From assembly GCA_021648145.1 (NCBI GenBank), contig JAKITI010000014.1, positions 1 through 64,000 of the forward strand: a DNA stretch of 64,000 nucleotides, written 5' to 3'. Both the position numbers and the translations under genes were made by a program. Under the pieces are notes generated by a model. That model saw nothing but the letters and a program-made list of their open reading frames with translations, was not told where the DNA came from and ran no database searches. Origin of the DNA: Gammaproteobacteria bacterium (lineage in GTDB: Bacteria; Pseudomonadota; Gammaproteobacteria; JAADGQ01). Of this stretch, positions 1-64,000 are shown in pieces (positions within the stretch are counted from its first letter, which is position 1; every line of letters begins with the position of its first letter).

Positions 1-186
1 TTTGGAGATGCAACACCTGCAGAAATATACGGAGTAAAACAAGGTTTAACAGAGAGCAACGTAAACAAAGAGGAGGAAGAAATAAGAGATTACTTGGTGG
101 TGGAAAGCTCTGTGGGCAACACCCCCAAGAACACATCCACCGAGCATTCGTTGATCCATAATAAAATTATTTCAATAGTAAAATAA
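1..186 (+). CDS. Transposase, C-terminal fragment (partial at left edge)
   Basis: The frame is open from the first base to a TAA at 184-186 and encodes about 61 residues. It starts FGDATPAEIYG, which resembles the 'TPAEIY' segment at the end of the DDE integrase core in IS3/IS481-like transposases, and continues with an acidic, low-complexity tail. Everything upstream is outside the window, so the catalytic residues cannot be checked. The frame stops about 50 bases before the retron reading frame is interrupted, as expected for the last gene of an IS inserted there. Assignment to a specific IS family is not possible from this fragment. Confidence 0.55.
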   Translation, partial: FGDATPAEIYGVKQGLTESNVNKEEEEIRDYLVVESSVGNTPKNTSTEHSLIHNKIISIVK

Positions 187-239
187 GGGTTATATCTTAT
201 TTTTTTGAGTCTCTGTCTTGACTATGGGGGCCACTTTAA
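1..239 (+). mobile_element. Right end of an insertion sequence interrupting the retron RT
   Basis: The reverse transcriptase similarity on the minus strand stops abruptly at about 239. The following minus-strand bases (AAAGTGGCCCCCATAGTC at about 236 downward) look like an IS terminal inverted repeat, and a transposase C-terminus lies just inside. The matching left end and any target-site duplication are outside the window, so the boundary is approximate. Confidence 0.5.
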
Positions 240-444
240 ACCGCCTTTGTAGGTGCTTCAATTGATCAATTGGAGCTTTTATTTTTCGAATTTTTCCGCT
301 CTTCTTGGGGATTTCGAATTCAATATATTTTTTGTCTTCTGGGGTCTTATAAATGATGAAGGAGACAGATTTTGGTTTGTAGCCAAGAATAATTGCAAGA
401 TCACTAAGGCTGGTTGCTTTTTTTAATTTCTCTAGTTGTGACAA
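190..444 (-). pseudogene. Retron-type reverse transcriptase, N-terminal remnant
   Basis: The 84-residue frame starts at a TTG (an in-frame stop lies directly upstream). Residues 1-69 have the N-terminal signature of retron reverse transcriptases: a leading LKKATSLSDLA helix, LGYKPKSVSFIIYK, then EFEIPKKSGKIRKIKAP and LKHLQRR. A complete retron RT has roughly 300 residues with a YxDD catalytic box. Here the similarity ends after LQRR and 15 unrelated residues, read from the IS end, follow. The catalytic core is absent, so the gene is inactive unless it resumes beyond the insertion to the left of the window. The frame starts 23 nt after the putative msr/msd RNA, the usual retron arrangement. 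It is the first gene after attC 664-778 and so occupies a cassette position in the integron. Confidence 0.75.
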
Positions 445-467
445 TTAAAACCATTCCCTGAATAGAT

Positions 468-617
468 GTGTGACCCATGGATACTCTTATGCGATAGTAA
501 CACTGTAACCTAGTCATACTAAGTATACTGCGTAAAGGATTGTCAGGGAGCAAACACATCCTGACATTAGTTTCTTATATTGCGATACACAATAATAAAT
601 CTATCCATGAGTCACAC
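468..617 (-). ncRNA. Putative retron msr/msd non-coding RNA
   Basis: Two 16-nt arms, 468-483 (GTGTGACCCATGGATA) and 602-617 (TATCCATGAGTCACAC), are inverted repeats matching at 15 of 16 positions, as expected of the a1/a2 pair that closes retron RNAs. Between them is a 7-bp hairpin (TGTCAGG 541-547 with CCTGACA 560-566), typical of msr stem-loops. The 484-540 segment would be msd; its stem is imperfect by eye. Read on the minus strand, the order is a1, msr, msd, a2, then the RT start 23 nt later. The branching G and the msDNA length are not determined. The element lies entirely within the cassette downstream of attC 664-778. Confidence 0.65.
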
Positions 618-663
618 TTGTTTTTGACTATAACATACGATAATGATTCCAATATCTATTTTT

Positions 664-778
664 GTATAACGCCATGCTCATTGGCCGCCCGAAGTGGCTT
701 TTTTTTGTGTAATATGGAGCTTGCGACATACACAAAAAAATGACGCTGCGGGCGGTCCAATGAAGCTAATTGTTAGCT
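664..778 (-). other. attC recombination site 1
   Basis: The 115-bp imperfect palindrome has core-like ends: AGCTAAC at 772-778 read on the minus strand and GTTATAC at 664-670 likewise. Inner arms (CATTGGCCGCCCG near 680 and CGGGCGGTCCAATG near 750) and a second pair rich in A/T (TTTTTTTTGTGT and ACACAAAAAAA) flank a GAGCTTGCGA loop. The stop codon of the 63-residue cassette ORF falls inside the first core, a common arrangement. Orientation fits cassettes transcribed leftward from the integrase at 3253. Confidence 0.75.
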
Positions 779-957
779 GACAAACTCCACTTATAATGCC
801 CATTACGAAGTGACCAACTTGCAGCCGCATAATAACAACCTAAACTTTTAACAACATGAAAATTCATAGGTTCTTTTATTTGAACCTCAACCCCCATACA
901 AGATACGCCTTCAACCACTCTCAGTAAAGACTCTGTTTCAAAAACATGACTTTTCAA
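766..957 (-). CDS. Orphan integron-cassette protein, 63 residues
   Basis: I do not recognise this protein. The TTG-initiated frame ends in SANN-stop, with the last codons inside the attC core, as for many cassette genes. It has no evident signal peptide or membrane segment. The frame stays open for about 16 codons upstream of the TTG, so the true start could be slightly earlier, and no convincing ribosome binding site decides it. The following attC and the attC at 1467-1584 delimit an ~800-bp cassette in which this is the only frame above 60 residues on the sense strand. Coding status is uncertain. Confidence 0.4.
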   Translation of the reverse strand: MKSHVFETESLLRVVEGVSCMGVEVQIKEPMNFHVVKSLGCYYAAASWSLRNGHYKWSLSANN

Positions 958-1466
958 GCCAAGGTGATTTTTTTGATGTGGTTTATGACTCTTTAACAGC
1001 TTTTAGAATGAAATAATATTGAGCACTGGTTACACAGCTTTTTGACCTGACCGAACAAAAGTGTAACTATTTTTGCTGCTCTTTATGCGACCTTCATTGC
1101 TCGGCAAATTATGTAACCTTTCCGATTTCGCTCCAAGCTATGGATTGACTATGAACAAAAAATAGCCAACTACTTTTTATTTTTTACGACTCTTTCTCCT
1201 TCAAATATTTCTTATTGAAATCACCTCTGTTTTTACAACGATGATGTGTATTTTTTGGCCAAATGACTGATGGCAGATTTTCTCTCTAAATTTACGCACG
1301 ACTACCGAACAAAAATAATCTAATACTTGCTGATAACTATGGATCAACTTCGATTTATAAACTTTCAGCTCGGCACAAAAGCTTCGTTATTTCTCCCATA
1401 AAAAGAAGGATGAACCTTTTCATTTCTCATCATCTCAATTCAGTGCTGCGCACTAAATTTTCTGGC
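958..1466. other. Cassette leader without a recognisable gene
   Basis: These ~500 bp lie between the orphan ORF and the next attC. The stretch is A/T-rich and only very short frames are seen, the best being a 22-codon frame on the minus strand near 1420-1355. The word CCGAACAAAA occurs at about 1051 and again at about 1306. I cannot assign a function; a decayed gene or a non-coding RNA is possible. Confidence 0.4.
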
Positions 1467-1584
1467 AGCTAACGTCAGCAATAACTCGCAATTTTAAGCG
1501 TGGTTTGTTTGTGCGACAATGAGCTTGCGAATAGCACAAACAAACCACGCTTAAAATTGTCGACGTTAATTGCTTTTGTTATGT
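1467..1584 (-). other. attC recombination site 2
   Basis: The 118-bp site is closed by GTTAGCT (minus strand, 1467-1473) and ACATAAC (minus strand, 1578-1584). Nearly perfect 26-nt arms at about 1489-1515 and 1533-1558 (CAATTTTAAGCGTGG... and its complement) surround a loop containing GAGCTTGCGA, the same loop word as in attC 664-778. Size, core ends and shared loop support two attC sites of the same integron. It closes the cassette carrying the AIPR gene. Confidence 0.8.
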
Positions 1585-1689
1585 GTTGATTACATCGAAC
1601 CATGGGTATGGTAACTCAGAACAGATTGAATAACAGTTTTGTGCAAGGAGATGACAATTTTACCTTTGGTATGTAGCGAGCAGTTTGAA

Positions 1690-1712
1690 GGGAGAGGTTA
1701 CTGCCCTCTCCC
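1690..1712. other. Hairpin downstream of the AIPR gene
   Basis: GGGAGAGG (1690-1697) pairs with CCTCTCCC (1705-1712) across a 7-nt loop, 13 nt after the AIPR stop codon. No T-run follows on the minus strand, so it is not a classical intrinsic terminator. The G/C-rich word is similar to the inner hairpin of the inverted-repeat element at 14822-14923. Confidence 0.4.
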
Positions 1713-1724
1713 CACTGATGCGAA

Positions 1725-2912
1725 CTAATTGTTCTCTGACAATCTCTGATATATTTCAGTAATCTGATACAAAGCAGAATAACATGCCTTGCTTTTGCCC
1801 ATAATGCCGGGGGTTGAATTGGCAATATCTTGGTATACCGACTTAGCTGCGCGTATTAGCTCTTCATCACTGAAAGAATCTGGACTTTTAATCGTCCACC
1901 CAGTATCTTCCTTCTTTGCAAAGGCTGATAGGGAAGCCAAAATAGGAAAAATTATGCCGTCTGGAACCTCACGAATAGTCCGTCCATCTCTTTCTATGCT
2001 TCGTATTCTGCTTCCTTCAAACCCAGAATGCGTTTTCCATTTTTGGTAATACTTCCAAGCTTCGGCAGATATATCTAAGTAAAACTGATAAAGATCAGAA
2101 TATTTTTCGTGCTCAGAATGCTCGCTATCTTTTGCTCGTTTGTAAATTTCTTGGAATTCTTTTAGACACTTAGTCTTCATATTATAGGCATAGACTTTAT
2201 TGAAGTCGCCTGATTTTACCCAAAGTTCTTTTGGTATTAATGCGGTGATAACTTGTATAAGCCTTTCTGTTTTAACATAATCATTAGATAATTTTGTTTC
2301 AGATTTTTTAAGCTTTGCACCTGGAGTCTTGGCACTGAAACTTGCTTCCAACTCGTCTAGCTGGCCTAGCCGACCAGCAATTGATATTGTCATTACATCA
2401 TTTTGGAAGTTTCTTGCGATTGAAACGTCTGCGATCAGCCCTTCATTATTAGTTACGATCAGTTCATATTTAATATTCCGCTTCAGGAATTCATCTCTTG
2501 ATTGTTCGTTCAGTTGCTCTAAAAAGTCTCGAATTACTCCTTGAGTCTGAGAGCCGTTAATTATGCTCGCTTTATTGAGTAACACGATTTTTTGCTTATC
2601 ATTGACTTCGCAAGTGCGGGCAACTAGGACTGTGCCACCATTTAACACGGAAAAGCTATCTGGGTCGTTTTCTAGTGTGTCCCGGATAGCTCTATGCACC
2701 TGTGTAGGAACACGCCGATTCTTTCCTTCAGCGTCTAATAAATAATCTCGAACATTCTCATCTGTAGGCAGATCTAAAATTGATGAGATTGGTGCTTGGC
2801 CTACATAAATACGGCGCCCATTATCTAAATCTTCAGGGCTGCTAATGTTTCTGAAACTGTAGTATGGGAAATGGAAAGGTGCAGACGAACGTGCGGAGAG
2901 TGTTTTACTCAT
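1725..2912 (-). CDS. AIPR-family protein (abortive infection / phage resistance type), integron cassette
   Basis: The 395-residue protein shows AIPR family (PF10592) features in order: FSVLNGGTVLVA at about 87-98, INGSQTQG at about 118-125, and an RNFQNDVM segment at about 168-175 followed by a D/E-rich stretch. The family is named for abortive-infection phage-resistance proteins, and many members sit beside restriction-modification systems; its biochemical activity is not established. ATG 2912 lies about 45 bp downstream of the putative attI core and the gene ends 140 bp before attC 1467-1584, so it is the first cassette, the position with strongest expression in integrons. The C-terminus SENN-stop copies the ending of the neighbouring cassette ORF (SANN-stop). 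No membrane segments. Confidence 0.75.
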   Translation of the reverse strand: MSKTLSARSSAPFHFPYYSFRNISSPEDLDNGRRIYVGQAPISSILDLPTDENVRDYLLDAEGKNRRVPTQVHRAIRDTLENDPDSFSVLNGGTVLVARTCEVNDKQKIVLLNKASIINGSQTQGVIRDFLEQLNEQSRDEFLKRNIKYELIVTNNEGLIADVSIARNFQNDVMTISIAGRLGQLDELEASFSAKTPGAKLKKSETKLSNDYVKTERLIQVITALIPKELWVKSGDFNKVYAYNMKTKCLKEFQEIYKRAKDSEHSEHEKYSDLYQFYLDISAEAWKYYQKWKTHSGFEGSRIRSIERDGRTIREVPDGIIFPILASLSAFAKKEDTGWTIKSPDSFSDEELIRAAKSVYQDIANSTPGIMGKSKACYSALYQITEIYQRLSENN

Positions 2913-2949
2913 AACTTAGTACCTAATTTGTATGTAAAGGCCATCCGGT

Positions 2950-2970
2950 CAAGGCCTCTAACATCTCGTC
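2950..2970 (-). other. Putative attI site
   Basis: Read on the minus strand, GATGTTAGAGGCC carries a core-like GTTAGAG (2956-2962) between the intI promoter region and the first cassette gene, where attI is expected. One base departs from the GTTRRRY consensus. The rest of 2913-3252 holds no gene. Confidence 0.45.
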
Positions 2971-3196
2971 AGGGCAGGATGAACCAACATCCAACAGTAA
3001 ACACTGGTTCACAATGAAAGTCAAGAGCATTAGATCAGTTAAATCAATGGCGAATAAATGATAATTGACTCGGTGCTAAGTTTCAGGAATGGGTGCATGA
3101 CGAACATTGCCTTAGACACATAACTTTTAACTATACAGAAACCGCCCTATTCGAACCACACATAATCCCTCTACCTCAACACACATAGATTCTGTG

Positions 3197-3202
3197 TATA
3201 AT
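3197..3202 (+). promoter_or_regulatory. Possible -10 element of the intI promoter
   Basis: TATAAT stands 51 bp upstream of the integrase ATG and is preceded by TGTG. There is no good TTGACA-like -35 at standard spacing and no convincing LexA box in 2913-3252, so SOS control cannot be claimed. Confidence 0.35.
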
Positions 3203-3252
3203 CCCTAATTAGAGCATGAATCGTTCAATTAAAACCAACTGAAAGTAACAGA

Positions 3253-4638
3253 ATGCAACGTATAGAGCAAACCACAACCACACTCAAAGATCCCATTGAA
3301 AAATTTTGGGATAAATACATTCAACTTCTTGTTAAAAAAAGAGTTAAAGACCACACCATCCGCTTCCATGTCATTTGGGCTGAGCGATATATCAAAGCAT
3401 TTCCAGATAAAAAACTGGCCAATCATGCTCCCAGTGACATCACATCATACTTTTCAGAACTAGACAGAAAAGGAGCCTTGAATAATGGCCAGGTAAACCA
3501 AACTGTCACGGCACTAAAAGCACTTTTCTATCTTGTAAACCCGATATGCTTTAAAGAAACTGACTGGGACGCTCTCAAAAAACCAGTCACCCACCACGCT
3601 TACCTTAAAGAGGTAAAACAACATCACGACACTCCGCGCGCGCCTAAATCAACCACCACACTGGATCAGGTACGAGAAGACCACCACAAACTCATCACCG
3701 CATTAAAATCTGAAATTCGCCGACGCAACTATTCGATCCGAACTGAACAAGCTTACGAACTGTGGACTGTAAAGTTTATTAGTTTCTCTGGTAATCGTCC
3801 GCCTAAAAATCTTGAAGCCACTGACATCACTCGCTATTTAGAATATTTGGCAGTCAAAAGAAACGTCGCAGCCAGCACTCAAAATCAAGCGCTTAACGCT
3901 TTAAGCTTTTTTTATAAAAATATACTCGATAAGCCCTTGGGCGAATTGGATAATTTTTCTCGTGCAAAAAAGCCTAAAAGATTACCCACCGTACTAACGA
4001 AATCTGAGGTTTCCCAACTGCTCAAAAACCTTACCGGCATTCACAGTCTGATGGCATCACTACTCTATGGCACAGGAATGCGACTTATGGAGTGTGTTCG
4101 TCTGCGTGTTCAAGATGTTGATTTTGAATATCAGCAAATTATCATTCGCAATGGAAAAGGCCTCAAAGACCGAGTGGTGCCGCTGCCAACCAGTTTAATG
4201 GAGTCATTAAAAGAGAGGCTTGTCACGACAAAAACCCGTCACCAAGAAGATTTAGAAAATAATTTGGGTGAAGCATACCTGCCTAATGCGCTCTCGCTAA
4301 AATACCCAAATGCGGCTAAAGAGTGGAAGTGGCAATACGTTTTCCCAAGCGGTCAACTCTCTGTTGACCCTCGTTCAAATAAAGTACGCCGCCACCATAT
4401 CCATGAAAATGGTCTGCAAAAATCAATCAAAAAGGCATCCGATAAGGCCGAATTAATAAAACGAGTCAATTGCCATGCCTTGCGCCATAGTTTTGCGACA
4501 CATTTACTGGAATCAGGTTATGACATACGCACCGTACAAGAACTGCTTGGCCATGCCGATGTTTCAACCACGATGATATACACTCACGTATTAAACAAAG
4601 GTGGGCGCGGAGTTGTTAGCCCTTTGGATGGCTTATAA
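3253..4638 (+). CDS. intI: Integron integrase IntI with extra N-terminal domain
   Basis: This tyrosine recombinase recombines attI and attC sites. Catalytic residues are visible at R277 (GTGMRLME), H408/R411 (HALRHSFATH), H434 (LLGHADVSTT) and Y443 (MIYTHV). The IntI-specific insertion follows the family pattern (AYLPNALSLKYPNAAKEW at 341-358, WQYVFPS to about 366), as does the C-terminal GGRGVVSPLD. Typical IntI proteins have 320-340 residues. This one has 461 because residues 1-130 form an additional SAM-like core-binding segment before the usual one at about 145-240. It diverges from the cassette array and ends 1 bp from the convergent znuA. The frame looks intact, so the integron may be active. 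Confidence 0.92.
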   Translation: MQRIEQTTTTLKDPIEKFWDKYIQLLVKKRVKDHTIRFHVIWAERYIKAFPDKKLANHAPSDITSYFSELDRKGALNNGQVNQTVTALKALFYLVNPICFKETDWDALKKPVTHHAYLKEVKQHHDTPRAPKSTTTLDQVREDHHKLITALKSEIRRRNYSIRTEQAYELWTVKFISFSGNRPPKNLEATDITRYLEYLAVKRNVAASTQNQALNALSFFYKNILDKPLGELDNFSRAKKPKRLPTVLTKSEVSQLLKNLTGIHSLMASLLYGTGMRLMECVRLRVQDVDFEYQQIIIRNGKGLKDRVVPLPTSLMESLKERLVTTKTRHQEDLENNLGEAYLPNALSLKYPNAAKEWKWQYVFPSGQLSVDPRSNKVRRHHIHENGLQKSIKKASDKAELIKRVNCHALRHSFATHLLESGYDIRTVQELLGHADVSTTMIYTHVLNKGGRGVVSPLDGL

Positions 4639-4639
4639 T

Positions 4640-5545
4640 TTACGGCGATAAACACTCCACTAAAGATTCAGCCAAGTGATTCATCATTTGGAAATAGAGT
4701 GTTTGATCTTCTTTCAGCCCAACGCCGAGAGGATCAAGCATTCCTAATTTCAAGCCCGAATCCTGTGCTATACCTTCTAAATATTTTGCAGCCATTTGTG
4801 GTTCACCAAAAATACAGCTGACCCTCTCCTGAGCTGCTTTTTTTCTGATTTCACTCAATCGACGCGCACCAGGGCGGCGCTCTGGATTAACGACCACGGC
4901 ACCCACCTGATTCAATTGATAATGATTTTCAAAGTAGTAATAAGCATCATGCAGCACCAAATAAGGTTTTTTGTTGATATCACTCAAGGTGATGGTTAAA
5001 CGTTCATCCAAGGTTTGCAAAGCCTGCAACATACGTTGACCATTGTTTTGATAAACAATTTTATTCACACCATCAATTCCGCCAAGCAGTATGACAATGG
5101 CTTTAACAATCACTTGAGCATTATCAGGGTCAAGCCAGACATGTGGATCTATTGATTGAGTATGGTGATGCCCAGCATGATCATCATCACGATAAGGCAG
5201 CAGCTCAAGATCGGGCAGATCAACAATATTGAGCAAACGTCTGCTTTTACCAAGATTGCTTAGAGGCCGGTTCAAAAATTGCTCAAAATCCTTACCAATG
5301 CGTACCACTAACTGAGCCGAGTGAAGCATTTTCATATGAGAGGGCCGCAGTGAAAAGTGGTGAGGGGATGCTGTGCTTTGTATTAATAACAGTGGCTCAC
5401 CTACACCTTCCATCACGCCCATGACTAACGAATGAATTGGCGCAATGCTCACAACAACTTTAGGTGAGGTTTTCGAGGCCGCCTGCGTTTTCGTTAATGC
5501 CATCGACAAAACAAATAGAGTAAAAACTAAAAAACACCGACGCAT
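4640..5545 (-). CDS. znuA: Zinc ABC transporter, periplasmic binding protein ZnuA
   Basis: The 301-residue precursor, starting at MRRCFLVF, has a signal peptide cut near TQA. Cluster A-I metal-binding family residues are present: PHHFSLRPS at about 61-69, a His-rich acidic loop (DDDHAGHHH) near 120-128 that favours zinc, DPHVWLDP at about 133-140, and a C-terminal LDPLG. The longer frame to 5644 would run into the divergent znuC, so the internal start with signal peptide is preferred. Divergent from znuCB across ~30 bp, it hands Zn(II) to ZnuB/ZnuC in the inner membrane. Convergent with intI. Confidence 0.93.
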
Positions 5546-5556
5546 TTTTATTTCCA

Positions 5557-5572
5557 AATATGTTATACAGCA
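5557..5572. promoter_or_regulatory. Possible Zur half-site between znuA and znuC
   Basis: AAATATGTTATAC at 5557-5568 matches one half of the gammaproteobacterial Zur operator (ATGTTATA), in the 31-bp gap between divergent znuA and znuC. The second half is degenerate. Zinc repression through Zur is expected for these genes, but the site itself is only suggestive. Confidence 0.3.
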
Positions 5573-5576
5573 AAGT

Positions 5577-6347
5577 ATGATCAAAAAGTCGAACGATAAT
5601 ACACTGCCCGCCTCACTGATTGAAGTCAAAGGAGTGTCGCTCAAAGTTCAGGACAATATAATTCTGGAAAATATCAACCTTAACCTCAACACAGGTGAGA
5701 CCGTTGCACTGATCGGCCCAAATGGTGCAGGAAAATCATCATTAGTTCGTCTGATTTTAGGGTTAACAAAAGCCACGACAGGGTCGATTTATATCAAACC
5801 TAAAACTCGCATTGGCTATGTTCCGCAGAAGTTTAGCGTAGATGATACCCTGCCGCTCACAGTACAACGTTTTCTGAAGCTGGGAGGACGATACTCCAAG
5901 ACTCAACTGAGCAGCGCACTCTCTGAGGTTGGCGCTCAAAAATTGCTCAATAGTCCAATCCAGAATATTTCCGGCGGTGAAACACAGCGCGTTATGCTGG
6001 CTCGCGCTCTGTTACGCAACCCAGAACTATTAATTTTAGATGAGCCCGCTCAAGGCGTTGATGTGACCGGTCAAGCAGAGCTTTATGAGTTAATCAGTTC
6101 AATTCGGGAAAATCATCGTTGTGGTATTCTTATGGTGTCACATGATTTGCACTTTGTGATGGCGACCACCAATCGTGTGCTCTGCTTGAATCGCCATATC
6201 TGCTGCTCTGGCCACCCCGAAGCGGTCAGCCATGATCCACGCTATCTTGAGCTTTTTAATAGGCATCCCAGCATTGCTCTGTATACCCACCACCATGATC
6301 ACAGCCATGATTTAGCTGGAAAAGTACAGGAAAAAACAGATGGATGA
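5577..6347 (+). CDS. znuC: Zinc ABC transporter ATPase ZnuC
   Basis: The 256-residue ABC ATPase has Walker [10 protein letters not shown] at about 47-55, a Q-loop near YVPQKF, signature ISGGETQRV, Walker B LLILDEP and the switch histidine in MVSHDLHFV. The C-terminus carries a histidine cluster (THHHDHSH), common in ZnuC. The start at 5577 (MIKKSNDN) is chosen because the longer frame would overlap znuA's coding start and lacks family similarity. It overlaps znuB by 8 bp, indicating translational coupling. Confidence 0.93.
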
Positions 6348-7140
6348 TTTCATGCTTCGAGCGTTGCTCGCTGGGGTTGGAACGGCATTGGTCACGGGGC
6401 CGCTCGGTGCGTTTATCGTCTGGCGGCGTATGGCCTATTTTGGTGATACCTTAGCTCACTCAGCGCTACTCGGTGTTGCTCTGGGCTTATTTATGGAAAT
6501 CAATATTAACCTGTCCATTGTTTTCGTCTGTGTACTGCTGGCCGTGTTACTCGTCGTACTACAACATCAAAGACGACTGGCCAGTGACACGTTATTGGGC
6601 ATTCTTTCTCACAGCGCACTCTCACTCGGTTTAGTCTCACTGGCATTGATACAATCAGTACAGGTCGATTTAATGGGTTATCTGTTCGGTGATATTTTGG
6701 CGGTTTCCGTATCCGATCTCTACTGGATCTATGGCGGTGGCCTGTTTGCCCTCGTGTCGCTCATCATAATATGGCGACCTTTATTAGCACTGACCGTTCA
6801 TGAAGAGCTTGCCCGTGTCGAAGGCGTTCCGGTCACTACGGTCAAGCTGATTTTTATGCTGTTAGTCGCTCTGATCATCGCTCTGTCCATGAAGGTTGTC
6901 GGAATTTTATTGGTCACATCGCTCCTCATCATTCCAGCAGCCACCGCACGCGGCTTTGCCAAAACACCGGAGCAGATGGCATTATTAGCTGCGCTCATCG
7001 GCTGCCTGGCTGTTGGCAGTGGGCTATTTGCATCTCTGCAATGGGATCTTCCAGCAGGCCCAGCCGTGGTCATGGTGGCTGCACTGTTCTTTTTTCTCGC
7101 GCCATTATGGCCACGTCGCAATCAAACTCATGCCGCATAA
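6340..7140 (+). CDS. znuB: Zinc ABC transporter permease ZnuB
   Basis: This 266-residue integral membrane protein of the ABC-3 permease family has about eight hydrophobic segments and the family motif [16 protein letters not shown] at about 32-47 near the N-terminus. RVEGVPV at about 160 lies in the cytoplasmic coupling region. It forms the inner-membrane zinc channel with ZnuC. Its end overlaps the next gene's likely start by 11 bp. Confidence 0.93.
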
Positions 7141-7897
7141 AGTCATGTCACATAAAACCATATTTTATAAAATAAGGTCACTGCCACTACTTGGGCAAAT
7201 ATTTATTGTTTTTTTATCATTGTGGGTGGGGCTATTTTTAGCATGGCAAACACTCAGCGCCACTCACTTTTTCTATCCACAAATATACGATGCGCTGGAC
7301 TTTGAACCCTTTATCGAAGAGTTCGCACCACAAAATCATTACAAAACTGGCTTTGAAACCACTGATCGCGAGCAACACATCGTTCTTTTTGGACAAATCG
7401 TTGACGCAATCAACAATAAGGGGCAAAATCTGTCCGAAATCACATATCATGACAGTGAAGGGAATGTGATTGATAAGCTATTACGTGAACCTGAAGTCGT
7501 TCATCTTCAGGATGTCGCTAATCTGCTGGACACATTAAGAACATCGGAGTATTGGGCAATAGTGATGCTGCTCATAATCATAGCGCTGTTCTGGGTCACA
7601 AAGAGCCCACTCCAATATATTGGCTATACACTATTTATCACACTAGGCATCGTTGCAATAATAGCTGTTTCAATCATAGTTTATGGTGCTAGAGATGTTT
7701 TTTATCAGTTACACACGGTAATTTTTCCACAAAACCACCAATGGTTTTTTTATTATCAAGAGTCATTAATGACCACACTGATGAAAGCACCGGATATTTT
7801 TGCTGTAATCGCGGCTTTACTTTCGGGGTTAGCGCTTTTATATTTTGCCATGATATTATGGGCAACAAAGAAACTACTAAATATAAACCGTGATTAA
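7130..7897 (+). CDS. DUF1461 integral membrane protein
   Basis: The 255-residue protein has an N-terminal membrane helix (about 20-42), a periplasmic loop containing HLQDVANLL, then three further helices and the FYQLHTVIFPQNHQWFF stretch. This layout matches DUF1461 (TIGR01906) membrane proteins, whose function is unknown. The start is either ATG 7130 (overlapping the znuB stop) or ATG 7145, and neither has a clear ribosome binding site. Coupling to znuCB suggests co-expression with zinc uptake; a direct role in zinc handling is only inference. Confidence 0.7.
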   Translation: MPHKVMSHKTIFYKIRSLPLLGQIFIVFLSLWVGLFLAWQTLSATHFFYPQIYDALDFEPFIEEFAPQNHYKTGFETTDREQHIVLFGQIVDAINNKGQNLSEITYHDSEGNVIDKLLREPEVVHLQDVANLLDTLRTSEYWAIVMLLIIIALFWVTKSPLQYIGYTLFITLGIVAIIAVSIIVYGARDVFYQLHTVIFPQNHQWFFYYQESLMTTLMKAPDIFAVIAALLSGLALLYFAMILWATKKLLNINRD

Positions 7898-7922
7898 ATT
7901 TAAACCTTAAGGAGAATCAAAA

Positions 7923-8036
7923 ATGACAGAAGAAAAACAAGAAACACCGAAGCTTCCAGTGAAGTTCAAATGGTTTGCTATTGGAGTCATCAGTGCTTTT
8001 ATACTGGTGTTACTTTCAATGCAAGCAAGCAATTAA
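7923..8036 (+). CDS. Small single-pass membrane protein, 37 residues
   Basis: An ATG at 7923 follows a strong ribosome binding site (AAGGAG, 7909-7914). The peptide has a charged, proline-containing N-terminus (MTEEKQETPKLPVKFKW), one hydrophobic helix (about 18-33) and a short tail ending QASN. It lies 25 bp after the DUF1461 gene and just before an intrinsic terminator, so it is probably the last gene of the znuCB transcript. It was not long enough for routine ORF cut-offs. Function unknown. Confidence 0.6.
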   Translation: MTEEKQETPKLPVKFKWFAIGVISAFILVLLSMQASN

Positions 8037-8069
8037 ACCTACGCCATAAGCTATTTCGTGACCATTCCT

Positions 8070-8096
8070 AAGGGCGAGCCAATATTCGCCCTTTTA
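8070..8096. terminator. Bidirectional intrinsic terminator
   Basis: AAGGGCGA (8070-8077) pairs with TCGCCCTT (8086-8093) around an 8-nt loop and is followed by T/A-rich sequence. It sits between the znuCB transcript and the convergent apaH. Confidence 0.75.
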
Positions 8097-8101
8097 TAAT
8101 T

Positions 8102-8929
8102 TCACTTTGGCAAGCACACTCCATCACATGCCACCTGAAACCATTGCGGCTTTTCACCCAGTTTGAGTGCTGTTAATTTTCCGCCCCAAAGACAGCCACT
8201 GTCTAGTGACCAGCTATTCTTTCTTAAGCCAATACCCAACGTAGACCAATGTCCAAATACGATCGACTCACCAGCACTGCGCCGATCACTTACGTCAAAC
8301 CATGGAACCACACCGCTAGGCTGAGAGCCGGGCGCATCTTTATACTCTAAGGCTAACCGACCCACTTGATCACAATAACGCAAGCGACTAAAGCAGTTCA
8401 CAATAAAACGAATGCGATCTAATCCCGCCAAATCATCACTCCAAATATCAGGTGAATTGCTATACATCACCTCAAGAAAATCTCCATACTCATCACTACG
8501 CATCAACGTTCCAACTTCGCCGGCATATTGACGTGCTTCAGATAAATTCCATTGAGGAGGCAAACCCGCGTGCACCATTGTATAAGCAACTGTTTCATCA
8601 TGATGTAATAAAGGTTGATGACGTAACCACGAAATAAGCTCATCACCATCAGGCGCATCAAGCACCTGTTGCAAAGTATCTTTCCTCAACTTTCTACCGC
8701 AACCATGTGCAACAGCCAATAGGTGAAAATCATGATTCCCAAGCACAGCCACGGCTCGGTCACCTAAATTTTTAACAAAGCGTAATACTTCTACTGATTT
8801 TGGCCCACGATTGACTAAATCCCCAGCAAACCACAACTGATCCTGCTCTGGGTTGAAACTAATTTTATCCAGTAATACTAGCAATTCATCAAAACAGCCC
8901 TGCACATCACCAATAGCATATATCGCCAT
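8102..8929 (-). CDS. apaH: Symmetrical diadenosine tetraphosphatase ApaH
   Basis: The 275-residue protein hydrolyses Ap4A to two ADP; family members also act on Np4-capped RNA. Metallophosphatase motifs are present: GDVQGCFDE at about 7-15, AGDLVNRGP at about 35-43, LGNHDFH at about 62-68, and a late FGHWS histidine. The length matches the family. It stands alone, convergent with the znuCB unit and divergent from the OmpA-like gene. Confidence 0.93.
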   Translation of the reverse strand: MAIYAIGDVQGCFDELLVLLDKISFNPEQDQLWFAGDLVNRGPKSVEVLRFVKNLGDRAVAVLGNHDFHLLAVAHGCGRKLRKDTLQQVLDAPDGDELISWLRHQPLLHHDETVAYTMVHAGLPPQWNLSEARQYAGEVGTLMRSDEYGDFLEVMYSNSPDIWSDDLAGLDRIRFIVNCFSRLRYCDQVGRLALEYKDAPGSQPSGVVPWFDVSDRRSAGESIVFGHWSTLGIGLRKNSWSLDSGCLWGGKLTALKLGEKPQWFQVACDGVCLPK

Positions 8930-8997
8930 AATTTATCTACCTCGATTAATTGACCGATAATCTATTCAATTAAAAAATTATCCATCAAGGACTCAAA

Positions 8998-9543
8998 ATG
9001 ATCTTTGCCTTTTTACTGCTATCCGCACTGATTATCACCGAATATACAATACAGCCTGTAGAGCAAAATATCGTCGATCAGTCTGCTCCAATCGTCCCAA
9101 ATATAAGAGCTGAAACTCAGCCACACACACATCAAAAAAATTCACATACCAAAATTCAAGCGATAACAACGCGTTTTGAATTTATCACACTCACACCTGT
9201 ATTATTTGATTTTGACCAGTCAAAACTAAGTCATCCTGCAAAAGAATCTCTTGATGAAATTGTAACATTTATTTCAACGACAAAAGGAGTTAAACGACTG
9301 TTTATTGAAGGGAATACAGACCAGTCGGGCAGCAACAGTTACAATGACCGGCTCTCAGACCATCGTGCAAATTCGGTTAAAAAATATCTATTAGAGAAAG
9401 GGGTGCCTAAAAAACTGCTTTCTGAAACGGGTTATGGCGAGATGCGCCCCATTGACGAATACTGGACTCGTAATGGAAAACAGCGCAACCGCCATGTAAG
9501 CCTGCATATCCTCGTAAACAAATCTATCGAGCAGGCTCCTTAA
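8998..9543 (+). CDS. OmpA-family peptidoglycan-associated protein
   Basis: The 181-residue protein has an uncleaved anchor or signal (residues 1-16), a linker to about 60, and an OmpA-like C-terminal domain: FDFDQSKL at about 77-84, [10 protein letters not shown] at about 103-112, [17 protein letters not shown] at about 115-131, GYGEMRP at about 143-149 and RNRHV near the end. These residues bind diaminopimelate peptidoglycan. No N-terminal barrel is present, so it is not a full OmpA porin. A ribosome binding site AAGGA precedes the ATG. It ends 4 bp inside the convergent lysS stop. Confidence 0.85.
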
Positions 9544-11042
9544 GTCCTGTTTTCCTGCCGCATATGAGGAAATAACAGCACATCTTTAATCGACGGCATA
9601 TCCGTAAACAGCATCACCAAACGATCAATCCCAATGCCTTCACCTGCCGTTGGCGGCATACCATGCTCTAATGCTCTAATATAATCTTCATCAAAGTGCA
9701 TCGCTTCATCATCTCCTGAATCTTTTTCTGCCACTTGATGGCGAAAGCGTTCCGCTTGATCTTCAGAATCATTCAACTCTGAAAAGCCATTGGCAATTTC
9801 ACGCCCGCCCACAAAAAATTCAAAACGATCCGTCACAAAGGGATCATCATCATTACGCCGAGCAAGAGGAGAGACTTCTACAGGGTACTCTGTAATAAAT
9901 GTAGGATTTTTCAAACGATGTTCGACTGTTTTTTCAAAAATTTCAATCTGGATTTTGCCTAAACCATAACTGGGTTTCAGAGAAATTTTTAACGATTCAG
10001 CCACTTTTCGCGCACTTTCAATCGTTGAAATATTGTCGAGGTTAAGCTCCGAGTTATAATGTAAAATTGATTCTTTGATTGTCATCCGTTCAAATGGGCT
10101 GCCAAAGTCATATTCATCGCCCTGGTAGGTCACCGTTGTCGTCCCTAATACATTTTCAGCGATACCACGTAACATCGCCTCAGTAAGATCCATCAGGTCA
10201 TGATAGTCTGCATAAGCCTGGTAAAACTCAACCATCGTAAATTCAGGGTTGTGGCGCGTTGAAAGGCCTTCATTGCGAAAATTCCGGTTAATTTCAAAAA
10301 CGCGCTCAAAACCACCGACAACCAAACGTTTCAGATAAAGCTCAGGCGCAATACGCAAAAACAGATCCATATCCAAGGCATTATGAAACGTAGTAAACGG
10401 GCGTGCCGTCGCTCCACCAGGAATGGCATGCATCATGGGAGTTTCGACTTCAAGAAAGTCACGCTCCTCAAGAAACTTGCGAATATAGTTAATAATCGCC
10501 GTACGTTTACGAAACGTATCACGCGTGGTTTCACTCATAATCAGATCAAGATAGCGCTGACGATAGCGTGTTTCCTGGTCAGACAAACCATGAAATTTTT
10601 CAGGCAGTGGGCGCAGTGCTTTCGTCAGCAGGCGAATGGAGTCTACTTTAATGGATAATTCACCCACTTTGGTTTTAAATAGAACCCCTTCCACACCTAA
10701 AATATCACCGATGTCCCATTTTTTAAAGACTTGGTAAGCCTCTGGTGATATTTTGTCTCGCTGCACAAAAATTTGAATGCGACCCGACATGTCTTGTAAA
10801 TGAGCAAAGCTGGCTTTGCCCATCACGCGCCGCGTCATCATCCGACCTGCAACTTTGACACGAATTCCAAGTGATTCGATCTCTTCTTTATCTTTTTCAC
10901 CATACTCGGCCTGCAACTCACCAGCAATTACATTTCGCCTGAAGTCATTTGGAAACGCATTGCCCTCTTCGCGTATCGCCGCTAATTTTGCACGCCGTTG
11001 AGCCACCTGGTCATGTTCAGAGAGCTGTTTTTCATCACTCAT
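9540..11042 (-). CDS. lysS: Lysyl-tRNA synthetase, class II
   Basis: The 500-residue enzyme charges tRNA-Lys. An OB-fold anticodon-binding domain occupies about 60-150 ([20 protein letters not shown]). The class II core follows, with motif 2 [20 protein letters not shown] at about 258-277 and motif 3 [10 protein letters not shown] near 475. The two-base gap to prfB reproduces the prfB-lysS pair of E. coli and implies a shared transcript. Confidence 0.96.
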
Positions 11043-11044
11043 TT

Positions 11045-12143
11045 TTATACTCCTGCTTTCAAACTGGCTACCATAAATTGATCAAGATCACCATCCAGCA
11101 CTGCTTGTGTATTACCAGTCTCAACGCTGGTGCGCAGATCTTTTATGCGGGATTGATCTAAAACATAAGAGCGTATCTGGCTTCCCCAGCCAATATCCGA
11201 CTTACTCTCTTCCAAATCTTTCTGTTCAGCATTGCGCTGCTGCATCTCTAACTCATACAGCTTGGCTTTAAGCTGTTTCATGGCGGATGCTTTATTTTTG
11301 TGCTGAGAGCGCTCATTTTGACACTGCACCACGGTATTCGTCGGCACATGGGTGATACGTACCGCCGAATCCGTCGTATTCACATGCTGCCCACCTGCGC
11401 CACTTGAACGATACGTATCAATGCGCAAATCTGCTGGATTGATATCAATCTCTATACTATCGTCCACTTCAGGTGACACAAAAACCGATGCAAAAGAGGT
11501 GTGACGACGGCTTCCTGAATCAAAAGGGGACTTTCGCACCAACCGATGAACACCTGTTTCTGTACGTAACCAACCATAAGCGTATTCGCCCTGAAACTGA
11601 ATCGTAGCACTTTTGATGCCCGCCACGTCACCACTCGACACTTCGACCAAATCAGTTTTAAAGCCACGGCGCTCACCCCAGCGCAGATACATGCGAAGCA
11701 GCATATTTGCCCAGTCCTGAGCTTCTGTGCCACCTGAGCCTGATTGAATATCTAAAAAGGCACTGTTTTCATCCATTTCGCCTGAAAACATTCGGCGAAA
11801 TTCCAGGTCGGCCAGTCGTGTTTCCAGTCGATCCAAATCAGAAACAACTTCATCCACCCCATCCTGATCATCTTCCTCGGCCGCCATTAACAACAACTCT
11901 GCCGCATCACCCAAGGTGCCGTTCAATTCATTGATGACTTCAACAATTCGTTCCAATTGGGCGCGCTCTTTTCCAAGTGCTTGCGCCTGCTCAGGATTAT
12001 TCCAGACCTCAGACCCCTCCAGCTCGCGAGCAACCTCTTCTAAACGTTCCTGTTTGACATCAAAGTCAAAGATACCCCCTAAGGATATCCGCACGCCCTT
12101 GCATATCTTTGATTCGAGTATTAATGAGATTAATTTCGAGCAT
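11045..12143 (-). CDS. prfB: Peptide chain release factor 2 with programmed +1 frameshift
   Basis: RF2 ends translation at UGA and UAA. The 365-residue product needs a +1 frameshift: a 25-codon zero frame starts at ATG 12143 and ends in TGA (12066-12068), after which the main frame continues [13 protein letters not shown]. The SPF codon-recognition tripeptide ([10 protein letters not shown]) and the GGQ peptidyl-tRNA hydrolysis motif ([10 protein letters not shown]) are both present. Annotation that begins at 12094 in the downstream frame misses the true start. It is cotranscribed with lysS. Confidence 0.95.
12063..12080 (-). promoter_or_regulatory. prfB autoregulatory +1 frameshift site
   Basis: Read on the minus strand: AGGGGG, three bases, then CTT TGA C. 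The internal Shine-Dalgarno-like AGGGGG and the slippery CTT before the in-frame UGA are the canonical RF2 frameshift signal; low RF2 slows UGA termination and promotes the shift. Confidence 0.93.
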
Positions 12144-12180
12144 TGAGTTTTACCTGAAAAATTGGTCGATTTTACTATAG

Positions 12181-13530
12181 CTACTGAGTAAGTGCCATAA
12201 CCAAACCACGCGCTTTGGCACGGGATTCATTCAATTCGAGCATTGGATCAGAATCAGCCACAATTCCACCGCCCGCTCTGAGTTGTAGCTTTTTATCTTG
12301 TAAAAATAGCGTACGAATCAGAATATTAAAATCCATATCACCATTATGATTCAAATAACCTACAGAACCTGTATAAGGCCCACGCCCCGTCTCTTCCAAC
12401 TCGGCAATAATTTCCATGCAGCGTACTTTAGGGCAACCCGTGATCGTGCCTCCGGGGAACAGCGCACGAATCACTTCACCCGGCGTTGTACCTTTTTGCT
12501 TGACTCCACTCAAGCTGGAAACAATATGATGAACATGTGCATAGGATTCTAGCCCCATCAATTCATCGACATGAATGCTTCCAGGCACACAAATTCGCCC
12601 CAAATCATTGCGCTCCAGATCAATCAGCATCACATGTTCGGCACGTTCTTTGGGGTGTTCGATCAATATTTTAAGTAATTCCTGATCTTCTGATTTTGAC
12701 TCTCCGCGTGGCCGCGTTCCTGCAATAGGTCGCGTATTGACCTGATCACCAAGCACTTCAACTAGACGCTCTGGTGATGAGCTGATAATGGAACCTTGCT
12801 CGTGAGTAATCAATGCCGCAAAAGGAGCAGGATTAGTCTCACGCAACCGTCGGTACAGGTCAACGGGCAAAGGGGATTTTTTAAAATCAACACGCCAGAG
12901 ACGCGATAGATTCACTTGAAAAATATCACCGTCAATGATGTAGCGTTTAATCTTACTTATGCCGTCAATATAACGCTGTGCATCTTCTTCAATTAAAGTA
13001 TGCACCCATTTTTTTTGTTGCATTTTTTTCAGTTTTTTACGTGCAATACAACGATTCACATCATCCAGCATCATACCCAGAAGTGATTTCTGCTCTGATT
13101 CTGTAATTAATAATATTTGGTTCGTTTTATGATCCCGAATCACTGCCGCAGGGATGCGTGTTGCAAAAGCTACTGGAAATGGGGGTTTAAATTCTGGAAG
13201 CGATAAAGTGGGCTCAATTTGTCCGGCGAATTCATAACCCAAATAGACAAACCATCCTCCTCTGAAAGGCAAAGTTTCTTTATTAGCTATAAAGTTTTTT
13301 TTGGCAGTAGCATTCCAGCATTGATCCAGTTCTGATAAAAAGTCATCTTCATCATTTGAATTTAACTGAAGCTGCTTTCCAGGAAAAGCAAAAAGAATAT
13401 CGTAACGAGATTGGGGCGTTCCCGACGCAACACTTTCTAAAAAAAAAGGGTAACGCGTCGGGTCTGTTTCATGTAAATCAAGCAGGTCTAGATCAACGTC
13501 TAATGGATGTACTATAAAAGGCGCGGTCAC
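12181..13530 (-). CDS. pabB: Aminodeoxychorismate synthase component I (PabB)
   Basis: The 449-residue chorismate-binding enzyme starts at a GTG. Active-site blocks are [38 protein letters not shown] and [10 protein letters not shown]. The ending [12 protein letters not shown] is PabB-like rather than TrpE-like. At the position of the E. coli PabB nucleophilic lysine (PIKGT) this protein has alanine (PIAGT), as anthranilate synthases do; some PabB proteins share this. The product joins chorismate and ammonia for folate synthesis, with the glutaminase subunit encoded elsewhere. It follows fabF by 17 bp on the same strand. Confidence 0.85.
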
Positions 13531-13547
13531 TTGTATAATTTATGAGG

Positions 13548-14789
13548 TTAAATTTTACGGAAAATAACCGTACCATTAGTTCCACCGAAACCAAATGAGT
13601 TTGACATTGCTACGTCAACTTTCATCTCACGGGCTGTATGAGGTACATAATCGAGATCACATTCAGGGCTTGGGTTATCCAGATTAATCGTTGGTGGTGC
13701 AACTTGATCACGTATCGACAATATAGAAAACACAGCTTCAACACCTCCAGCAGCGCCCAGCAAGTGGCCTGTCATGGATTTGGTTGAACTCACTGCAACA
13801 TCTTTCGCATGATGACCTAGCGTACCTTTAATTGCAGCGGTTTCCGCTTGATCACCTGCCGGTGTCGATGTACCGTGGGCATTAATATAGTCAATCTGAT
13901 CGGCATTCATTCCTGCGTCATTCAGGGCGACTTCCATACACTGCTGCGCACCTTGGCCTTCACTCGGCGGCAGTGTCATGTGATACGCATCGCCACTCAT
14001 GCCAAACCCAACAATTTCAGCATAAATCGTTGCGCCACGCTTTTTAGCGTATTCGTACTCTTCCAGCACCAGAGCACCCGCGCCATCACTCAGTACAAAG
14101 CCATCGCGGTCTCTATCCCAAGGGCGGCTTGCAGCGGTCGGATCATCATTACGTGTCGAGAGCGCACGAGCGGCGGCAAAACCACCTAAACCACAGGGTG
14201 AAGTGGTCATCTCTGCACCACCGGCAACCATCACATCCGCATCATTATATTGAATCATACGCGCAGCACTGCCTATACAGTGAGTGCCTGTTGTACACGC
14301 GGTCACGATGGCATAATTCGGCCCTTTCATGCCGTACATCACAGACAAATTGCCCGAGATCATATTAATAATATTACTGGGTACAAAAAATGGTGAAATC
14401 TTGCGAGGACCGCCTTTTATTAGAGCTTCTTTACCCTTTTCAATGCCTGGCAGACCACCAATACCTGAACCAATCGCAACTCCGATGCGATGAGCATTAT
14501 CTTCTGTGACTTCCAGCCCAGAATCTTCAATCGCTTGTTTACCTGCTGCAATGCCGTAATGGATAAACGTATCCATTTTTTTGAGGTCTTTTGCAGGAAT
14601 ATATGCTTTAGCATCAAAACCTTTAACAGAGCCACCAAAGCGTACTGAAAAATCAGAAACATCAAACAGCTCCAGCGGTGCAATACCACTTTTTCCTGCC
14701 AGAATATTTTCCCATGACTGAGATACAGTCAAGCCAACAGGACTCACCATACCTAATCCAGTAACAACGACACGTCTCTTATTGCTCAC
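13548..14789 (-). CDS. fabF: 3-oxoacyl-ACP synthase II (FabF)
   Basis: The 413-residue condensing enzyme elongates acyl chains with malonyl-ACP. The nucleophilic cysteine is in TACTTGTHC near 166 and the two active-site histidines are in [10 protein letters not shown] near 308 and GHLLGAAGG near 345. The C-terminal [10 protein letters not shown] loop is conserved. It is the last fab gene of the run, separated from acpP by a terminator-like hairpin and a 102-bp inverted repeat element, so readthrough or a separate promoter is needed. Confidence 0.96.
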
Positions 14790-14821
14790 AAGACAAACCT
14801 TTTAAATTTATACAGTTTCTA

Positions 14822-14923
14822 TTATAACTCAAGTTTTGGAGTTCAAATGATAAAAAGTCTAGATTAGACTGTCCCTTCTCCCGAGGGGAGAGGGGGCAAT
14901 GAACTCCGAAACTTGAGTTATAA
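14822..14923. repeat. 102-bp inverted-repeat element between acpP and fabF
   Basis: Two 24-nt arms (14822-14845 and 14900-14923) beginning TTATAACTCAAGTTT are inverted repeats identical at 23 of 24 positions. Inside are two smaller hairpins: AGTCTA/TAGACT near 14857-14870 and a G/C-rich CTCCC/GGGAG pair near 14878-14890. Terminal inverted repeats, no coding capacity and the flanking TA-rich bases suggest a miniature mobile element or a REP-type sequence. A similar arm occurs at 47880-47898. Confidence 0.7.
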
Positions 14924-14935
14924 AAATTGCAGACA

Positions 14936-14985
14936 ACAAAAAGCGACGACATTCTCTCTTAAAAGAAAAAGAATGTCGCCGCTTT
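14936..14985 (-). terminator. Terminator-like hairpin downstream of acpP
   Basis: AAGCGACGACATTCT (14941-14955) pairs at 14 of 15 positions with 14970-14984. On the minus strand the stem is followed by TTTTTG. It lies 12 bp after the acpP stop and probably sets the high acpP to fabF ratio by partial termination. Confidence 0.75.
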
Positions 14986-14997
14986 TAGCAATTTTAT

Positions 14998-15234
14998 TTA
15001 CGCCTGATGGGCATTAATAAAATTAACCGCCTGTGTAATATTAGAGATTTTCTCTGCTTCATCATCAGGAATTTCACATTCAAACTCCTCTTCCAGAGCC
15101 ATCACCAGCTCAACAGTATCCAAAGAATCTGCACCTAAATCATCAACAAAAGAGGCTTCAGTTGTCACTTCCTCTTCTTTAACACCCAACTGCTCAATAA
15201 CAATTTTTCTAACACGCTCTTCAATAGAACTCAT
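14998..15234 (-). CDS. acpP: Acyl carrier protein
   Basis: The 78-residue acidic protein has the phosphopantetheine-attachment motif [18 protein letters not shown] (Ser at about 37). It carries growing acyl chains for FabD/H/G/F encoded around it and acyl groups for PlsX. A ribosome binding site GGGAGGA precedes the ATG. Strong downstream hairpin, see 14936-14985. Confidence 0.97.
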
Positions 15235-15348
15235 AACGAATCATTCCTCCCAGAATATAACTACGTAGTTATTTACACTACAAAAACTATTTTATTGAAA
15301 ACAAATTCAAGATAAAAGAAAAACAAAAAATAACTGCAATATTGCAGT

Positions 15349-16092
15349 TTACCCCATATGCATACCACCGTTGATATGCAATGTTTCACCTGTGATATAG
15401 GCTGCGGCTGGCGATGCCAAAAAAGCAACCGCAGCGGCAATTTCTTCAGGCCGCCCCAGGCGACCCACAGGTACATTCGCTAACAATGCGTCTTTTTGCG
15501 CATCGGGCAACACCTTCGTCATGTCCGTATCAATAAAACCGGGTGCAATACAATTAACCGTAATCCCACGAGAGCCCACCTCTCGTGCCAATGATTTGCT
15601 AAGACCGACCAGCCCCGCTTTAGCAGCAGCATAATTTGTTTGTCCTGCATTCCCCATTGCAGCAACAACAGAGGTAATACTAATAATACGCCCGCTACGC
15701 GCTTTCATCATAGGGCGCAAGCAAGATTTAATCAGGTGAAATGCTGAACTCAGGTTGGTGCTGATAATGTCATCCCACTCATCATTTTTCATCCGCATCA
15801 TCAGGTTATCACGCGTAATACCTGCATTATTAACCAGAATAGAAGGCGATCCAAATGAATCTGTCACTATTTTCAGTGCGGCACTAATGGAGTCACTTTG
15901 ATTCACATCAAGCACCACACCCAAACCGTTAAAACCATTCTCTTTAAAGTATTGGGTAATTTTTTCTGCGCCAGCAGTCGATGTTGCGCTGCCTACAACA
16001 GTCGCCCCTTGCCCAGCAAGCTCCAATGCAATCGCACGACCAATTCCGCGGCTTGCACCCGTGACCAGTGCAACTTCTTTATCCAGAACCAT
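15349..16092 (-). CDS. fabG: 3-oxoacyl-ACP reductase (FabG)
   Basis: The 247-residue short-chain dehydrogenase has the NADPH motif GASRGIG at 13-19, NNAG at about 88-91, the catalytic serine in SITSVVAAMG and the YAAAK motif (Tyr/Lys) near 153-157. It reduces 3-ketoacyl-ACP. It lies 3 bp from fabD and 114 bp from acpP, and the 114-bp gap may hold an acpP promoter. Confidence 0.96.
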   Translation of the reverse strand: MVLDKEVALVTGASRGIGRAIALELAGQGATVVGSATSTAGAEKITQYFKENGFNGLGVVLDVNQSDSISAALKIVTDSFGSPSILVNNAGITRDNLMMRMKNDEWDDIISTNLSSAFHLIKSCLRPMMKARSGRIISITSVVAAMGNAGQTNYAAAKAGLVGLSKSLAREVGSRGITVNCIAPGFIDTDMTKVLPDAQKDALLANVPVGRLGRPEEIAAAVAFLASPAAAYITGETLHINGGMHMG

Positions 16093-16095
16093 TTA

Positions 16096-17037
16096 TTACT
16101 TTCCTAATTTTTCCAACGCCTTTGAAAGCGTTGAATCATCATATACAGGCAGCGCAATTATCTTTCTATCGATGCGTTTAGTCAAACCTGCTAAAACTTT
16201 ACCTGGACCGCATTCTACCAAAGCTTCTACACCAATGGCACTCATTTCGTTCACAACCTGCGTCCAGCGTACGGGGCTATGAAGCTGTTTAATCAAAGAT
16301 TCTTTAATTAAATCAGGCTTATAGTTAACTTTTGCATCAACATTATTAACAACTGGAAATTGTGGGGTTTTAAATTCAACGGCTTGCAGACGCTCTGAAA
16401 GATTTTCAGCGGCTGGCTTCATCAATTGGCAATGAGATGGCACACTCACCGGCAGTAGCAATGCACGCTTTGCCCCTGCATTGATTGCTAAATGAATTGC
16501 GCGAGAAACAGCCGCCGCATTTCCAGCAACCACCACTTGACCGGGTGAGTTAAAATTAACGGCTTCGACAACTTCATTTTCTGCCGCACTTTGGCATAAT
16601 TCAATCACCTTCTCATCAGCCAGTCCGAGTATTGCCGCCATCGCACCTTCACCGGTAGCCACAGCAGCCTGCATAAAGCGCCCACGCTCCGCAACCAATG
16701 AAACAGCTAACTCCAGAGACAACGCTCCAGCACAGACCAGTGCCGTATACTCTCCCAAGCTATGCCCTGCCATCACATCAGGCCGTATGTCACTTTGAGT
16801 TTGCCATACACGCCAAACTGCCACGCCAGCAGTTAGCATGGCGGGTTGTGTTTTATCTGTTTGGTTAAGCTCGGTATCAGAGCCATTTTGCACTAAAGAC
16901 CACAAATCATAGCCGAGAACATCTGAAGAGAGATTAAAAGTTTCACGAACAAGTGAATGATGCTCTGATAGATCAGCGAGCATACCTATCGACTGAGAGC
17001 CTTGACCTGGAAAAACAAAAGCGAGTTTACTTTTCAT
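16096..17037 (-). CDS. fabD: Malonyl-CoA:ACP transacylase (FabD)
   Basis: The 313-residue enzyme transfers malonyl from CoA to ACP. GQGSQ at 10-14 starts the fold, GHSLGEY holds the nucleophilic serine near 91, and the catalytic histidine is in VPSHCQLM near 200. The start at ATG 17037 (MKSKLAFVFPGQGSQ) is preferred to an upstream GTG at 17052 because it gives the usual N-terminus. Confidence 0.95.
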   Translation of the reverse strand: MKSKLAFVFPGQGSQSIGMLADLSEHHSLVRETFNLSSDVLGYDLWSLVQNGSDTELNQTDKTQPAMLTAGVAVWRVWQTQSDIRPDVMAGHSLGEYTALVCAGALSLELAVSLVAERGRFMQAAVATGEGAMAAILGLADEKVIELCQSAAENEVVEAVNFNSPGQVVVAGNAAAVSRAIHLAINAGAKRALLLPVSVPSHCQLMKPAAENLSERLQAVEFKTPQFPVVNNVDAKVNYKPDLIKESLIKQLHSPVRWTQVVNEMSAIGVEALVECGPGKVLAGLTKRIDRKIIALPVYDDSTLSKALEKLGK

Positions 17038-17052
17038 TTGAATAGTGACCAC

Positions 17053-18021
17053 CTAATACTTAACGAGTGCCGAACCCCATGTGAAACCACCACCAAACGC
17101 TTCCAGCAATAAGGTTTCTCCACGTTTAACACGGCCATCGCGTACAGCCACATCAAGTGCCAGAGGAATTGATGCCGCAGATGTATTGCCATGCTCCTGC
17201 ACAGTCACCACCACACGCTCCATAGGCATTTTAAGTTTTTTAGCTGTCGCAGTAATAATACGAATATTTGCTTGATGGGGAATCAACCAGTCAATATCAC
17301 TTTTTTCCATCTGATTGGCTTCCAGCGTTTCATCCACCAACTGACCGAGTGTATTGACCGCTTTTTTGAAAACTTCACGCCCATTCATATGAATAAAGGC
17401 ACTTTGACTTTGAACCTGATCATAACCTTGAGAGATGCCCGCAGGAACGGTTAGTAGATCTTTGTAGCGACCATCGGCATGAAGGTGCGACGAAAGAATT
17501 CCGGGCTCGTCACTACCACTCAACACAACTGCACCTGCACCATCACCAAATAACACACAGGTGGTGCGATCACTCCAATCCAGAATGCGTGATAGCGCAT
17601 CAGCACCGACGACTAAAGCCGTTTTAGCACTTCCAGTTCGAATAAACTTATCAGCAATATCCAGAGCATAGACAAAACCTGTGCAGACTGCCTGAATATC
17701 AAAAGCAGCGCCCTTTCGAATACCGAGGCGCTCTTGCAGCAAGCAAGCAGTGCTTGGAAAAACACGGTCAGGGGTTGTTGTTGCAATGATAACAAGATCA
17801 ATATCTTCTACGTTCACACCTGCAGCATCAATGGCACGGCGTGATGCCATTTCGGCAAGATCACAGGTTGTCTCACCTTCACCAACAATATGGCGACGTT
17901 CAATACCTGTTCGATCACGAATCCATTGATCAGTGGTATCAATCATTTTTTCCAGATCAGCATTGGTTAATACTTTTTCTGGTAAGTAACTGCCAGTGCC
18001 TTTAATGCGAGAATACTTCAC
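17053..18021 (-). CDS. fabH: 3-oxoacyl-ACP synthase III (FabH)
   Basis: The 322-residue enzyme condenses acetyl-CoA with malonyl-ACP to start fatty acid synthesis. The nucleophilic cysteine is in AVCTGF near 113, the histidine in PHQANIRI near 249 and the asparagine in HGNTSAAS near 279. It overlaps plsX by 4 bp (ATGA-type), indicating coupled translation. Confidence 0.96.
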
Positions 18022-19046
18022 ACTACAGATCTCTTTTCTAATAATAGAGAATGCAACTCGGCATCAATACGCTTGGGCACATCTTTTTTGACCTCAAGAA
18101 TAGCCTCTTTAATGGCATTTTCAAAAGCAAAAATATCGGCGCCGCCGTGACTTTTAACCACAATACCTTTCAAACCGACCATACTGGCACCATTATGCCT
18201 GCGAGGATCAAACTTGTTGCGAAATGCTTTAAGAACCGGCATCGCCACTAATGCAGCAAACTTAGTCAACCAATTACGACTGAATTCCTCTTTGAGCGCA
18301 CTGCTGATCATCTTCGCAACGCCCTCACTGGATTTGAGTGCAACATTACCAATAAAACCATCACAAACAACAACATCAACAGTGCCTTTATAAATATCAT
18401 CTCCCTCTACAAAGCCAACATAATTGATCTCACTGGAAGATAGCAACCGTGCGGCATCCTTGATGTACTCACTCCCTTTCATCTCTTCTTCACCGATATT
18501 GAGTAAACCAACCGTCGGAGAGTCAATATTATCAACTGCACGGGTCAGAACAGAACCCATCACAGCAAACTGAAAAAGGTGCTCAGCACTCACGTCAACA
18601 TTAGCGCCTAAATCCAGAATATGTGTATGCCCCTTCATTGCAGGCACCGTACTAATCAGAGCGGGCCGATCAATTCCAGGCAGTGTTTTTAATACAAAGC
18701 GAGCCGTTGCCATTAATGCGCCGGTATTACCCGCACTCACACACGCATCAGCTTCACCTTGTTTAACAAGGTTAATAGCCACGCGCATTGAAGAATCTTT
18801 TTTGCCGCGCAAAGCCTGAGCCGGGGACTCATCCATTTCAACCGTTTGGGTTGCATTCTGAATCAGCAAACGTTCATTAGTATCCGCACTGTTTTTACGT
18901 AGCTCTTCAGAAATGAGTGAGTCACTGCCCACCAGAACTAACTTAAGCGCAGAGTCAACAGCGAGCATACGCAGTGCAGCGGGAACCACGACATGCACGC
19001 CATGATCCCCACCCATTGCATCAAGTGCAATTGTGTAACTCAACAA
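18018..19046 (-). CDS. plsX: Phosphate acyltransferase PlsX
   Basis: The 342-residue enzyme makes acyl-phosphate from acyl-ACP, feeding glycerolipid synthesis by PlsY. Family features are the N-terminal [22 protein letters not shown] near 101-112, the [13 protein letters not shown] segment near 220 and [16 protein letters not shown] near 278. It follows rpmF by 3 bp, the conserved yceD-rpmF-plsX-fabH order. Confidence 0.95.
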
Positions 19047-19049
19047 AAA

Positions 19050-19247
19050 TTACTCTTCTTCGGTTTCTACTTCGACTTTATCAGCGATGACCTTACGGCC
19101 TTTATAGTAACCATCCGATGAGACATGATGACGCAAATGTGTTTCACCTGATGTCGGGTCAACAGATAGAGTCGCAAATTTCAAACTATCATGAGACCGA
19201 CGCATACCACGTCTGGAAGGGGTTCCTTTACTCTTTTGTACAGCCAT
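19050..19247 (-). CDS. rpmF: 50S ribosomal protein L32
   Basis: The 65-residue basic protein begins [20 protein letters not shown], the L32 signature. The usual zinc cysteines are absent and [17 protein letters not shown] fills the core, a cysteine-free form. The C-terminus has an added acidic run (EVETEEE), slightly longer than typical L32. A terminator-like hairpin precedes it. Confidence 0.95.
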
Positions 19248-19276
19248 TACTAAGCTCTCACTTTCTTTTGTTTCAT

Positions 19277-19300
19277 AAAAAATGCGGCCTTATGGCCGCG
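19277..19300 (-). terminator. Terminator-like hairpin between yceD and rpmF
   Basis: GCGGCC (19284-19289) pairs with GGCCGC (19294-19299) across TTAT, and on the minus strand the stem is followed by six Ts (19282-19277). It stands 30 bp upstream of the rpmF start, inside a gene pair that is normally cotranscribed, so it may attenuate or separate the transcripts. Confidence 0.65.
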
Positions 19301-19327
19301 ATTATCAATACGTAATCTTTTATAACT

Positions 19328-19831
19328 TCATTGGCCTTTCAACTGCGCTAAAATAGCAAATGGACTCAACTCAGGCTCATTTTTTAGATTCGCCTCCGGC
19401 AAGTCACTTCCACACTCTTCCAATGAATGCATTGATGCGACAGGCATGGCCAATATTAGTTCATCTTCAACAAGCGCCTTCAGCAGTACGGGCTCTGGCT
19501 CAACAACAAAAGGCTCATACTCACTGCTCAAGCGCTCAATCGCCGCTTCTGATTTAACTAATCCAGCCAACGATTCATGAGAAACCAGCAAGTCCATTGA
19601 TTGCAAGCAACGCTGACATACTACATGCATATGTGCTTTTAAAGCCACCGACATGTAATGAATTCTTTGAGGATTAACCCCAAATTCTAATGCAACTTCA
19701 ACCTCACCATCATCATCATACAGATAGCTTGAGAGCCGCTCCATTCCTTGCAATGAAACAGACCCACTCACTGACTGACCCCGATGAGAAAAACGCAGAG
19801 GATCTATATATACAGGCAACTGCTCAGACAT
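19328..19831 (-). CDS. yceD: DUF177 protein YceD
   Basis: The 167-residue protein of the YceD/DUF177 family has the family's cysteine pair in CQRCLQSMD near 94-102 and an acidic, glutamate-rich C-terminal half. The family is linked to 23S rRNA accumulation in plants and is nearly always upstream of rpmF; its molecular role in bacteria is not settled. Stop to hairpin distance is 28 bp. Confidence 0.88.
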   Translation of the reverse strand: MSEQLPVYIDPLRFSHRGQSVSGSVSLQGMERLSSYLYDDDGEVEVALEFGVNPQRIHYMSVALKAHMHVVCQRCLQSMDLLVSHESLAGLVKSEAAIERLSSEYEPFVVEPEPVLLKALVEDELILAMPVASMHSLEECGSDLPEANLKNEPELSPFAILAQLKGQ

Positions 19832-19907
19832 AACCGCGCATACTATATTTATCGAATCAGAAATGCAAACAAACCGTAACTATTTCGTTCACTCCTGAAA
19901 GCTGAAT

Positions 19908-21188
19908 CTATACTCCGCTAAAACACTCATCATACAATAAATGCAAACCGAGATGTGCTGTTTTTAATGCCTCACTTTGTGAAGCCAACAACTGGCTAAT
20001 CCTCTTTTTTTCTATATTAGCTAATAAAAGCTGTCGAACCAGATTAAAAGGTACGACACCCTCTTGCGAACAATCACCTTCAATGGTAAGGGTTTGAGCC
20101 AATTCAGGCTCATTAAGTAGCAACCAAGCAGGAAAGTGATAAACATTTAAAGCAGGCTTAACTCGAATATCCCGCCACTCTAACCATGCCAAACGCACCG
20201 CAGGGTCAGGCAACACAGGGTCACTCATCACCTGTTCTGCAAAATCAGGAAAGCCCCAGCATAATTGACACCACAAACCAAGAGCCTCAAGCCGCTCACT
20301 CATTTGATAAAGTGCTTTTGCCAGTCGAGTACACAATATAGGCTGACTCTTCCAATCTGGAACAGCAAGAACAGATTCACGCACTCCAGGCCAATCCAGC
20401 AATTCACTCAATACCCAGGAGCAATGCAATTTAGGAGTCTCAATATCAAAGGAACGCCCAGATAAAGCATCACTCAAAACATGCCAAAGTGGAGCAATAA
20501 TATCTCGCGCCTTCCCTCCAGCAAGCTCATGAACAAACGGCATAATATAACGCTCCAGAACCATCACATCCTGCTCAACACGCCTGCCATACTGCCCACA
20601 CTCGAGAGATTTCATCGCATCGCAAAATAACTTTCCAGGCTTGATAAAGTGGTGATTCGGCTCACAGAGCAACAGATCATTTAATATTTTTTTTGTCTCT
20701 GATATACGCCGATCAAGCAAGGAGTGACATAGCGCTTCAGCAATAATCGAAGTGCGATCATCTAAAAAAAGGTCTAACTGTGGGACACCGCTTTTTAAAC
20801 GCGTGAAATGTGTCTGGTAGAGAGCAGAAATTTCATCACTGTTTCTTTCACAAAAGAACAACAAACCCTCGCCTTTAACTCCCCATCGACGATAGGAATG
20901 CACTTCAGCTTGCATTCCTAAATGCTGCAACCAAAGTGCGGCTTGATTTAAACGTTCTCGAAGCGCATCAATCGCACCATCAACAACCTGCTCAAGAGAT
21001 GCTTTTTTTCCATAACGCCAAGCTTCGTAATTTTCGTACTTCAGAAAGCCTTCATGAAGTAAAAGCTCGACAGGAGAATATGTACCCTGTGTTTGCAATA
21101 GATAATCAATTGATGCCTGTAGTTTTGGCTCAATGGAGTAATTTATTTTACGTTTGCGCGCCATACCTGGAGCCTCACAACTGTTCAT
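19908..21188 (-). CDS. Conserved hypothetical protein, 426 residues
   Basis: I do not recognise a family. The start may be ATG 21188 or ATG 21164 (MARKRKINYSIEP), the latter giving a basic N-terminus. No signal peptide or membrane segment is evident. The protein is predicted largely helical, with several tryptophan-rich, leucine-rich stretches (for example RLNQAALWLQHLGMQ near 80-95) and scattered cysteines without a clear metal motif. It sits 14 bp downstream of rimI on the same strand and so probably shares a transcript with rimI and the uracil-DNA glycosylase. No functional call is made. Confidence 0.6.
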   Translation of the reverse strand: MNSCEAPGMARKRKINYSIEPKLQASIDYLLQTQGTYSPVELLLHEGFLKYENYEAWRYGKKASLEQVVDGAIDALRERLNQAALWLQHLGMQAEVHSYRRWGVKGEGLLFFCERNSDEISALYQTHFTRLKSGVPQLDLFLDDRTSIIAEALCHSLLDRRISETKKILNDLLLCEPNHHFIKPGKLFCDAMKSLECGQYGRRVEQDVMVLERYIMPFVHELAGGKARDIIAPLWHVLSDALSGRSFDIETPKLHCSWVLSELLDWPGVRESVLAVPDWKSQPILCTRLAKALYQMSERLEALGLWCQLCWGFPDFAEQVMSDPVLPDPAVRLAWLEWRDIRVKPALNVYHFPAWLLLNEPELAQTLTIEGDCSQEGVVPFNLVRQLLLANIEKKRISQLLASQSEALKTAHLGLHLLYDECFSGV

Positions 21189-21201
21189 TCTCCCTTTAGA
21201 T

Positions 21202-21672
21202 TTAAGGAAGTGATCCTTTTAACTCAAACGCCATAACAACAGCATCTTCACGGTTTTCATGAGCTGGATAATAACCTTTGCGCAGACCCACCTCACTAAA
21301 ACCAATACGACTGTAAAATTCAATCGCTCTTTTATTAGAACGACGAACTTCAAGAAAAGCGGCTTTAACTTTAACACGACATGCATACAGCAACAAACGC
21401 ATTAACATGGATCGCCCTACCCCTTGTCGCTGCATTTTAAACTTGACACAAAGATTTAAAATCTGGGCTTCGTCAGCAACGCAGGAGATCACACCATAAG
21501 CAATAATCACTTCATGCTCGACCATAACGCAAGCATAATAGCCATCACCCAAACAACTTTTGAAAATATTTTCACTCCATGGAAACTCAAATTCAGATTC
21601 TTCAATAGCACAAACAGAGATTAGATCTGCATCCGTCATATTTCTAAATTCTGGCTCCAAACATAGCTCCAT
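21202..21672 (-). CDS. rimI: Ribosomal protein S18-alanine N-acetyltransferase RimI
   Basis: The 156-residue GNAT acetyltransferase has acetyl-CoA binding motif A in LCVKFKMQRQGVGRSML near 79-95, then LEVRRSNKRAIEFYSRIGF near 114-132, as in RimI. It is expected to acetylate the N-terminal alanine of S18. Starts 8 bp after the uracil-DNA glycosylase stop. Confidence 0.88.
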   Translation of the reverse strand: MELCLEPEFRNMTDADLISVCAIEESEFEFPWSENIFKSCLGDGYYACVMVEHEVIIAYGVISCVADEAQILNLCVKFKMQRQGVGRSMLMRLLLYACRVKVKAAFLEVRRSNKRAIEFYSRIGFSEVGLRKGYYPAHENREDAVVMAFELKGSLP

Positions 21673-21680
21673 ATTAAAAA

Positions 21681-22388
21681 TTAGCCATAAAATATGGATT
21701 GGGCTCGCTGAAGGTCAATCCAGGCTTTGCGCTTCTCTCTGGGCGAACGTAATAAATAGGCAGGGTGATACGTCACAACGACAGGAATATCACTCTCACC
21801 ATAAGTATAGTTTTGACCACGCATTTTCCCTATCGGTGTATCCGTTTTCAACAAGTTCTGGGCAGCAACACGCCCAACCGCTAAAATTATTTTTGGCTGA
21901 ATGAGTAATATCTGTTGTTTTAAGTAGCCCTCACATGATGTCACTTCTTCAGGAGTAGGGTCACGATTTCGTGGTGGACGACATTTGAGGATATTCGCAA
22001 TGTAAACCTGATCTCGAGGCAGCCCAATAGCAAGCAGCATGGCATTAAGCAGCTGCCCAGCTCGCCCAACAAAAGGTTCACCCTGGCGATCTTCATCAGC
22101 ACCTGGTGCTTCCCCAACCACCAACCAATCAGCCTTTTGATTTCCAACACCAAAAACGGCTTGCGTACGTGTTTCAGATAGACCACAAGCGGTACAAGAG
22201 CCAACTTCAGGTCGCAGTGCTTGCCAATCAAGAGGGGCTTCAATATCTTGCGATACCTCTGAAGCCACCTCTTTTTGATCAGACGGCAAGTCATGATCTT
22301 GCCGTGATTGCCAGACTTGTATCCCCATCGCTTCGAGATACTGATGCCGTATATATTCTGGCAACTGCAAGATTTTAACCTCCGTCAA
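21681..22388 (-). CDS. Uracil-DNA glycosylase, family 4 (iron-sulfur)
   Basis: The 235-residue protein has the family-4 UDG pattern: four cluster cysteines (CTACGL near 61-66, [10 protein letters not shown] near 142, SCEGYL near 157), [21 protein letters not shown] near 93-113 with the catalytic loop, and a C-terminal [10 protein letters not shown] histidine loop. It removes uracil from DNA. The N-terminal ~50 residues ([19 protein letters not shown]) resemble the extension present in many gammaproteobacterial members. Its stop and leuA overlap by 4 bp. Confidence 0.9.
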
Positions 22389-23923
22389 ACCTGTGGATGC
22401 GCACGGTCACAAGGCACAAGTACTTTATTGATTGCATTTATGTACGCTTTAGCAGATGCCTTAACAATATCAGTATCTGCACCTTGCCCATTAACAACTC
22501 GGCTCTCTTTCTCGATGCGTACACTGACTTCACCTTGAGAGTCAGTTCCCTTAGTAATGTTGTTGACAGAGTATATTTGAAGCTTAACACCACTACCTAC
22601 AATTGACTCAATTGCCTTATACGTTGCATCAACAGGGCCACTACCCAATGATTCACCCTTTTTTTCTTCGCCATTAAACATCAAAGTCACAACAGCCAAA
22701 GGTGTTTCTCCCGTCTCAGAACAGACTTTAAGAGAGATTAATTTTACGCACTCATTTTTTGCCGCAATACTGATATCAGTGACCAAAGCCATAAGGTCAT
22801 CATCATAGATTTCGTGTTTTTTATCCGCAAGCGCTTTAAATTGAACAAAGGCACTATTAACAGCCTCTTCTGAATCAAAATCAAAACCCAACTCTTTAAG
22901 GCGTGTACGGAAAGCATTACGCCCAGAGTGCTTTCCAAGCACCATCCGATTAGCGCTCCATCCTACGTCTTCAGCACGCATAATTTCGTATGTTTCACGA
23001 TTCTTTAACACACCATCCTGATGAATCCCAGACTCATGAGCAAAAGCATTCGCTCCAACAATCGCTTTGTTGGGTTGCACTGCAAATCCAGTAATACCTG
23101 ACACCAGACGACTGCACGGTACAATTTGTGTTGTATCAATATTGACCTGACAGGAAAAAAGATCCTGACGAGTGCGCACCGCCATAACAACTTCTTCCAA
23201 TGCCGCATTACCCGCACGTTCGCCTAAACCATTTATTGTACATTCAACCTGGCGTGCACCGTGTGCGACAGCAGAAAGTGAGTTTGCAACAGCCACACCC
23301 AGATCATTATGGCAATGCACCGAAAATATCGCTCTATCTGAATTTGGAACATGCTTGATCAAACGTTCGATCAAATCACCAAACTGATGAGGCAAATTGT
23401 ATCCAACGGTATCAGGGATATTAACTGTACGAGCTCCGGCATCAATCACCGCTTCAAGCACACGACATAAAAAATCAAAATCTGAACGCCCTGCATCTTC
23501 AGGGGAAAACTCTACGTCATCGGTATATTGCCTTGCATGTTTCACTGCCATCACCGCCTGTTCGACCACTTGATCAGGCTCCATACGTAATTTCATTTTC
23601 ATATGGATCGGTGAAGTTGCAAGGAAGGTATGAATACGACGGCGTGATGCACCTTTAAGCGCCTCAGCAGCACGATCAATATCACGCGTCAAGGCTCGTG
23701 CCAGAGCACATACTGTGCTATTTTCAACTGTATTCGCAACCGCTTGCACAGATTCAAAATCACCCTGACTTGCAACAGGAAAGCCCGCTTCGATCACATC
23801 AACACCTAACCGCTCAAGCCCTTTAGCGATAAGCACTTTTTCATCACGCGTCATTGAAGCGCCAGGACTCTGCTCGCCATCACGCAACGTAGTATCAAAA
23901 ATAATTAATTTATCACTCATCAT
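22385..23923 (-). CDS. leuA: 2-isopropylmalate synthase
   Basis: The 512-residue enzyme condenses acetyl-CoA with 2-oxoisovalerate, the first leucine-specific step. The TIM barrel opens with [29 protein letters not shown] and [14 protein letters not shown] carry metal-binding and active-site residues, and the C-terminal ~120 residues form the leucine-sensing domain. Start chosen at ATG 23923 (or 23920) rather than the TTG at 23932. No leader peptide with a leucine run was found upstream, so leucine control is probably allosteric. Confidence 0.95.
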
Positions 23924-24174
23924 CGACCCCAAAAGCTGCGGTACTGTCTAATACATACCACATCAAAATTTCATGTAAATTTAATAGTTTGGCTGCGTTT
24001 TTCCTCGCCAGGTGGAATTGCGTGGCCTGCCTTACGGCAGTCGCAGAGTGAATAAAAGATAAGATATAAAAGAAAAACAGAATGCACACGCAAAACCCTT
24101 ATTACCAAAAAAGAATAAGGATTCAAAAAAATTATGCGTTGTATTGAATATGTTCATGACATTACAGAGCGTAT

Positions 24175-24207
24175 ATTGATTTTAGTCACCTGTAAACTAA
24201 AATCAAT
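24175..24207. other. Hairpin downstream of the SPOR-like gene
   Basis: Perfect 12-bp arms ATTGATTTTAGT (24175-24186) and ACTAAAATCAAT (24196-24207) enclose a 9-nt loop, 10 bp after the stop of the minus-strand gene. No T-run follows, so it may be a transcript 3' end stabiliser rather than an intrinsic terminator. Nearer leuA, CTGCCTTACGGCAG (near 24038) is a second small palindrome. Confidence 0.5.
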
Positions 24208-24216
24208 CTATCGCCA

Positions 24217-24723
24217 TTATTGCATGACTTTACGAGCATAATCAGATAACGGGATAAACTGCCCATCCTCATCAATATGCAAAATACCGTCCAGATAAAT
24301 GACACTTTCTCGCTGGAGGTCGGATAATTGATTCCATATTTTCAATGATTCTGGATTAATATTTTTTTCATTACTGAATGAAGAAGTTACTGGAAATATC
24401 TCAGCCATCGGTATATCTTCATCAAAACTGGATATACCAGCACCTGCCGAAGTCAAAAATGCATCACGGAATCCAGCATCACGAATCGTCCGCAAAACAG
24501 CGACTGCCTCAGATCGAGAAGCATAGTGACCAAGCTTTATTAGTGTAAGACCATACACTGACTCCTCGGTATATAATGCACCATACTCTTCAGCAGCACT
24601 AAAGATATTCATATCTGGATTTTTATATGCGCCCAACTGAATCGAATAAGAACCATTATCAGCATCAGCCTGGGTATTAAACCCTGCCAAGAATAAAATC
24701 AAAAATAAAATTATTACTTTCAT
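24217..24723 (-). CDS. Exported SPOR-like protein
   Basis: The 168-residue protein has an N-terminal signal peptide (1-18, ending near NTQA). YSIQLGAYKNPDMNIFSAAEEYGALYTEES and LTLIKLGHYASRSEAVAVLRTIRDAGFRDAFL (about 26-92) follow the SPOR pattern (beta-alpha-beta, GxYxxxxxA), which binds denuded septal glycan. The C-terminal ~70 residues have no recognised domain. Monocistronic by spacing (its neighbours are 150-290 bp away). Role in the cell envelope is inferred from the domain. Confidence 0.65.
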   Translation of the reverse strand: MKVIILFLILFLAGFNTQADADNGSYSIQLGAYKNPDMNIFSAAEEYGALYTEESVYGLTLIKLGHYASRSEAVAVLRTIRDAGFRDAFLTSAGAGISSFDEDIPMAEIFPVTSSFSNEKNINPESLKIWNQLSDLQRESVIYLDGILHIDEDGQFIPLSDYARKVMQ

Positions 24724-24814
24724 AAAAATTATTGCCTATAAATACACTTGAAACCACTCTGATCAGGCCAATTATCTCATGCTCACCAAGCCACTAACCG
24801 AAGCGTCATTATAC

Positions 24815-24848
24815 AAAAAAAGGCTCAGCAGAAGCGGAGCCTTTTTTA
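24815..24848. terminator. Intrinsic terminator
   Basis: AAAAAAGGCTC (24816-24826) pairs with GAGCCTTTTTT (24837-24847). On the minus strand it follows the peptidoglycan-binding lipoprotein by 27 bp and has a T-run. Confidence 0.85.
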
Positions 24849-24874
24849 TCACACAAAATATAACCTAAACAAGA

Positions 24875-26044
24875 TTAGCTTGGATTCACACCGAGTGCTT
24901 TCACAGTTTTAATATTCAGGTACTTATCAACTGGCAACTTATTTGCTTTTTGAAAAGATTTAACTGCTCTCATTGTTTCCCACCCAATCACACCGTCAAT
25001 CGGGCCGGGGTTATACCCCTTAGCTTTCAAGGCACGCTGAATAGTCGTGATTTTACTTCTCGTCATATTAGTTTCACAAAGAATTTCACGCCATTCCATA
25101 TGACCATCTTTAACTTTCTCAGTACGAGTAACCGTCTGATACTCTTCAGGAATAGTGATTCGCTTCTCTTGAGCCGGTGAAACCAACTTTGTAACTTTAA
25201 CCGTTTTATATTTAGCTGGAATGGCCACTTGACGGGTTGTCGCAGCGCTATCAACTATTTTTTTCTTCACAGTTTTATAAACTGCTGGCTCATCAATAGT
25301 ACGAGTTGTCGCGGGTGTTTTAACAACACGCTTTGTAACTGTTTTATAAACAGCAGGCACTTCGACAAGACACATGATCTCGCCAGTTGCATCATTAATT
25401 TTCTGTATGGGTCCTGTACCTTTTTGCCACTCAGTGTGAGCCGCTTTAACCAGCACTTTTTCAGACTCTGTTCCATAAGTCGCTGGCACTTTTACCAAGC
25501 GCTGTGTTGCAGGTTTTACAAGTACACGCTCTTCAGTCCATTTATAGGTTGCAGGAATAACTTCCAAGCGAGTTGACTCCTCCTGAACCAATACACGCTC
25601 TGTCACAGTTTCATAACGAGCCGGAATGATTTCCATTCGCTCTGAAGCAGCTCTTTTTAATACTTTTTCAGTAACTGTTTTATGCACAGGCTCAACAAAT
25701 GCACGAGCAAAACATTCACCTGGACCCGCATTAGGCGGAAACAATGCGTCACCACTCGCGACCATCGGAGCCGGTGCAATAGCTGTCTGGCTTTCCAGTG
25801 AAGTCACCCGAGATTGAGCAACTGACAACTGCTCTTCCAACTGGGCTGTTTGAGAACCCACTTGTGACTCACGCTCTAGAAGCTTTGCTTCACGCGCTTT
25901 AAGCTCTGTCAGTTGCGCTTCAAGCGCAGCAGATTTTTCATTTTCAATCGCACTGGCTGCCTTATCTCCAGTCGCACTACAAGCAGAAAGTAACACACCA
26001 ATGGCAACAGCAGGTGCAACCTTTGTAAAAAGAGGTTTCATCAT
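24875..26044 (-). CDS. Lipoprotein with tandem repeats and C-terminal peptidoglycan-binding domain
   Basis: The 389-residue lipoprotein has a lipobox GVLLSACS near 17-24, preceded by a ribosome binding site GGGAGAAA. A coiled-coil Ala/Glu/Leu segment runs over about 35-80. Eight units of about 23 residues follow (pattern PAxYKTVTxxVLVKxAxTR, about 112-320, the fourth carrying a 20-residue insertion). The end is a peptidoglycan-binding type-1 domain (IQRALKAKGYNPGPIDGVIG... near 335-388). It probably links the outer membrane to the cell wall. The repeat number and internal cysteines (in CLVEV and LCETN) are unusual. Function of the repeats is unknown. Confidence 0.75.
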   Translation of the reverse strand: MMKPLFTKVAPAVAIGVLLSACSATGDKAASAIENEKSAALEAQLTELKAREAKLLERESQVGSQTAQLEEQLSVAQSRVTSLESQTAIAPAPMVASGDALFPPNAGPGECFARAFVEPVHKTVTEKVLKRAASERMEIIPARYETVTERVLVQEESTRLEVIPATYKWTEERVLVKPATQRLVKVPATYGTESEKVLVKAAHTEWQKGTGPIQKINDATGEIMCLVEVPAVYKTVTKRVVKTPATTRTIDEPAVYKTVKKKIVDSAATTRQVAIPAKYKTVKVTKLVSPAQEKRITIPEEYQTVTRTEKVKDGHMEWREILCETNMTRSKITTIQRALKAKGYNPGPIDGVIGWETMRAVKSFQKANKLPVDKYLNIKTVKALGVNPS

Positions 26045-26172
26045 TATTATTTCTCCCATCCAAACCAAATTTTGATTATTATCGAACGCACATTTCAACC
26101 TCAAGTCCAGCACGAGGTAGATCCCAGCTCAAATTATAAAATAAAACCAGCTCAATTAAAATATAAGTAGAT

Positions 26173-26916
26173 TCACTTACTTGAATTGCTACGTTTACTA
26201 CGCAATTTCCATAAGGTAATAGCAACACCAGAAACAGCATAAACAAAGGCCGTCGCAAACAGAATCTGTGAAGGACTGATTGATATAAAAACAAAAATGA
26301 GAACAACCACTAAAATTGCAACAAACGGAACCTTACCTCTCAGATCAAAATCTTTAAAACTATGGTAACGAACATTGCTCACCATTAGTAAGCCCGCAGC
26401 AATCGTCAATACAAAGGCAAACCCCGCATAACTATCACCTTCAACTTGATATTCAGCTCCAACCCAAACCATCCCTGCAATTAACGCGGCAGCAGCGGGA
26501 CTGGCCAACCCCTGAAAGAAACCTTTGCCAACTGCCCTTGCTTGCGTATTAAATCGAGCCAATCGCAATGCTGCCGCCGCCGTGTATAAAAATGCGGCCA
26601 ACCAACCTAACTTCCCCATGGTTTGCAACGCCCATATATAGATGACCAAAGCTGGCGCTATTCCAAATGAAATCATATCTGCCAAACTATCGTACTCTTT
26701 ACCAAAGTCACTCTGCGTATTTGTCCAGCGCGCGATACGGCCATCAATACCATCCATTAACATCGCAACAAATATCGCAACAGCCGCCGCTTCAAAACGC
26801 TCATCCATAGCAGCCACAATTGCAAAAAAACCAGCAAAAAGGCCAGCCGTAGTAAATAAGTTAGGCAGCAGATAGATACCCTTGTGACGCTTTGTTTCAT
26901 TTAAATCATTCCCCAT
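26173..26916 (-). CDS. pssA: CDP-diacylglycerol--serine O-phosphatidyltransferase
   Basis: The 247-residue integral membrane enzyme has the CDP-alcohol phosphotransferase motif in DGIDGRIARWTNTQSDFGKEYDSLAD near 56-81 (only key residues given: D-G-x2-A-R-x8-G-x3-D-x3-D). Several membrane helices follow. It is the membrane-bound (type II) phosphatidylserine synthase that starts phosphatidylethanolamine synthesis. Confidence 0.92.
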   Translation of the reverse strand: MGNDLNETKRHKGIYLLPNLFTTAGLFAGFFAIVAAMDERFEAAAVAIFVAMLMDGIDGRIARWTNTQSDFGKEYDSLADMISFGIAPALVIYIWALQTMGKLGWLAAFLYTAAAALRLARFNTQARAVGKGFFQGLASPAAAALIAGMVWVGAEYQVEGDSYAGFAFVLTIAAGLLMVSNVRYHSFKDFDLRGKVPFVAILVVVLIFVFISISPSQILFATAFVYAVSGVAITLWKLRSKRSNSSK

Positions 26917-26949
26917 AACCCCACCTTTTTTATTATGACTATTTTTAAA

Positions 26950-28212
26950 TTAACTCAATACTTGGGAAACCGTATAAAAAGAACCAAACACAACAATACG
27001 GTCTTGCTGCTCCGCTACTGATAATGCCGCCTGGTGTGCAGCCAGCACACCATCATACGTAGTAATTGGCTTGCTCACTCCAGCTTCACCAAGAACGGTT
27101 ACCAACTCATTTGAAGTCAGGCCACGCGAAACATCCAGCTCGGCAACATACCAGCGATCCACAACATGAGCCAACTCCTGAACAACTCCAGCAACATCCT
27201 TATCACGTAACATTCCCACCACAGCAAATGTTTCACCCTTTTGCACTTCACTTTGCAACGTCTCTGCTAAAGTGCGTGCCGCTTGAGGATTATGTGCCAC
27301 ATCAAAAATTTGCTGAATACCACTCTCAGATATAACCACCTGCATTCGACCATTCAACTTAACCTGAAGCAGACCTTGGCAAATAGCTTCACGAGTCACA
27401 TTCAGTTCAGATGACAGCTGTTCAAGAACCATTAAAACAGCTGCGGCATTCTGTTTTTGAAATACACCCTTCAGGCTCGGCAAGGGCAGCCCTTCAATAC
27501 GAGCCCTCCTTCCTTGCCAACTCCAACCTTCAGCATGATCCGAAAGTTCAAAATCTACACCCGCTCGATAAAGTGATGCACCTATTGAATCAGCATGAGA
27601 GAGTAGGCTCTTAGGTGGATTGATATCGCCACAGACAGCGGCTTTTTCAGAACGAAATATACCGGCTTTCTCAAATCCAATCGCTTCTCGATCAGACCCT
27701 AGCCACTCCACATGGTCGATATCAATCGTCGTCACCAAAGCAACATCTGCATCTAGCACATTAGTTGCATCCAGACGACCGCCCAACCCCACTTCAAGAA
27801 TAACGACATCAAGCGGAGCTCGGTAAAAAATATCAATCGCCGCTAATGTGCCAAATTCGAAATAGGTCAAAGAGGTTGATTGACGTGCCTGATCCACATG
27901 ATCAAACGCATCACAAATCATATCGTCGCTGACAGCATGGCCATCAAGCCGAATACGTTCATTATAGGTAAACAGATGTGGAGAGGAGTAAGTGCCTACA
28001 CGATAACCCGCAGCCAGTAATATTGATTCAAGCATCGCAACAGAAGAACCTTTACCATTGGTTCCAGCCACCGTAATTAATTGAAAATCACGTGTTTTTA
28101 ACGCAAGACGATCAAGCACTTCGCGCACCCGACCCAAGCCCAAATCAATTGTAGATGGGTGCAGCGACTCTTGCCACTGCAACCACTCATCAAGCGTATT
28201 AAAACGAGCCAA
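26950..28212 (-). CDS. folC: Folylpolyglutamate / dihydrofolate synthase
   Basis: The 420-residue Mur-ligase-like enzyme has the P-loop GTNGKGSS near 50-57, the YSSPHLFTYNERIRLDG substrate segment near 78-94 and EVGLGGRLDATN near 141-152. It adds glutamate to dihydropteroate and folates. Follows accD by 11 bp, keeping the accD-folC order of gammaproteobacteria. Confidence 0.95.
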   Translation of the reverse strand: MARFNTLDEWLQWQESLHPSTIDLGLGRVREVLDRLALKTRDFQLITVAGTNGKGSSVAMLESILLAAGYRVGTYSSPHLFTYNERIRLDGHAVSDDMICDAFDHVDQARQSTSLTYFEFGTLAAIDIFYRAPLDVVILEVGLGGRLDATNVLDADVALVTTIDIDHVEWLGSDREAIGFEKAGIFRSEKAAVCGDINPPKSLLSHADSIGASLYRAGVDFELSDHAEGWSWQGRRARIEGLPLPSLKGVFQKQNAAAVLMVLEQLSSELNVTREAICQGLLQVKLNGRMQVVISESGIQQIFDVAHNPQAARTLAETLQSEVQKGETFAVVGMLRDKDVAGVVQELAHVVDRWYVAELDVSRGLTSNELVTVLGEAGVSKPITTYDGVLAAHQAALSVAEQQDRIVVFGSFYTVSQVLS

Positions 28213-28223
28213 GCTAATACCCG

Positions 28224-29123
28224 CTAAACAACAGGGCCCGACAACACGTCATCTTCATCCTGTTTTTTAATCGGCTGTTGAGTCAATATCGCCAACATAT
28301 TATGCAATCGATCACGCATATGGCGGCGATCTACAATCATGTCAACTACACCATGATCTTGCAGAAATTCACTGCGCTGAAAGCCTTCGGGCAGCGTTTC
28401 ACGAACAGTTTGTTCAATAACGCGTGGCCCGGCAAAGCCAATAAGCGCTTTAGGTTCAGCCACATTAATATCCCCCAGCATCGCCAGACTTGCTGAGACT
28501 CCGCCCATGGTAGGGTCAGTCATCACTGAGATAAATGGAATGCCCTTTTTACTCAAACGTGCTAATGCTGCGCTGGTTTTTGCCATCTGCATCAAAGAGA
28601 AAAGCCCCTCCTGCATTCTTGCACCACCACTGGCGGTGAAACAGATAAATGGACTATTTTTTTCAATACAGATATCAACACCGCGTACAAATCGCTCCCC
28701 CACCACAGAGGCCATTGACCCACCCATAAAACGAAATTCAAATGCAGCAGCCACCACAGGCAACTCTTTGAGCTGCCCTTGCATCACGATCAATGCATCC
28801 TTTTCATCTGTATTTTTTTGTGCTTGATTTAAACGGTCACGATATTTTTTACTATCACGGAATTTGAGAATATCAATAGGCTCAAGATCAGCGCCAATCT
28901 CTTCACCACTCTCTTTATCTAAAAACAGATTCAGCCGTAAGCGCGCACCAATTCGCTCATGATGGTCACATTTTGGGCAAACATAATGGTTACGCTTCAG
29001 CTCGGCACGATACAACATCGACGTACACGAAGAGCATTTTGTCCAAACGCCTTCAGGGACTGATTTCTTGCCAGCACTCTCTGTTCGGATTTGTGAAGGT
29101 AATAAATTGGATAGCCAGCTCAT
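28224..29123 (-). CDS. accD: Acetyl-CoA carboxylase carboxyltransferase subunit beta
   Basis: The 299-residue subunit has an N-terminal zinc ribbon (CSSCTSM near 30-36 and CPKCDHH near 52-58) and a crotonase-like carboxyltransferase domain with [19 protein letters not shown] near 161-179. It works with AccA to make malonyl-CoA for the fab enzymes encoded upstream in this window. Confidence 0.96.
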
Positions 29124-29150
29124 TTTTTAATTTCCAGATTATAAAATAAC

Positions 29151-29957
29151 TCAATTTGCATCCATCGCTTGCCGCATAGAACGAAGCACACTGGATATAT
29201 CACTGATTAGACGATCACTTCTACCATTGGACTCTTCAACTTTTCGCACCAATGCACTGCCTACAATCACTGCGTCTGCAATTTTTGAAACGGCTGCCGC
29301 TGAGCTTGCATCTTTAATGCCAAAACCAACACCAATCGGTAAATCAGTCAAACGACGAATCTGCGCCACCTTCTCTTCGACAGCGCCAACATCAAGATTA
29401 CCTGCGCCCGTAATTCCTTTAACAGCCACATAATAAACAAAACCACTGGCAACTGCACATATCTTGCTGATACGCGCTTCATTTGTGGTGGGTGATAACA
29501 AAAATATCGGGTCACATGGCTGACCTTTCAAAGCAAGCAATAAGTCACCCGCTTCCTCAGGGGGCAGATCAACCGTCAATACACCATCCACACCCGCTTG
29601 GCCTGCTGCCTGCGCAAAGTGCTTGACTCCCATCACTTCAATCGGATTCAAGTAGCCCATCAAAATCACAGGCGTTTTATTATCGACTTCACGAAAATGT
29701 TGCACCATCGCCAGCACATCTTTTAGGCTGACATTATGTTTCAAGGCTCGCTCACTGGCCTTTTGAATCACTGGCCCATCGGCCATCGGATCAGAAAAGG
29801 GCACACCCAGCTCAATAATATTCGCACCCGCCTTGACCATTGCATGCATCAAAGGCACCGTCACTTCGGGTGCAGGGTCACCCGCCGTCACATAAGGAAC
29901 CAGCGCCTTGCGCCCTTCAGCACGCAGTTCGTTAAAACAGTTTTTTATACGACTCAT
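29151..29957 (-). CDS. trpA: Tryptophan synthase alpha subunit
   Basis: The 268-residue TIM barrel cleaves indole-glycerol phosphate. The catalytic glutamate is in [18 protein letters not shown] near 49-66, an aspartate in [12 protein letters not shown] near 128, and the phosphate-binding GVGFGIKD near 211-218. It overlaps trpB by 4 bp (ATGA-type), giving coupled synthesis of the alpha and beta subunits. Confidence 0.96.
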
Positions 29958-31189
29958 ACTGTAATTCCCTCCAGCGCCGCAACAGTGTGGATGTCTTTAT
30001 CGCCTCGCCCTGAAAGATTAATAATAATATTTTTATCTTTATCCATCGTTGCTGCCAGTTTTGCACCGTATGCCAAAGCATGACTCGATTCCAAGGCGGG
30101 CATGATGCCTTCGATACGAGTTAACGTATGAAATGCAGCGAGCGCTTCATCATCCGTGATAGCGACATACTCTGCCGCACCACAATCTTTTAACCAAGCA
30201 TGCTCTGGGCCTACCCCTGGATAATCCAGCCCCGCTGAAATAGAGTGAGTTTCAATAATCTGACCATTGTCATCCTCCATCAAATAGGTTCGATTGCCAT
30301 GAAGCACACCCGGCCGACCTTTACAAAGCGGCGCGGCATGGCGACCTGTTTCAAGCCCATCACCGGCAGCCTCTACACCGTATTTTTTTACAGTATGATC
30401 ATTCAGAAAAGGATAAAACAACCCCATCGCATTAGAGCCTCCACCGACACATGCCACCAACGCATCAGGCAAACGCCCTGCTTGCTCTTGAATTTGCTCA
30501 CGCGCTTCGCGGCCGATAATCGCTTGAAAATCACGCACCATGACAGGATAAGGATGCGGCCCTGCTACCGTACCGATAATGTAGAACGTATTATCAATAT
30601 TGGTCACCCAATCTCGCATCGCTTCGTTCAGTGCATCTTTCAATGTTTTGGAGCCCGATTCAACGGGAATCACTGTCGCACCCAACAACTTCATTCGATA
30701 AACATTAATCGCCTGGCGTTTGATATCTTCAGAGCCCATGTAAACCACACACTCCAAACCAAAACGAGCAGCCACGGTAGCCGTTGCCACACCATGCTGA
30801 CCCGCACCCGTTTCAGCAATCACACGCGGTTTACCCATCGCTTTCGCAAGCAGAGCCTGGCCTACAGTGTTATTCACCTTGTGCGCGCCGGTATGGTTCA
30901 AATCTTCTCGTTTCAGATAAATTTGTGCGCCACCTATCTTCTGACTCCAACGTTCAGCATGGTAGAGCGGCGAAGGGCGACCGACAAAATGCGTCAAATC
31001 ATGATCCAATGCTTTAATAAAGGCAGGATCTTTCATGTGAGTTTCATAAGCCTCGCGTAACTCTTCCAGCGGCCCCATCAATGTTTCAGCGGCAAAGATT
31101 CCGCCGTAAGGCCCGAAGTGGCCGCGCTCATCAGGCAGGGACATTAAATCTATAGCGCTATTTTGTCCGACATTATTTTGAATCGACAC
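29954..31189 (-). CDS. trpB: Tryptophan synthase beta subunit
   Basis: The 411-residue PLP enzyme joins indole and serine. The PLP lysine is in [15 protein letters not shown] near 96-110 and GGGSNAMG binds the cofactor phosphate near 243-250. The C-terminus is complete (SGRGDKD). It overlaps trpF by 17 bp. Confidence 0.96.
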
Positions 31190-31799
31190 TTATTACACCT
31201 TCTACAAATTCAAACATTTTCAAGGGATCTTTAATGCCCTTGCTCAACTCAATACCACCACTCACGTCAACCGCGTAAGGTTGTACTTGCATGATCGCTT
31301 CTACAACATTTGTTGGTTTTAAACCACCGGCCAGAATAATCGGCTTACGTAACCCTGCTGGGATTGCTGCCCACTCAAATGTATTTCCCGTTCCACCTGG
31401 TACTCCTTTTTGATACGCATCAAGCAACAGAGCTTGCGCTGAACTATAGTGATGAGCTTCTGCTTTCAAATCAACACCATCACGCATACGAATCGCTTTA
31501 ATATAGGGCTTCCCATAAGCTTCACAGCATTGCACAGACTCATCGCCGTGAAACTGCAAAACATCCAGATGCACGTTGGCCAAAATATTTTTAATTTCAG
31601 GCTCAGCCGCATTCACAAACAGACCAACGACACTCACAAAAGGTGGCAGCAGGTGCACAATATCTTGCGCGCACTGAATATCCACCGCACGCGGACTCGG
31701 CGCATAAAAAACCAGACCAATGGCATCCACTCCCATTGATGCGGCTTTAAAAGCATCTTCAGGCTGAGTGAAGCCACACATTTTAATACGAGTACGCAT
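31173..31799 (-). CDS. trpF: Phosphoribosylanthranilate isomerase
   Basis: The 208-residue TIM barrel starts [16 protein letters not shown] with the general-base cysteine (MCGF). QFHGDE near 81-86 and the C-terminal ILAGGLKP / DVSGGIE phosphate-binding elements identify TrpF. First gene of the trpF-trpB-trpA run; the other trp genes are not in the window. Confidence 0.95.
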
Positions 31800-31820
31800 G
31801 ATTAAAACCGTTTACACAAT

Positions 31821-31839
31821 GTGCGGAAGGATACCGCAC
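31821..31839. other. Hairpin between truA and trpF
   Basis: GTGCGG (31821-31826) and CCGCAC (31834-31839) form a 6-bp stem in the 52-bp gap. There is no T-run on the minus strand. It could modulate readthrough from truA into trpF. Confidence 0.4.
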
Positions 31840-31851
31840 TTCACAGTGTTT

Positions 31852-32631
31852 TTACCATACCAGTGGCATCGCCTTCGTCTCTGGAATTTCATATTTTTCA
31901 GGATAAGTTACATTCACAAAATACAAACCGTGCGGCGGTGCCGTCACTCCGCCTTGAGTGCGATCACATACTTCCAGCAACTCTTGCGCCCACTCAACAG
32001 GCCGCTCACCCGCGCCAATGGCCATTAATACACCCGCAATATTGCGTATCATATGGTGTAGAAAAGCATTCGCTTCAACATCAAGCGTAATAAATGGCCC
32101 ACTGCGATCAACCTCCAATGAATGAATGGTTCGTACTGGATTTTTCGCCTGACAAGCCACGGCTCGATAGGAGTTAAAATTATGCTCTCCAATCAATAAC
32201 TGCCCCGCCGCTGCCATTTTTTGTACATCCAGATCACGACGATCCCATGAGACTCGCCCCGCCAGAAAAGAGGGGCGCACTTTTCGGTTCATAATAATGT
32301 AGCGATAACGACGACGAGTGGCAGAAAAACGGGCATGAAATGTATCGTCCACCGGCTTCGCCCACAGCACACTCACCTCTTCAGGCGAGTTGACATTCGA
32401 ACCCATCACCCAGGAGTGCATGGTACGCTCAGCATCCGATTCAAAATGCACCACCTGCCCCATGCCATGCACACCACGATCAGTCCGCCCCGCGCAAAAC
32501 AGTCGTACAGGATGATTTGCAACGATAGATAACGCAGCTTCCAGACAACCTTGTACCGTACGCGTACCATCCTGTACTTGCCACCCAAAAAAGCTTTGGC
32601 CATTATATTCAACACCTAATGCAATACGCAT
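31852..32631 (-). CDS. truA: tRNA pseudouridine(38-40) synthase TruA
   Basis: The 259-residue enzyme modifies the anticodon arm. The catalytic aspartate is in CAGRTDRGVHGMGQVVHF near 46-63. RRYRYIIMN near 107-115 and the C-terminal FLHHMIRNIAGVL near 193-205 are TruA-specific. Usually located near asd or the trpF cluster in gammaproteobacteria. Confidence 0.95.
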   Translation of the reverse strand: MRIALGVEYNGQSFFGWQVQDGTRTVQGCLEAALSIVANHPVRLFCAGRTDRGVHGMGQVVHFESDAERTMHSWVMGSNVNSPEEVSVLWAKPVDDTFHARFSATRRRYRYIIMNRKVRPSFLAGRVSWDRRDLDVQKMAAAGQLLIGEHNFNSYRAVACQAKNPVRTIHSLEVDRSGPFITLDVEANAFLHHMIRNIAGVLMAIGAGERPVEWAQELLEVCDRTQGGVTAPPHGLYFVNVTYPEKYEIPETKAMPLVW

Positions 32632-32635
32632 GTTT

Positions 32636-33223
32636 TTACCGTTTTTGTGCCACCATTTTCACTTCATTCCGAAACCCTTGCGAAGAGTCACCCACATACC
32701 CTTCTTCACGATAAACCAGCAAACGCATTTGTGAAAAAAACGTCAACAGTTCGTTATCTGCAAGACGAAAATCTGGATTACTCGGCCCTGATTCGTCCAC
32801 CTGTAAACGACTGAATGTTTGATAGAACAATAACCCCCCAGAGCGCAGTGCATCCTGAATGGCTGGCATCAGAGAACGATCCAGAAAATAGCTGACAACA
32901 ATCACATCAACACTATTAGGCAACATGGGTTCCTGCACTACATCTCGCATTTCAGCATGGAATGATTTAGAAAGCCCCTGAGCCTTAGCCGTTTCATTTA
33001 ACCGCTGAACCGCTACATCAGAGATATCCCACGCCAAAGTTTCTAAGCCATGCTTAGCGAGCCAAAGTGCATTTCTTCCCAACCCACAAGCCAGCTCCAA
33101 TGCTTGCCCCTGCTTTGGTAACAGATAACTATTTTCTCTTAACACCGCAACAGGATCACCCGAATCTGTCACTTCACTATAAATTTTATTCCACTTTTCT
33201 TTGATTGCTACCATACCTGACAT
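32636..33223 (-). CDS. SAM-dependent methyltransferase
   Basis: The 195-residue class I methyltransferase has SAM motif I ALELACGLGRNALWLAKHG near 37-55, an acidic residue after the second strand (LAWDISDVAVQRL) and a PNSVDVIVVSYFLDRS segment near 104-119. It resembles TehB-like small methyltransferases. The substrate cannot be told from sequence. It lies 4 bp upstream of truA on the same strand and is probably cotranscribed. Confidence 0.75.
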   Translation of the reverse strand: MSGMVAIKEKWNKIYSEVTDSGDPVAVLRENSYLLPKQGQALELACGLGRNALWLAKHGLETLAWDISDVAVQRLNETAKAQGLSKSFHAEMRDVVQEPMLPNSVDVIVVSYFLDRSLMPAIQDALRSGGLLFYQTFSRLQVDESGPSNPDFRLADNELLTFFSQMRLLVYREEGYVGDSSQGFRNEVKMVAQKR

Positions 33224-33278
33224 AAACTCTCACCTTAGCTATGATTAGATTTTGATCAATTTTGGGAATTATATACTT

Positions 33279-33893
33279 ATGAAAAGCAACTTGGCACTTT
33301 TAATCATTACATTGATTTTTTCAAGCCAGACATGGAGTAAAACTGCATTCAAAGAAGGGGTTCATTACCATTTAATTCAAAATTCGACAAATCAACAAAC
33401 CAATAAAAACAATATACAAGTGAAAGAGTTTTTCTGGTACGGCTGCCACACCTGTTACGCCCTGCAACCTTACTTTGAACATTGGGTTAAAACAAAAGCT
33501 GACCGTATTAAATTTGAGCGAATCGCAGCAATGACTCATGACAACATGGAGTTGTTGGCAAGAAGTTATTATGCGGCAATGGAATTAAACCTCAGCAAAC
33601 AGATCCATATTCCTCTATTTACTGCAATTCACGGACACAAAACAAAAATAGAAAACCAGACTCAACTGATCGCCTTTCTCAAAAAGCAGAAAATTGACAG
33701 CAAACAGTTTATCAAAACAATGCAAAGCCCAGAGATTACAAAACAGATTAAACGTGCCAAGCAACTCGGAGAGCAGCTTGAAATTACAGGCCCACCAACG
33801 ATGACTATTGGGGGTCGTTACCGAATTGATCCAAGCGGAGTCGGCAGTGCCAGTGAATTTATTGATTTACTTGATTTTTTATTAGCCCGATAA
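33279..33893 (+). CDS. DsbA-like thiol:disulfide oxidoreductase
   Basis: The 204-residue exported protein starts at MKSNLALL with a signal peptide (1-20, cut near TWSK). FFWYGCHTCYALQPYFEHW near 54-72 carries a CxxC active site with His-Thr between the cysteines instead of the CPHC of E. coli DsbA. The cis-proline loop ITGPPTMTIGG near 166-176 is present. It introduces disulfides in periplasmic proteins. The upstream start at 33252 would put nine extra residues before the signal peptide and is rejected. Confidence 0.85.
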   Translation: MKSNLALLIITLIFSSQTWSKTAFKEGVHYHLIQNSTNQQTNKNNIQVKEFFWYGCHTCYALQPYFEHWVKTKADRIKFERIAAMTHDNMELLARSYYAAMELNLSKQIHIPLFTAIHGHKTKIENQTQLIAFLKKQKIDSKQFIKTMQSPEITKQIKRAKQLGEQLEITGPPTMTIGGRYRIDPSGVGSASEFIDLLDFLLAR

Positions 33894-33968
33894 AAAGCGG
33901 GGTATTCTACGCTTTATCGTATCTCGTTCCCGTGTGGGAACGAGAGTATTGTCATGACTCATCAACAC
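33894..33968. other. Two hairpins between dsbA-like gene and ptsP
   Basis: AAAGCG...CGCTTT near 33896-33915 could terminate the plus-strand gene. CTCGTTCCC (33923-33931) pairs perfectly with GGGAACGAG (33936-33944) around GTGT. The second resembles repeated CGTTCCCA-type palindromes seen in many gammaproteobacterial genomes. Both genes converge here. Confidence 0.5.
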
Positions 33969-36230
33969 CTACTTTCCAGCACGTACCAAATAACCTAACC
34001 CAACCTCTTCAAGCGCTTGTGAAAGTATTTCACGAATCGCATCAGCATCTTCACACTGAAGCGCTTTAGCCAAAACCTCTTGCGCCTGAGGCACAGTGAA
34101 ATGACGAATGACTTGCTTAACTCTGGAAAGCGCAAACGCGCTCATACTCAAATTATCAACCCCCATCGCAATCCACAAGATTGCTGCAGCAGGATCACCT
34201 ACAATCTCCCCGCAAATGCCCACAGGCTTACCTAACGGCGCAACAGATTCTGTAACTTGTATCAGCGCCTTCAATAATGAAGGGTGCAAACTGTCATAAA
34301 GCTGTGCAACACGCGGATTATTTCGATCCACTGCTAATAAATATTGAGTAAGATCATTCGTTCCCACAGAAATAAAATCGACTCGCTTAGCCAATTCAGC
34401 TGCTTGATAAACAGCCGAAGGGACTTCAATCATCACTCCTGTCTTTGGCCTTTGAATATGCAAACCACCGTCAACCAACTCATCAAATACTGATTTTACA
34501 ATGCCCAGTGCAGCATCTACTTCGCTGATATGACTCACCATTGGAAATAGTATTTGCAAATTATTCAAGCCCATGCTTGCACGCAACATCGCACGAATCT
34601 GGGTTCGAAAAATTTCAGGGTGATCCAGAGTGATACGAATTCCCCGCCACCCTAGAAAAGGGTTTTCTTCTTTGATTGGAAAGTAGGAGAGATGTTTATC
34701 TCCACCAATATCTAAAGTACGCAATGTGACAGGAGAAGGGGAAAATGTATCCAGCACGACACGATAAATCAGCCGCTGTTCATCTTCACCGGGAAAGCGC
34801 TCGCGTGCCATAAAAGGAAATTCGGTACGATACAAACCGACCCCTTCAGCACCACATGCCAAAGCTGCTGATATATCGGATGAAAAACCTGTATTAGCCA
34901 ATAACTTGATACGAAAACCATCGACTGTTTGTGCTGTTTTATTACGCAAGCGATTGAGCTCAGTTGTCAGCTCACGCTCCTCATCAGCGAACCGCTTGTA
35001 TTCCGATCGCATCGCAGCAGAAGGGGAAGGATAAAAGCAACCACGATAACCATCGATAATGACATTTTTCTTATCCATTTTCCCAACGGATAAATTGATT
35101 GCGCCAACAACAGCAGGAATTCCCAGTGCATGCGCCAAAATAGCGACGTGCGATGAACGTGAGCCATTTGCAGAAACAATCCCGGCAAGACGTTCCACTG
35201 GCACTTCGGCAAGCGCGGCGGCAGACACTTCCTCCCCTACAAGGATCGTATGCTTTGGATATTCGAGTGGTTTGCGCTTACCGCTCTGCAAACTAAGCAA
35301 TATACGTCGCCCCAGATCATAAATATCATCCGCCCGCTCCCGCAAATAAGGGTCTTCAATTTCCTCAAAAAAATGAGCATGTTCATTAACAGTATCTCTG
35401 AGTGCTCCGGCCGCCCAACTTCCTTTCTGAATACGCTCAATCGTTCGATCAACCAACCCGCCACCATCCAGCATCAGCAGATAAGCATCAAAAAGTGCAC
35501 GATCCTCTGGAGCCAGCACCGAACTCAATCGCACCATTAAGCGCCTGATATCAGCCCTGACTTCAGACAGTGCTTTTTGAAACACAGTGATTTCGGCATC
35601 AATATCGACAACCTGGCGATCAGGCACCGCATCCAGATCCGCCGCAGGGTAGACCACGAGTGCAACACCAACAGCCACACCAGGTGAACCAGGAATCCCT
35701 GTAATTGTTTGATTTTGGTTATTGACCTGACCAGACGCAGACTTATTAGATAACATTTGGGCATGAGCAACCGCCCCCGCAAGCTGAATAGCAATCGTCT
35801 GTAAAAAAGCAACTTCATCTTCGTTAAAATAACGTTTCCAACGCTGGCGAACCACGAGAACGCCGAGTACCTTTCTGAAGTGAATAATCGGTACACCTAA
35901 AAAACCGGGAAGGTGGTCATCCTTCAGATCTTTCATCCGCTGGTAACATGGATGCTCAAACAAGTTTTCCAGATTGAGTGACTCTTCACGCCGACAAACC
36001 AGACCAACGAGTCCTTCATTTTTTTTTAAACTAACTTTACCAACGGATGTCTCAGCCAAACCCGCTGCCGCCTCCAACACATAACACTCGCGCTCAACAT
36101 TTTCCAAATAAATGGAGCAAGCATCTGAAGATGTTGCCTCTTTGATACGCCGCACTACTTGGGACAGCAATTGATCCAGACGACGTATATTATTAACGTC
36201 CTGAAGAATGCTGTGAAGTGAAGCGAGCAT
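33969..36230 (-). CDS. ptsP: PEP-protein phosphotransferase PtsP (enzyme I-Ntr)
   Basis: The 753-residue first enzyme of the nitrogen phosphotransferase system has an N-terminal GAF domain (about 1-165), a phosphohistidine domain with GSRSSHVAILAHALG near 356-370, and a PEP-binding barrel with RTLDIGGDK near 480 and a C-terminal GICGEIVGDP cysteine loop. It phosphorylates NPr. The ptsP-rppH pair is conserved in gammaproteobacteria; rppH lies 20 bp upstream on the same strand. Confidence 0.94.
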   Translation of the reverse strand: MLASLHSILQDVNNIRRLDQLLSQVVRRIKEATSSDACSIYLENVERECYVLEAAAGLAETSVGKVSLKKNEGLVGLVCRREESLNLENLFEHPCYQRMKDLKDDHLPGFLGVPIIHFRKVLGVLVVRQRWKRYFNEDEVAFLQTIAIQLAGAVAHAQMLSNKSASGQVNNQNQTITGIPGSPGVAVGVALVVYPAADLDAVPDRQVVDIDAEITVFQKALSEVRADIRRLMVRLSSVLAPEDRALFDAYLLMLDGGGLVDRTIERIQKGSWAAGALRDTVNEHAHFFEEIEDPYLRERADDIYDLGRRILLSLQSGKRKPLEYPKHTILVGEEVSAAALAEVPVERLAGIVSANGSRSSHVAILAHALGIPAVVGAINLSVGKMDKKNVIIDGYRGCFYPSPSAAMRSEYKRFADEERELTTELNRLRNKTAQTVDGFRIKLLANTGFSSDISAALACGAEGVGLYRTEFPFMARERFPGEDEQRLIYRVVLDTFSPSPVTLRTLDIGGDKHLSYFPIKEENPFLGWRGIRITLDHPEIFRTQIRAMLRASMGLNNLQILFPMVSHISEVDAALGIVKSVFDELVDGGLHIQRPKTGVMIEVPSAVYQAAELAKRVDFISVGTNDLTQYLLAVDRNNPRVAQLYDSLHPSLLKALIQVTESVAPLGKPVGICGEIVGDPAAAILWIAMGVDNLSMSAFALSRVKQVIRHFTVPQAQEVLAKALQCEDADAIREILSQALEEVGLGYLVRAGK

Positions 36231-36250
36231 AGATTACGGATAATCCACGA

Positions 36251-36757
36251 TCAACACCTGCCTGCACTTCGCCGTGAGGGCGTATTTTTATAAACCAGCG
36301 GTGCTAACTCATTCAACGCATGATGATAAACTTTACGTTTAAACCAGACAACAGACTTAACAGGGTACCAATAATTAACCCAGCGCCAACCATCAAATTC
36401 AGGAACATCACACGCATCAAACCTCAGCTTGCTCTCCTCAGCCACCAGGTTAAGCATGAACCAAACCTGTTTTTGCCCAATACAGAGAGGCCTGCTATGC
36501 GAACGAATGAGATGTTTAGGAAGATCATAACGCAACCAATCACGAGTTTGCCCCATGATATTCACATGTTCGGGCTCAAGCCCTAATTCCTCTTTCAGCT
36601 CGCGATACATCGCCTCCTGAGCTGATTCATTTTCACGAATTCCTCCTTGTGGAAACTGCCATGAGCCCTGACCAATGCGCCGAGCCCAGAGCAACTTACC
36701 GGAATTATTACTCACAATAATACCAACGTTATGTCTATACCCTTCTGAGTCTATCAT
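36251..36757 (-). CDS. rppH: RNA pyrophosphohydrolase RppH
   Basis: The 168-residue Nudix enzyme removes pyrophosphate from mRNA 5' ends. The Nudix box is [24 protein letters not shown] near 38-61 (key residues G, E, R-E, E-E). The start at [14 protein letters not shown] matches the family; the longer frame from 36793 adds residues without similarity. Confidence 0.93.
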
Positions 36758-36879
36758 TTTGAGCTCACCATAAAACGAAATACACTTTGTCATGCGATGC
36801 GCAATCTGTTATAAATTTTTAATTTTTAGCGCAACCAAATTTATTCCTGATAACTTTATCATAAAAGGAGTCGTAATCG

Positions 36880-37536
36880 TTGGCTTTAGCAATTTTTGAT
36901 CTGGACAATACTTTATTAACAGGTGACAGTGACTATCTGTGGGGGCGTTACCTTGTTGAAAACAAGATTGTTGACCCTGATTTTTATGATCGGGAAAACA
37001 GACGCTTCTATCAAGAGTATGGAGCAGGCACACTGGATATTAACGAGTTTCTTCGTTTTTCACTAAAGGTACTTGCCGCTCATGATAAAAAAATACTTTT
37101 TGACTGGCGTAAAGATTTCATCGAACAAAAAATTATCCCGATCATTCCTGCCGCAGCACACCATTTGCTGAATAAACATCGAGAACAAGGAGATATTCTG
37201 CTTATCATCACTGCAACCAACCGCTTTGTGACTGAGTTAATCGCAAAAGAGCTGGATATTGAACATTTACTTGCGACAGATCCTGAAGAAAAAGAGGGTC
37301 AATATACTGGAAATTTTACAGGTATACCCACATATCAGGAAGGCAAGGTCGTTTGCCTGAAAGAGTGGCTCAAGGTACAACAAATAACATTAGAGGGGAG
37401 TTGGTTCTACTCTGATTCACATAATGATCTACCACTTTTAAAAATTGTTGACAACCCAATTGCAGTAGATCCTGATGAGACTTTAAAGCAATATGCTAAT
37501 CATCATGGATGGCCAACAATAAGCCTTCGATCATAA
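36880..37536 (+). CDS. HAD-IB family phosphatase
   Basis: The 218-residue protein starts at a TTG with ribosome binding site AAGGAG nine bases upstream. HAD motifs: FDLDNTLL at 5-12, TATN near 110-113, a conserved lysine in EGKVV near 155, SDSHNDLPLL near 180-189. It resembles SerB-like/IB phosphatases of unknown substrate (phosphoserine or a sugar/lipid head-group phosphate). Divergent from rppH and convergent with rplS. Confidence 0.82.
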   Translation: MALAIFDLDNTLLTGDSDYLWGRYLVENKIVDPDFYDRENRRFYQEYGAGTLDINEFLRFSLKVLAAHDKKILFDWRKDFIEQKIIPIIPAAAHHLLNKHREQGDILLIITATNRFVTELIAKELDIEHLLATDPEEKEGQYTGNFTGIPTYQEGKVVCLKEWLKVQQITLEGSWFYSDSHNDLPLLKIVDNPIAVDPDETLKQYANHHGWPTISLRS

Positions 37537-37550
37537 GTATTTCACGCAAC

Positions 37551-37589
37551 AAAAAAGCCCCGACAAGCAGAGCCTGCTGGGACTTTTTT
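37551..37589. terminator. Bidirectional intrinsic terminator
   Basis: AAAAAAGxCCC and GGGACTTTTTT arms with an inner AGCAG/CTGCT hairpin. It terminates both the HAD gene and, on the other strand, the rpsP operon. Confidence 0.8.
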
Positions 37590-37609
37590 ATTTTAACTTA
37601 GGTTTTAAT

Positions 37610-37960
37610 TTATTTTACAAGCTTCTCTTTAATGCGAGCCGCTTTACCGCGTAACTCACGAAGATAGTACAGCTTAGCACGACGTACCACACCACGACGC
37701 TTCACTTCAATCGAATCAATCGCTTGACTGTAAGTTTGAAAAACACGCTCGACACCTTCGCCATGAGAGATTTTACGTACCGTAAATGCCGAATTCAGGC
37801 CTCGATTTCGTTTTGCAATTACAACACCCTCGAAAGCTTGCAAACGCTCTCTTGTTCCTTCTTTTACTTTAACCTTTACAACAACAGTATCGCCCGCTCC
37901 AAACTTAGGCACTTCACGCCCCATTTGCTCTGCTTCGATCTGACTGATCAAATTACTCAT
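37610..37960 (-). CDS. rplS: 50S ribosomal protein L19
   Basis: The 116-residue protein has [31 protein letters not shown] at about 18-48 and the [22 protein letters not shown]-terminal part, as in L19. Last gene of the rpsP-rimM-trmD-rplS operon, 31 bp after trmD. Confidence 0.97.
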
Positions 37961-37991
37961 AACGCATCCCCATCAATATCAAATTAATAAA

Positions 37992-38732
37992 CTAGTTTTC
38001 AACTTCCCGCTTGAACTCTTCGAGCAATGACTGCATTTCATTATCAAGCACTGCTTTTTCCAATAAATCTGGTCGCCTTTGCCATGTTCGACCCAATGAT
38101 TGTTTCTGTCGCCAACGTGCGATCACCTGATGGTCGCCACTCAATAGCACTGCCGGCACTGATCGACCACCAACGACTTCAGGCCTTGTATAATGCGGGC
38201 AATCCAACAGATGATTTGCAAATGAGTCTTGCTGTGATGACTCCGTATGCCCCAGCGCCCCAGGCAACAGACGAATCATCGCATCAATCACGACCATCGC
38301 AGCCAGCTCGCCACCACTTAGAACATAATCACCAATCGACCACTCTTCATCCACTTCAGCCGCAATCAAACGCTCATCAACACCTTCATAACGCCCTGCG
38401 ATAAACGTAATATTTTTTTTTTCGAGCAGTGATTCAACACCCACCTGATCCAGAGTTCGCCCCTGCGGCGAGAGATAAATCACTCTGCTCTGCCCACCTG
38501 ATGCCTTCTTTGCCGCATGAATTGCATCACGCAATGGCTGAACCATCATCAACATACCCGGGCCACCACCATAAGGGCGGTCATCTACAGTGCGATGCCG
38601 ATCCACAGCATAGTCACGCGGATTCCACGTATCAAACTGTAACAACCCTCTCTTCACCGCCTTACCTGTAACGCCATACTCTACCAGAGCATCAAACATT
38701 TCAGGAAAGAGCGTAATAACATCAATTCGCAC
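37992..38732 (-). CDS. trmD: tRNA (guanine-N1)-methyltransferase TrmD
   Basis: The 246-residue SPOUT methyltransferase makes m1G37 in t[16 protein letters not shown] near 50-62, [13 protein letters not shown] near 110-122 and [20 protein letters not shown] near 132-151 form the knotted SAM site. Third gene of the operon. Confidence 0.96.
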
Positions 38733-38756
38733 AGCAAAAAAACCTACGCCGCCTCA

Positions 38757-39254
38757 TCAAAAATCGGGATCCCAATCCACCTGAATAACACCGTCATCCA
38801 GGCTAACCTTAAGAACACATTCATCAGTATAAGGAAGCAAACGTTCACGCTCACCTTTCACAACAAGCACATCATTCGCACCCGTTTCGATCAAGTGATC
38901 CACCTTTCCCAGTATTTGGCCATCAACAGTGACAACTTCCAGCCCAACCAAATCAGACCAATAATATTCGCCCTGTTCTACTGGTGGCAATTGCTCAGAT
39001 TTTATTACAATTTCGAGCCCAACCAACTGCGCGGCAACATCACGATCAGTAGAGAATTCAAGCTGGGCAACAACGCCCTTGCCATGAACCCGTCCGGCAA
39101 TGACCCGAGTCATTTCGGAACCTGCTTCTCTCTTTAAGTACCAGGGCGAATAGGTCAGTATATTTTCTCTAGGAGCCGTATACGAAAAAATTCGCACCCA
39201 ACCCCGCACCCCATACACCCCAGAAACTTTACCAACAACAACCCAGTCACTCAT
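38757..39254 (-). CDS. rimM: Ribosome maturation factor RimM
   Basis: The 165-residue 30S assembly factor has an N-terminal VGKVSGVYGVRGWVRIFSYT motif at about 7-26 and a C-terminal PRC-barrel beginning near EYYWSDLVGLEVVT (about 96), ending in VDWDPDF. Lies between rpsP and trmD. Confidence 0.95.
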   Translation of the reverse strand: MSDWVVVGKVSGVYGVRGWVRIFSYTAPRENILTYSPWYLKREAGSEMTRVIAGRVHGKGVVAQLEFSTDRDVAAQLVGLEIVIKSEQLPPVEQGEYYWSDLVGLEVVTVDGQILGKVDHLIETGANDVLVVKGERERLLPYTDECVLKVSLDDGVIQVDWDPDF

Positions 39255-39268
39255 ACCGATTGAGCTGG

Positions 39269-39526
39269 TTACGCTGCAGCTTGCGCCTTTTTATGCTCCG
39301 CCACCAGACCCGAAACACGCTCAGAAAGCTGTGCTCCCAGCGCTTGCCAGTGCTCTACACGCGCCAATTCGAGACGCAACCGTTCTTCATTACCACGAGC
39401 CACTGGGTTAAAAAATCCGATCCGCTCAATATAACGGCCATCACGTGGGCTGCGGCTGTCAGTCACAACTATATTGTAAAAAGGGCGTTTTTTAGCACCG
39501 CCGCGCGCCATACGTATCGTTACCAT
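39269..39526 (-). CDS. rpsP: 30S ribosomal protein S16
   Basis: The 85-residue protein starts [25 protein letters not shown], the S16 signature. It heads the rpsP-rimM-trmD-rplS operon; the promoter must lie in the 223-bp gap shared with divergent pcnB. Confidence 0.97.
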
Positions 39527-39749
39527 CTAGACTATTCAAACCTCTAAAATAAATAAAAACTACTAGCATCAGAAAATACTGATACCATGAAAACCGAGCC
39601 ATTCTACGGATCAAGCACACCATCTGCAAGAAAAATTTCCACTACTGTAATTTCCCTACAATTTATACAATATTAATACCAAGCCGATATACAACAGACT
39701 GAAACCGTGTATTATACGCGCCTTTTAACGAACTTAAGAGTACACAGGA

Positions 39750-41063
39750 TTGGATTCCGTAGCAAAGATTACACAACCCATAATAACACCTCGATCAGAG
39801 CATAATATCTCACGCGCATACATCAGTGAAAATGCGCTTACGGTATTGTATTGCCTGAACGAAGCGGGCTACCAAGCCTACCTTGTGGGCGGCTGCATCA
39901 GAGATATGCTACTGGGACGTGAGCCCAAAGACTACGATATTGCAACCAGTGCCCGTCCCAATGAGGTCAATGCACTATTTCGTAATTGCCGGTTAGTCGG
40001 TCGCCGTTTTCGACTGGCTCACATAAATTTTGGCCGTGAAACAATTGAGGTCGCCACATTCCGCTCATCTCATCAAGCTACGACTGCAGGCGTGGAAGCT
40101 GAAAGTGGGCGCGTTTTAAGAGACAATGTTTTTGGCACGCTTGAAGATGATGCGATGCGCCGTGATTTCACTGTCAACTCACTCTATTACGGTATTGATG
40201 ACTTGGCCATACGCGACTATACCAACGGAATTCAGGATATAAAGAATGGCACTTTACGGCTTGTCGGAGACCCTGATACACGCTATAAAGAAGATCCCGT
40301 GCGCATGTTGCGAGCCATACGCTTTTCGACAAAGCTAGGCTTTAGCATTCACACGGACAGTGAACAACCGATTAAAAAACTGGGACATCTTTTAAAAGAT
40401 ATTCCTGCTGCACGCATTTACGAAGAAGTCCTCAAACTATTTCTGGGTGGCTGCGCAGTTCAGACTTTTGGCTTGCTACGTCACTATGGACTGTTTCACA
40501 ACCTGTTCCCACAACTTTCCACCTGTCTTGAACAAGAGGAGCATGGCTACCCACTCACCTTTGTCGCTCAGGCATTAAGCAACACCGATAAGCGCATATC
40601 AGAAAATAAACCCATCAGCCCATCATTTCTTTTTGCCTGTTTATTGTGGGAGCCGGTACGCGTTCTCGCACAAAACATCATACAAAAACAAGGCGTGAGC
40701 GAAACACAAGCAATGCAGATGGCAGGCGAAACTGTCATGATGAACCAGTTACCACTCGTCGCAATACCACGCCGTTTCAGTACGCCCATGCGTGAAATAT
40801 GGAATATGCAATTACGCTTCCAACACCGCTATGGTCAACGCCCTTTACGTTTTTTAACACACCCAAGATTCCGTGCTGCCTATGATTTCATGCTACTACG
40901 CGGCATGGCCGGCGAAGAGTTACAGGAAACTTGTGATTGGTGGACAAAATTACAAGATCAACCTGAGGTTCGACATGAATTAACTGCAGGCTCAAAACCC
41001 AAAGACTCTTATCGCTCAGCACGCCGAAAACGACCTGCTAAACGTAAAAAACCATCCAGTTGA
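39750..41063 (+). CDS. pcnB: Poly(A) polymerase I
   Basis: The 437-residue class II nucleotidyltransferase adds 3' poly(A) tails to RNA. VGGCIRDMLLGREPKDYDIATSA near 46-68 has the GG and DxD nucleotidyl-transfer residues, and DAMRRDFTVNSLYY near 132-145 distinguishes the family. The tail (RRKRPAKRKKPSS) is strongly basic, for RNA contact. It begins at a TTG, a rare start that also limits PcnB in other bacteria. Overlaps folK by one base. Confidence 0.92.
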   Translation: MDSVAKITQPIITPRSEHNISRAYISENALTVLYCLNEAGYQAYLVGGCIRDMLLGREPKDYDIATSARPNEVNALFRNCRLVGRRFRLAHINFGRETIEVATFRSSHQATTAGVEAESGRVLRDNVFGTLEDDAMRRDFTVNSLYYGIDDLAIRDYTNGIQDIKNGTLRLVGDPDTRYKEDPVRMLRAIRFSTKLGFSIHTDSEQPIKKLGHLLKDIPAARIYEEVLKLFLGGCAVQTFGLLRHYGLFHNLFPQLSTCLEQEEHGYPLTFVAQALSNTDKRISENKPISPSFLFACLLWEPVRVLAQNIIQKQGVSETQAMQMAGETVMMNQLPLVAIPRRFSTPMREIWNMQLRFQHRYGQRPLRFLTHPRFRAAYDFMLLRGMAGEELQETCDWWTKLQDQPEVRHELTAGSKPKDSYRSARRKRPAKRKKPSS

Positions 41064-41560
41064 TGACATCCGTTAGAGCTTACGTTGGTCTAGGCAGCAA
41101 CCTAAACAGCCCAATTCAACAAGTCAAACAAGCACTATCCACACTCAAAGCAGTCCCAAACACAAAACTCATCAGCCATTCGTCGCTTTATCAAAGTGCA
41201 CCGATGGGGCCGCAAGACCAACCCAACTACATTAATGCAGCTGCAGCACTCGATACAACACTTGATGCAGACACACTATTAACTGCTTTGCAAAGCATCG
41301 AAAACCAACAAGGCAGAGTACGCGATGGACATCGCTGGGGACCACGCACTCTTGATATGGATCTGCTTCTTTACGGAGAAGTACAGCAAAAAAGTATAAG
41401 GCTCACACTTCCCCATCCTGCGCTGCACTTAAGAGGCTTTGTACTGGTACCTCTCAATGAAATTGCACCTAGTCTCATCGTTCCAGGACTTGGAAAATTA
41501 CAAAAAATCATGAACAATATTCGAGCGGATAATTCACAGATTTTGGAGAAAATATCATGA
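41063..41560 (+). CDS. folK: 2-amino-4-hydroxy-6-hydroxymethyldihydropteridine diphosphokinase
   Basis: The 165-residue HPPK starts MTSVRAYVGLGSNL. YQSAPMGPQDQPNYINAA near 47-64 and RWGPRTLDMDLLLYG near 93-107 bind ATP, magnesium and pterin. Located between pcnB and panB as in E. coli. Overlaps panB by 4 bp (ATGA). Confidence 0.94.
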   Translation: MTSVRAYVGLGSNLNSPIQQVKQALSTLKAVPNTKLISHSSLYQSAPMGPQDQPNYINAAAALDTTLDADTLLTALQSIENQQGRVRDGHRWGPRTLDMDLLLYGEVQQKSIRLTLPHPALHLRGFVLVPLNEIAPSLIVPGLGKLQKIMNNIRADNSQILEKIS

Positions 41561-42369
41561 CCTCACATAACCCAGCAACACCGATCACGCTTCCTACACT
41601 GAAAAAAATGAAAGCGTCAGGTGAAAAAATCACTTGTCTAACAGCTTATGACGCAAGTTTTTCTCAATTACTGGATCAAGCAGGAGTTGAAATATTACTT
41701 GTTGGCGACTCACTTGGAATGGTTATTCAGGGTTTCGATTCAACGCTCCCAGTCACAATGGAAGAGATAATTTACCACAGCCGCTGTGTTGCACGAGGGC
41801 GACAACGTGCATTACTCATGGTTGACATGCCATTTTCAAGCGACCTGACTCTGGACGACACATTAAAAAATGCAGGTCGCCTCATGAAAGAAGGTGGAGC
41901 GCACATTATAAAGCTGGAGGGTGGTCACCAACAAATTAAAGCCATCCAGACACTTGCACAACAAGGAATTCCGACCTGTAGTCATTTGGGTTTATTGCCA
42001 CAATCGGTACATAAACAAGGGGGATATCGAGTTCAAGGGCGTGATAGCACAAGTGCGCAAGCACTGCTCAATGAAGCCACTGCAGTTGAAAAAGCAGGGG
42101 CTGACCTACTGTTATTAGAGTGCATACCCGCCACTCTTGCCACAACAATCAGCCAAACTGTTCAAATCCCCGTCATCGGTATTGGTGCAGGCAATGGCTG
42201 CGATGGTCAAGTACTTGTCTTATACGATGCACTCGATATCACTGCTGGAAAAAAACCCAAATTTACTAAAAACTTTCTTGAAGGCAGCCACTCTATTCTA
42301 GGCGCGATAGAGAAATATATGGCTGAAGTCAAAAACGGCACCTTCCCCTCAGACGAGCACAGCTTTTAA
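41557..42369 (+). CDS. panB: 3-methyl-2-oxobutanoate hydroxymethyltransferase
   Basis: The 270-residue enzyme makes ketopantoate. CLTAYDASFSQLLDQAGVEILLVGDSLGMV near 28-57 carries metal-binding aspartates, KLEGG near 119-123 is in the active site and PVIGIGAGNGCDGQVLV near 202-218 is a family signature. 3 bp before panC. Confidence 0.95.
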   Translation: MTSHNPATPITLPTLKKMKASGEKITCLTAYDASFSQLLDQAGVEILLVGDSLGMVIQGFDSTLPVTMEEIIYHSRCVARGRQRALLMVDMPFSSDLTLDDTLKNAGRLMKEGGAHIIKLEGGHQQIKAIQTLAQQGIPTCSHLGLLPQSVHKQGGYRVQGRDSTSAQALLNEATAVEKAGADLLLLECIPATLATTISQTVQIPVIGIGAGNGCDGQVLVLYDALDITAGKKPKFTKNFLEGSHSILGAIEKYMAEVKNGTFPSDEHSF

Positions 42370-42372
42370 TTT

Positions 42373-43230
42373 ATGCGTACCATACAAAAAATAGATGAAA
42401 TACATGCCCAGATCCGAGCATGGCACAATGCAGATAAACAGATTGCATTTATCCCAACCATGGGAAATTTGCATGATGGCCACCTATCACTCATCAAACA
42501 AGCCCATCAACGTGCTGATCATGTTGTTGTCAGCATCTTTGTCAACCCAATGCAATTTGGAACAGATGAAGATTTTGAAAATTACCCTCACACACCACAA
42601 GACGACAATAAAAAGTTATTCGAAGCAGGGATTGATTTGCTATTTATACCAACTGCATCAGACCTCTACCCTCAAGGCATTGAAGCAAGCACTCGCGTTG
42701 AAGTACCTGGTTATTCTGATATTTTATGTGGCGCTCATCGCCCAAATCATTTCACAGGCGTTTCGACCATCGTCACTAAGTTTTTCAATATCATACAGCC
42801 TGATATCGCACTCTTTGGCGAAAAAGACTACCAGCAACTATTGATCATTCGCCGTGTCACTGAAGATTTATGCATTCCGGTCACCATCCTGAGCACACCC
42901 ACAATAAGAGAGCATGATGGCCTTGCCATAAGTTCGCGCAACAGCTATCTGTCAGTCAGTGAGCGACAAAATGCCCCCACCCTATACAAAACATTAAAAC
43001 AAATAAAAAAGGAACTGCAATCAGGCAACCTTGACTACACGGCACTAGAAAAAAGCGCACTTTCAATGCTCGCAAAAGAGAACTTTGCCCCTGATTATTT
43101 CAGTATACGCCGAGCCGATAATTTAGCACTCGTACAGCCAGAGGATAGCCACCTTGTTATACTGGCAGCAGCCAAGCTTGGAAAAACCCGCCTTATCGAC
43201 AACATAAGTGTCACGATCACTGCCACATAA
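42373..43230 (+). CDS. panC: Pantoate--beta-alanine ligase
   Basis: The 285-residue ligase joins pantoate and beta-alanine using ATP. PTMGNLHDGHLSLI near 28-41 is the HIGH-like motif. FGEKDYQQLLIIRR near 149-162 and LAISSRNSYLS near 183-193 (KMSKS-like) complete the active site. panD, which makes its beta-alanine, lies 1 kb further on, with one unrelated gene between. Confidence 0.95.
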   Translation: MRTIQKIDEIHAQIRAWHNADKQIAFIPTMGNLHDGHLSLIKQAHQRADHVVVSIFVNPMQFGTDEDFENYPHTPQDDNKKLFEAGIDLLFIPTASDLYPQGIEASTRVEVPGYSDILCGAHRPNHFTGVSTIVTKFFNIIQPDIALFGEKDYQQLLIIRRVTEDLCIPVTILSTPTIREHDGLAISSRNSYLSVSERQNAPTLYKTLKQIKKELQSGNLDYTALEKSALSMLAKENFAPDYFSIRRADNLALVQPEDSHLVILAAAKLGKTRLIDNISVTITAT

Positions 43231-43312
43231 TAACGTAACAACACCAGCAATTCCCGTCGTTAATGTGCTAAAATACACTGACAAATAAAAAGGGTAAAAA
43301 GCCCTATAACAG

Positions 43313-43405
43313 TATAATTGCAGGGTGCTTGATTTGTCTAAAGAGGATTTTCACCTCATTAGCTCACGCTCATGCTGAGCGCACCCAAATATTTGGGAGA
43401 AAGAA
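43313..43405 (+). promoter_or_regulatory. Promoter and structured leader RNA; riboswitch candidate
   Basis: A TATAAT (43313-43318) would start transcription at about 43324. From 43323 the leader folds as a junction: GGGTGC (43323-43328) pairs with GCACCC (43381-43386), enclosing GAGG/CCTC (43343-43346, 43354-43357) and GCTCA/TGAGC (43362-43366, 43376-43380). The CCC of the closing stem also begins a perfect palindrome CCCAAATATTTGGG (43384-43397), whose right half contains the Shine-Dalgarno GGGAG (43395-43399). The closing stem and the ribosome-site-hiding hairpin cannot form together. This is what is seen; ligand or protein control is inference, and no known riboswitch consensus was recognised. 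Confidence 0.5.
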
Positions 43406-44086
43406 ATGTCTTATAAAAATAATGTATTAAAAATAATAACATTAGCAACACTCATCTTAGCACCAATATCCCTGCAGGCAGCGCAGATAACGCAGGCAAC
43501 AACATGGATGGCTATTGGTGCCACTAATGCCTGGAGTGGTAATTCTGAAATTTCTGAATTCACATTTGGAGGTGCGACTTTCACAGATGGTCAGTTTAAT
43601 ACAGACTATTCCGAAAGGATTTTAACTAGTTCTGTTATTTGCTGTGCGAATTATAGAAGAGGAGGAGGAAGAGGAGAGATGAGTTACTCATTCAATGATT
43701 GGAGTATATTTTCAAGTCCTGTACATGATTTTAATGATATGACAGCACCGCAAATTGACCTCAGTGAAATGCGCGCAAATTTTAGCTCATTAGTATTTAC
43801 CGTTTGGGATGAAAATGGAACTGCTTATGATGGCTGGGATATCGGCAACCCAGGGTGGGTTCCTATAATTGACAATGGAAATAATACATTTTCAGCATCT
43901 TGGATTACTCCCGCACCACGAAATAAAGGGGACAACTCCTTCTATCCTCCTGGAGATAAATTTAGTATAACATTTATGCCAACACCTGTTCCTATGCCAG
44001 CATCCATATTGCTTTTATGCTCTGCCTTGCTTATTTTGTTCTCTACATTAAAAAAGCCATATAATCGGGCAACCGGAGGACTCTAA
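43406..44086 (+). CDS. Exported protein with PEP-CTERM-like sorting signal
   Basis: The 226-residue protein has a signal peptide (1-25, cut near LQAA). The mature part is beta-rich, aromatic and asparagine-rich without a recognised domain; it has a glycine/arginine patch (RRGGGRGE) and adjacent cysteines (ICCAN). The C-terminus has the tripartite arrangement of PEP-CTERM proteins: VPMPAS, a hydrophobic helix of about 18 residues, then KKPYNR. Such proteins are cleaved by exosortase and are usually found in strains that export polysaccharide. No exosortase is in this window. It sits between panC and panD with its own promoter-like leader, so it looks inserted into the pantothenate genes. Confidence 0.6.
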
Positions 44087-44152
44087 CACCCAACCCCCAC
44101 AAGCACTGCCATTTAGTTAAACCTACAAAACAGTTTAGACAAGGCTCAAAAA

Positions 44153-44182
44153 TACAGGAAATTACAGGAAATTACAGGAAAT
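44153..44182. repeat. Three tandem copies of a 10-bp word
   Basis: TACAGGAAAT is repeated three times without interruption, 45 bp upstream of panD. It resembles a short slippage repeat. Confidence 0.8.
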
Positions 44183-44226
44183 GTTATACTACGCGACCCA
44201 ATAACAGAATAGGAGCGTTTTGCTAT

Positions 44227-44607
44227 ATGCAGTGCACCATGCTCAAATCTAAATTACACCGTGTACGAGTCACTCACTCAGAGCTTGAATACGAAGGCTC
44301 ATGTGCGATTGATGGTGTATTACTTGATGCTGCGAACATACTGGAGTATGAGCAAATTCATATATACAACATCAATAATGGTGAGCGCTTTACCACATAC
44401 GCGATTCGCGGCGAAGAAAACTCTGGAATTATATCAGTCAACGGCGCAGCCGCCCATAAAGCCAACCCAGATGATCGGCTCATTATCTGCACCTATGCAA
44501 CTTTACACAAACAAGAGCTTGATACTTTCAAGCCAGTTCTAGTCTATTTCGATGAAAACAACCAAATTTCCCACTGCAAAAGTTCAATTCCGACTCAAGC
44601 TGCATAA
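44227..44607 (+). CDS. panD: Aspartate 1-decarboxylase
   Basis: The 126-residue proenzyme makes beta-alanine for PanC. Self-cleavage occurs at Gly-Ser in YEGSCAID near 22-29, giving the pyruvoyl cofactor. [27 protein letters not shown] follows the family. Start 44227 ([17 protein letters not shown]) aligns with the common MIRTMLQGKLH start and has AGGAG 11 bases upstream. Confidence 0.94.
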
Positions 44608-44613
44608 ATAAAC

Positions 44614-44654
44614 AAAAAAGCCCCGCTCATTTGAAAATAAACGGGGCTTTATTA
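44614..44654. terminator. Bidirectional intrinsic terminator
   Basis: AAAGCCCCG (44617-44625) pairs with CGGGGCTTT (44642-44650), with A-run and T-run on either side. Ends panD and the convergent SAP-domain gene. Confidence 0.85.
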
Positions 44655-44676
44655 TTAACAATACGACTCAAACAAA

Positions 44677-44883
44677 TTACATTTTCAACGCACGCCTTGC
44701 CGAAGAAAAACAGTCATCACGCCACAAACAGCCCACCTGATCACAACCATTGGATTTCTCAGTCGCAAAACAACTGTAATTACCTTCACATTCCTGAATT
44801 GTTCTAATCAAAACTGTTTTATTCAGTTTCCCAGACTTAATACCATTCTCACGAGCGATTGTGCGAACTTCTTGCATATTCAT
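44677..44883 (-). CDS. Small SAP-domain protein with cysteines
   Basis: The 68-residue protein has an N-terminal SAP-like helix-turn-helix (MNMQEVRTIARENGIKSGKLNKTVLIRTIQ) followed by six cysteine-containing positions including CFATEKSNGCDQVGCLWRDDC. The family occurs as short, single-gene proteins in proteobacteria, with no assigned function; SAP motifs bind nucleic acid and the cysteines could hold zinc. Expression as a single gene is suggested by the flanking terminator. Confidence 0.7.
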   Translation of the reverse strand: MNMQEVRTIARENGIKSGKLNKTVLIRTIQECEGNYSCFATEKSNGCDQVGCLWRDDCFSSARRALKM

Positions 44884-44967
44884 ATATGGGCTATTCCTTT
44901 CACCAAAAATTAAATACGTTCTTAAAACAAGAAAACAGTTGCTCTATCGGCACATATAGAACAAATT

Positions 44968-47763
44968 TTAGCCCGTATTTCGCATTCCTGACGCAATGGC
45001 ATTAATACTCCTGAGCAATGGATCAATCCACTGCTGCCGCTCTTCGTCACTTAACGATTCATCACGACAACGCTCAAGCAGTACAATCTGAATATGGTTG
45101 AGCGGATCAAGATATGGATCACGTCGATGAAGCGTAAACTCCAAAGATGAGCTATCCTCAAGCAGACGACTTATCCCGGCAATACTCAGAATAGCCTTCA
45201 CCGTTTTATTAAACTCATCATTAATCTGTTGAAAAAATTGATCGGCCAACGCTTTATCTTCACACAAACCCGCATACTCTTTTGCAGTTTCCATATTAGC
45301 CTTAAACAAAGCCATCTGCGTATTGCCAATCAAAGCACTAAAAAATGGCCACTGCTGATTCATCTCTTTGAGTTTTTCCAACACATCAGGTTGTTTCTCT
45401 TTTAACGCCTCAAAAGCACTCCCTATTCCATACCATGCGGGCATGGTATAGCGTGACTGAGCCCAGCCAAATACCCAGGGAATTGCACGGATTGATGATT
45501 TGGAAGGATCCCCTTTTTTACGATGACTTGGGCGTGAGCCCAAATTCATATACCCCAGCTCCGTCACAGGGGAAGTTTCATAAAAAAAGTTAAAAAACCC
45601 AGCCTGATGATCTGTTAGATTACGATAAGAGTCCTCACCACTACGAGCAATTTGGCTCATAATCTCCAGATATTCATCATTATCTTTCTTAGCCCCTACA
45701 ATCAGACTTGTACTGGATTTCATCAAACCAGTCACACCGAGAGAGAGTTCGTAAACCGCTGTTTCAACATTACTGTATTTAGAAGAGAGCATTTCGCCCT
45801 GTTCAGTAATTTTGATTTGTCCCAGCACCGTTCCTGAAGGTTGGGATAAAATGGCATCATGTGTTGGACCGCCACCCCGACCAATCGTCCCACCACGACC
45901 ATGAAACAAGCGACAATCAATACTGCGTGACTGTGCCAGTGCAATCACTCGCTTTTGAGCCTCATAAAGACTCCAGACAGAGCTCAGAATACCGCCATCT
46001 TTACATGAGTCAGAATAACCCAGCATGACTTCCTGCAAATTGCCCGATGATTTCAACAGAGTGGTATAAGTCGGATCATCGAACAGCGTATTCATTACCG
46101 GTTCAATATGTGACAAATCTTCAATCGTTTCGAACAGCGGTGACACATTGACATGACAAAACCACTCAGAACCCCGCAGCCCTACCAAACCATTCATATA
46201 GGCCAACCACATCACCTCCATGACATGACTGGCTGTGTGCGTCATAGAAACCACATAACTACCAAACGCACGAGGACTGATCTCTTTACGCATTTGAACC
46301 ATCACACCAAACACATCTAGCGTTTCAAGCGTTGGCTCACTCAAAACATCTCGATCAATCGAAGATGATTTTTTGTCCTGCTCGATAAAACGAGCCAATG
46401 CCTGCAATCTTTCAGATTCATTCAGTGATAGATAATCCAGCTCACTGTCATACTGAGCGATAATTTCAGCAACCGCCTCTGTATGGCGTGTTGATTCTTG
46501 ACGAATATCCAGCTGAGCCAGAAAAAAGCCAAAAGTTTCTACCAGACGAATCAAGTCTTTCAGCTCACCATTCGCAGCACTGCCATCACCATGACTGACC
46601 AAGGAACGATGAATCACACACAAATCTTCAAGAAATTCATTCTCTGATGGATAGGCATCCTCAAAAGCCGTTGGCGATTCACCAGCTAAGCGCTGCTTCA
46701 CTGCTTTTAAATTACACTGCAAGCGATAGCGCATGACATACAACTTACGCCGATAACACTCATCACGAAAGCGATCAACATGCCCCAGTGCAACTTCAGC
46801 ATAACGCTCATCATTTTCCAGACTTTTCAAGAGTTTTTCACTGGGCTGACATAGCAAGCTTGAATGCGATAAAATACGGCTGAGCCCTGTCACACGGTCA
46901 ATATACTCACCCAAGATAGATCGAGACTGCGTACGCATCGCATAAACCGTTGTCTCAGGTTTAACATTAGGATTTCCATCACGATCGCCGCCAATCCATG
47001 AACCGAAATGAATAAAATTAGGCACACGAATATTGTGTTGCAGAGAGCCATCTTCGCCGTAAACACGATCAATCGCTCTTTCTAGATAACGGTAAGTCGT
47101 GCATACAGCATCAAACAGACTGTCTTCAAAATAGTAAATACCATTTTTAAGTTCATCTGCAACCGTTGGCTTTTTCACTCGAACTTCATCAGTTTTCCAT
47201 AAAATCTGAATCTGAGTTTCCAAGTTACGAATAATCTCCTGACGCTCATACTCACTCAGGTTAGGATTATCAACACGCTCACTGGTCACAAATACTCGGC
47301 GCAGTGCTTCCATGATAATACGGCGTTTTGACTCCGTCGGGTGCGCAGTCATGACTGGAATATAAGCAAGACGATTCAGCAAAATTTGCAGTTGCTGCTC
47401 ACTAATTTCTTGATCACGAAACTCTCGAAGTGTTCTATCGAACGAGCCGTGCCAAAGTACACCACCCTTGTGTACCTGTTGGCGACGCTCTCGATGCTGA
47501 TAAGACTCTTCAGCAATGTTAACCAGACTGAAATAAGTACTGAATGCACGAACTACGTGAGTAACGCTTTCAGAATCAAGGTCGGCAATCAACCTGCGCA
47601 GCATTTTACTTTTTTCAGCATCGACGTGATCTCGAAGATCAATGTACCCTTTTCGCAGAGTCTCAACAGCCTCGAATACTTTATCACCCGCCTGGGCATG
47701 CAAAATATTGCCCAGCAAATTCCCAAATAATCTCACACGTGCGTGTAACTGCTCATCACTCAT
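44968..47763 (-). CDS. ppc: Phosphoenolpyruvate carboxylase
   Basis: The 931-residue enzyme makes oxaloacetate from PEP and bicarbonate, replenishing the TCA cycle or serving C4 carbon fixation. VMTAHPTESKRR near 136-147 holds the catalytic histidine, HFGSWIGGDRDGNP near 250 the substrate site, GYSDSCKDGG near 597 and FHGRGGTIGRGGGP near 630 the catalytic loop. The C-terminus ends RNTG, as needed for activity. Length is normal. Confidence 0.97.
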   Translation of the reverse strand: MSDEQLHARVRLFGNLLGNILHAQAGDKVFEAVETLRKGYIDLRDHVDAEKSKMLRRLIADLDSESVTHVVRAFSTYFSLVNIAEESYQHRERRQQVHKGGVLWHGSFDRTLREFRDQEISEQQLQILLNRLAYIPVMTAHPTESKRRIIMEALRRVFVTSERVDNPNLSEYERQEIIRNLETQIQILWKTDEVRVKKPTVADELKNGIYYFEDSLFDAVCTTYRYLERAIDRVYGEDGSLQHNIRVPNFIHFGSWIGGDRDGNPNVKPETTVYAMRTQSRSILGEYIDRVTGLSRILSHSSLLCQPSEKLLKSLENDERYAEVALGHVDRFRDECYRRKLYVMRYRLQCNLKAVKQRLAGESPTAFEDAYPSENEFLEDLCVIHRSLVSHGDGSAANGELKDLIRLVETFGFFLAQLDIRQESTRHTEAVAEIIAQYDSELDYLSLNESERLQALARFIEQDKKSSSIDRDVLSEPTLETLDVFGVMVQMRKEISPRAFGSYVVSMTHTASHVMEVMWLAYMNGLVGLRGSEWFCHVNVSPLFETIEDLSHIEPVMNTLFDDPTYTTLLKSSGNLQEVMLGYSDSCKDGGILSSVWSLYEAQKRVIALAQSRSIDCRLFHGRGGTIGRGGGPTHDAILSQPSGTVLGQIKITEQGEMLSSKYSNVETAVYELSLGVTGLMKSSTSLIVGAKKDNDEYLEIMSQIARSGEDSYRNLTDHQAGFFNFFYETSPVTELGYMNLGSRPSHRKKGDPSKSSIRAIPWVFGWAQSRYTMPAWYGIGSAFEALKEKQPDVLEKLKEMNQQWPFFSALIGNTQMALFKANMETAKEYAGLCEDKALADQFFQQINDEFNKTVKAILSIAGISRLLEDSSSLEFTLHRRDPYLDPLNHIQIVLLERCRDESLSDEERQQWIDPLLRSINAIASGMRNTG

Positions 47764-48062
47764 GAAACATCATTCCTTTTAACTTTATTGAAAGTGGGAT
47801 GAAAATATTTTCGCGCATTATACCCTTTCAGAGGCGATCTGTTTACTAACTTCGGGATAAGGGACGTATACTGAATAATTTATACTTCAAGTTTCGGAGC
47901 TAATTTTCGCCCAACTGGAGGCCTCCATGAATAATGACACGAACAAGCGCATATTACCAAAGCCGTAGCCAGTGGCTTCTAGGAGGCTGTCCTGCGCAAC
48001 CGCCAACTCCAACAGTTTGCAATGAACTCTCCCCCATAAATAATAAGATCAAGCCAATATAT
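47764..48062. repeat. Intergenic region holding a diverged copy of the inverted-repeat arm
   Basis: The region is ~300 bp between ppc and the histidine kinase. Positions 47880-47898 (TATACTTCAAGTTTCGGAG) match the arm of the 14822-14923 element at 17 of 19 bases, but the opposite arm is only weakly recognisable near 48020 (GCAATGAACTC). The rest contains G/C-rich small repeats (GGAGGCCTCC at 47917). No gene is supported. Confidence 0.5.
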
Positions 48063-49391
48063 TTAGACTCGATTTTCAGGAAAAACCACCCGAACTTCCA
48101 AACCACCCAATGTTGCAGAGTGTCCAAAAGTAATCTTTCCCCCATAAAGTTCAACAATCTCTTTTACTATAGCCAGCCCTAGCCCGTGCCCACTGACAGA
48201 TTCATCAATACGCACGCCACGCTGGGTGAGTCGTTGCAACTGTTCGTTATCACAGCCGGGGCCATCATCTTCAATGGTGATATGCAGACCCTGTTTTTTT
48301 TGTAATGTGCAGATCACTTGGCCGTTGGCCCATTTGCATGCGTTATCTAGCAAATTACCCAGCAATTCCAGCATATCATTACGATCAGCCTGGCACTCCA
48401 TCGGTTCATCAATGTGGCTCTCTATGTTCAGAGCTTTATCACGATAGACACGCTGCAACACATCAATAAGTGTCGGCAACTCTTCACTGGGTACGAAGCG
48501 CTGCCCAGGTATTGCGGTTCCAGAGAGTCGTGCTCTTTTGAGTTCACGCTCCATAAGTTGGTGGATCTGCTGGGTATTTTTATTCAGCTCTGAAGTTAGC
48601 TCTGGGTGCGGTTTTAATGCGTCATCTCGTGTGAGTTGCATGATAAGGTTCAGAGGGTGCTTCAGTGCATGAGATAAATTACCCATCGCATTGCGTGAGC
48701 GTTGTAAACGCTGACTCAGCAGTTGCAATAGATGGTTCACCTCACTCACCAAGGGCTGAACTTCCGTGGGCACTTCTTCAGAAAGGCTTGTCAGGTTACC
48801 GGAAGAGAGCTGCTTCAACTCATCACGCACTCGATTCAAAGAACGAAAAGAACGAACAATCACTTGGTGCTGAACAGCAAGAAGAGTCAATAAAATAAGA
48901 AGCACGCCAAGCGCAAAATAGCGATTAAATTGAGCCAAGGATTCATGCAGTGGTGAAAGGTCTTCGGCAACAATGATGGTGATATCTTGCTGATAACGCC
49001 GGTAACCCGTGGCATGAAAGAGTAACGGCTGATGGTTCGGGCCGATCGCCTGCCAATAATCACTTTTCCCTGGAGCCATCAAGCGGCTCACCAGCTGTTC
49101 ATCCCAGAGTGAACGTGAACGTAATGTTTGCGAGCCGCTGAGCACAAGGTAATAGTGTCCCGAAAAAACCTGGCTATAAATGCCTCCTGTGCTTTCAGGT
49201 TTCAGCTGTAGTTGCTCTTTATTTACCATCAACGCGGTTAGCAACGCCTCACCATCATGCTCTAAACGTGAAAGCATCACCTCTTGTGAGATGTGCGCAA
49301 TACTCGCGCTGGTAAGCCACCACATTGCTCCCATCAAAATCACCAAACTGGATGTCAGCCCAAGGTGTAACCGTTGTTGCAATGATTTCAC
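48063..49391 (-). CDS. Sensor histidine kinase of the redox operon
   Basis: The 442-residue membrane kinase has helices near 10-30 and 160-180 with a periplasmic sensor between, then a HAMP-like linker. The phosphoacceptor is in [11 protein letters not shown] near 238, the N box in [13 protein letters not shown] near 345, G1 in DDGPGC and G2 in GHGLGLAIV near 405. It overlaps its response regulator by 4 bp. The cytochrome genes transcribed with it suggest a redox-related or metal-related signal; the signal itself cannot be read. Confidence 0.88.
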
Positions 49392-50056
49392 GGTTGAGTT
49401 CCAGCAAAAATATAACCTTGACCCCGTCGAGTTTCGATCAGTTTTTTGTCGATTTTATGGCGTAAACGTGTGACATAGACTTCAATGACATTGCTGTCAC
49501 GGTCTGTATCACCTTCGTAAACATGTTCAGTGAGGCGACTTTTAGAAAGAATCACGCCCGGATGAAGCATGAAGTAACGCAGCAGCCTGAATTCGGTGCC
49601 TGTTAATTCGTGTTGTTTACCCTCTGGTGTCATCGCCACCTGGCGCTCTTCATCCAGAGTAATTCCAGCCAAACTCAGCCCGGAGGCAGCCTTGCCGTGG
49701 CTGCGTCGCACTAATGCATCAATGCGCGCCAACAGCTCTTCGGGGTGAAAGGGTTTGCCAAGATAGTCATCGGCTCCTGCTTTAAGGCCATCGACTCGCT
49801 CATGCCATGCATCTCGTGCGGTGAGAATGAGGACGGGCACTCGATTTTCCCGGCTTCGCCAGTTTCGCAATACTTCCATTCCAGGCCGGTCGGGCAATCC
49901 GAGATCCAGCACCACCAGATCATAGGGCGTTTCATCACCGAGAAATTCGCCATCAATACCATTATTTGCCACATCCACCACATAGCCATGGCGCTTAAGA
50001 TCTGACTTGATATGTCCCGCCAGTTTTTCATCATCCTCGACTAATAGTAAACGCAT
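49388..50056 (-). CDS. OmpR-family response regulator
   Basis: The 222-residue regulator has receiver-domain residues VEDDE at 6-10, the phosphoacceptor aspartate in [12 protein letters not shown] near 51 and the lysine in GKPFHPEEL near 102, with a C-terminal winged helix ([43 protein letters not shown]) as in PhoP/QseB. Probably controls the operon promoter upstream of the cytochrome b gene. Confidence 0.92.
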
Positions 50057-50059
50057 GGC

Positions 50060-50365
50060 TTAATCCTCCAGCTCCCTTTTAAGTATTTTTCCACTGCTCG
50101 CATCAATTTCAATTTCCCATAGCTGACCTTCTGAATCCAGGATCAATATTTCATAAAGATAAATGCCATCTTCGCGCTCAAGCTCCAGTTCCAATATGCG
50201 CCCATTGATCTCTTTTTTTGCATGTTTCAGAATCTCTTCCAACGCCATGATTTCACCCAGTTCACGTAATTGCAGCGCTTTTTCATGGTCATCATCCGCC
50301 CAGGTTAACCCCTGCCAACCCATCGTCAGCAGGGTCAGTGTGATCATGATGATTAGTCGTCCCAT
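50060..50365 (-). CDS. PepSY-domain periplasmic protein
   Basis: The 101-residue protein has a signal peptide (1-23, ending TWADD) and a single PepSY-like domain: LEEILKHAKKEINGRILELELEREDGIYLYEILILDSEGQLWEIEIDASSGKIL (about 43-97; quoted in parts as the domain core). PepSY proteins often accompany two-component systems and diheme cytochromes. It overlaps the cytochrome c gene by 13 bp. Confidence 0.82.
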   Translation of the reverse strand: MGRLIIMITLTLLTMGWQGLTWADDDHEKALQLRELGEIMALEEILKHAKKEINGRILELELEREDGIYLYEILILDSEGQLWEIEIDASSGKILKRELED

Positions 50366-50931
50366 CGGCCATACCCTGGAATACGAATTTGATATTCATC
50401 ATAAGAGCCTTGCTCAGCACTTTGATGGCACGCTTCACACTTGCTGAACGACTTTACCTCGGGATTATCTTGAACCATGCGGCGTGATAACTCATCATGT
50501 TCTTTAATAAAATAACGTACCTCAGTAATACGCAAAGGCGCAGCATTGGGTGCTATGGAGCGGCTGAATGAACGGGAGCGTTTATAATCAGACTGATCCG
50601 CAGCATTTTCTTTTAGATAGTCTGTTAACACCTTTTGATCTGCCAGTTCCATCTCTGCACTCTCTCCAAAGTGATCTTCTAGACCATTCATTAATTTTTC
50701 CCATGAGCGAGCAGGCAAAAAACCTGGCTGAAAGGCCATATGGCAACTGCCACACTCTTCTTTGTATTGCGCATTGTTTACCGGAGCCACATCTAACTTT
50801 CCACCATAGTTACGATCATAGCGATGATCTCGTTCACTTTCTTTATTACCTTCATAGTTACTTGCATAGACTAATCCAGTTCCGATAGCCAGTGTGGCCG
50901 CCAGTGTTACAAATAAACTTAATTTTTTCAT
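50353..50931 (-). CDS. Diheme cytochrome c
   Basis: The 192-residue exported protein has a signal peptide (1-23) and two c-type heme motifs, CGSCH near 60-64 and CEACH near 166-170. The ECGSCHMAFQPGFLPARSW stretch is typical of DHC (diheme cytochrome c) proteins found with cytochrome b561 and, in some purple bacteria, with sphaeroides heme protein. No SHP gene is seen here. It probably transfers electrons between the membrane cytochrome b and a periplasmic acceptor. Confidence 0.88.
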   Translation of the reverse strand: MKKLSLFVTLAATLAIGTGLVYASNYEGNKESERDHRYDRNYGGKLDVAPVNNAQYKEECGSCHMAFQPGFLPARSWEKLMNGLEDHFGESAEMELADQKVLTDYLKENAADQSDYKRSRSFSRSIAPNAAPLRITEVRYFIKEHDELSRRMVQDNPEVKSFSKCEACHQSAEQGSYDEYQIRIPGYGRWDD

Positions 50932-50960
50932 GATTGAGCACCTTATTTAATGAAAAGTAT

Positions 50961-51638
50961 TTACTTTTGTTGAAACTGAGATTTCACTCGATGAACCACT
51001 TGTATCAAAAGTTCCATCATGTTGGTTTGCCATTTGTTGCGGACACCTCCTGACTGAGTTCCTATTGAAGTCTCTTCTAAACGTTTTTTTCCTGAAATCA
51101 TGCTCCGAATAAGACTTTCTTGATGTTGAAAACTGGCGAGTAAAACACCAGCGACATGAAGCACGATAAGCAGAACCGTGAAGTTTGCAAAAAACTCATG
51201 AAGCTCTTCAAAGAGATCTTCAGATGCACCGCCTAAGTAGAACCCGATATTAGCGAAAGGGCCGGCGGCTTCTTCAACTCCATAGAGAGCCAATCCCAAT
51301 ACGCCAGTCAGAGTAATGCTGACCATCAGCGCAATTACCATCAGGCCACCCGCGGGGTTATGCCCCAAGTAACGGCGTGGGTGAAAAGTGAAGATGCTTT
51401 TAATATATTGTTTAACCTCAGCAGGGCTTTTTACAAAATTGGTGAAGCGCGCGTGCTTTGTGCCAATGAATCCCCAGATCACTCGAACAGCGATCAGCCC
51501 AAATATGTAATAACCTGCATAAACGTGCAGCGTTAAAAAATCATCGTCGGTGAGGTACGCAATCATGAAGCTGAGAACCAGACTCCAATGGAAAAACCGT
51601 ACTAATGGATCCCAGACTTTAACCCATTGTTGTGCCAT
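50961..51638 (-). CDS. Cytochrome b561-family membrane protein
   Basis: The 225-residue protein has four membrane helices. Candidate heme-ligand histidines are in RFFHWSLVLSF near 17, DFLTLHVYAGYY near 39 and LLIVLHVAGVLL near 160. The family exchanges electrons between the quinone pool and periplasmic cytochromes. First gene of the operon b561, DHC, PepSY, response regulator, kinase. Confidence 0.88.
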   Translation of the reverse strand: MAQQWVKVWDPLVRFFHWSLVLSFMIAYLTDDDFLTLHVYAGYYIFGLIAVRVIWGFIGTKHARFTNFVKSPAEVKQYIKSIFTFHPRRYLGHNPAGGLMVIALMVSITLTGVLGLALYGVEEAAGPFANIGFYLGGASEDLFEELHEFFANFTVLLIVLHVAGVLLASFQHQESLIRSMISGKKRLEETSIGTQSGGVRNKWQTNMMELLIQVVHRVKSQFQQK

Positions 51639-51818
51639 ATCTATTCTCCTCTTACTGTCATATTGAGGACTAAGATAAAACAGTTACCTGAAATGAAGCT
51701 GAAAAGTATGACGGCTTGTGATATTAATTTCGAAACACAAAATCAAGCGTTCGTAATTATTTTTATTTGAAGTTATATTGGGTTACCACGCTGGGCTGTC
51801 TATGTAGAAAATAGTCTT

Positions 51819-52808
51819 TCAGGGGATGAATATTTCACTGCTTTCTGAATATATTCGGTAACGCCACAAATGTTGCCAAAGAGTTTCGCCACAGAGCTCC
51901 ATCAACACAGCCTGATCCATCTGAAAATAGTCCTGATACTTTAATAATATTTGAAGCTGAGAAAGCGTTTTAGGCCCTACAATAACGCCTGAAACACCTC
52001 TAAAACTAAAAATCCATGCAAGAGTCAACACAGAGACGGGAATATTTTTTTGATCTGTCAATTGCTGAAGATTATCCAGCCAACATCGAATTTCTGAAGA
52101 GTGATAATAAGCATTGCTGCGACGAAAATCTTTTTTACCCAGAAAATCCAACCCCGCTGAACTTTTCCCATCACCGAGCAACCCTTGCTCTAATGGCGAA
52201 TAAGCCAAGTGATGACAGCGCTGCTGTTGTTCACCGATACGCAAAATATCATCGCTACGATGAATGGGATTATGGTGCACCTGATGTGCTATTCGGGCAA
52301 ATTCAAGAATATGCGATTCAACCTGCTGTGCTGTTAAATTACACGCACCCCAATGACGAATCAGGCCTTCTTGCTGAAATTCGCGCAATGCGTCCAAACT
52401 ATCACTTATCGGCACCTTTGGGTCGGGCCAGTGTAGCTGGTATAAGTCCAGATAGTCAGTACGTAATCGCTTTAGGCTTTGCTGCAAACTTTGACGTAAA
52501 GACTCGGGGCTGGCTCGATGAAAAACATTGCGCCCCTGCCATTCCAAGCCACCTTTACTGGAAATAAATATTGATTCGCGATGATGCCTGGCTAAATTTA
52601 CAAGCAGTTTTTCCGATTTTCCATGCGCATAAAATCCCGCCGTATCAAAATGTCGAATACCAGCTTCAAACGCTGAGTCAAGCAGTGCCTGTGCATCTCG
52701 CGCATCACAAAAACCAAAGCCTTCGCCCCCCATGCTCCATGTACCCAGCCACAACCGTGGCAATACAGCACCTTGGCTCTGCAATGGCATGAAAGGCAAT
52801 GATGCCAC
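51819..52808 (-). CDS. Aldo/keto reductase
   Basis: The 329-residue NAD(P)H-dependent oxidoreductase has the AKR tetrad: Asp and Tyr in FDTAGFY near 54-60, Lys in ISSKGGLEW near 82, His in YQLHWPDPKVP near 124. SPLEQGLLG near 200 and VIVGPKTLSQL near 288 complete the cofactor site. Closest by pattern to the general YdjG/YhdN-type reductases; substrate unknown. It follows the SPL-like gene by 5 bp and is probably cotranscribed. Confidence 0.87.
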   Translation of the reverse strand: MASLPFMPLQSQGAVLPRLWLGTWSMGGEGFGFCDARDAQALLDSAFEAGIRHFDTAGFYAHGKSEKLLVNLARHHRESIFISSKGGLEWQGRNVFHRASPESLRQSLQQSLKRLRTDYLDLYQLHWPDPKVPISDSLDALREFQQEGLIRHWGACNLTAQQVESHILEFARIAHQVHHNPIHRSDDILRIGEQQQRCHHLAYSPLEQGLLGDGKSSAGLDFLGKKDFRRSNAYYHSSEIRCWLDNLQQLTDQKNIPVSVLTLAWIFSFRGVSGVIVGPKTLSQLQILLKYQDYFQMDQAVLMELCGETLWQHLWRYRIYSESSEIFIP

Positions 52809-52813
52809 AGCTA

Positions 52814-53935
52814 TTATACTTTCGAGCTTTCGTACAATTCTCGCTCAGGCGCCTGATGCACCAAATCTGGAAAACGGCGGTAGAGCGACTCTGTCATCAA
52901 AAAATCAAGATGTTCTGCAGAGTCAGGGCTGGTTCCAAACACTTTTTTCCACATATCCCACCGCTCCATACAGAGGTATACATAAGGTTCATCACCGCCA
53001 TAACGACGAATCAGCTGATACACATGTTGATACATCGCACTGCGCAGTGGTTTGATATAACGCATTTTACCATCATCACCCAACACCATTTCAGCCGATG
53101 TCATACGGCTTTTGGGGAAGTTATGTTCCATTGATTTTTTCATTTCAGGATTAAAACGCAAACTGCCAATCGAAATCCATGCCACCTGTTTTGGCGAAAC
53201 CATTTGAAATAGTTGCTCAATCAACGATTCATAACCGGCTTGCCAACCTTCATGCAAAATCATCGGGTCAAAATGAATCGCGACAAGATAACCATCATCT
53301 GTAACTTTTTTAATCGCTTCCAGACGTGCTTGCAATGATGCCGTTTTGAGCTCTTCCGCTGTAATCACCGCTTGCGGATTTAAGCTCCATGCAATCACAA
53401 CACGCTGGCCGTGATCCAGCCCCAACAAACTATCTACATGTGCTGATTTTGTTTTCAGCTCCAACAAGCAGTTTTTCATCGGCTGAACAGCTCGCACTAA
53501 ATCGGCAGACGCATGTGTTTGAGGCTCAATCGCGAGGCTGTCGCCAAGCTCCCAGGTTCCAAAACGAAAAAATCGCCATGGCTCTTCGGCAGCTCGTTTT
53601 TTAACATCCGCTAATAAAGCAGCAGTATCTGCAACAACAGAAGTCGTGGTATCCGTTAAATAGTTCTGTAAAAAACAGTAAGAACAATCATAAGGACAGT
53701 TGCTAACAGAAGGCAGCACATAAACATTGCAGCAAATATATTGGTCGCTATGTGAAGCACACCGACTGAATGCATTGCCTTTTTTTTCTGTAATGGCAAT
53801 AATTTTTTTACCATCACGATAATCCGATAAATTTGGAGCAGCATCGACCTCAGCCACATTATCGCTGACTTGTAAAAAATGCTTGGCAATCGCACTGTCC
53901 TGCTGACCTTTTTCGATATAACCTTTGTATTTCAT
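52814..53935 (-). CDS. Spore photoproduct lyase-like radical SAM protein
   Basis: The 373-residue protein has the radical SAM cluster motif CPYDCSYC near 79-86, followed by FLQNYL as in spore photoproduct lyases, and a C-terminal region MILHEGWQAGYESLIEQLF and SLRFNPEM with the family pattern. True SPL repairs spore UV thymine dimers, but this organism type does not make spores, so the substrate is uncertain (a DNA photoproduct or another lesion). Between a ParB-like gene (12 bp) and an aldo/keto reductase. Confidence 0.85.
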   Translation of the reverse strand: MKYKGYIEKGQQDSAIAKHFLQVSDNVAEVDAAPNLSDYRDGKKIIAITEKKGNAFSRCASHSDQYICCNVYVLPSVSNCPYDCSYCFLQNYLTDTTTSVVADTAALLADVKKRAAEEPWRFFRFGTWELGDSLAIEPQTHASADLVRAVQPMKNCLLELKTKSAHVDSLLGLDHGQRVVIAWSLNPQAVITAEELKTASLQARLEAIKKVTDDGYLVAIHFDPMILHEGWQAGYESLIEQLFQMVSPKQVAWISIGSLRFNPEMKKSMEHNFPKSRMTSAEMVLGDDGKMRYIKPLRSAMYQHVYQLIRRYGGDEPYVYLCMERWDMWKKVFGTSPDSAEHLDFLMTESLYRRFPDLVHQAPERELYESSKV

Positions 53936-53947
53936 ATATTCAACAAT

Positions 53948-54937
53948 TTATAAGTGCCTAAACAGCTCTTGAACACCTTGATTTACCTCACCAGACTGCA
54001 AGCGTTCAACCACTTCTTGCCACTCTTCAGGCTCTTTCACGGCAAACATCATTTTGAGTTCACGATTTTCCAGCGTCGAATCCCAGACTAAATTTGCGGA
54101 AGGCGGTAACTTCATTGCAGCTTTTGACTCCACCATTTCCTGATTGATTTTAGTCAACAGTGGATAACGACGCAAACGAATCAATTGGCGCAGTTGTTTT
54201 GTTTTTTCTTGTGGACTCAAGTTTGAACTCAATAGTGAAAAAACTTCATGATCCTGACGGAATTCATCAATCGTCAACTCATGAGCTCGCAAGTGATCTT
54301 TCAACGATTCACACAATTCGTTGACAACGGCCGCTGTTAGAAAAAGCTGTGGCCGCCATGAAAAAACCAGATCAACAACGCCCGATGGATGGCGAGTTAA
54401 GTGGTAACACTGTTTCATAGAAAAGCTTTTTTCACCGCAAAATCCCAGTACGACCTCAGGAAGTTTTGCAATACTTTCCAAACGCCTTAAAACTCGATCA
54501 TGCGCATCCAGACCCAGTGCGGGCAAAAAAAGTTCTAATATCTGCTCGCGAGAAACACCCGACTGTATCGCTGAGACAACACAGCGCAACTTATCAACAA
54601 ACCGGCTTTCTCTATTTAGCCCAGACTCATGCAAAGCAATATTAAAAACACTCGCATCACAACAGTCATCATCCAGCTCACTTTCCAATAAAACAGTGCA
54701 TGATACCAAACTGATTTTGTTTTCAATTAAATAGGCCAGTCGCTTAAAACCATCCACCAAATGATATTGGCCTGAAACTTTTTTAACCAAGAGCGGCTGC
54801 AATACCCCCAGCCTCTGAAAAGTACTTTCAAGCGGTGCATGATGAAGCTTGATTTCACTCCATTGAAACAGACGATTGAAGCGATACAAAGAGTCTTCAA
54901 GAGCAATTTTTAAAACAGGAATCTCGAAAACATTCAT
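53948..54937 (-). CDS. ParB-like nuclease-domain protein paired with SPL
   Basis: The 329-residue protein starts at MNVFEIPVLKIAL. The N-terminal ~110 residues have a ParB/Spo0J-like fold pattern (LQPLLVKKVSGQYHLVDGFKRLAYL near 66-90) with conserved GQYHLVDGFKRL. The rest is helical without a clear centromere-binding partner. It is not next to parA, so chromosome partitioning is unlikely. Its start codon overlaps the DUF1415 stop (TAATG) and it is 12 bp from the SPL-like gene, suggesting a functional unit with the radical SAM enzyme. Confidence 0.75.
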   Translation of the reverse strand: MNVFEIPVLKIALEDSLYRFNRLFQWSEIKLHHAPLESTFQRLGVLQPLLVKKVSGQYHLVDGFKRLAYLIENKISLVSCTVLLESELDDDCCDASVFNIALHESGLNRESRFVDKLRCVVSAIQSGVSREQILELFLPALGLDAHDRVLRRLESIAKLPEVVLGFCGEKSFSMKQCYHLTRHPSGVVDLVFSWRPQLFLTAAVVNELCESLKDHLRAHELTIDEFRQDHEVFSLLSSNLSPQEKTKQLRQLIRLRRYPLLTKINQEMVESKAAMKLPPSANLVWDSTLENRELKMMFAVKEPEEWQEVVERLQSGEVNQGVQELFRHL

Positions 54938-55491
54938 TATGATGACTTGCATGCAGCCCACTGCCGCTGCACCTCTTCCAGACCCATCTCCGCCAGCAGT
55001 TTCATATTGTTTTCAGGAATGACATCCACATCGGGATAACTTTCACGCGCCTCTTCGATGCTTTTTTCCAGGATCAAGTGAAACATGGGATAAAGTGAAC
55101 GGTTAGTATAATTACGCACATCATCCGCCTCCAAATCGGAAAATTGATAGTCAGGATGGAAGCTGGCGATTTGTATCGTACCCTCAAGATTAAACTGCTT
55201 TATCAAAGCATCAGCGATATTAAGGAACTGATTGTAATCGTCAAAACGATGAAAATAGTTGGGAGTCACAAGAAGAGTCGTCTCCAATTTTTCACGATCA
55301 GCACCGCGAAGCTGTTTCAGCTCATCAATCAAAGCCTCTACGATTGCATCCTCTTGAGCCGCCATACAAACATGATAACGAATCACATCGTTACGAAAAG
55401 GTTTATAAGCAAAAGGACACAAGTTATGACGTATTACAATATCTTGCACCCATTGACGTGTTTGAGTGACCACCTGATTTTCAGTTAACAT
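54937..55491 (-). CDS. DUF1415 protein
   Basis: The 184-residue protein has the DUF1415 signature: VIRHNLCPFAYKP near 18-31, VTPNYFHRFDDYNQFL near 75-90, QIASFHPDYQFSD near 104-116 and NYTNRSLYPMFHLILE near 124-139. Function unknown. It is common in gammaproteobacteria. First gene of the minus-strand group leading to the ParB-like, SPL-like and aldo/keto reductase genes. Confidence 0.85.
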   Translation of the reverse strand: MLTENQVVTQTRQWVQDIVIRHNLCPFAYKPFRNDVIRYHVCMAAQEDAIVEALIDELKQLRGADREKLETTLLVTPNYFHRFDDYNQFLNIADALIKQFNLEGTIQIASFHPDYQFSDLEADDVRNYTNRSLYPMFHLILEKSIEEARESYPDVDVIPENNMKLLAEMGLEEVQRQWAACKSS

Positions 55492-55625
55492 GACTAAACT
55501 CCATATTGTCCTCCCGCCCCCTCAATAGTACCCAAGGATAACTCTTGCGACTCACCTGAAGTGGAAGATGGAAATAAAACAAGTCAACTCTGCATAGATA
55601 TAAAATTTACGAGCCCTAAGTACTT

Positions 55626-56681
55626 TCAAAAATACTCAGTGTAACGTTTATACAATTGTTCTGCCTTGTGCCCCCCTTTTGGGGTCATATACTCAGGAAT
55701 ACTAAAGGCAATATTCTTTTCAGAGTATTGTGCCGCAATCGAAAGTTGCTGAATAATTCTTTCCAGCGGTGCAGGGACTGCCTGAAATGGCTGATTGTCG
55801 ATTGGAATACCTGCAATTTGTGTGAAAGTTTCGATAATAGCTTGTAACTCAGTTCCTGTTGCTAAAGCGGCATTGCGCATCGCCTTAAGATAGTGGTGCA
55901 AGTTGTCTAACTGCAGTTTGTTTACACCAATTCCATCTTGAAACAGCACCGTATCAACATTGGCGCGAACAAGTAACTCACTCCAAAATGTTTGAAAACT
56001 GTCAGGACTCAAAGCACCATTTGAAAAACCGGATAAAGCAACTTGCTTGTCAGGGGTTAAAACCCGTAAGTGTTTAGTCAATTTTTCCAGATAATGAAAC
56101 AACACTTGTTGCGATTCAAAACTACGCCAATTTATATCATCAATTTCTTCTGAAATATACCACCCCTTGAATGAAGAGTATTTCGTTGCCAATGGGCGCA
56201 TTTCACTTGCAGCCAAAGACGAGCGCTCATAAAAATTATTGAAATACACTTCAAGATCTTGTGGTTCACTACCCACTTTCGCCCAATATTGGGTGTCATA
56301 GGCCAAGCCAACAAGTACATCTATATTATGTTCATCGGCTAGCTTGAGAACTATTTCCAAGGGGTGTTTCGGTAAATGTGAATAGTGTGGTGATGGGTAA
56401 AATGCAATATCATCAATCACAGACCATTGAATAATAATCTGAGACAGTTGGAGTGCACTAAAGTCATCAAATAATTCATGCCAATCACTCTTTGTCCAGT
56501 CACCATGATGCGAAAGCAACTGGACGAATGTTCCTTGTAGACGTGGAGCAGGCACTTCATCACTTTTAGCAATAATAGGAGCGGCTAAAAAAAGCATGCC
56601 TACAATGACGCTCACAAACAATAGACCCCGTCTATTGTTCAACTTAGTGAATAACCTTCGATTATCAGTATTGTAAGACAC
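55626..56681 (-). CDS. DUF4434 glycoside-hydrolase-like exported protein
   Basis: The 351-residue protein has a signal or anchor helix (about 19-38, LLFVSVIVGMLFLAAPII). The mature domain begins LQGTFVQLLSHHGDWTKSDWHELFDDFSALQL and includes IIIQWSVIDD near 88, GWYISEEIDD near 169 and LFQDGIG near 245. These acidic residues at strand ends fit a TIM-barrel glycosidase (DUF4434, related to GH families). It is last in the operon and overlaps the NfrA-like gene by 17 bp, so it probably trims or anchors the exported polymer. Substrate not known. Confidence 0.75.
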   Translation of the reverse strand: MSYNTDNRRLFTKLNNRRGLLFVSVIVGMLFLAAPIIAKSDEVPAPRLQGTFVQLLSHHGDWTKSDWHELFDDFSALQLSQIIIQWSVIDDIAFYPSPHYSHLPKHPLEIVLKLADEHNIDVLVGLAYDTQYWAKVGSEPQDLEVYFNNFYERSSLAASEMRPLATKYSSFKGWYISEEIDDINWRSFESQQVLFHYLEKLTKHLRVLTPDKQVALSGFSNGALSPDSFQTFWSELLVRANVDTVLFQDGIGVNKLQLDNLHHYLKAMRNAALATGTELQAIIETFTQIAGIPIDNQPFQAVPAPLERIIQQLSIAAQYSEKNIAFSIPEYMTPKGGHKAEQLYKRYTEYF

Positions 56682-59600
56682 CAGTTATCATCCAGCCAGA
56701 AGCGTAGTTTTCAATTTCACCTTTATACTGAATCCGTAATTCAGCAGATGACGTATCTGCTTGATACTGGCTTCCACCAAACAGATATTTCATAGATATA
56801 CCCAGCCCAGCCTCTGCATATGAACCATTATTAATATCAGGATTTTGATATTGTCCATTTGCTACGAGGTGTGGTGACACAGAGAGACCTGAACCCAGTT
56901 GAATTTCTTTTCCGAACCCAGCTTCCCAAGAAAATATTTGTTCTGTAGAGCTGCGTCTGAAAATCCCAAAATCACCATAAAGGGATAAATAGTAATAATC
57001 ATCATCACTCTTTATATCACCGATAAACTTTTTATTCCAGGAGTATTGGGCACGAGCAAGCCAGTCATCTATAGAATTGTCACCAATTTCAAAAAGCTTT
57101 TCAATGCCAAAAAATAGACCATGCTTTCTCAACGGCTTATAACGCAAGCCGATACCGCCCTGTAAAGAGTCATTATTTAACCTAAGTGTTTTCGGTGCTG
57201 TATTCCACAAAACACGAGCAAATAGTTGAAAAACACGGTCATCACGAAAACCAATAACAGGAGGTTGGTAAGTAAAGTTAACTCCACCTTGCGAAGGTAT
57301 CGCACCTCCGCCAAGAGAAGGAGATACAGCCCCCTGCTCGCTTATATTTGAGCGATACACTTGGTAAAAAGAAAAGTCATAACGATTCGTGATCTTGCTG
57401 ATCTCCCTTCGCATGACATCACTTTCTAAATTTTTCTGCTCATCACTCGCCTGACTATCAACTCCCTGTTTGAACCAGCGTACTGCTCCATCATTATTCA
57501 TATTTCGAGCTTGTGCATAGCCCAGATTCTGATAAATTTGAGGAAAGCTAGGTTCACGCTTAACGATACCTTCAAATAACCTTCCCGCTTCATCATAGCG
57601 CTCCTCGTTCATGAGGAGATACCCTAAAGATGCGGCATACTGGCTGTTATCTGGTTTTCCAGATGCTGCTTGCTCGAGGTAATGGGTCGCTTTTTCGATA
57701 TCGCCCAGTCTCCTGTAATAGGTAGCAAGCCGATATTGCTGCTTAGCTGAGCTGCTTAAGCTTTCCGCCCTTAATAACGCATTTATTGCAGATACATATT
57801 GCTCCTTTTCAGCATATATCAATGCCAGTTGATTTAAGCGATTCAACTGTAATTTACGGGTTAATACTTTTCCATCAAGACCTTCTAAGTCTTGCTGTGC
57901 TTTATCGAAATTACCGACCAAGCGATACAGACTGCTGCGATTTAAGATCACCTCATTATCATCACGATAGCTTAAAGATTTATCCAGAGCCTTGATCGAA
58001 TCTCTATGTTGACCGACACCCGCATACAAATACCCCAATTCACCGTATAAACTTCCTAACTCAACTTGCGTCAATTGTTCAGGGTTAGCTAAAGCTTTGT
58101 TCATATATTTCACTGCTTCAGCATCATCCCCCAATTGTTTATAAGAAAATGCCATATAAAGAAAAGTCCGTGAATTATCGTTCTGCATTGTTGAGACGAC
58201 TTGAAACTGCTCCAGTGCAGACATCCACTTCTTCTGCTGATAAAGCGAAACACCCAATGCCTGGTGTGCGTAAGCAAGACGCCCTTGATCGCTTTGATTG
58301 GTATCAACCTTTAACGCTTTATTAAACCAGTCAATGGCTATTTCATAATTTGCCTGCTCTTGAGCTATATCTGCCATCGCCCACATTGGTACCGTACTTG
58401 ATGAATTCGATTTGAGTGCAGCCTGATAGTGTTTATCAGCTTTGATCCAGTCTTTACGCTGTTTTGCCAAATACCCTAACGCAATATGAGCATCATATTT
58501 TTGAGGGTTACTTTGAGCCAAGTTTATACTTCTTGAAAATGCGTGTTCTGCTTGATTCATTTGTCCAATATGGAAGTAAGCGTACCCAAGCCCCATTCTC
58601 ACTCGGTAAAGTGTTTCTCTGTTTTTTATTTTCTCAAGGAGCTTGGTATATTCCTGAATTGCAGAAGGGTACCGCTTTTGGCTATATAGCGCATGAGCCA
58701 AAAACTCACGATCAGCACGATCCTCTTTGTCACTCAGCGCTTTGCGTATCCAATGCACTGCTTTACCATATTTTTTTTGCTGGTACGCCAGATTAGCAAC
58801 CTCACGAATAGCCCGTCTGTTTTTTGGTGCAAGGCTCGCCGCAGAAATAAAATAGTTTTCTGCCTCCTGCCTGCTTTTTCGTTTTTTTGCAATTTCGCCT
58901 AATGCCATTAGAACTGAAAATTTATCCTGATTTTCTACTGCCAATTGATAGGCCTGCACATAGGCAGATGTCGCTTCATTTAATTGTTTGAGCTCATAAT
59001 AAAGAACACCTAAACGGTAATAATATTTAAAATTTACTGTACTTTCAGTGATCTGATGATGCACTGACAATGCTTTCACATACCTCTTTTGACTGACTAA
59101 GAGATCTACAATCATATTCAAAGAAAACTGACGGTCACTCTGACTGGCTTGTTGATGCATTGAAATCATCTCAAGAACACTTACAGCCTCATTGGTGCGG
59201 TTGAGGTGTTGGTAGGCATACGCCTGATATTTTAATGTTTCATAACTATCTGGCTGATCTTCAAGAAGAGTATTTGCAGCATTGATGACTTCCCTGTATT
59301 TTTCTTGTTTATAAAGAACAATTATATAACTCAAACGTGCAGCCACATCCTGTGGGTAAATAGCCAGATACTTCTCCAGCTCTCCTGATGCTTCCTTATA
59401 TTTTTTTTGACCTAAAAAGATATCTACAGACATATTTAAGGCAAACTGGCGGTTTTCCATGCTCATCGAGCCACTTTTTTCAATCATATTTATAGCACTC
59501 ACAGCCTCCTCAAGACGATTAAGGTGCTGATAGGCGTACGCCTGATATTTCAATGCTTCATAATTATCAGGTTGCTCCTCAAGAAGAGTATTCGTCGCAT

Positions 59601-59976
59601 TAATAACTGATTCGTACTCTTTCAGCTTATAAAGAACAATCACATAGCTCAGTCGTGCGCCCACATCCTGCGGGTCAATAGCTAAATACCGCTCTAATTC
59701 CCCTAAAGCTTTTGAATAATTTTCAGATTCAATTAATCGATAAGCACGATCCAGATGTGGATAACTACGAAAATGCCGAATTTGCTGTTTTAACCAGCTT
59801 TCCTCAGAAACACTATGCCTCTGGCTTTCAATAAAACCTTCACCAAATACGGGCTCGTCGGCCGCATAGCCTAGTTTGCTGAATATATGGCACAGAGATA
59901 AAATAACCACCAACACTAAAGAAAAAGAGCTTGGTTTACGCACTGACATTAGTATATTACGGCTCATTTTCATCAT
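56665..59976 (-). CDS. nfrA: NfrA-like TPR outer-membrane polysaccharide export protein
   Basis: The 1103-residue protein has a signal peptide (about 1-38). A long solenoid of tetratricopeptide repeats (about 50-830; many A-x-Y-Q-H-L-N, YKQLGDDAEAVKYMNKAL and similar units, the two near the start almost duplicated) precedes a C-terminal beta-barrel with the NfrA_C pattern (FGIEKLFEIGDNSIDDWLARAQYSW, then strands to VLQY-stop). The domain order is that of NfrA (phage N4 adsorption protein A) and of PgaA, exporting polymer across the outer membrane. Starts in an ATGA overlap with the glycosyltransferase. E. coli NfrA is a little shorter (about 990 residues). Confidence 0.85.
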   Translation of the reverse strand: MMKMSRNILMSVRKPSSFSLVLVVILSLCHIFSKLGYAADEPVFGEGFIESQRHSVSEESWLKQQIRHFRSYPHLDRAYRLIESENYSKALGELERYLAIDPQDVGARLSYVIVLYKLKEYESVINATNTLLEEQPDNYEALKYQAYAYQHLNRLEEAVSAINMIEKSGSMSMENRQFALNMSVDIFLGQKKYKEASGELEKYLAIYPQDVAARLSYIIVLYKQEKYREVINAANTLLEDQPDSYETLKYQAYAYQHLNRTNEAVSVLEMISMHQQASQSDRQFSLNMIVDLLVSQKRYVKALSVHHQITESTVNFKYYYRLGVLYYELKQLNEATSAYVQAYQLAVENQDKFSVLMALGEIAKKRKSRQEAENYFISAASLAPKNRRAIREVANLAYQQKKYGKAVHWIRKALSDKEDRADREFLAHALYSQKRYPSAIQEYTKLLEKIKNRETLYRVRMGLGYAYFHIGQMNQAEHAFSRSINLAQSNPQKYDAHIALGYLAKQRKDWIKADKHYQAALKSNSSSTVPMWAMADIAQEQANYEIAIDWFNKALKVDTNQSDQGRLAYAHQALGVSLYQQKKWMSALEQFQVVSTMQNDNSRTFLYMAFSYKQLGDDAEAVKYMNKALANPEQLTQVELGSLYGELGYLYAGVGQHRDSIKALDKSLSYRDDNEVILNRSSLYRLVGNFDKAQQDLEGLDGKVLTRKLQLNRLNQLALIYAEKEQYVSAINALLRAESLSSSAKQQYRLATYYRRLGDIEKATHYLEQAASGKPDNSQYAASLGYLLMNEERYDEAGRLFEGIVKREPSFPQIYQNLGYAQARNMNNDGAVRWFKQGVDSQASDEQKNLESDVMRREISKITNRYDFSFYQVYRSNISEQGAVSPSLGGGAIPSQGGVNFTYQPPVIGFRDDRVFQLFARVLWNTAPKTLRLNNDSLQGGIGLRYKPLRKHGLFFGIEKLFEIGDNSIDDWLARAQYSWNKKFIGDIKSDDDYYYLSLYGDFGIFRRSSTEQIFSWEAGFGKEIQLGSGLSVSPHLVANGQYQNPDINNGSYAEAGLGISMKYLFGGSQYQADTSSAELRIQYKGEIENYASGWMITGVLQY

Positions 59977-61511
59977 ACTTTCTGACTTATTTGTGACTGA
60001 ACACGACCTTCAATCAAGCGACCTGGGGTCGATTGAGATGAGTGAGTTGCGGCGGCCAACTCTGACTCAGTGGGGTAATGGTGATCAGTTTTATCCCACG
60101 CAATACTCTTACCTGTCAGCAAATAATTCACATAAAGCTTGATCGCTCGGCAGGTCGCTAAAAAATTGATAACGTTACCCCAAATCATGCGTGGAAAAGA
60201 GAGAAATGCTTGCTGCCAACCATAGAGACGTTGCACACAATAAGCGCGCTGAAAAATTCGAGCAATTAAAAAAACGATATTGATTAAAATCAAATACCAA
60301 AGCCAGCTGCCTTGTTCTAAAATGGCTGGAAAACGATAAGCATCTGGATTCACCCAAGTAAAAATCCATATGCCCACAATCGTGAATACGATCAAATAAG
60401 CCAAAACATTAGCAAGATTTGTCACCAAAGCTTTGCGATCACGAAATAACATATACTTTGTGCTCAAACCCCCTTTCCAGCCAAGGTTTGCCCAACCTTG
60501 GAAAACAATACCCACAACCCAACGGGATTTCTGCTTCACTGCCGCTCGGAGTGTTGCAGGAAAATATTCACGGATACACACATACTCATCAACCTCTTTA
60601 CGTTTTAGCTTGCCCGTAAAAAAGCCCTTTGTTGTTATCATCCGTTTAATGGAAAATTTTACAAAAATTTGTTTCAGGCCATGCTCTTTTAAACGGAAAC
60701 CAAAATCATAATCTTCAGTCAACGAATTCAGACTAAAGACTTGGTTATCATTTGAATTTCCCACGCAATCAATTGCTCGACGACTGAATGCGCACCCAGT
60801 TCCTGCTGCTGGAATACTGCGATTAAGGTGCTCTCTGACAGTAATATCCTTGTAATGACCTTGAGCAAACTCATCAATATAGTGGCCACCAGTAAATTGA
60901 TACCACTTGGTTTTTAATGACAAAACCGGTAATTGAACCATATCCTTTCGCGGAACAAGGTAATTAAAAAGCTTGTAACACAAGGGATGAATAACATCTT
61001 CGCAATCTTGCATAACAAAAATATTGAAATGAATATTATTCTGTTTTTCGAATTGCCTGATCCCCAAATTAATCCAGTTAAGGCAATCAGCTTTATTCGT
61101 TGGCCCATCATGAGGGCAAACAATACAGTGTACATTTTTATGATTTCTACTGACTTTTTCCACTTCTTGCTGCGTCTTCAAGTCATTAGGGTAAGTACCC
61201 ACAAAAAGATAGTAGTTGTCATAGTCCAAAGTTTTTATCGTATTCTCCAACATAGGCCGAATAACCGCAGATTCATCCCATGCTGGAACGAATACAGCAA
61301 TCGGTTTTTCTGGCTTCCGCCGAAGATCATTCTCAGTGAGTGCTTGATACTTAGGTAAAACAAAGTAACGTCGATATAAACTTCGCACCATAAAATAGAT
61401 ATCAATAAACAGATCATCTAAACCACTGATAATAAAAATGATGCTGACAACAATCAGCAGCACTTTCATTGACACCAGCAAATACGCAATAAAATCGCTG
61501 TATTCCAACAT
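59973..61511 (-). CDS. nfrB: NfrB-like inner-membrane glycosyltransferase (GT2)
   Basis: The 512-residue protein has an N-terminal membrane helix, a GT2 catalytic domain and at least two C-terminal helices. Substrate residues: FVMQDCEDVIHP near 163-174 (D-x-D type), AAGTGCAFSRRAID near 237, SLTEDYDFGF near 263 and the polymerase KQKSRWVVGI near 329. QDCEDVIHPLCYKLFNYLVPRKDMVQ strongly recalls NfrB of E. coli, which polymerises N-acetylmannosamine for phage N4 receptor glycan. E. coli NfrB has about 745 residues with a C-terminal MshEN-type domain that binds c-di-GMP; this protein lacks it. Starts within 170 bp of wecB. Confidence 0.83.
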   Translation of the reverse strand: MLEYSDFIAYLLVSMKVLLIVVSIIFIISGLDDLFIDIYFMVRSLYRRYFVLPKYQALTENDLRRKPEKPIAVFVPAWDESAVIRPMLENTIKTLDYDNYYLFVGTYPNDLKTQQEVEKVSRNHKNVHCIVCPHDGPTNKADCLNWINLGIRQFEKQNNIHFNIFVMQDCEDVIHPLCYKLFNYLVPRKDMVQLPVLSLKTKWYQFTGGHYIDEFAQGHYKDITVREHLNRSIPAAGTGCAFSRRAIDCVGNSNDNQVFSLNSLTEDYDFGFRLKEHGLKQIFVKFSIKRMITTKGFFTGKLKRKEVDEYVCIREYFPATLRAAVKQKSRWVVGIVFQGWANLGWKGGLSTKYMLFRDRKALVTNLANVLAYLIVFTIVGIWIFTWVNPDAYRFPAILEQGSWLWYLILINIVFLIARIFQRAYCVQRLYGWQQAFLSFPRMIWGNVINFLATCRAIKLYVNYLLTGKSIAWDKTDHHYPTESELAAATHSSQSTPGRLIEGRVQSQISQKV

Positions 61512-61569
61512 TGAACAACACCTTTATTATAAGGAAATTCTGATCAAGTCCAATTATTTTATGCTTGTT

Positions 61570-61650
61570 AAAACTGTTTGTAACTTCCCCGAAGTTCGCA
61601 GCAATAGAATTGCTATTACAGCTCGCTTCGTGGAAGTTACAAACAGTTTT
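61570..61650. repeat. 81-bp near-perfect palindrome between wecB and nfrB
   Basis: Arms 61570-61588 and 61632-61650 (AAAACTGTTTGTAACTTCC and its complement) are identical across 19 bp and continue imperfectly (CGAAG/CTTCG) to an inner AGCAAT/ATTGCT hairpin. Transcribed RNA would fold into one long stem. No gene or core recombination site was seen within it. Confidence 0.8.
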
Positions 61651-61677
61651 TCCTACGCCTAAATCTAATCAACTTAA

Positions 61678-62856
61678 TCAGAGGTTCCTTAAGGGATTAA
61701 ACTCTTCCGATGATTCTAAAAGAGAGGTGTGTCCTTTCTGTCTCCAACGACTGATTGCTTTTACAATTCTGTCTGCCGCATGACCATCACCATAGGGGTT
61801 GTTACCGTGAGTCATGGATTGGTACGCAGACAAATCATTTAATAAAAAGCTTGCTTCCTGAAATATTTTATCTCGGTCTGTACCAACAATTTTCGCCATT
61901 CCGGCCTGGAATGCTTCAGGGCGCTCGGTGAGTTCACGTAACACTAAAACCGGTATTTTAAAGGCCGGAGCTTCTTCCTGAATTCCTCCAGAATCAGTCA
62001 AAATGATATAAGACCGTTTCATCAAATTAATACAGGTTAAATAATCAATGGGGTCAGTGAGGTATACGCGCTCAACCTGATCTAGCAAGCGCATGACCGG
62101 CTCACGCACATTTGGATTCATGTGTACGGGGTAGACAATTAAAAGATCAGGAAAGGCTTCCACTAACGCCTTGAGTGCAGCACATGTATTTTCCAGATCC
62201 GTTCCCCAGGACTCTCGTCGATGGGAAGTCACGAAAAGAATACGATGGTCATCGAAAGGTATATTTTCGAGTGGTGTATTATCGAACTGATACGGTTTTT
62301 CAAGCTGAATGGTCAAAGCATCAACGACTGTATTCCCCGTAACAACAATTTTTTCTTCTGCAATACCTTCATTCAACAATTTTGTTTTAGCCAGTGCAGT
62401 AGGTGCAAAGTGTATATCTGCCAACACCGAAGCCAATTGGCGGTTTATCTCTTCAGGAAAAGGACTGTATTTGTCATGACTACGCAAACCCGCCTCTACA
62501 TGACCTACAGGTATTTTTTTATAAAAACTGGCTAATGATGCAGCAACGACTGTCGTCGTATCGCCTTGAACCAACAATAAATCGGGTTTAACGTCATCAA
62601 TTGTTTGGCTCATCGCCTTGAGTACAAGAGTCGTCAAATCTGTCAGATTTTGATTAGGCCGCATGACCGAAAGATCAACATCTGGAACAATTTCGAACAG
62701 AGTAAAAACCTGATCAAGCATCTGTCTATGTTGAGACGTAGAAATAACAACGATCTCAAATAAGTCTGGGTGCTTTTTTAGAGAGTGAATAACAGGAGCC
62801 ATTTTTATAGCTTCCGGACGCGTGCCAATTACGACAGCAATACGCTTACGCTTCAT
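61678..62856 (-). CDS. wecB: UDP-N-acetylglucosamine 2-epimerase
   Basis: The 392-residue non-hydrolysing epimerase makes UDP-ManNAc from UDP-GlcNAc. VIGTRPEAIKMAPV at about 8-21, VQGDTTTV near 94, HVEAGLRSHDKYSPFPEEINR near 116-136 and LTDSGGIQEEAP near 287-298 form the nucleotide and sugar sites; the downstream DRDKIF region follows the family. Its product is the proposed substrate of the NfrB-like enzyme encoded next, and WecB is the NfrC of phage N4 work. Confidence 0.95.
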   Translation of the reverse strand: MKRKRIAVVIGTRPEAIKMAPVIHSLKKHPDLFEIVVISTSQHRQMLDQVFTLFEIVPDVDLSVMRPNQNLTDLTTLVLKAMSQTIDDVKPDLLLVQGDTTTVVAASLASFYKKIPVGHVEAGLRSHDKYSPFPEEINRQLASVLADIHFAPTALAKTKLLNEGIAEEKIVVTGNTVVDALTIQLEKPYQFDNTPLENIPFDDHRILFVTSHRRESWGTDLENTCAALKALVEAFPDLLIVYPVHMNPNVREPVMRLLDQVERVYLTDPIDYLTCINLMKRSYIILTDSGGIQEEAPAFKIPVLVLRELTERPEAFQAGMAKIVGTDRDKIFQEASFLLNDLSAYQSMTHGNNPYGDGHAADRIVKAISRWRQKGHTSLLESSEEFNPLRNL

Positions 62857-63009
62857 TTTTTATTATCTCCTATAACTCCAACAAAATTGCTTTGCAATAT
62901 TTGGAGAACTGCTAAGGCGCGCTTATTTTTCCTTCAAGAAGCAAAACTCCTGAGGTCTACAGCACAAACGCTATTAAAAAACGGGATAATTATGACAGGT
63001 ATCAGACCC

Positions 63010-63030
63010 ACGCTGGGAAAATCCCAGCGT
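63010..63030. other. 9-bp hairpin between DUF2334 gene and wecB
   Basis: ACGCTGGGA (63010-63018) and TCCCAGCGT (63022-63030) are perfect inverted repeats around AAA. No T-run follows on the minus strand, so it is not a simple terminator; it resembles small repeated palindromes. Confidence 0.5.
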
Positions 63031-63059
63031 ATTGACCCTTTTACATATGAGCTATGTGA

Positions 63060-64000
63060 TTACTCTTCTACCAAATCACGACCACTTACCCATTGATAAC
63101 CTAACCCTGTAATACCTTCTACCAACTTGTTTAAATCTTCCAGACCAGGAACATTAAACTCTGGTTCCAACCAAAAAGGATGAAAGTAAAAGGAAGCAAA
63201 ACCATCGCGAACGACAAATGCATATTTTGCATTTTCATAAAGATCATTCCACATTACAACATTTGCATTTTGACCAATGTCATAGACAAAATTTCCGAGG
63301 TTTTCAGGAAGAACCTTTTGACCATAATGATCGGATTCAATAATGTAGGGAAAGAATTGACCGATTGAAAAATCACGATCAGGGTTGTTTGTATCGAGAT
63401 TTAACTGCGGATTTGTTGAGGTGTAATAGAATGACCGCTCATAACGCGTTGCACCCGCACCCAGTGCGGCATAAGTATTGGGCGAACCTTGATAGTGTGG
63501 TGTTTCCCATGCATAAGGTGTAATCCCTACGCTTGCAAACACATCCCGCCCAGCCTGAATTCTATCTGCCGTCCAAGCAACAGAATCTTCACTGACAGGT
63601 CGATTATTCACAACATCCCAAAACTCATAATCATCTGCCGTTACACCGGAAGTTGGGTTCTGCATATCACTGTATTGATGAGTCACACCGTGCATCAAAA
63701 CATGACCACCACGAGCCGTTGCATATTGCAATGAATCTAGCAAGTTCGGAGCTTCAGAAATAGGAATTTCCTCCGCAACACCATTATTAAAGACACCGAG
63801 TGGATCTCTATAGATCGGAACAACAGCCATTGTAAATGGAATCTGTTTGGCACTCAGATAGTCACTGAGCTGATTTAAGGCCACTGAGCTAGTTTTAGCA
63901 CTGATATCCTCAAAACGAACCATGGCACGACGGTTTTCTTCATGTGGAATTTCCAAGATGTCATGAAGCATATCACTGAATACTAAATAACGATCTCTCG
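63060..64000 (-). CDS. DUF2334 polysaccharide deacetylase-like protein (5' end beyond the window)
   Basis: The 3' end is complete at 63060; the 5' end is cut by the window edge (the frame stays open past 63971 to base 64000). At least 313 residues are coded. RRAMVRFEDISAKTS near the visible start is the metal aspartate segment, TMAVVPIYRDP near 48-58, HVLMHGVTHQYSD near 89-101 (metal histidines) and YAWETPHYQGSP near 151-162 follow DUF2334 deacetylase-like proteins. Aspartate/histidine placement suggests de-N-acetylation of a surface polymer. On the same strand as wecB, 203 bp upstream. It may belong to the nfrAB locus. Confidence 0.78.
   Translation of the reverse strand, partial: RDRYLVFSDMLHDILEIPHEENRRAMVRFEDISAKTSSVALNQLSDYLSAKQIPFTMAVVPIYRDPLGVFNNGVAEEIPISEAPNLLDSLQYATARGGHVLMHGVTHQYSDMQNPTSGVTADDYEFWDVVNNRPVSEDSVAWTADRIQAGRDVFASVGITPYAWETPHYQGSPNTYAALGAGATRYERSFYYTSTNPQLNLDTNNPDRDFSIGQFFPYIIESDHYGQKVLPENLGNFVYDIGQNANVVMWNDLYENAKYAFVVRDGFASFYFHPFWLEPEFNVPGLEDLNKLVEGITGLGYQWVSGRDLVEE

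Follow-up and report, generated by a model that had tools for sequence, protein, structure and literature searches.

The window, by which we mean the whole 64,000-nt stretch of DNA that was analyzed, stops at position 1 inside an insertion sequence (IS), whose end cuts a reverse transcriptase (RT) gene. Next to this gene lie the RNA region of a retron, the attC sites of the second and first cassettes of an integron, a gene for an AIPR-family protein and the integron integrase (Table 1). The initial annotation had read the left end of this region as a retron, with the N-terminus of its RT, in an integron cassette position.

Table 1. Features of the truncated retron and of the adjoining integron, in window coordinates.
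Feature	Coordinates	Strand	Basis
IS right end, cutting the retron RT gene; terminal sequence, read inward, TAAAGTGGCCCCCATAGTCAAGACA at 238–214	1–238		Identity with contig C25
Ec67/Eco2-family RT-Toprim gene, 5′ part (68–69 codons), TTG start at 444	239–444	−	PDLC02966, NF038237
a2 arm	468–483	−	Pairs with a1; covaries in 22 sequences
Predicted msd template, 81 nt (length inferred)	485–565	−	Alignment with Ec67 and relatives; Eco2 anatomy (PMC12405507)
msr with short RNA stem-loop TATTGTGTATCGCAATA; 3′ end is the conserved AAUG running into G565	566–600	−	Fold, alignments; helix 2 covaries
Predicted branching guanosine in AGA motif, equivalent of Eco2 rG15	601	−	Invariant in all aligned sequences; role of rG15 from PMC12405507
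a1 arm	602–617	−	Fold, R1 match, covariation
Leader, 52 nt, from attC crossover to a1; possible extended −10 TGTTATAGT	618–669	−	Read from the sequence; tentative
attC of the preceding (second) cassette, CTAAC...GTTA, imperfect palindrome	667–775	−	Inverted repeat 685–711/729–755; attC-like fold
attC of the first cassette	1482–1568	−	26-bp perfect inverted repeat; detector match
First cassette: AIPR-family protein, 395 aa	1725–2912	−	PF10592, E = 1e-17, 65 bits (cut-off 25)
Integron integrase, 461 aa, with N-terminal extension	3253–4638	+	TIGR02249, 472 bits (cut-off 265); PF13495 and PF00589

Among PADLOC profiles, the RT fragment matched best to RT-Toprim_I-C (PDLC02966, E = 5.8e-24), with weaker matches to other retron types, and its best NCBIfam match was retron_Ec67_fus (NF038237, E = 2.4e-20); there was no group II intron or DGR family among the NCBIfam matches listed, and Pfam gave no match to the fragment. 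The open reading frame was listed at 190–444, whereas RT homology stops at 239; since positions 190–238 are the end of the IS, this frame is a chimera of 68–69 RT codons and a short IS tail. The fragment shares 43% identity with Ec67, between 49 and 54% with five further relatives and 33% with a copy from a Proteus plasmid. In the alignment with Ec67, residues F43, K63 and R67 from the window correspond to F46, K66 and R70 of Eco2; these three Eco2 residues contact msDNA, F46 by stacking on the template base that comes next, K66 and R70 through the backbone of the msr RNA (PMC12405507).

A genome scan with the fragment retrieved 12 loci, mostly alphaproteobacterial, that are 49–58% identical and alignable from residue 1. 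Intact relatives do exist among these loci, with several full-length genes of about 570–590 aa, and many of the genes have TTG or GTG starts. The alphaproteobacterial RT-Toprim retrons (L009–L020, among them Henriciella, Ancylobacter and Rhizobium) share the ncRNA architecture of the window element but, unlike it, several are intact and none is surrounded by a convincing attC array.

Positions 617–468 of the minus strand are a genuine retron msr-msd RNA, and the RT start codon lies 23 nt beyond the end of a2, exactly the gap that had been proposed from the sequence alone. Likewise, the 16-nt arms a1 and a2 are, as described, inverted repeats at 15 of 16 positions, with 15 Watson-Crick pairs plus one G-U pair. 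Folding of 440–665 yielded −62.2 kcal/mol, versus −45.2 ± 4.3 for shuffled sequences (z = −3.9; 0 of 200 shuffles were as good), and confirmed the short hairpin between a1 and a2. A covariance model, R1, built from the upstream regions of 13 relatives and leaving out the window sequence, gave a single significant match in the 64-kb window, at 623–452 on the minus strand (65.1 bits, E = 4.8e-15), with the runner-up at E = 0.65. From outside its building set, R1 also recovers the real Ec67 ncRNA (E = 1.2e-8), two copies from Proteus/Providencia plasmids and two gammaproteobacterial loci.

In an alignment of 22 sequences (A4), there were changes on both sides in 8 of the 11 a1/a2 pairs and 99.6% of the cells were paired, counts that are biased toward the model because A4 had been fitted to its structure; when the partner was slid by 1–3 columns, as a control, pairing was only 27–40%. 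The short stem-loop of the msr (helix 2) likewise covaries in A4. The same a1/a2 arms are visible in MAFFT alignments of the relatives, and in intact homologs they are kept, with compensatory changes. When the first 5 kb of the window were compared with Rfam, no retron family matched, and the attC hairpins gave only chance matches to microRNAs. The RT family, the homology and covariation of the ncRNA and the anatomy of its motifs all bear out a retron with an RT N-terminus, and neither of the two outcomes that the initial annotation had set as refuting it (a better match to group II intron or DGR RTs, or arms that intact homologs lack) came about; we consider it next to certain that the element is of the Ec67 type.

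The anatomy of this RNA follows that of Eco2, in which the branching guanosine, rG15, is the G of the motif CAGATTT (PMC12405507). By homology, the counterpart of this motif in the window is TAGATTT, with G601 in the branch position, and the msr stem-loop of Eco2 corresponds to TATTGTGTATCGCAATA. The last copied base, which in Eco2 is G52 of AAUGG, is predicted to be G565 of AAUGU, and the first one, the A of GAG just 5′ of a2, is predicted to be A485. The resulting msDNA would be ~81 nt long, versus 67 in Eco2, although the exact limits of the msd are uncertain and may be wrong, because the predicted msd, as DNA, folds no better than shuffled sequences (z = −0.6), unlike the long hairpin of Eco2. 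The window element thus resembles Ec67/Eco2 from Escherichia coli (RT-Toprim, type I-C) in the order of ncRNA and RT, the a1/a2 arms, the AGATTT branch motif, the single short msr stem-loop, the AAUG that ends the msDNA template and the three conserved RT residues. Besides the RT identity and the predicted msDNA length given above, it differs from them in being surrounded by an integron instead of a prophage and in being truncated by an IS. A promoter scan with a strict consensus found none on the retron strand, and the extended −10 in the leader (618–669) is therefore tentative.

Positions 113–238 of the window are identical, letter for letter, to positions 1–126 of contig C25, which is a different locus, and position 238 is the end of the repeated element, because the two contigs diverge exactly there. 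The 25-nt terminal sequence was found exactly at only two places in the genome, in the window and in C25. This end may resemble those of the IS3/IS2 group, and a plasmid search with the protein from the IS end, aimed at identifying the IS, gave no match. On C25 (L006:1–1400), the second copy of the IS end lies inside an IS1-like transposase gene, beside an IS1595-type transposase. A search for plasmid replication proteins (PF01051) found nothing.

Reading in frame from the TTG at 444 to 239, the RT gene meets the IS end at 238, and the contig stops inside the IS. The insertion looks recent, since no stop codon interrupts the RT fragment and the ncRNA remains intact. The catalytic part of the RT (motifs YADD, NAxxH and VTG) and the Toprim domain are absent from the assembly contigs searched; however, the smallest of these contigs has 10,039 bases and the body of the IS is missing too, so that short pieces were probably dropped from the assembly and this absence is uninformative. 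As assembled, the retron of this strain is almost certainly dead, and neither msDNA nor defense is expected from it because the ncRNA has been cut off from the effector and from the RT catalytic core.

On its other side, the retron adjoins the array of a chromosomal integron, next to the integrase. The crossover G of the attC at 667–775 is at position 670, the next cassette begins with base 669, and a1 starts 52 nt beyond, in agreement with the distance of about 50 bp from an attC noted in the initial annotation. The retron is the third element from the integrase and has the same orientation as the other cassettes. The attC sites were searched with a detector built in-house, for which the background was 3 matches (two sites) in 59 kb. 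The right-hand end of the attC at 667–775, CCAATGAGCATGGCGTTA, is identical to attC ends from an array in contig C10, and is also found in single sites elsewhere. The window and the sister genome G002 agree in the integrase and its flank up to window position 3115 and then diverge into other DNA, which fits with the front of a variable array being expected there; G002 has the same integrase and no retron match at E ≤ 1e-15, on a contig that reaches about 650 bp into the array.

The fragment is short, 69 aa, and its resemblance to an RT, together with the inverted arms, might be fortuitous; nevertheless, a chance resemblance is refuted by two matches that are adjacent and in the correct order, the protein with E-values between 1e-20 and 1e-24 and the RNA with 5e-15, and we assign it a negligible probability. 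A piece of RT could also derive from a DGR or, as attC sites are targets of group IIC introns, from a group II intron. In fact, the attC array of C10, from this same genome, ends in what looks like the start of a group II intron within an attC, so that group II introns are probably present in this genome. The fragment, however, matches only retron families among those listed, and the adjacent RNA is, by the covariance model, a retron msr-msd; the PADLOC and NCBIfam matches and the match to R1 therefore rule out a group II intron or DGR RT, an origin that we consider highly improbable.

The place of the retron, third from the integrase, in the orientation of the array and starting 52 nt after an attC crossover (670/669), makes a cassette position likely, and we favor cassette status as the probable one. 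The claim of a cassette position stands for the side facing the array, whereas the other side lies beyond the IS. The same facts weigh against the alternative that an Ec67-type retron, not being a cassette, arrived beside the last attC through an IS, a phage or recombination, with the attC there by coincidence. This alternative would agree with several observations: no attC is visible downstream, where the window ends in the IS; Ec67 itself lies among phage genes (portal, terminase); the intact gammaproteobacterial relatives in genomes G170 and G368 are chromosomal and have no attC near the retron; and in a sample of 369 genomes of the class, no other RT-Toprim gene whose position was listed lay 100 kb or less from an integron integrase. 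Additionally, a scan of about 30 relatives for flanking attC sites revealed scattered hairpins, none with convincing sites on both sides. Given how close to the crossover the retron starts, we deem a coincidental arrival rather unlikely. As to the cassette reading, the mobilization of the retron as a cassette is still something that we infer, as had the initial annotation, because its own attC, expected behind Toprim, would lie past the IS and the end of the contig, and because none of the relatives is convincingly flanked by attC sites.

Very probably, then, what remains at the locus is the 5′ half of a type I-C retron of the Ec67/Eco2 kind. It probably joined the array as a cassette of the integron, and an IS later cut its RT gene after codon 68–69. 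There is, in our estimate, an even chance that a whole Ec67-type retron, including the ncRNA, the RT-Toprim gene and its own promoter, moved as a single integron cassette with its 5′ boundary 52 nt before a1. If true, integrons would store entire RNA-templated defense systems besides small, protein-only ones.

In Eco2, msDNA is made from the ncRNA by the RT-Toprim protein, which stays inactive as part of a trimer that depends on the msDNA; once a phage infects the cell, the Toprim domain works as an RNase and phage production stops (PMC12405507). By analogy with Eco2, in the intact form of the window retron the RT would recognize the RNA closed by a1 and a2, priming would occur from the 2′-OH of G601, and copying of the template, starting at A485 and ending near G565, would yield about 81 nt of msDNA. 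The fused Toprim RNase would then be kept inactive in the RT-msDNA complex until phage activity disturbs the complex.

The retron itself is a broken example of the known Ec67 type, and only its setting is unusual; as the present copy is broken, its value is as a pointer toward intact versions. Both retrons and integron anti-phage cassettes are already established, and, according to the summary in PMC12409362, anti-phage genes are known in cassettes of sedentary chromosomal as well as mobile integrons (Darracq et al., 2025; Kieffer et al., 2025). The window is similar to those cases in carrying a defense gene in an array next to the integrase; cassettes of this kind are summarized there as small and streamlined, and a retron of ~2 kb that includes its own ncRNA would count among the larger ones. 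A search of the open literature, with the surveys of Darracq et al. and Kieffer et al. outside its reach, found no retron described as a cassette of an integron, and the novelty of this setting is unproven. If confirmed, it would mean that an integron can bank and shuffle an RNA-dependent, reverse-transcribing defense system, and one would have to ask how a cassette that brings its own ncRNA comes to be expressed at a distance from the array promoter.

Other features of the integron and of its genome were also observed. The N-terminal extension of the integrase carries an extra SAM-like core-binding domain; many integrases in the class sample have a similar length and may form a clade in which the N-terminal domain is duplicated. 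The AIPR family is linked to abortive phage resistance, and the protein of the first cassette is a weak relative of MzaE, from the MZA anti-phage system, possibly representing a second defense cassette in the array. The second cassette, about 776–1481 (~700 bp), has no clear gene and no open reading frame of more than 63 aa on the cassette strand, and is either non-coding or decayed. The attC array of C10 (L120:10561–14456) has no integrase, is beside a pilin-like gene and contains cassette-type genes for a DUF6602 protein, an M23 peptidase and a DUF4160/DUF2442 pair. Finally, single attC ends (CAATGAGCATGGCGTT) are scattered, away from the integrase, on contigs C6, C8, C9 and C1, some of them beside toxin-antitoxin-like genes.
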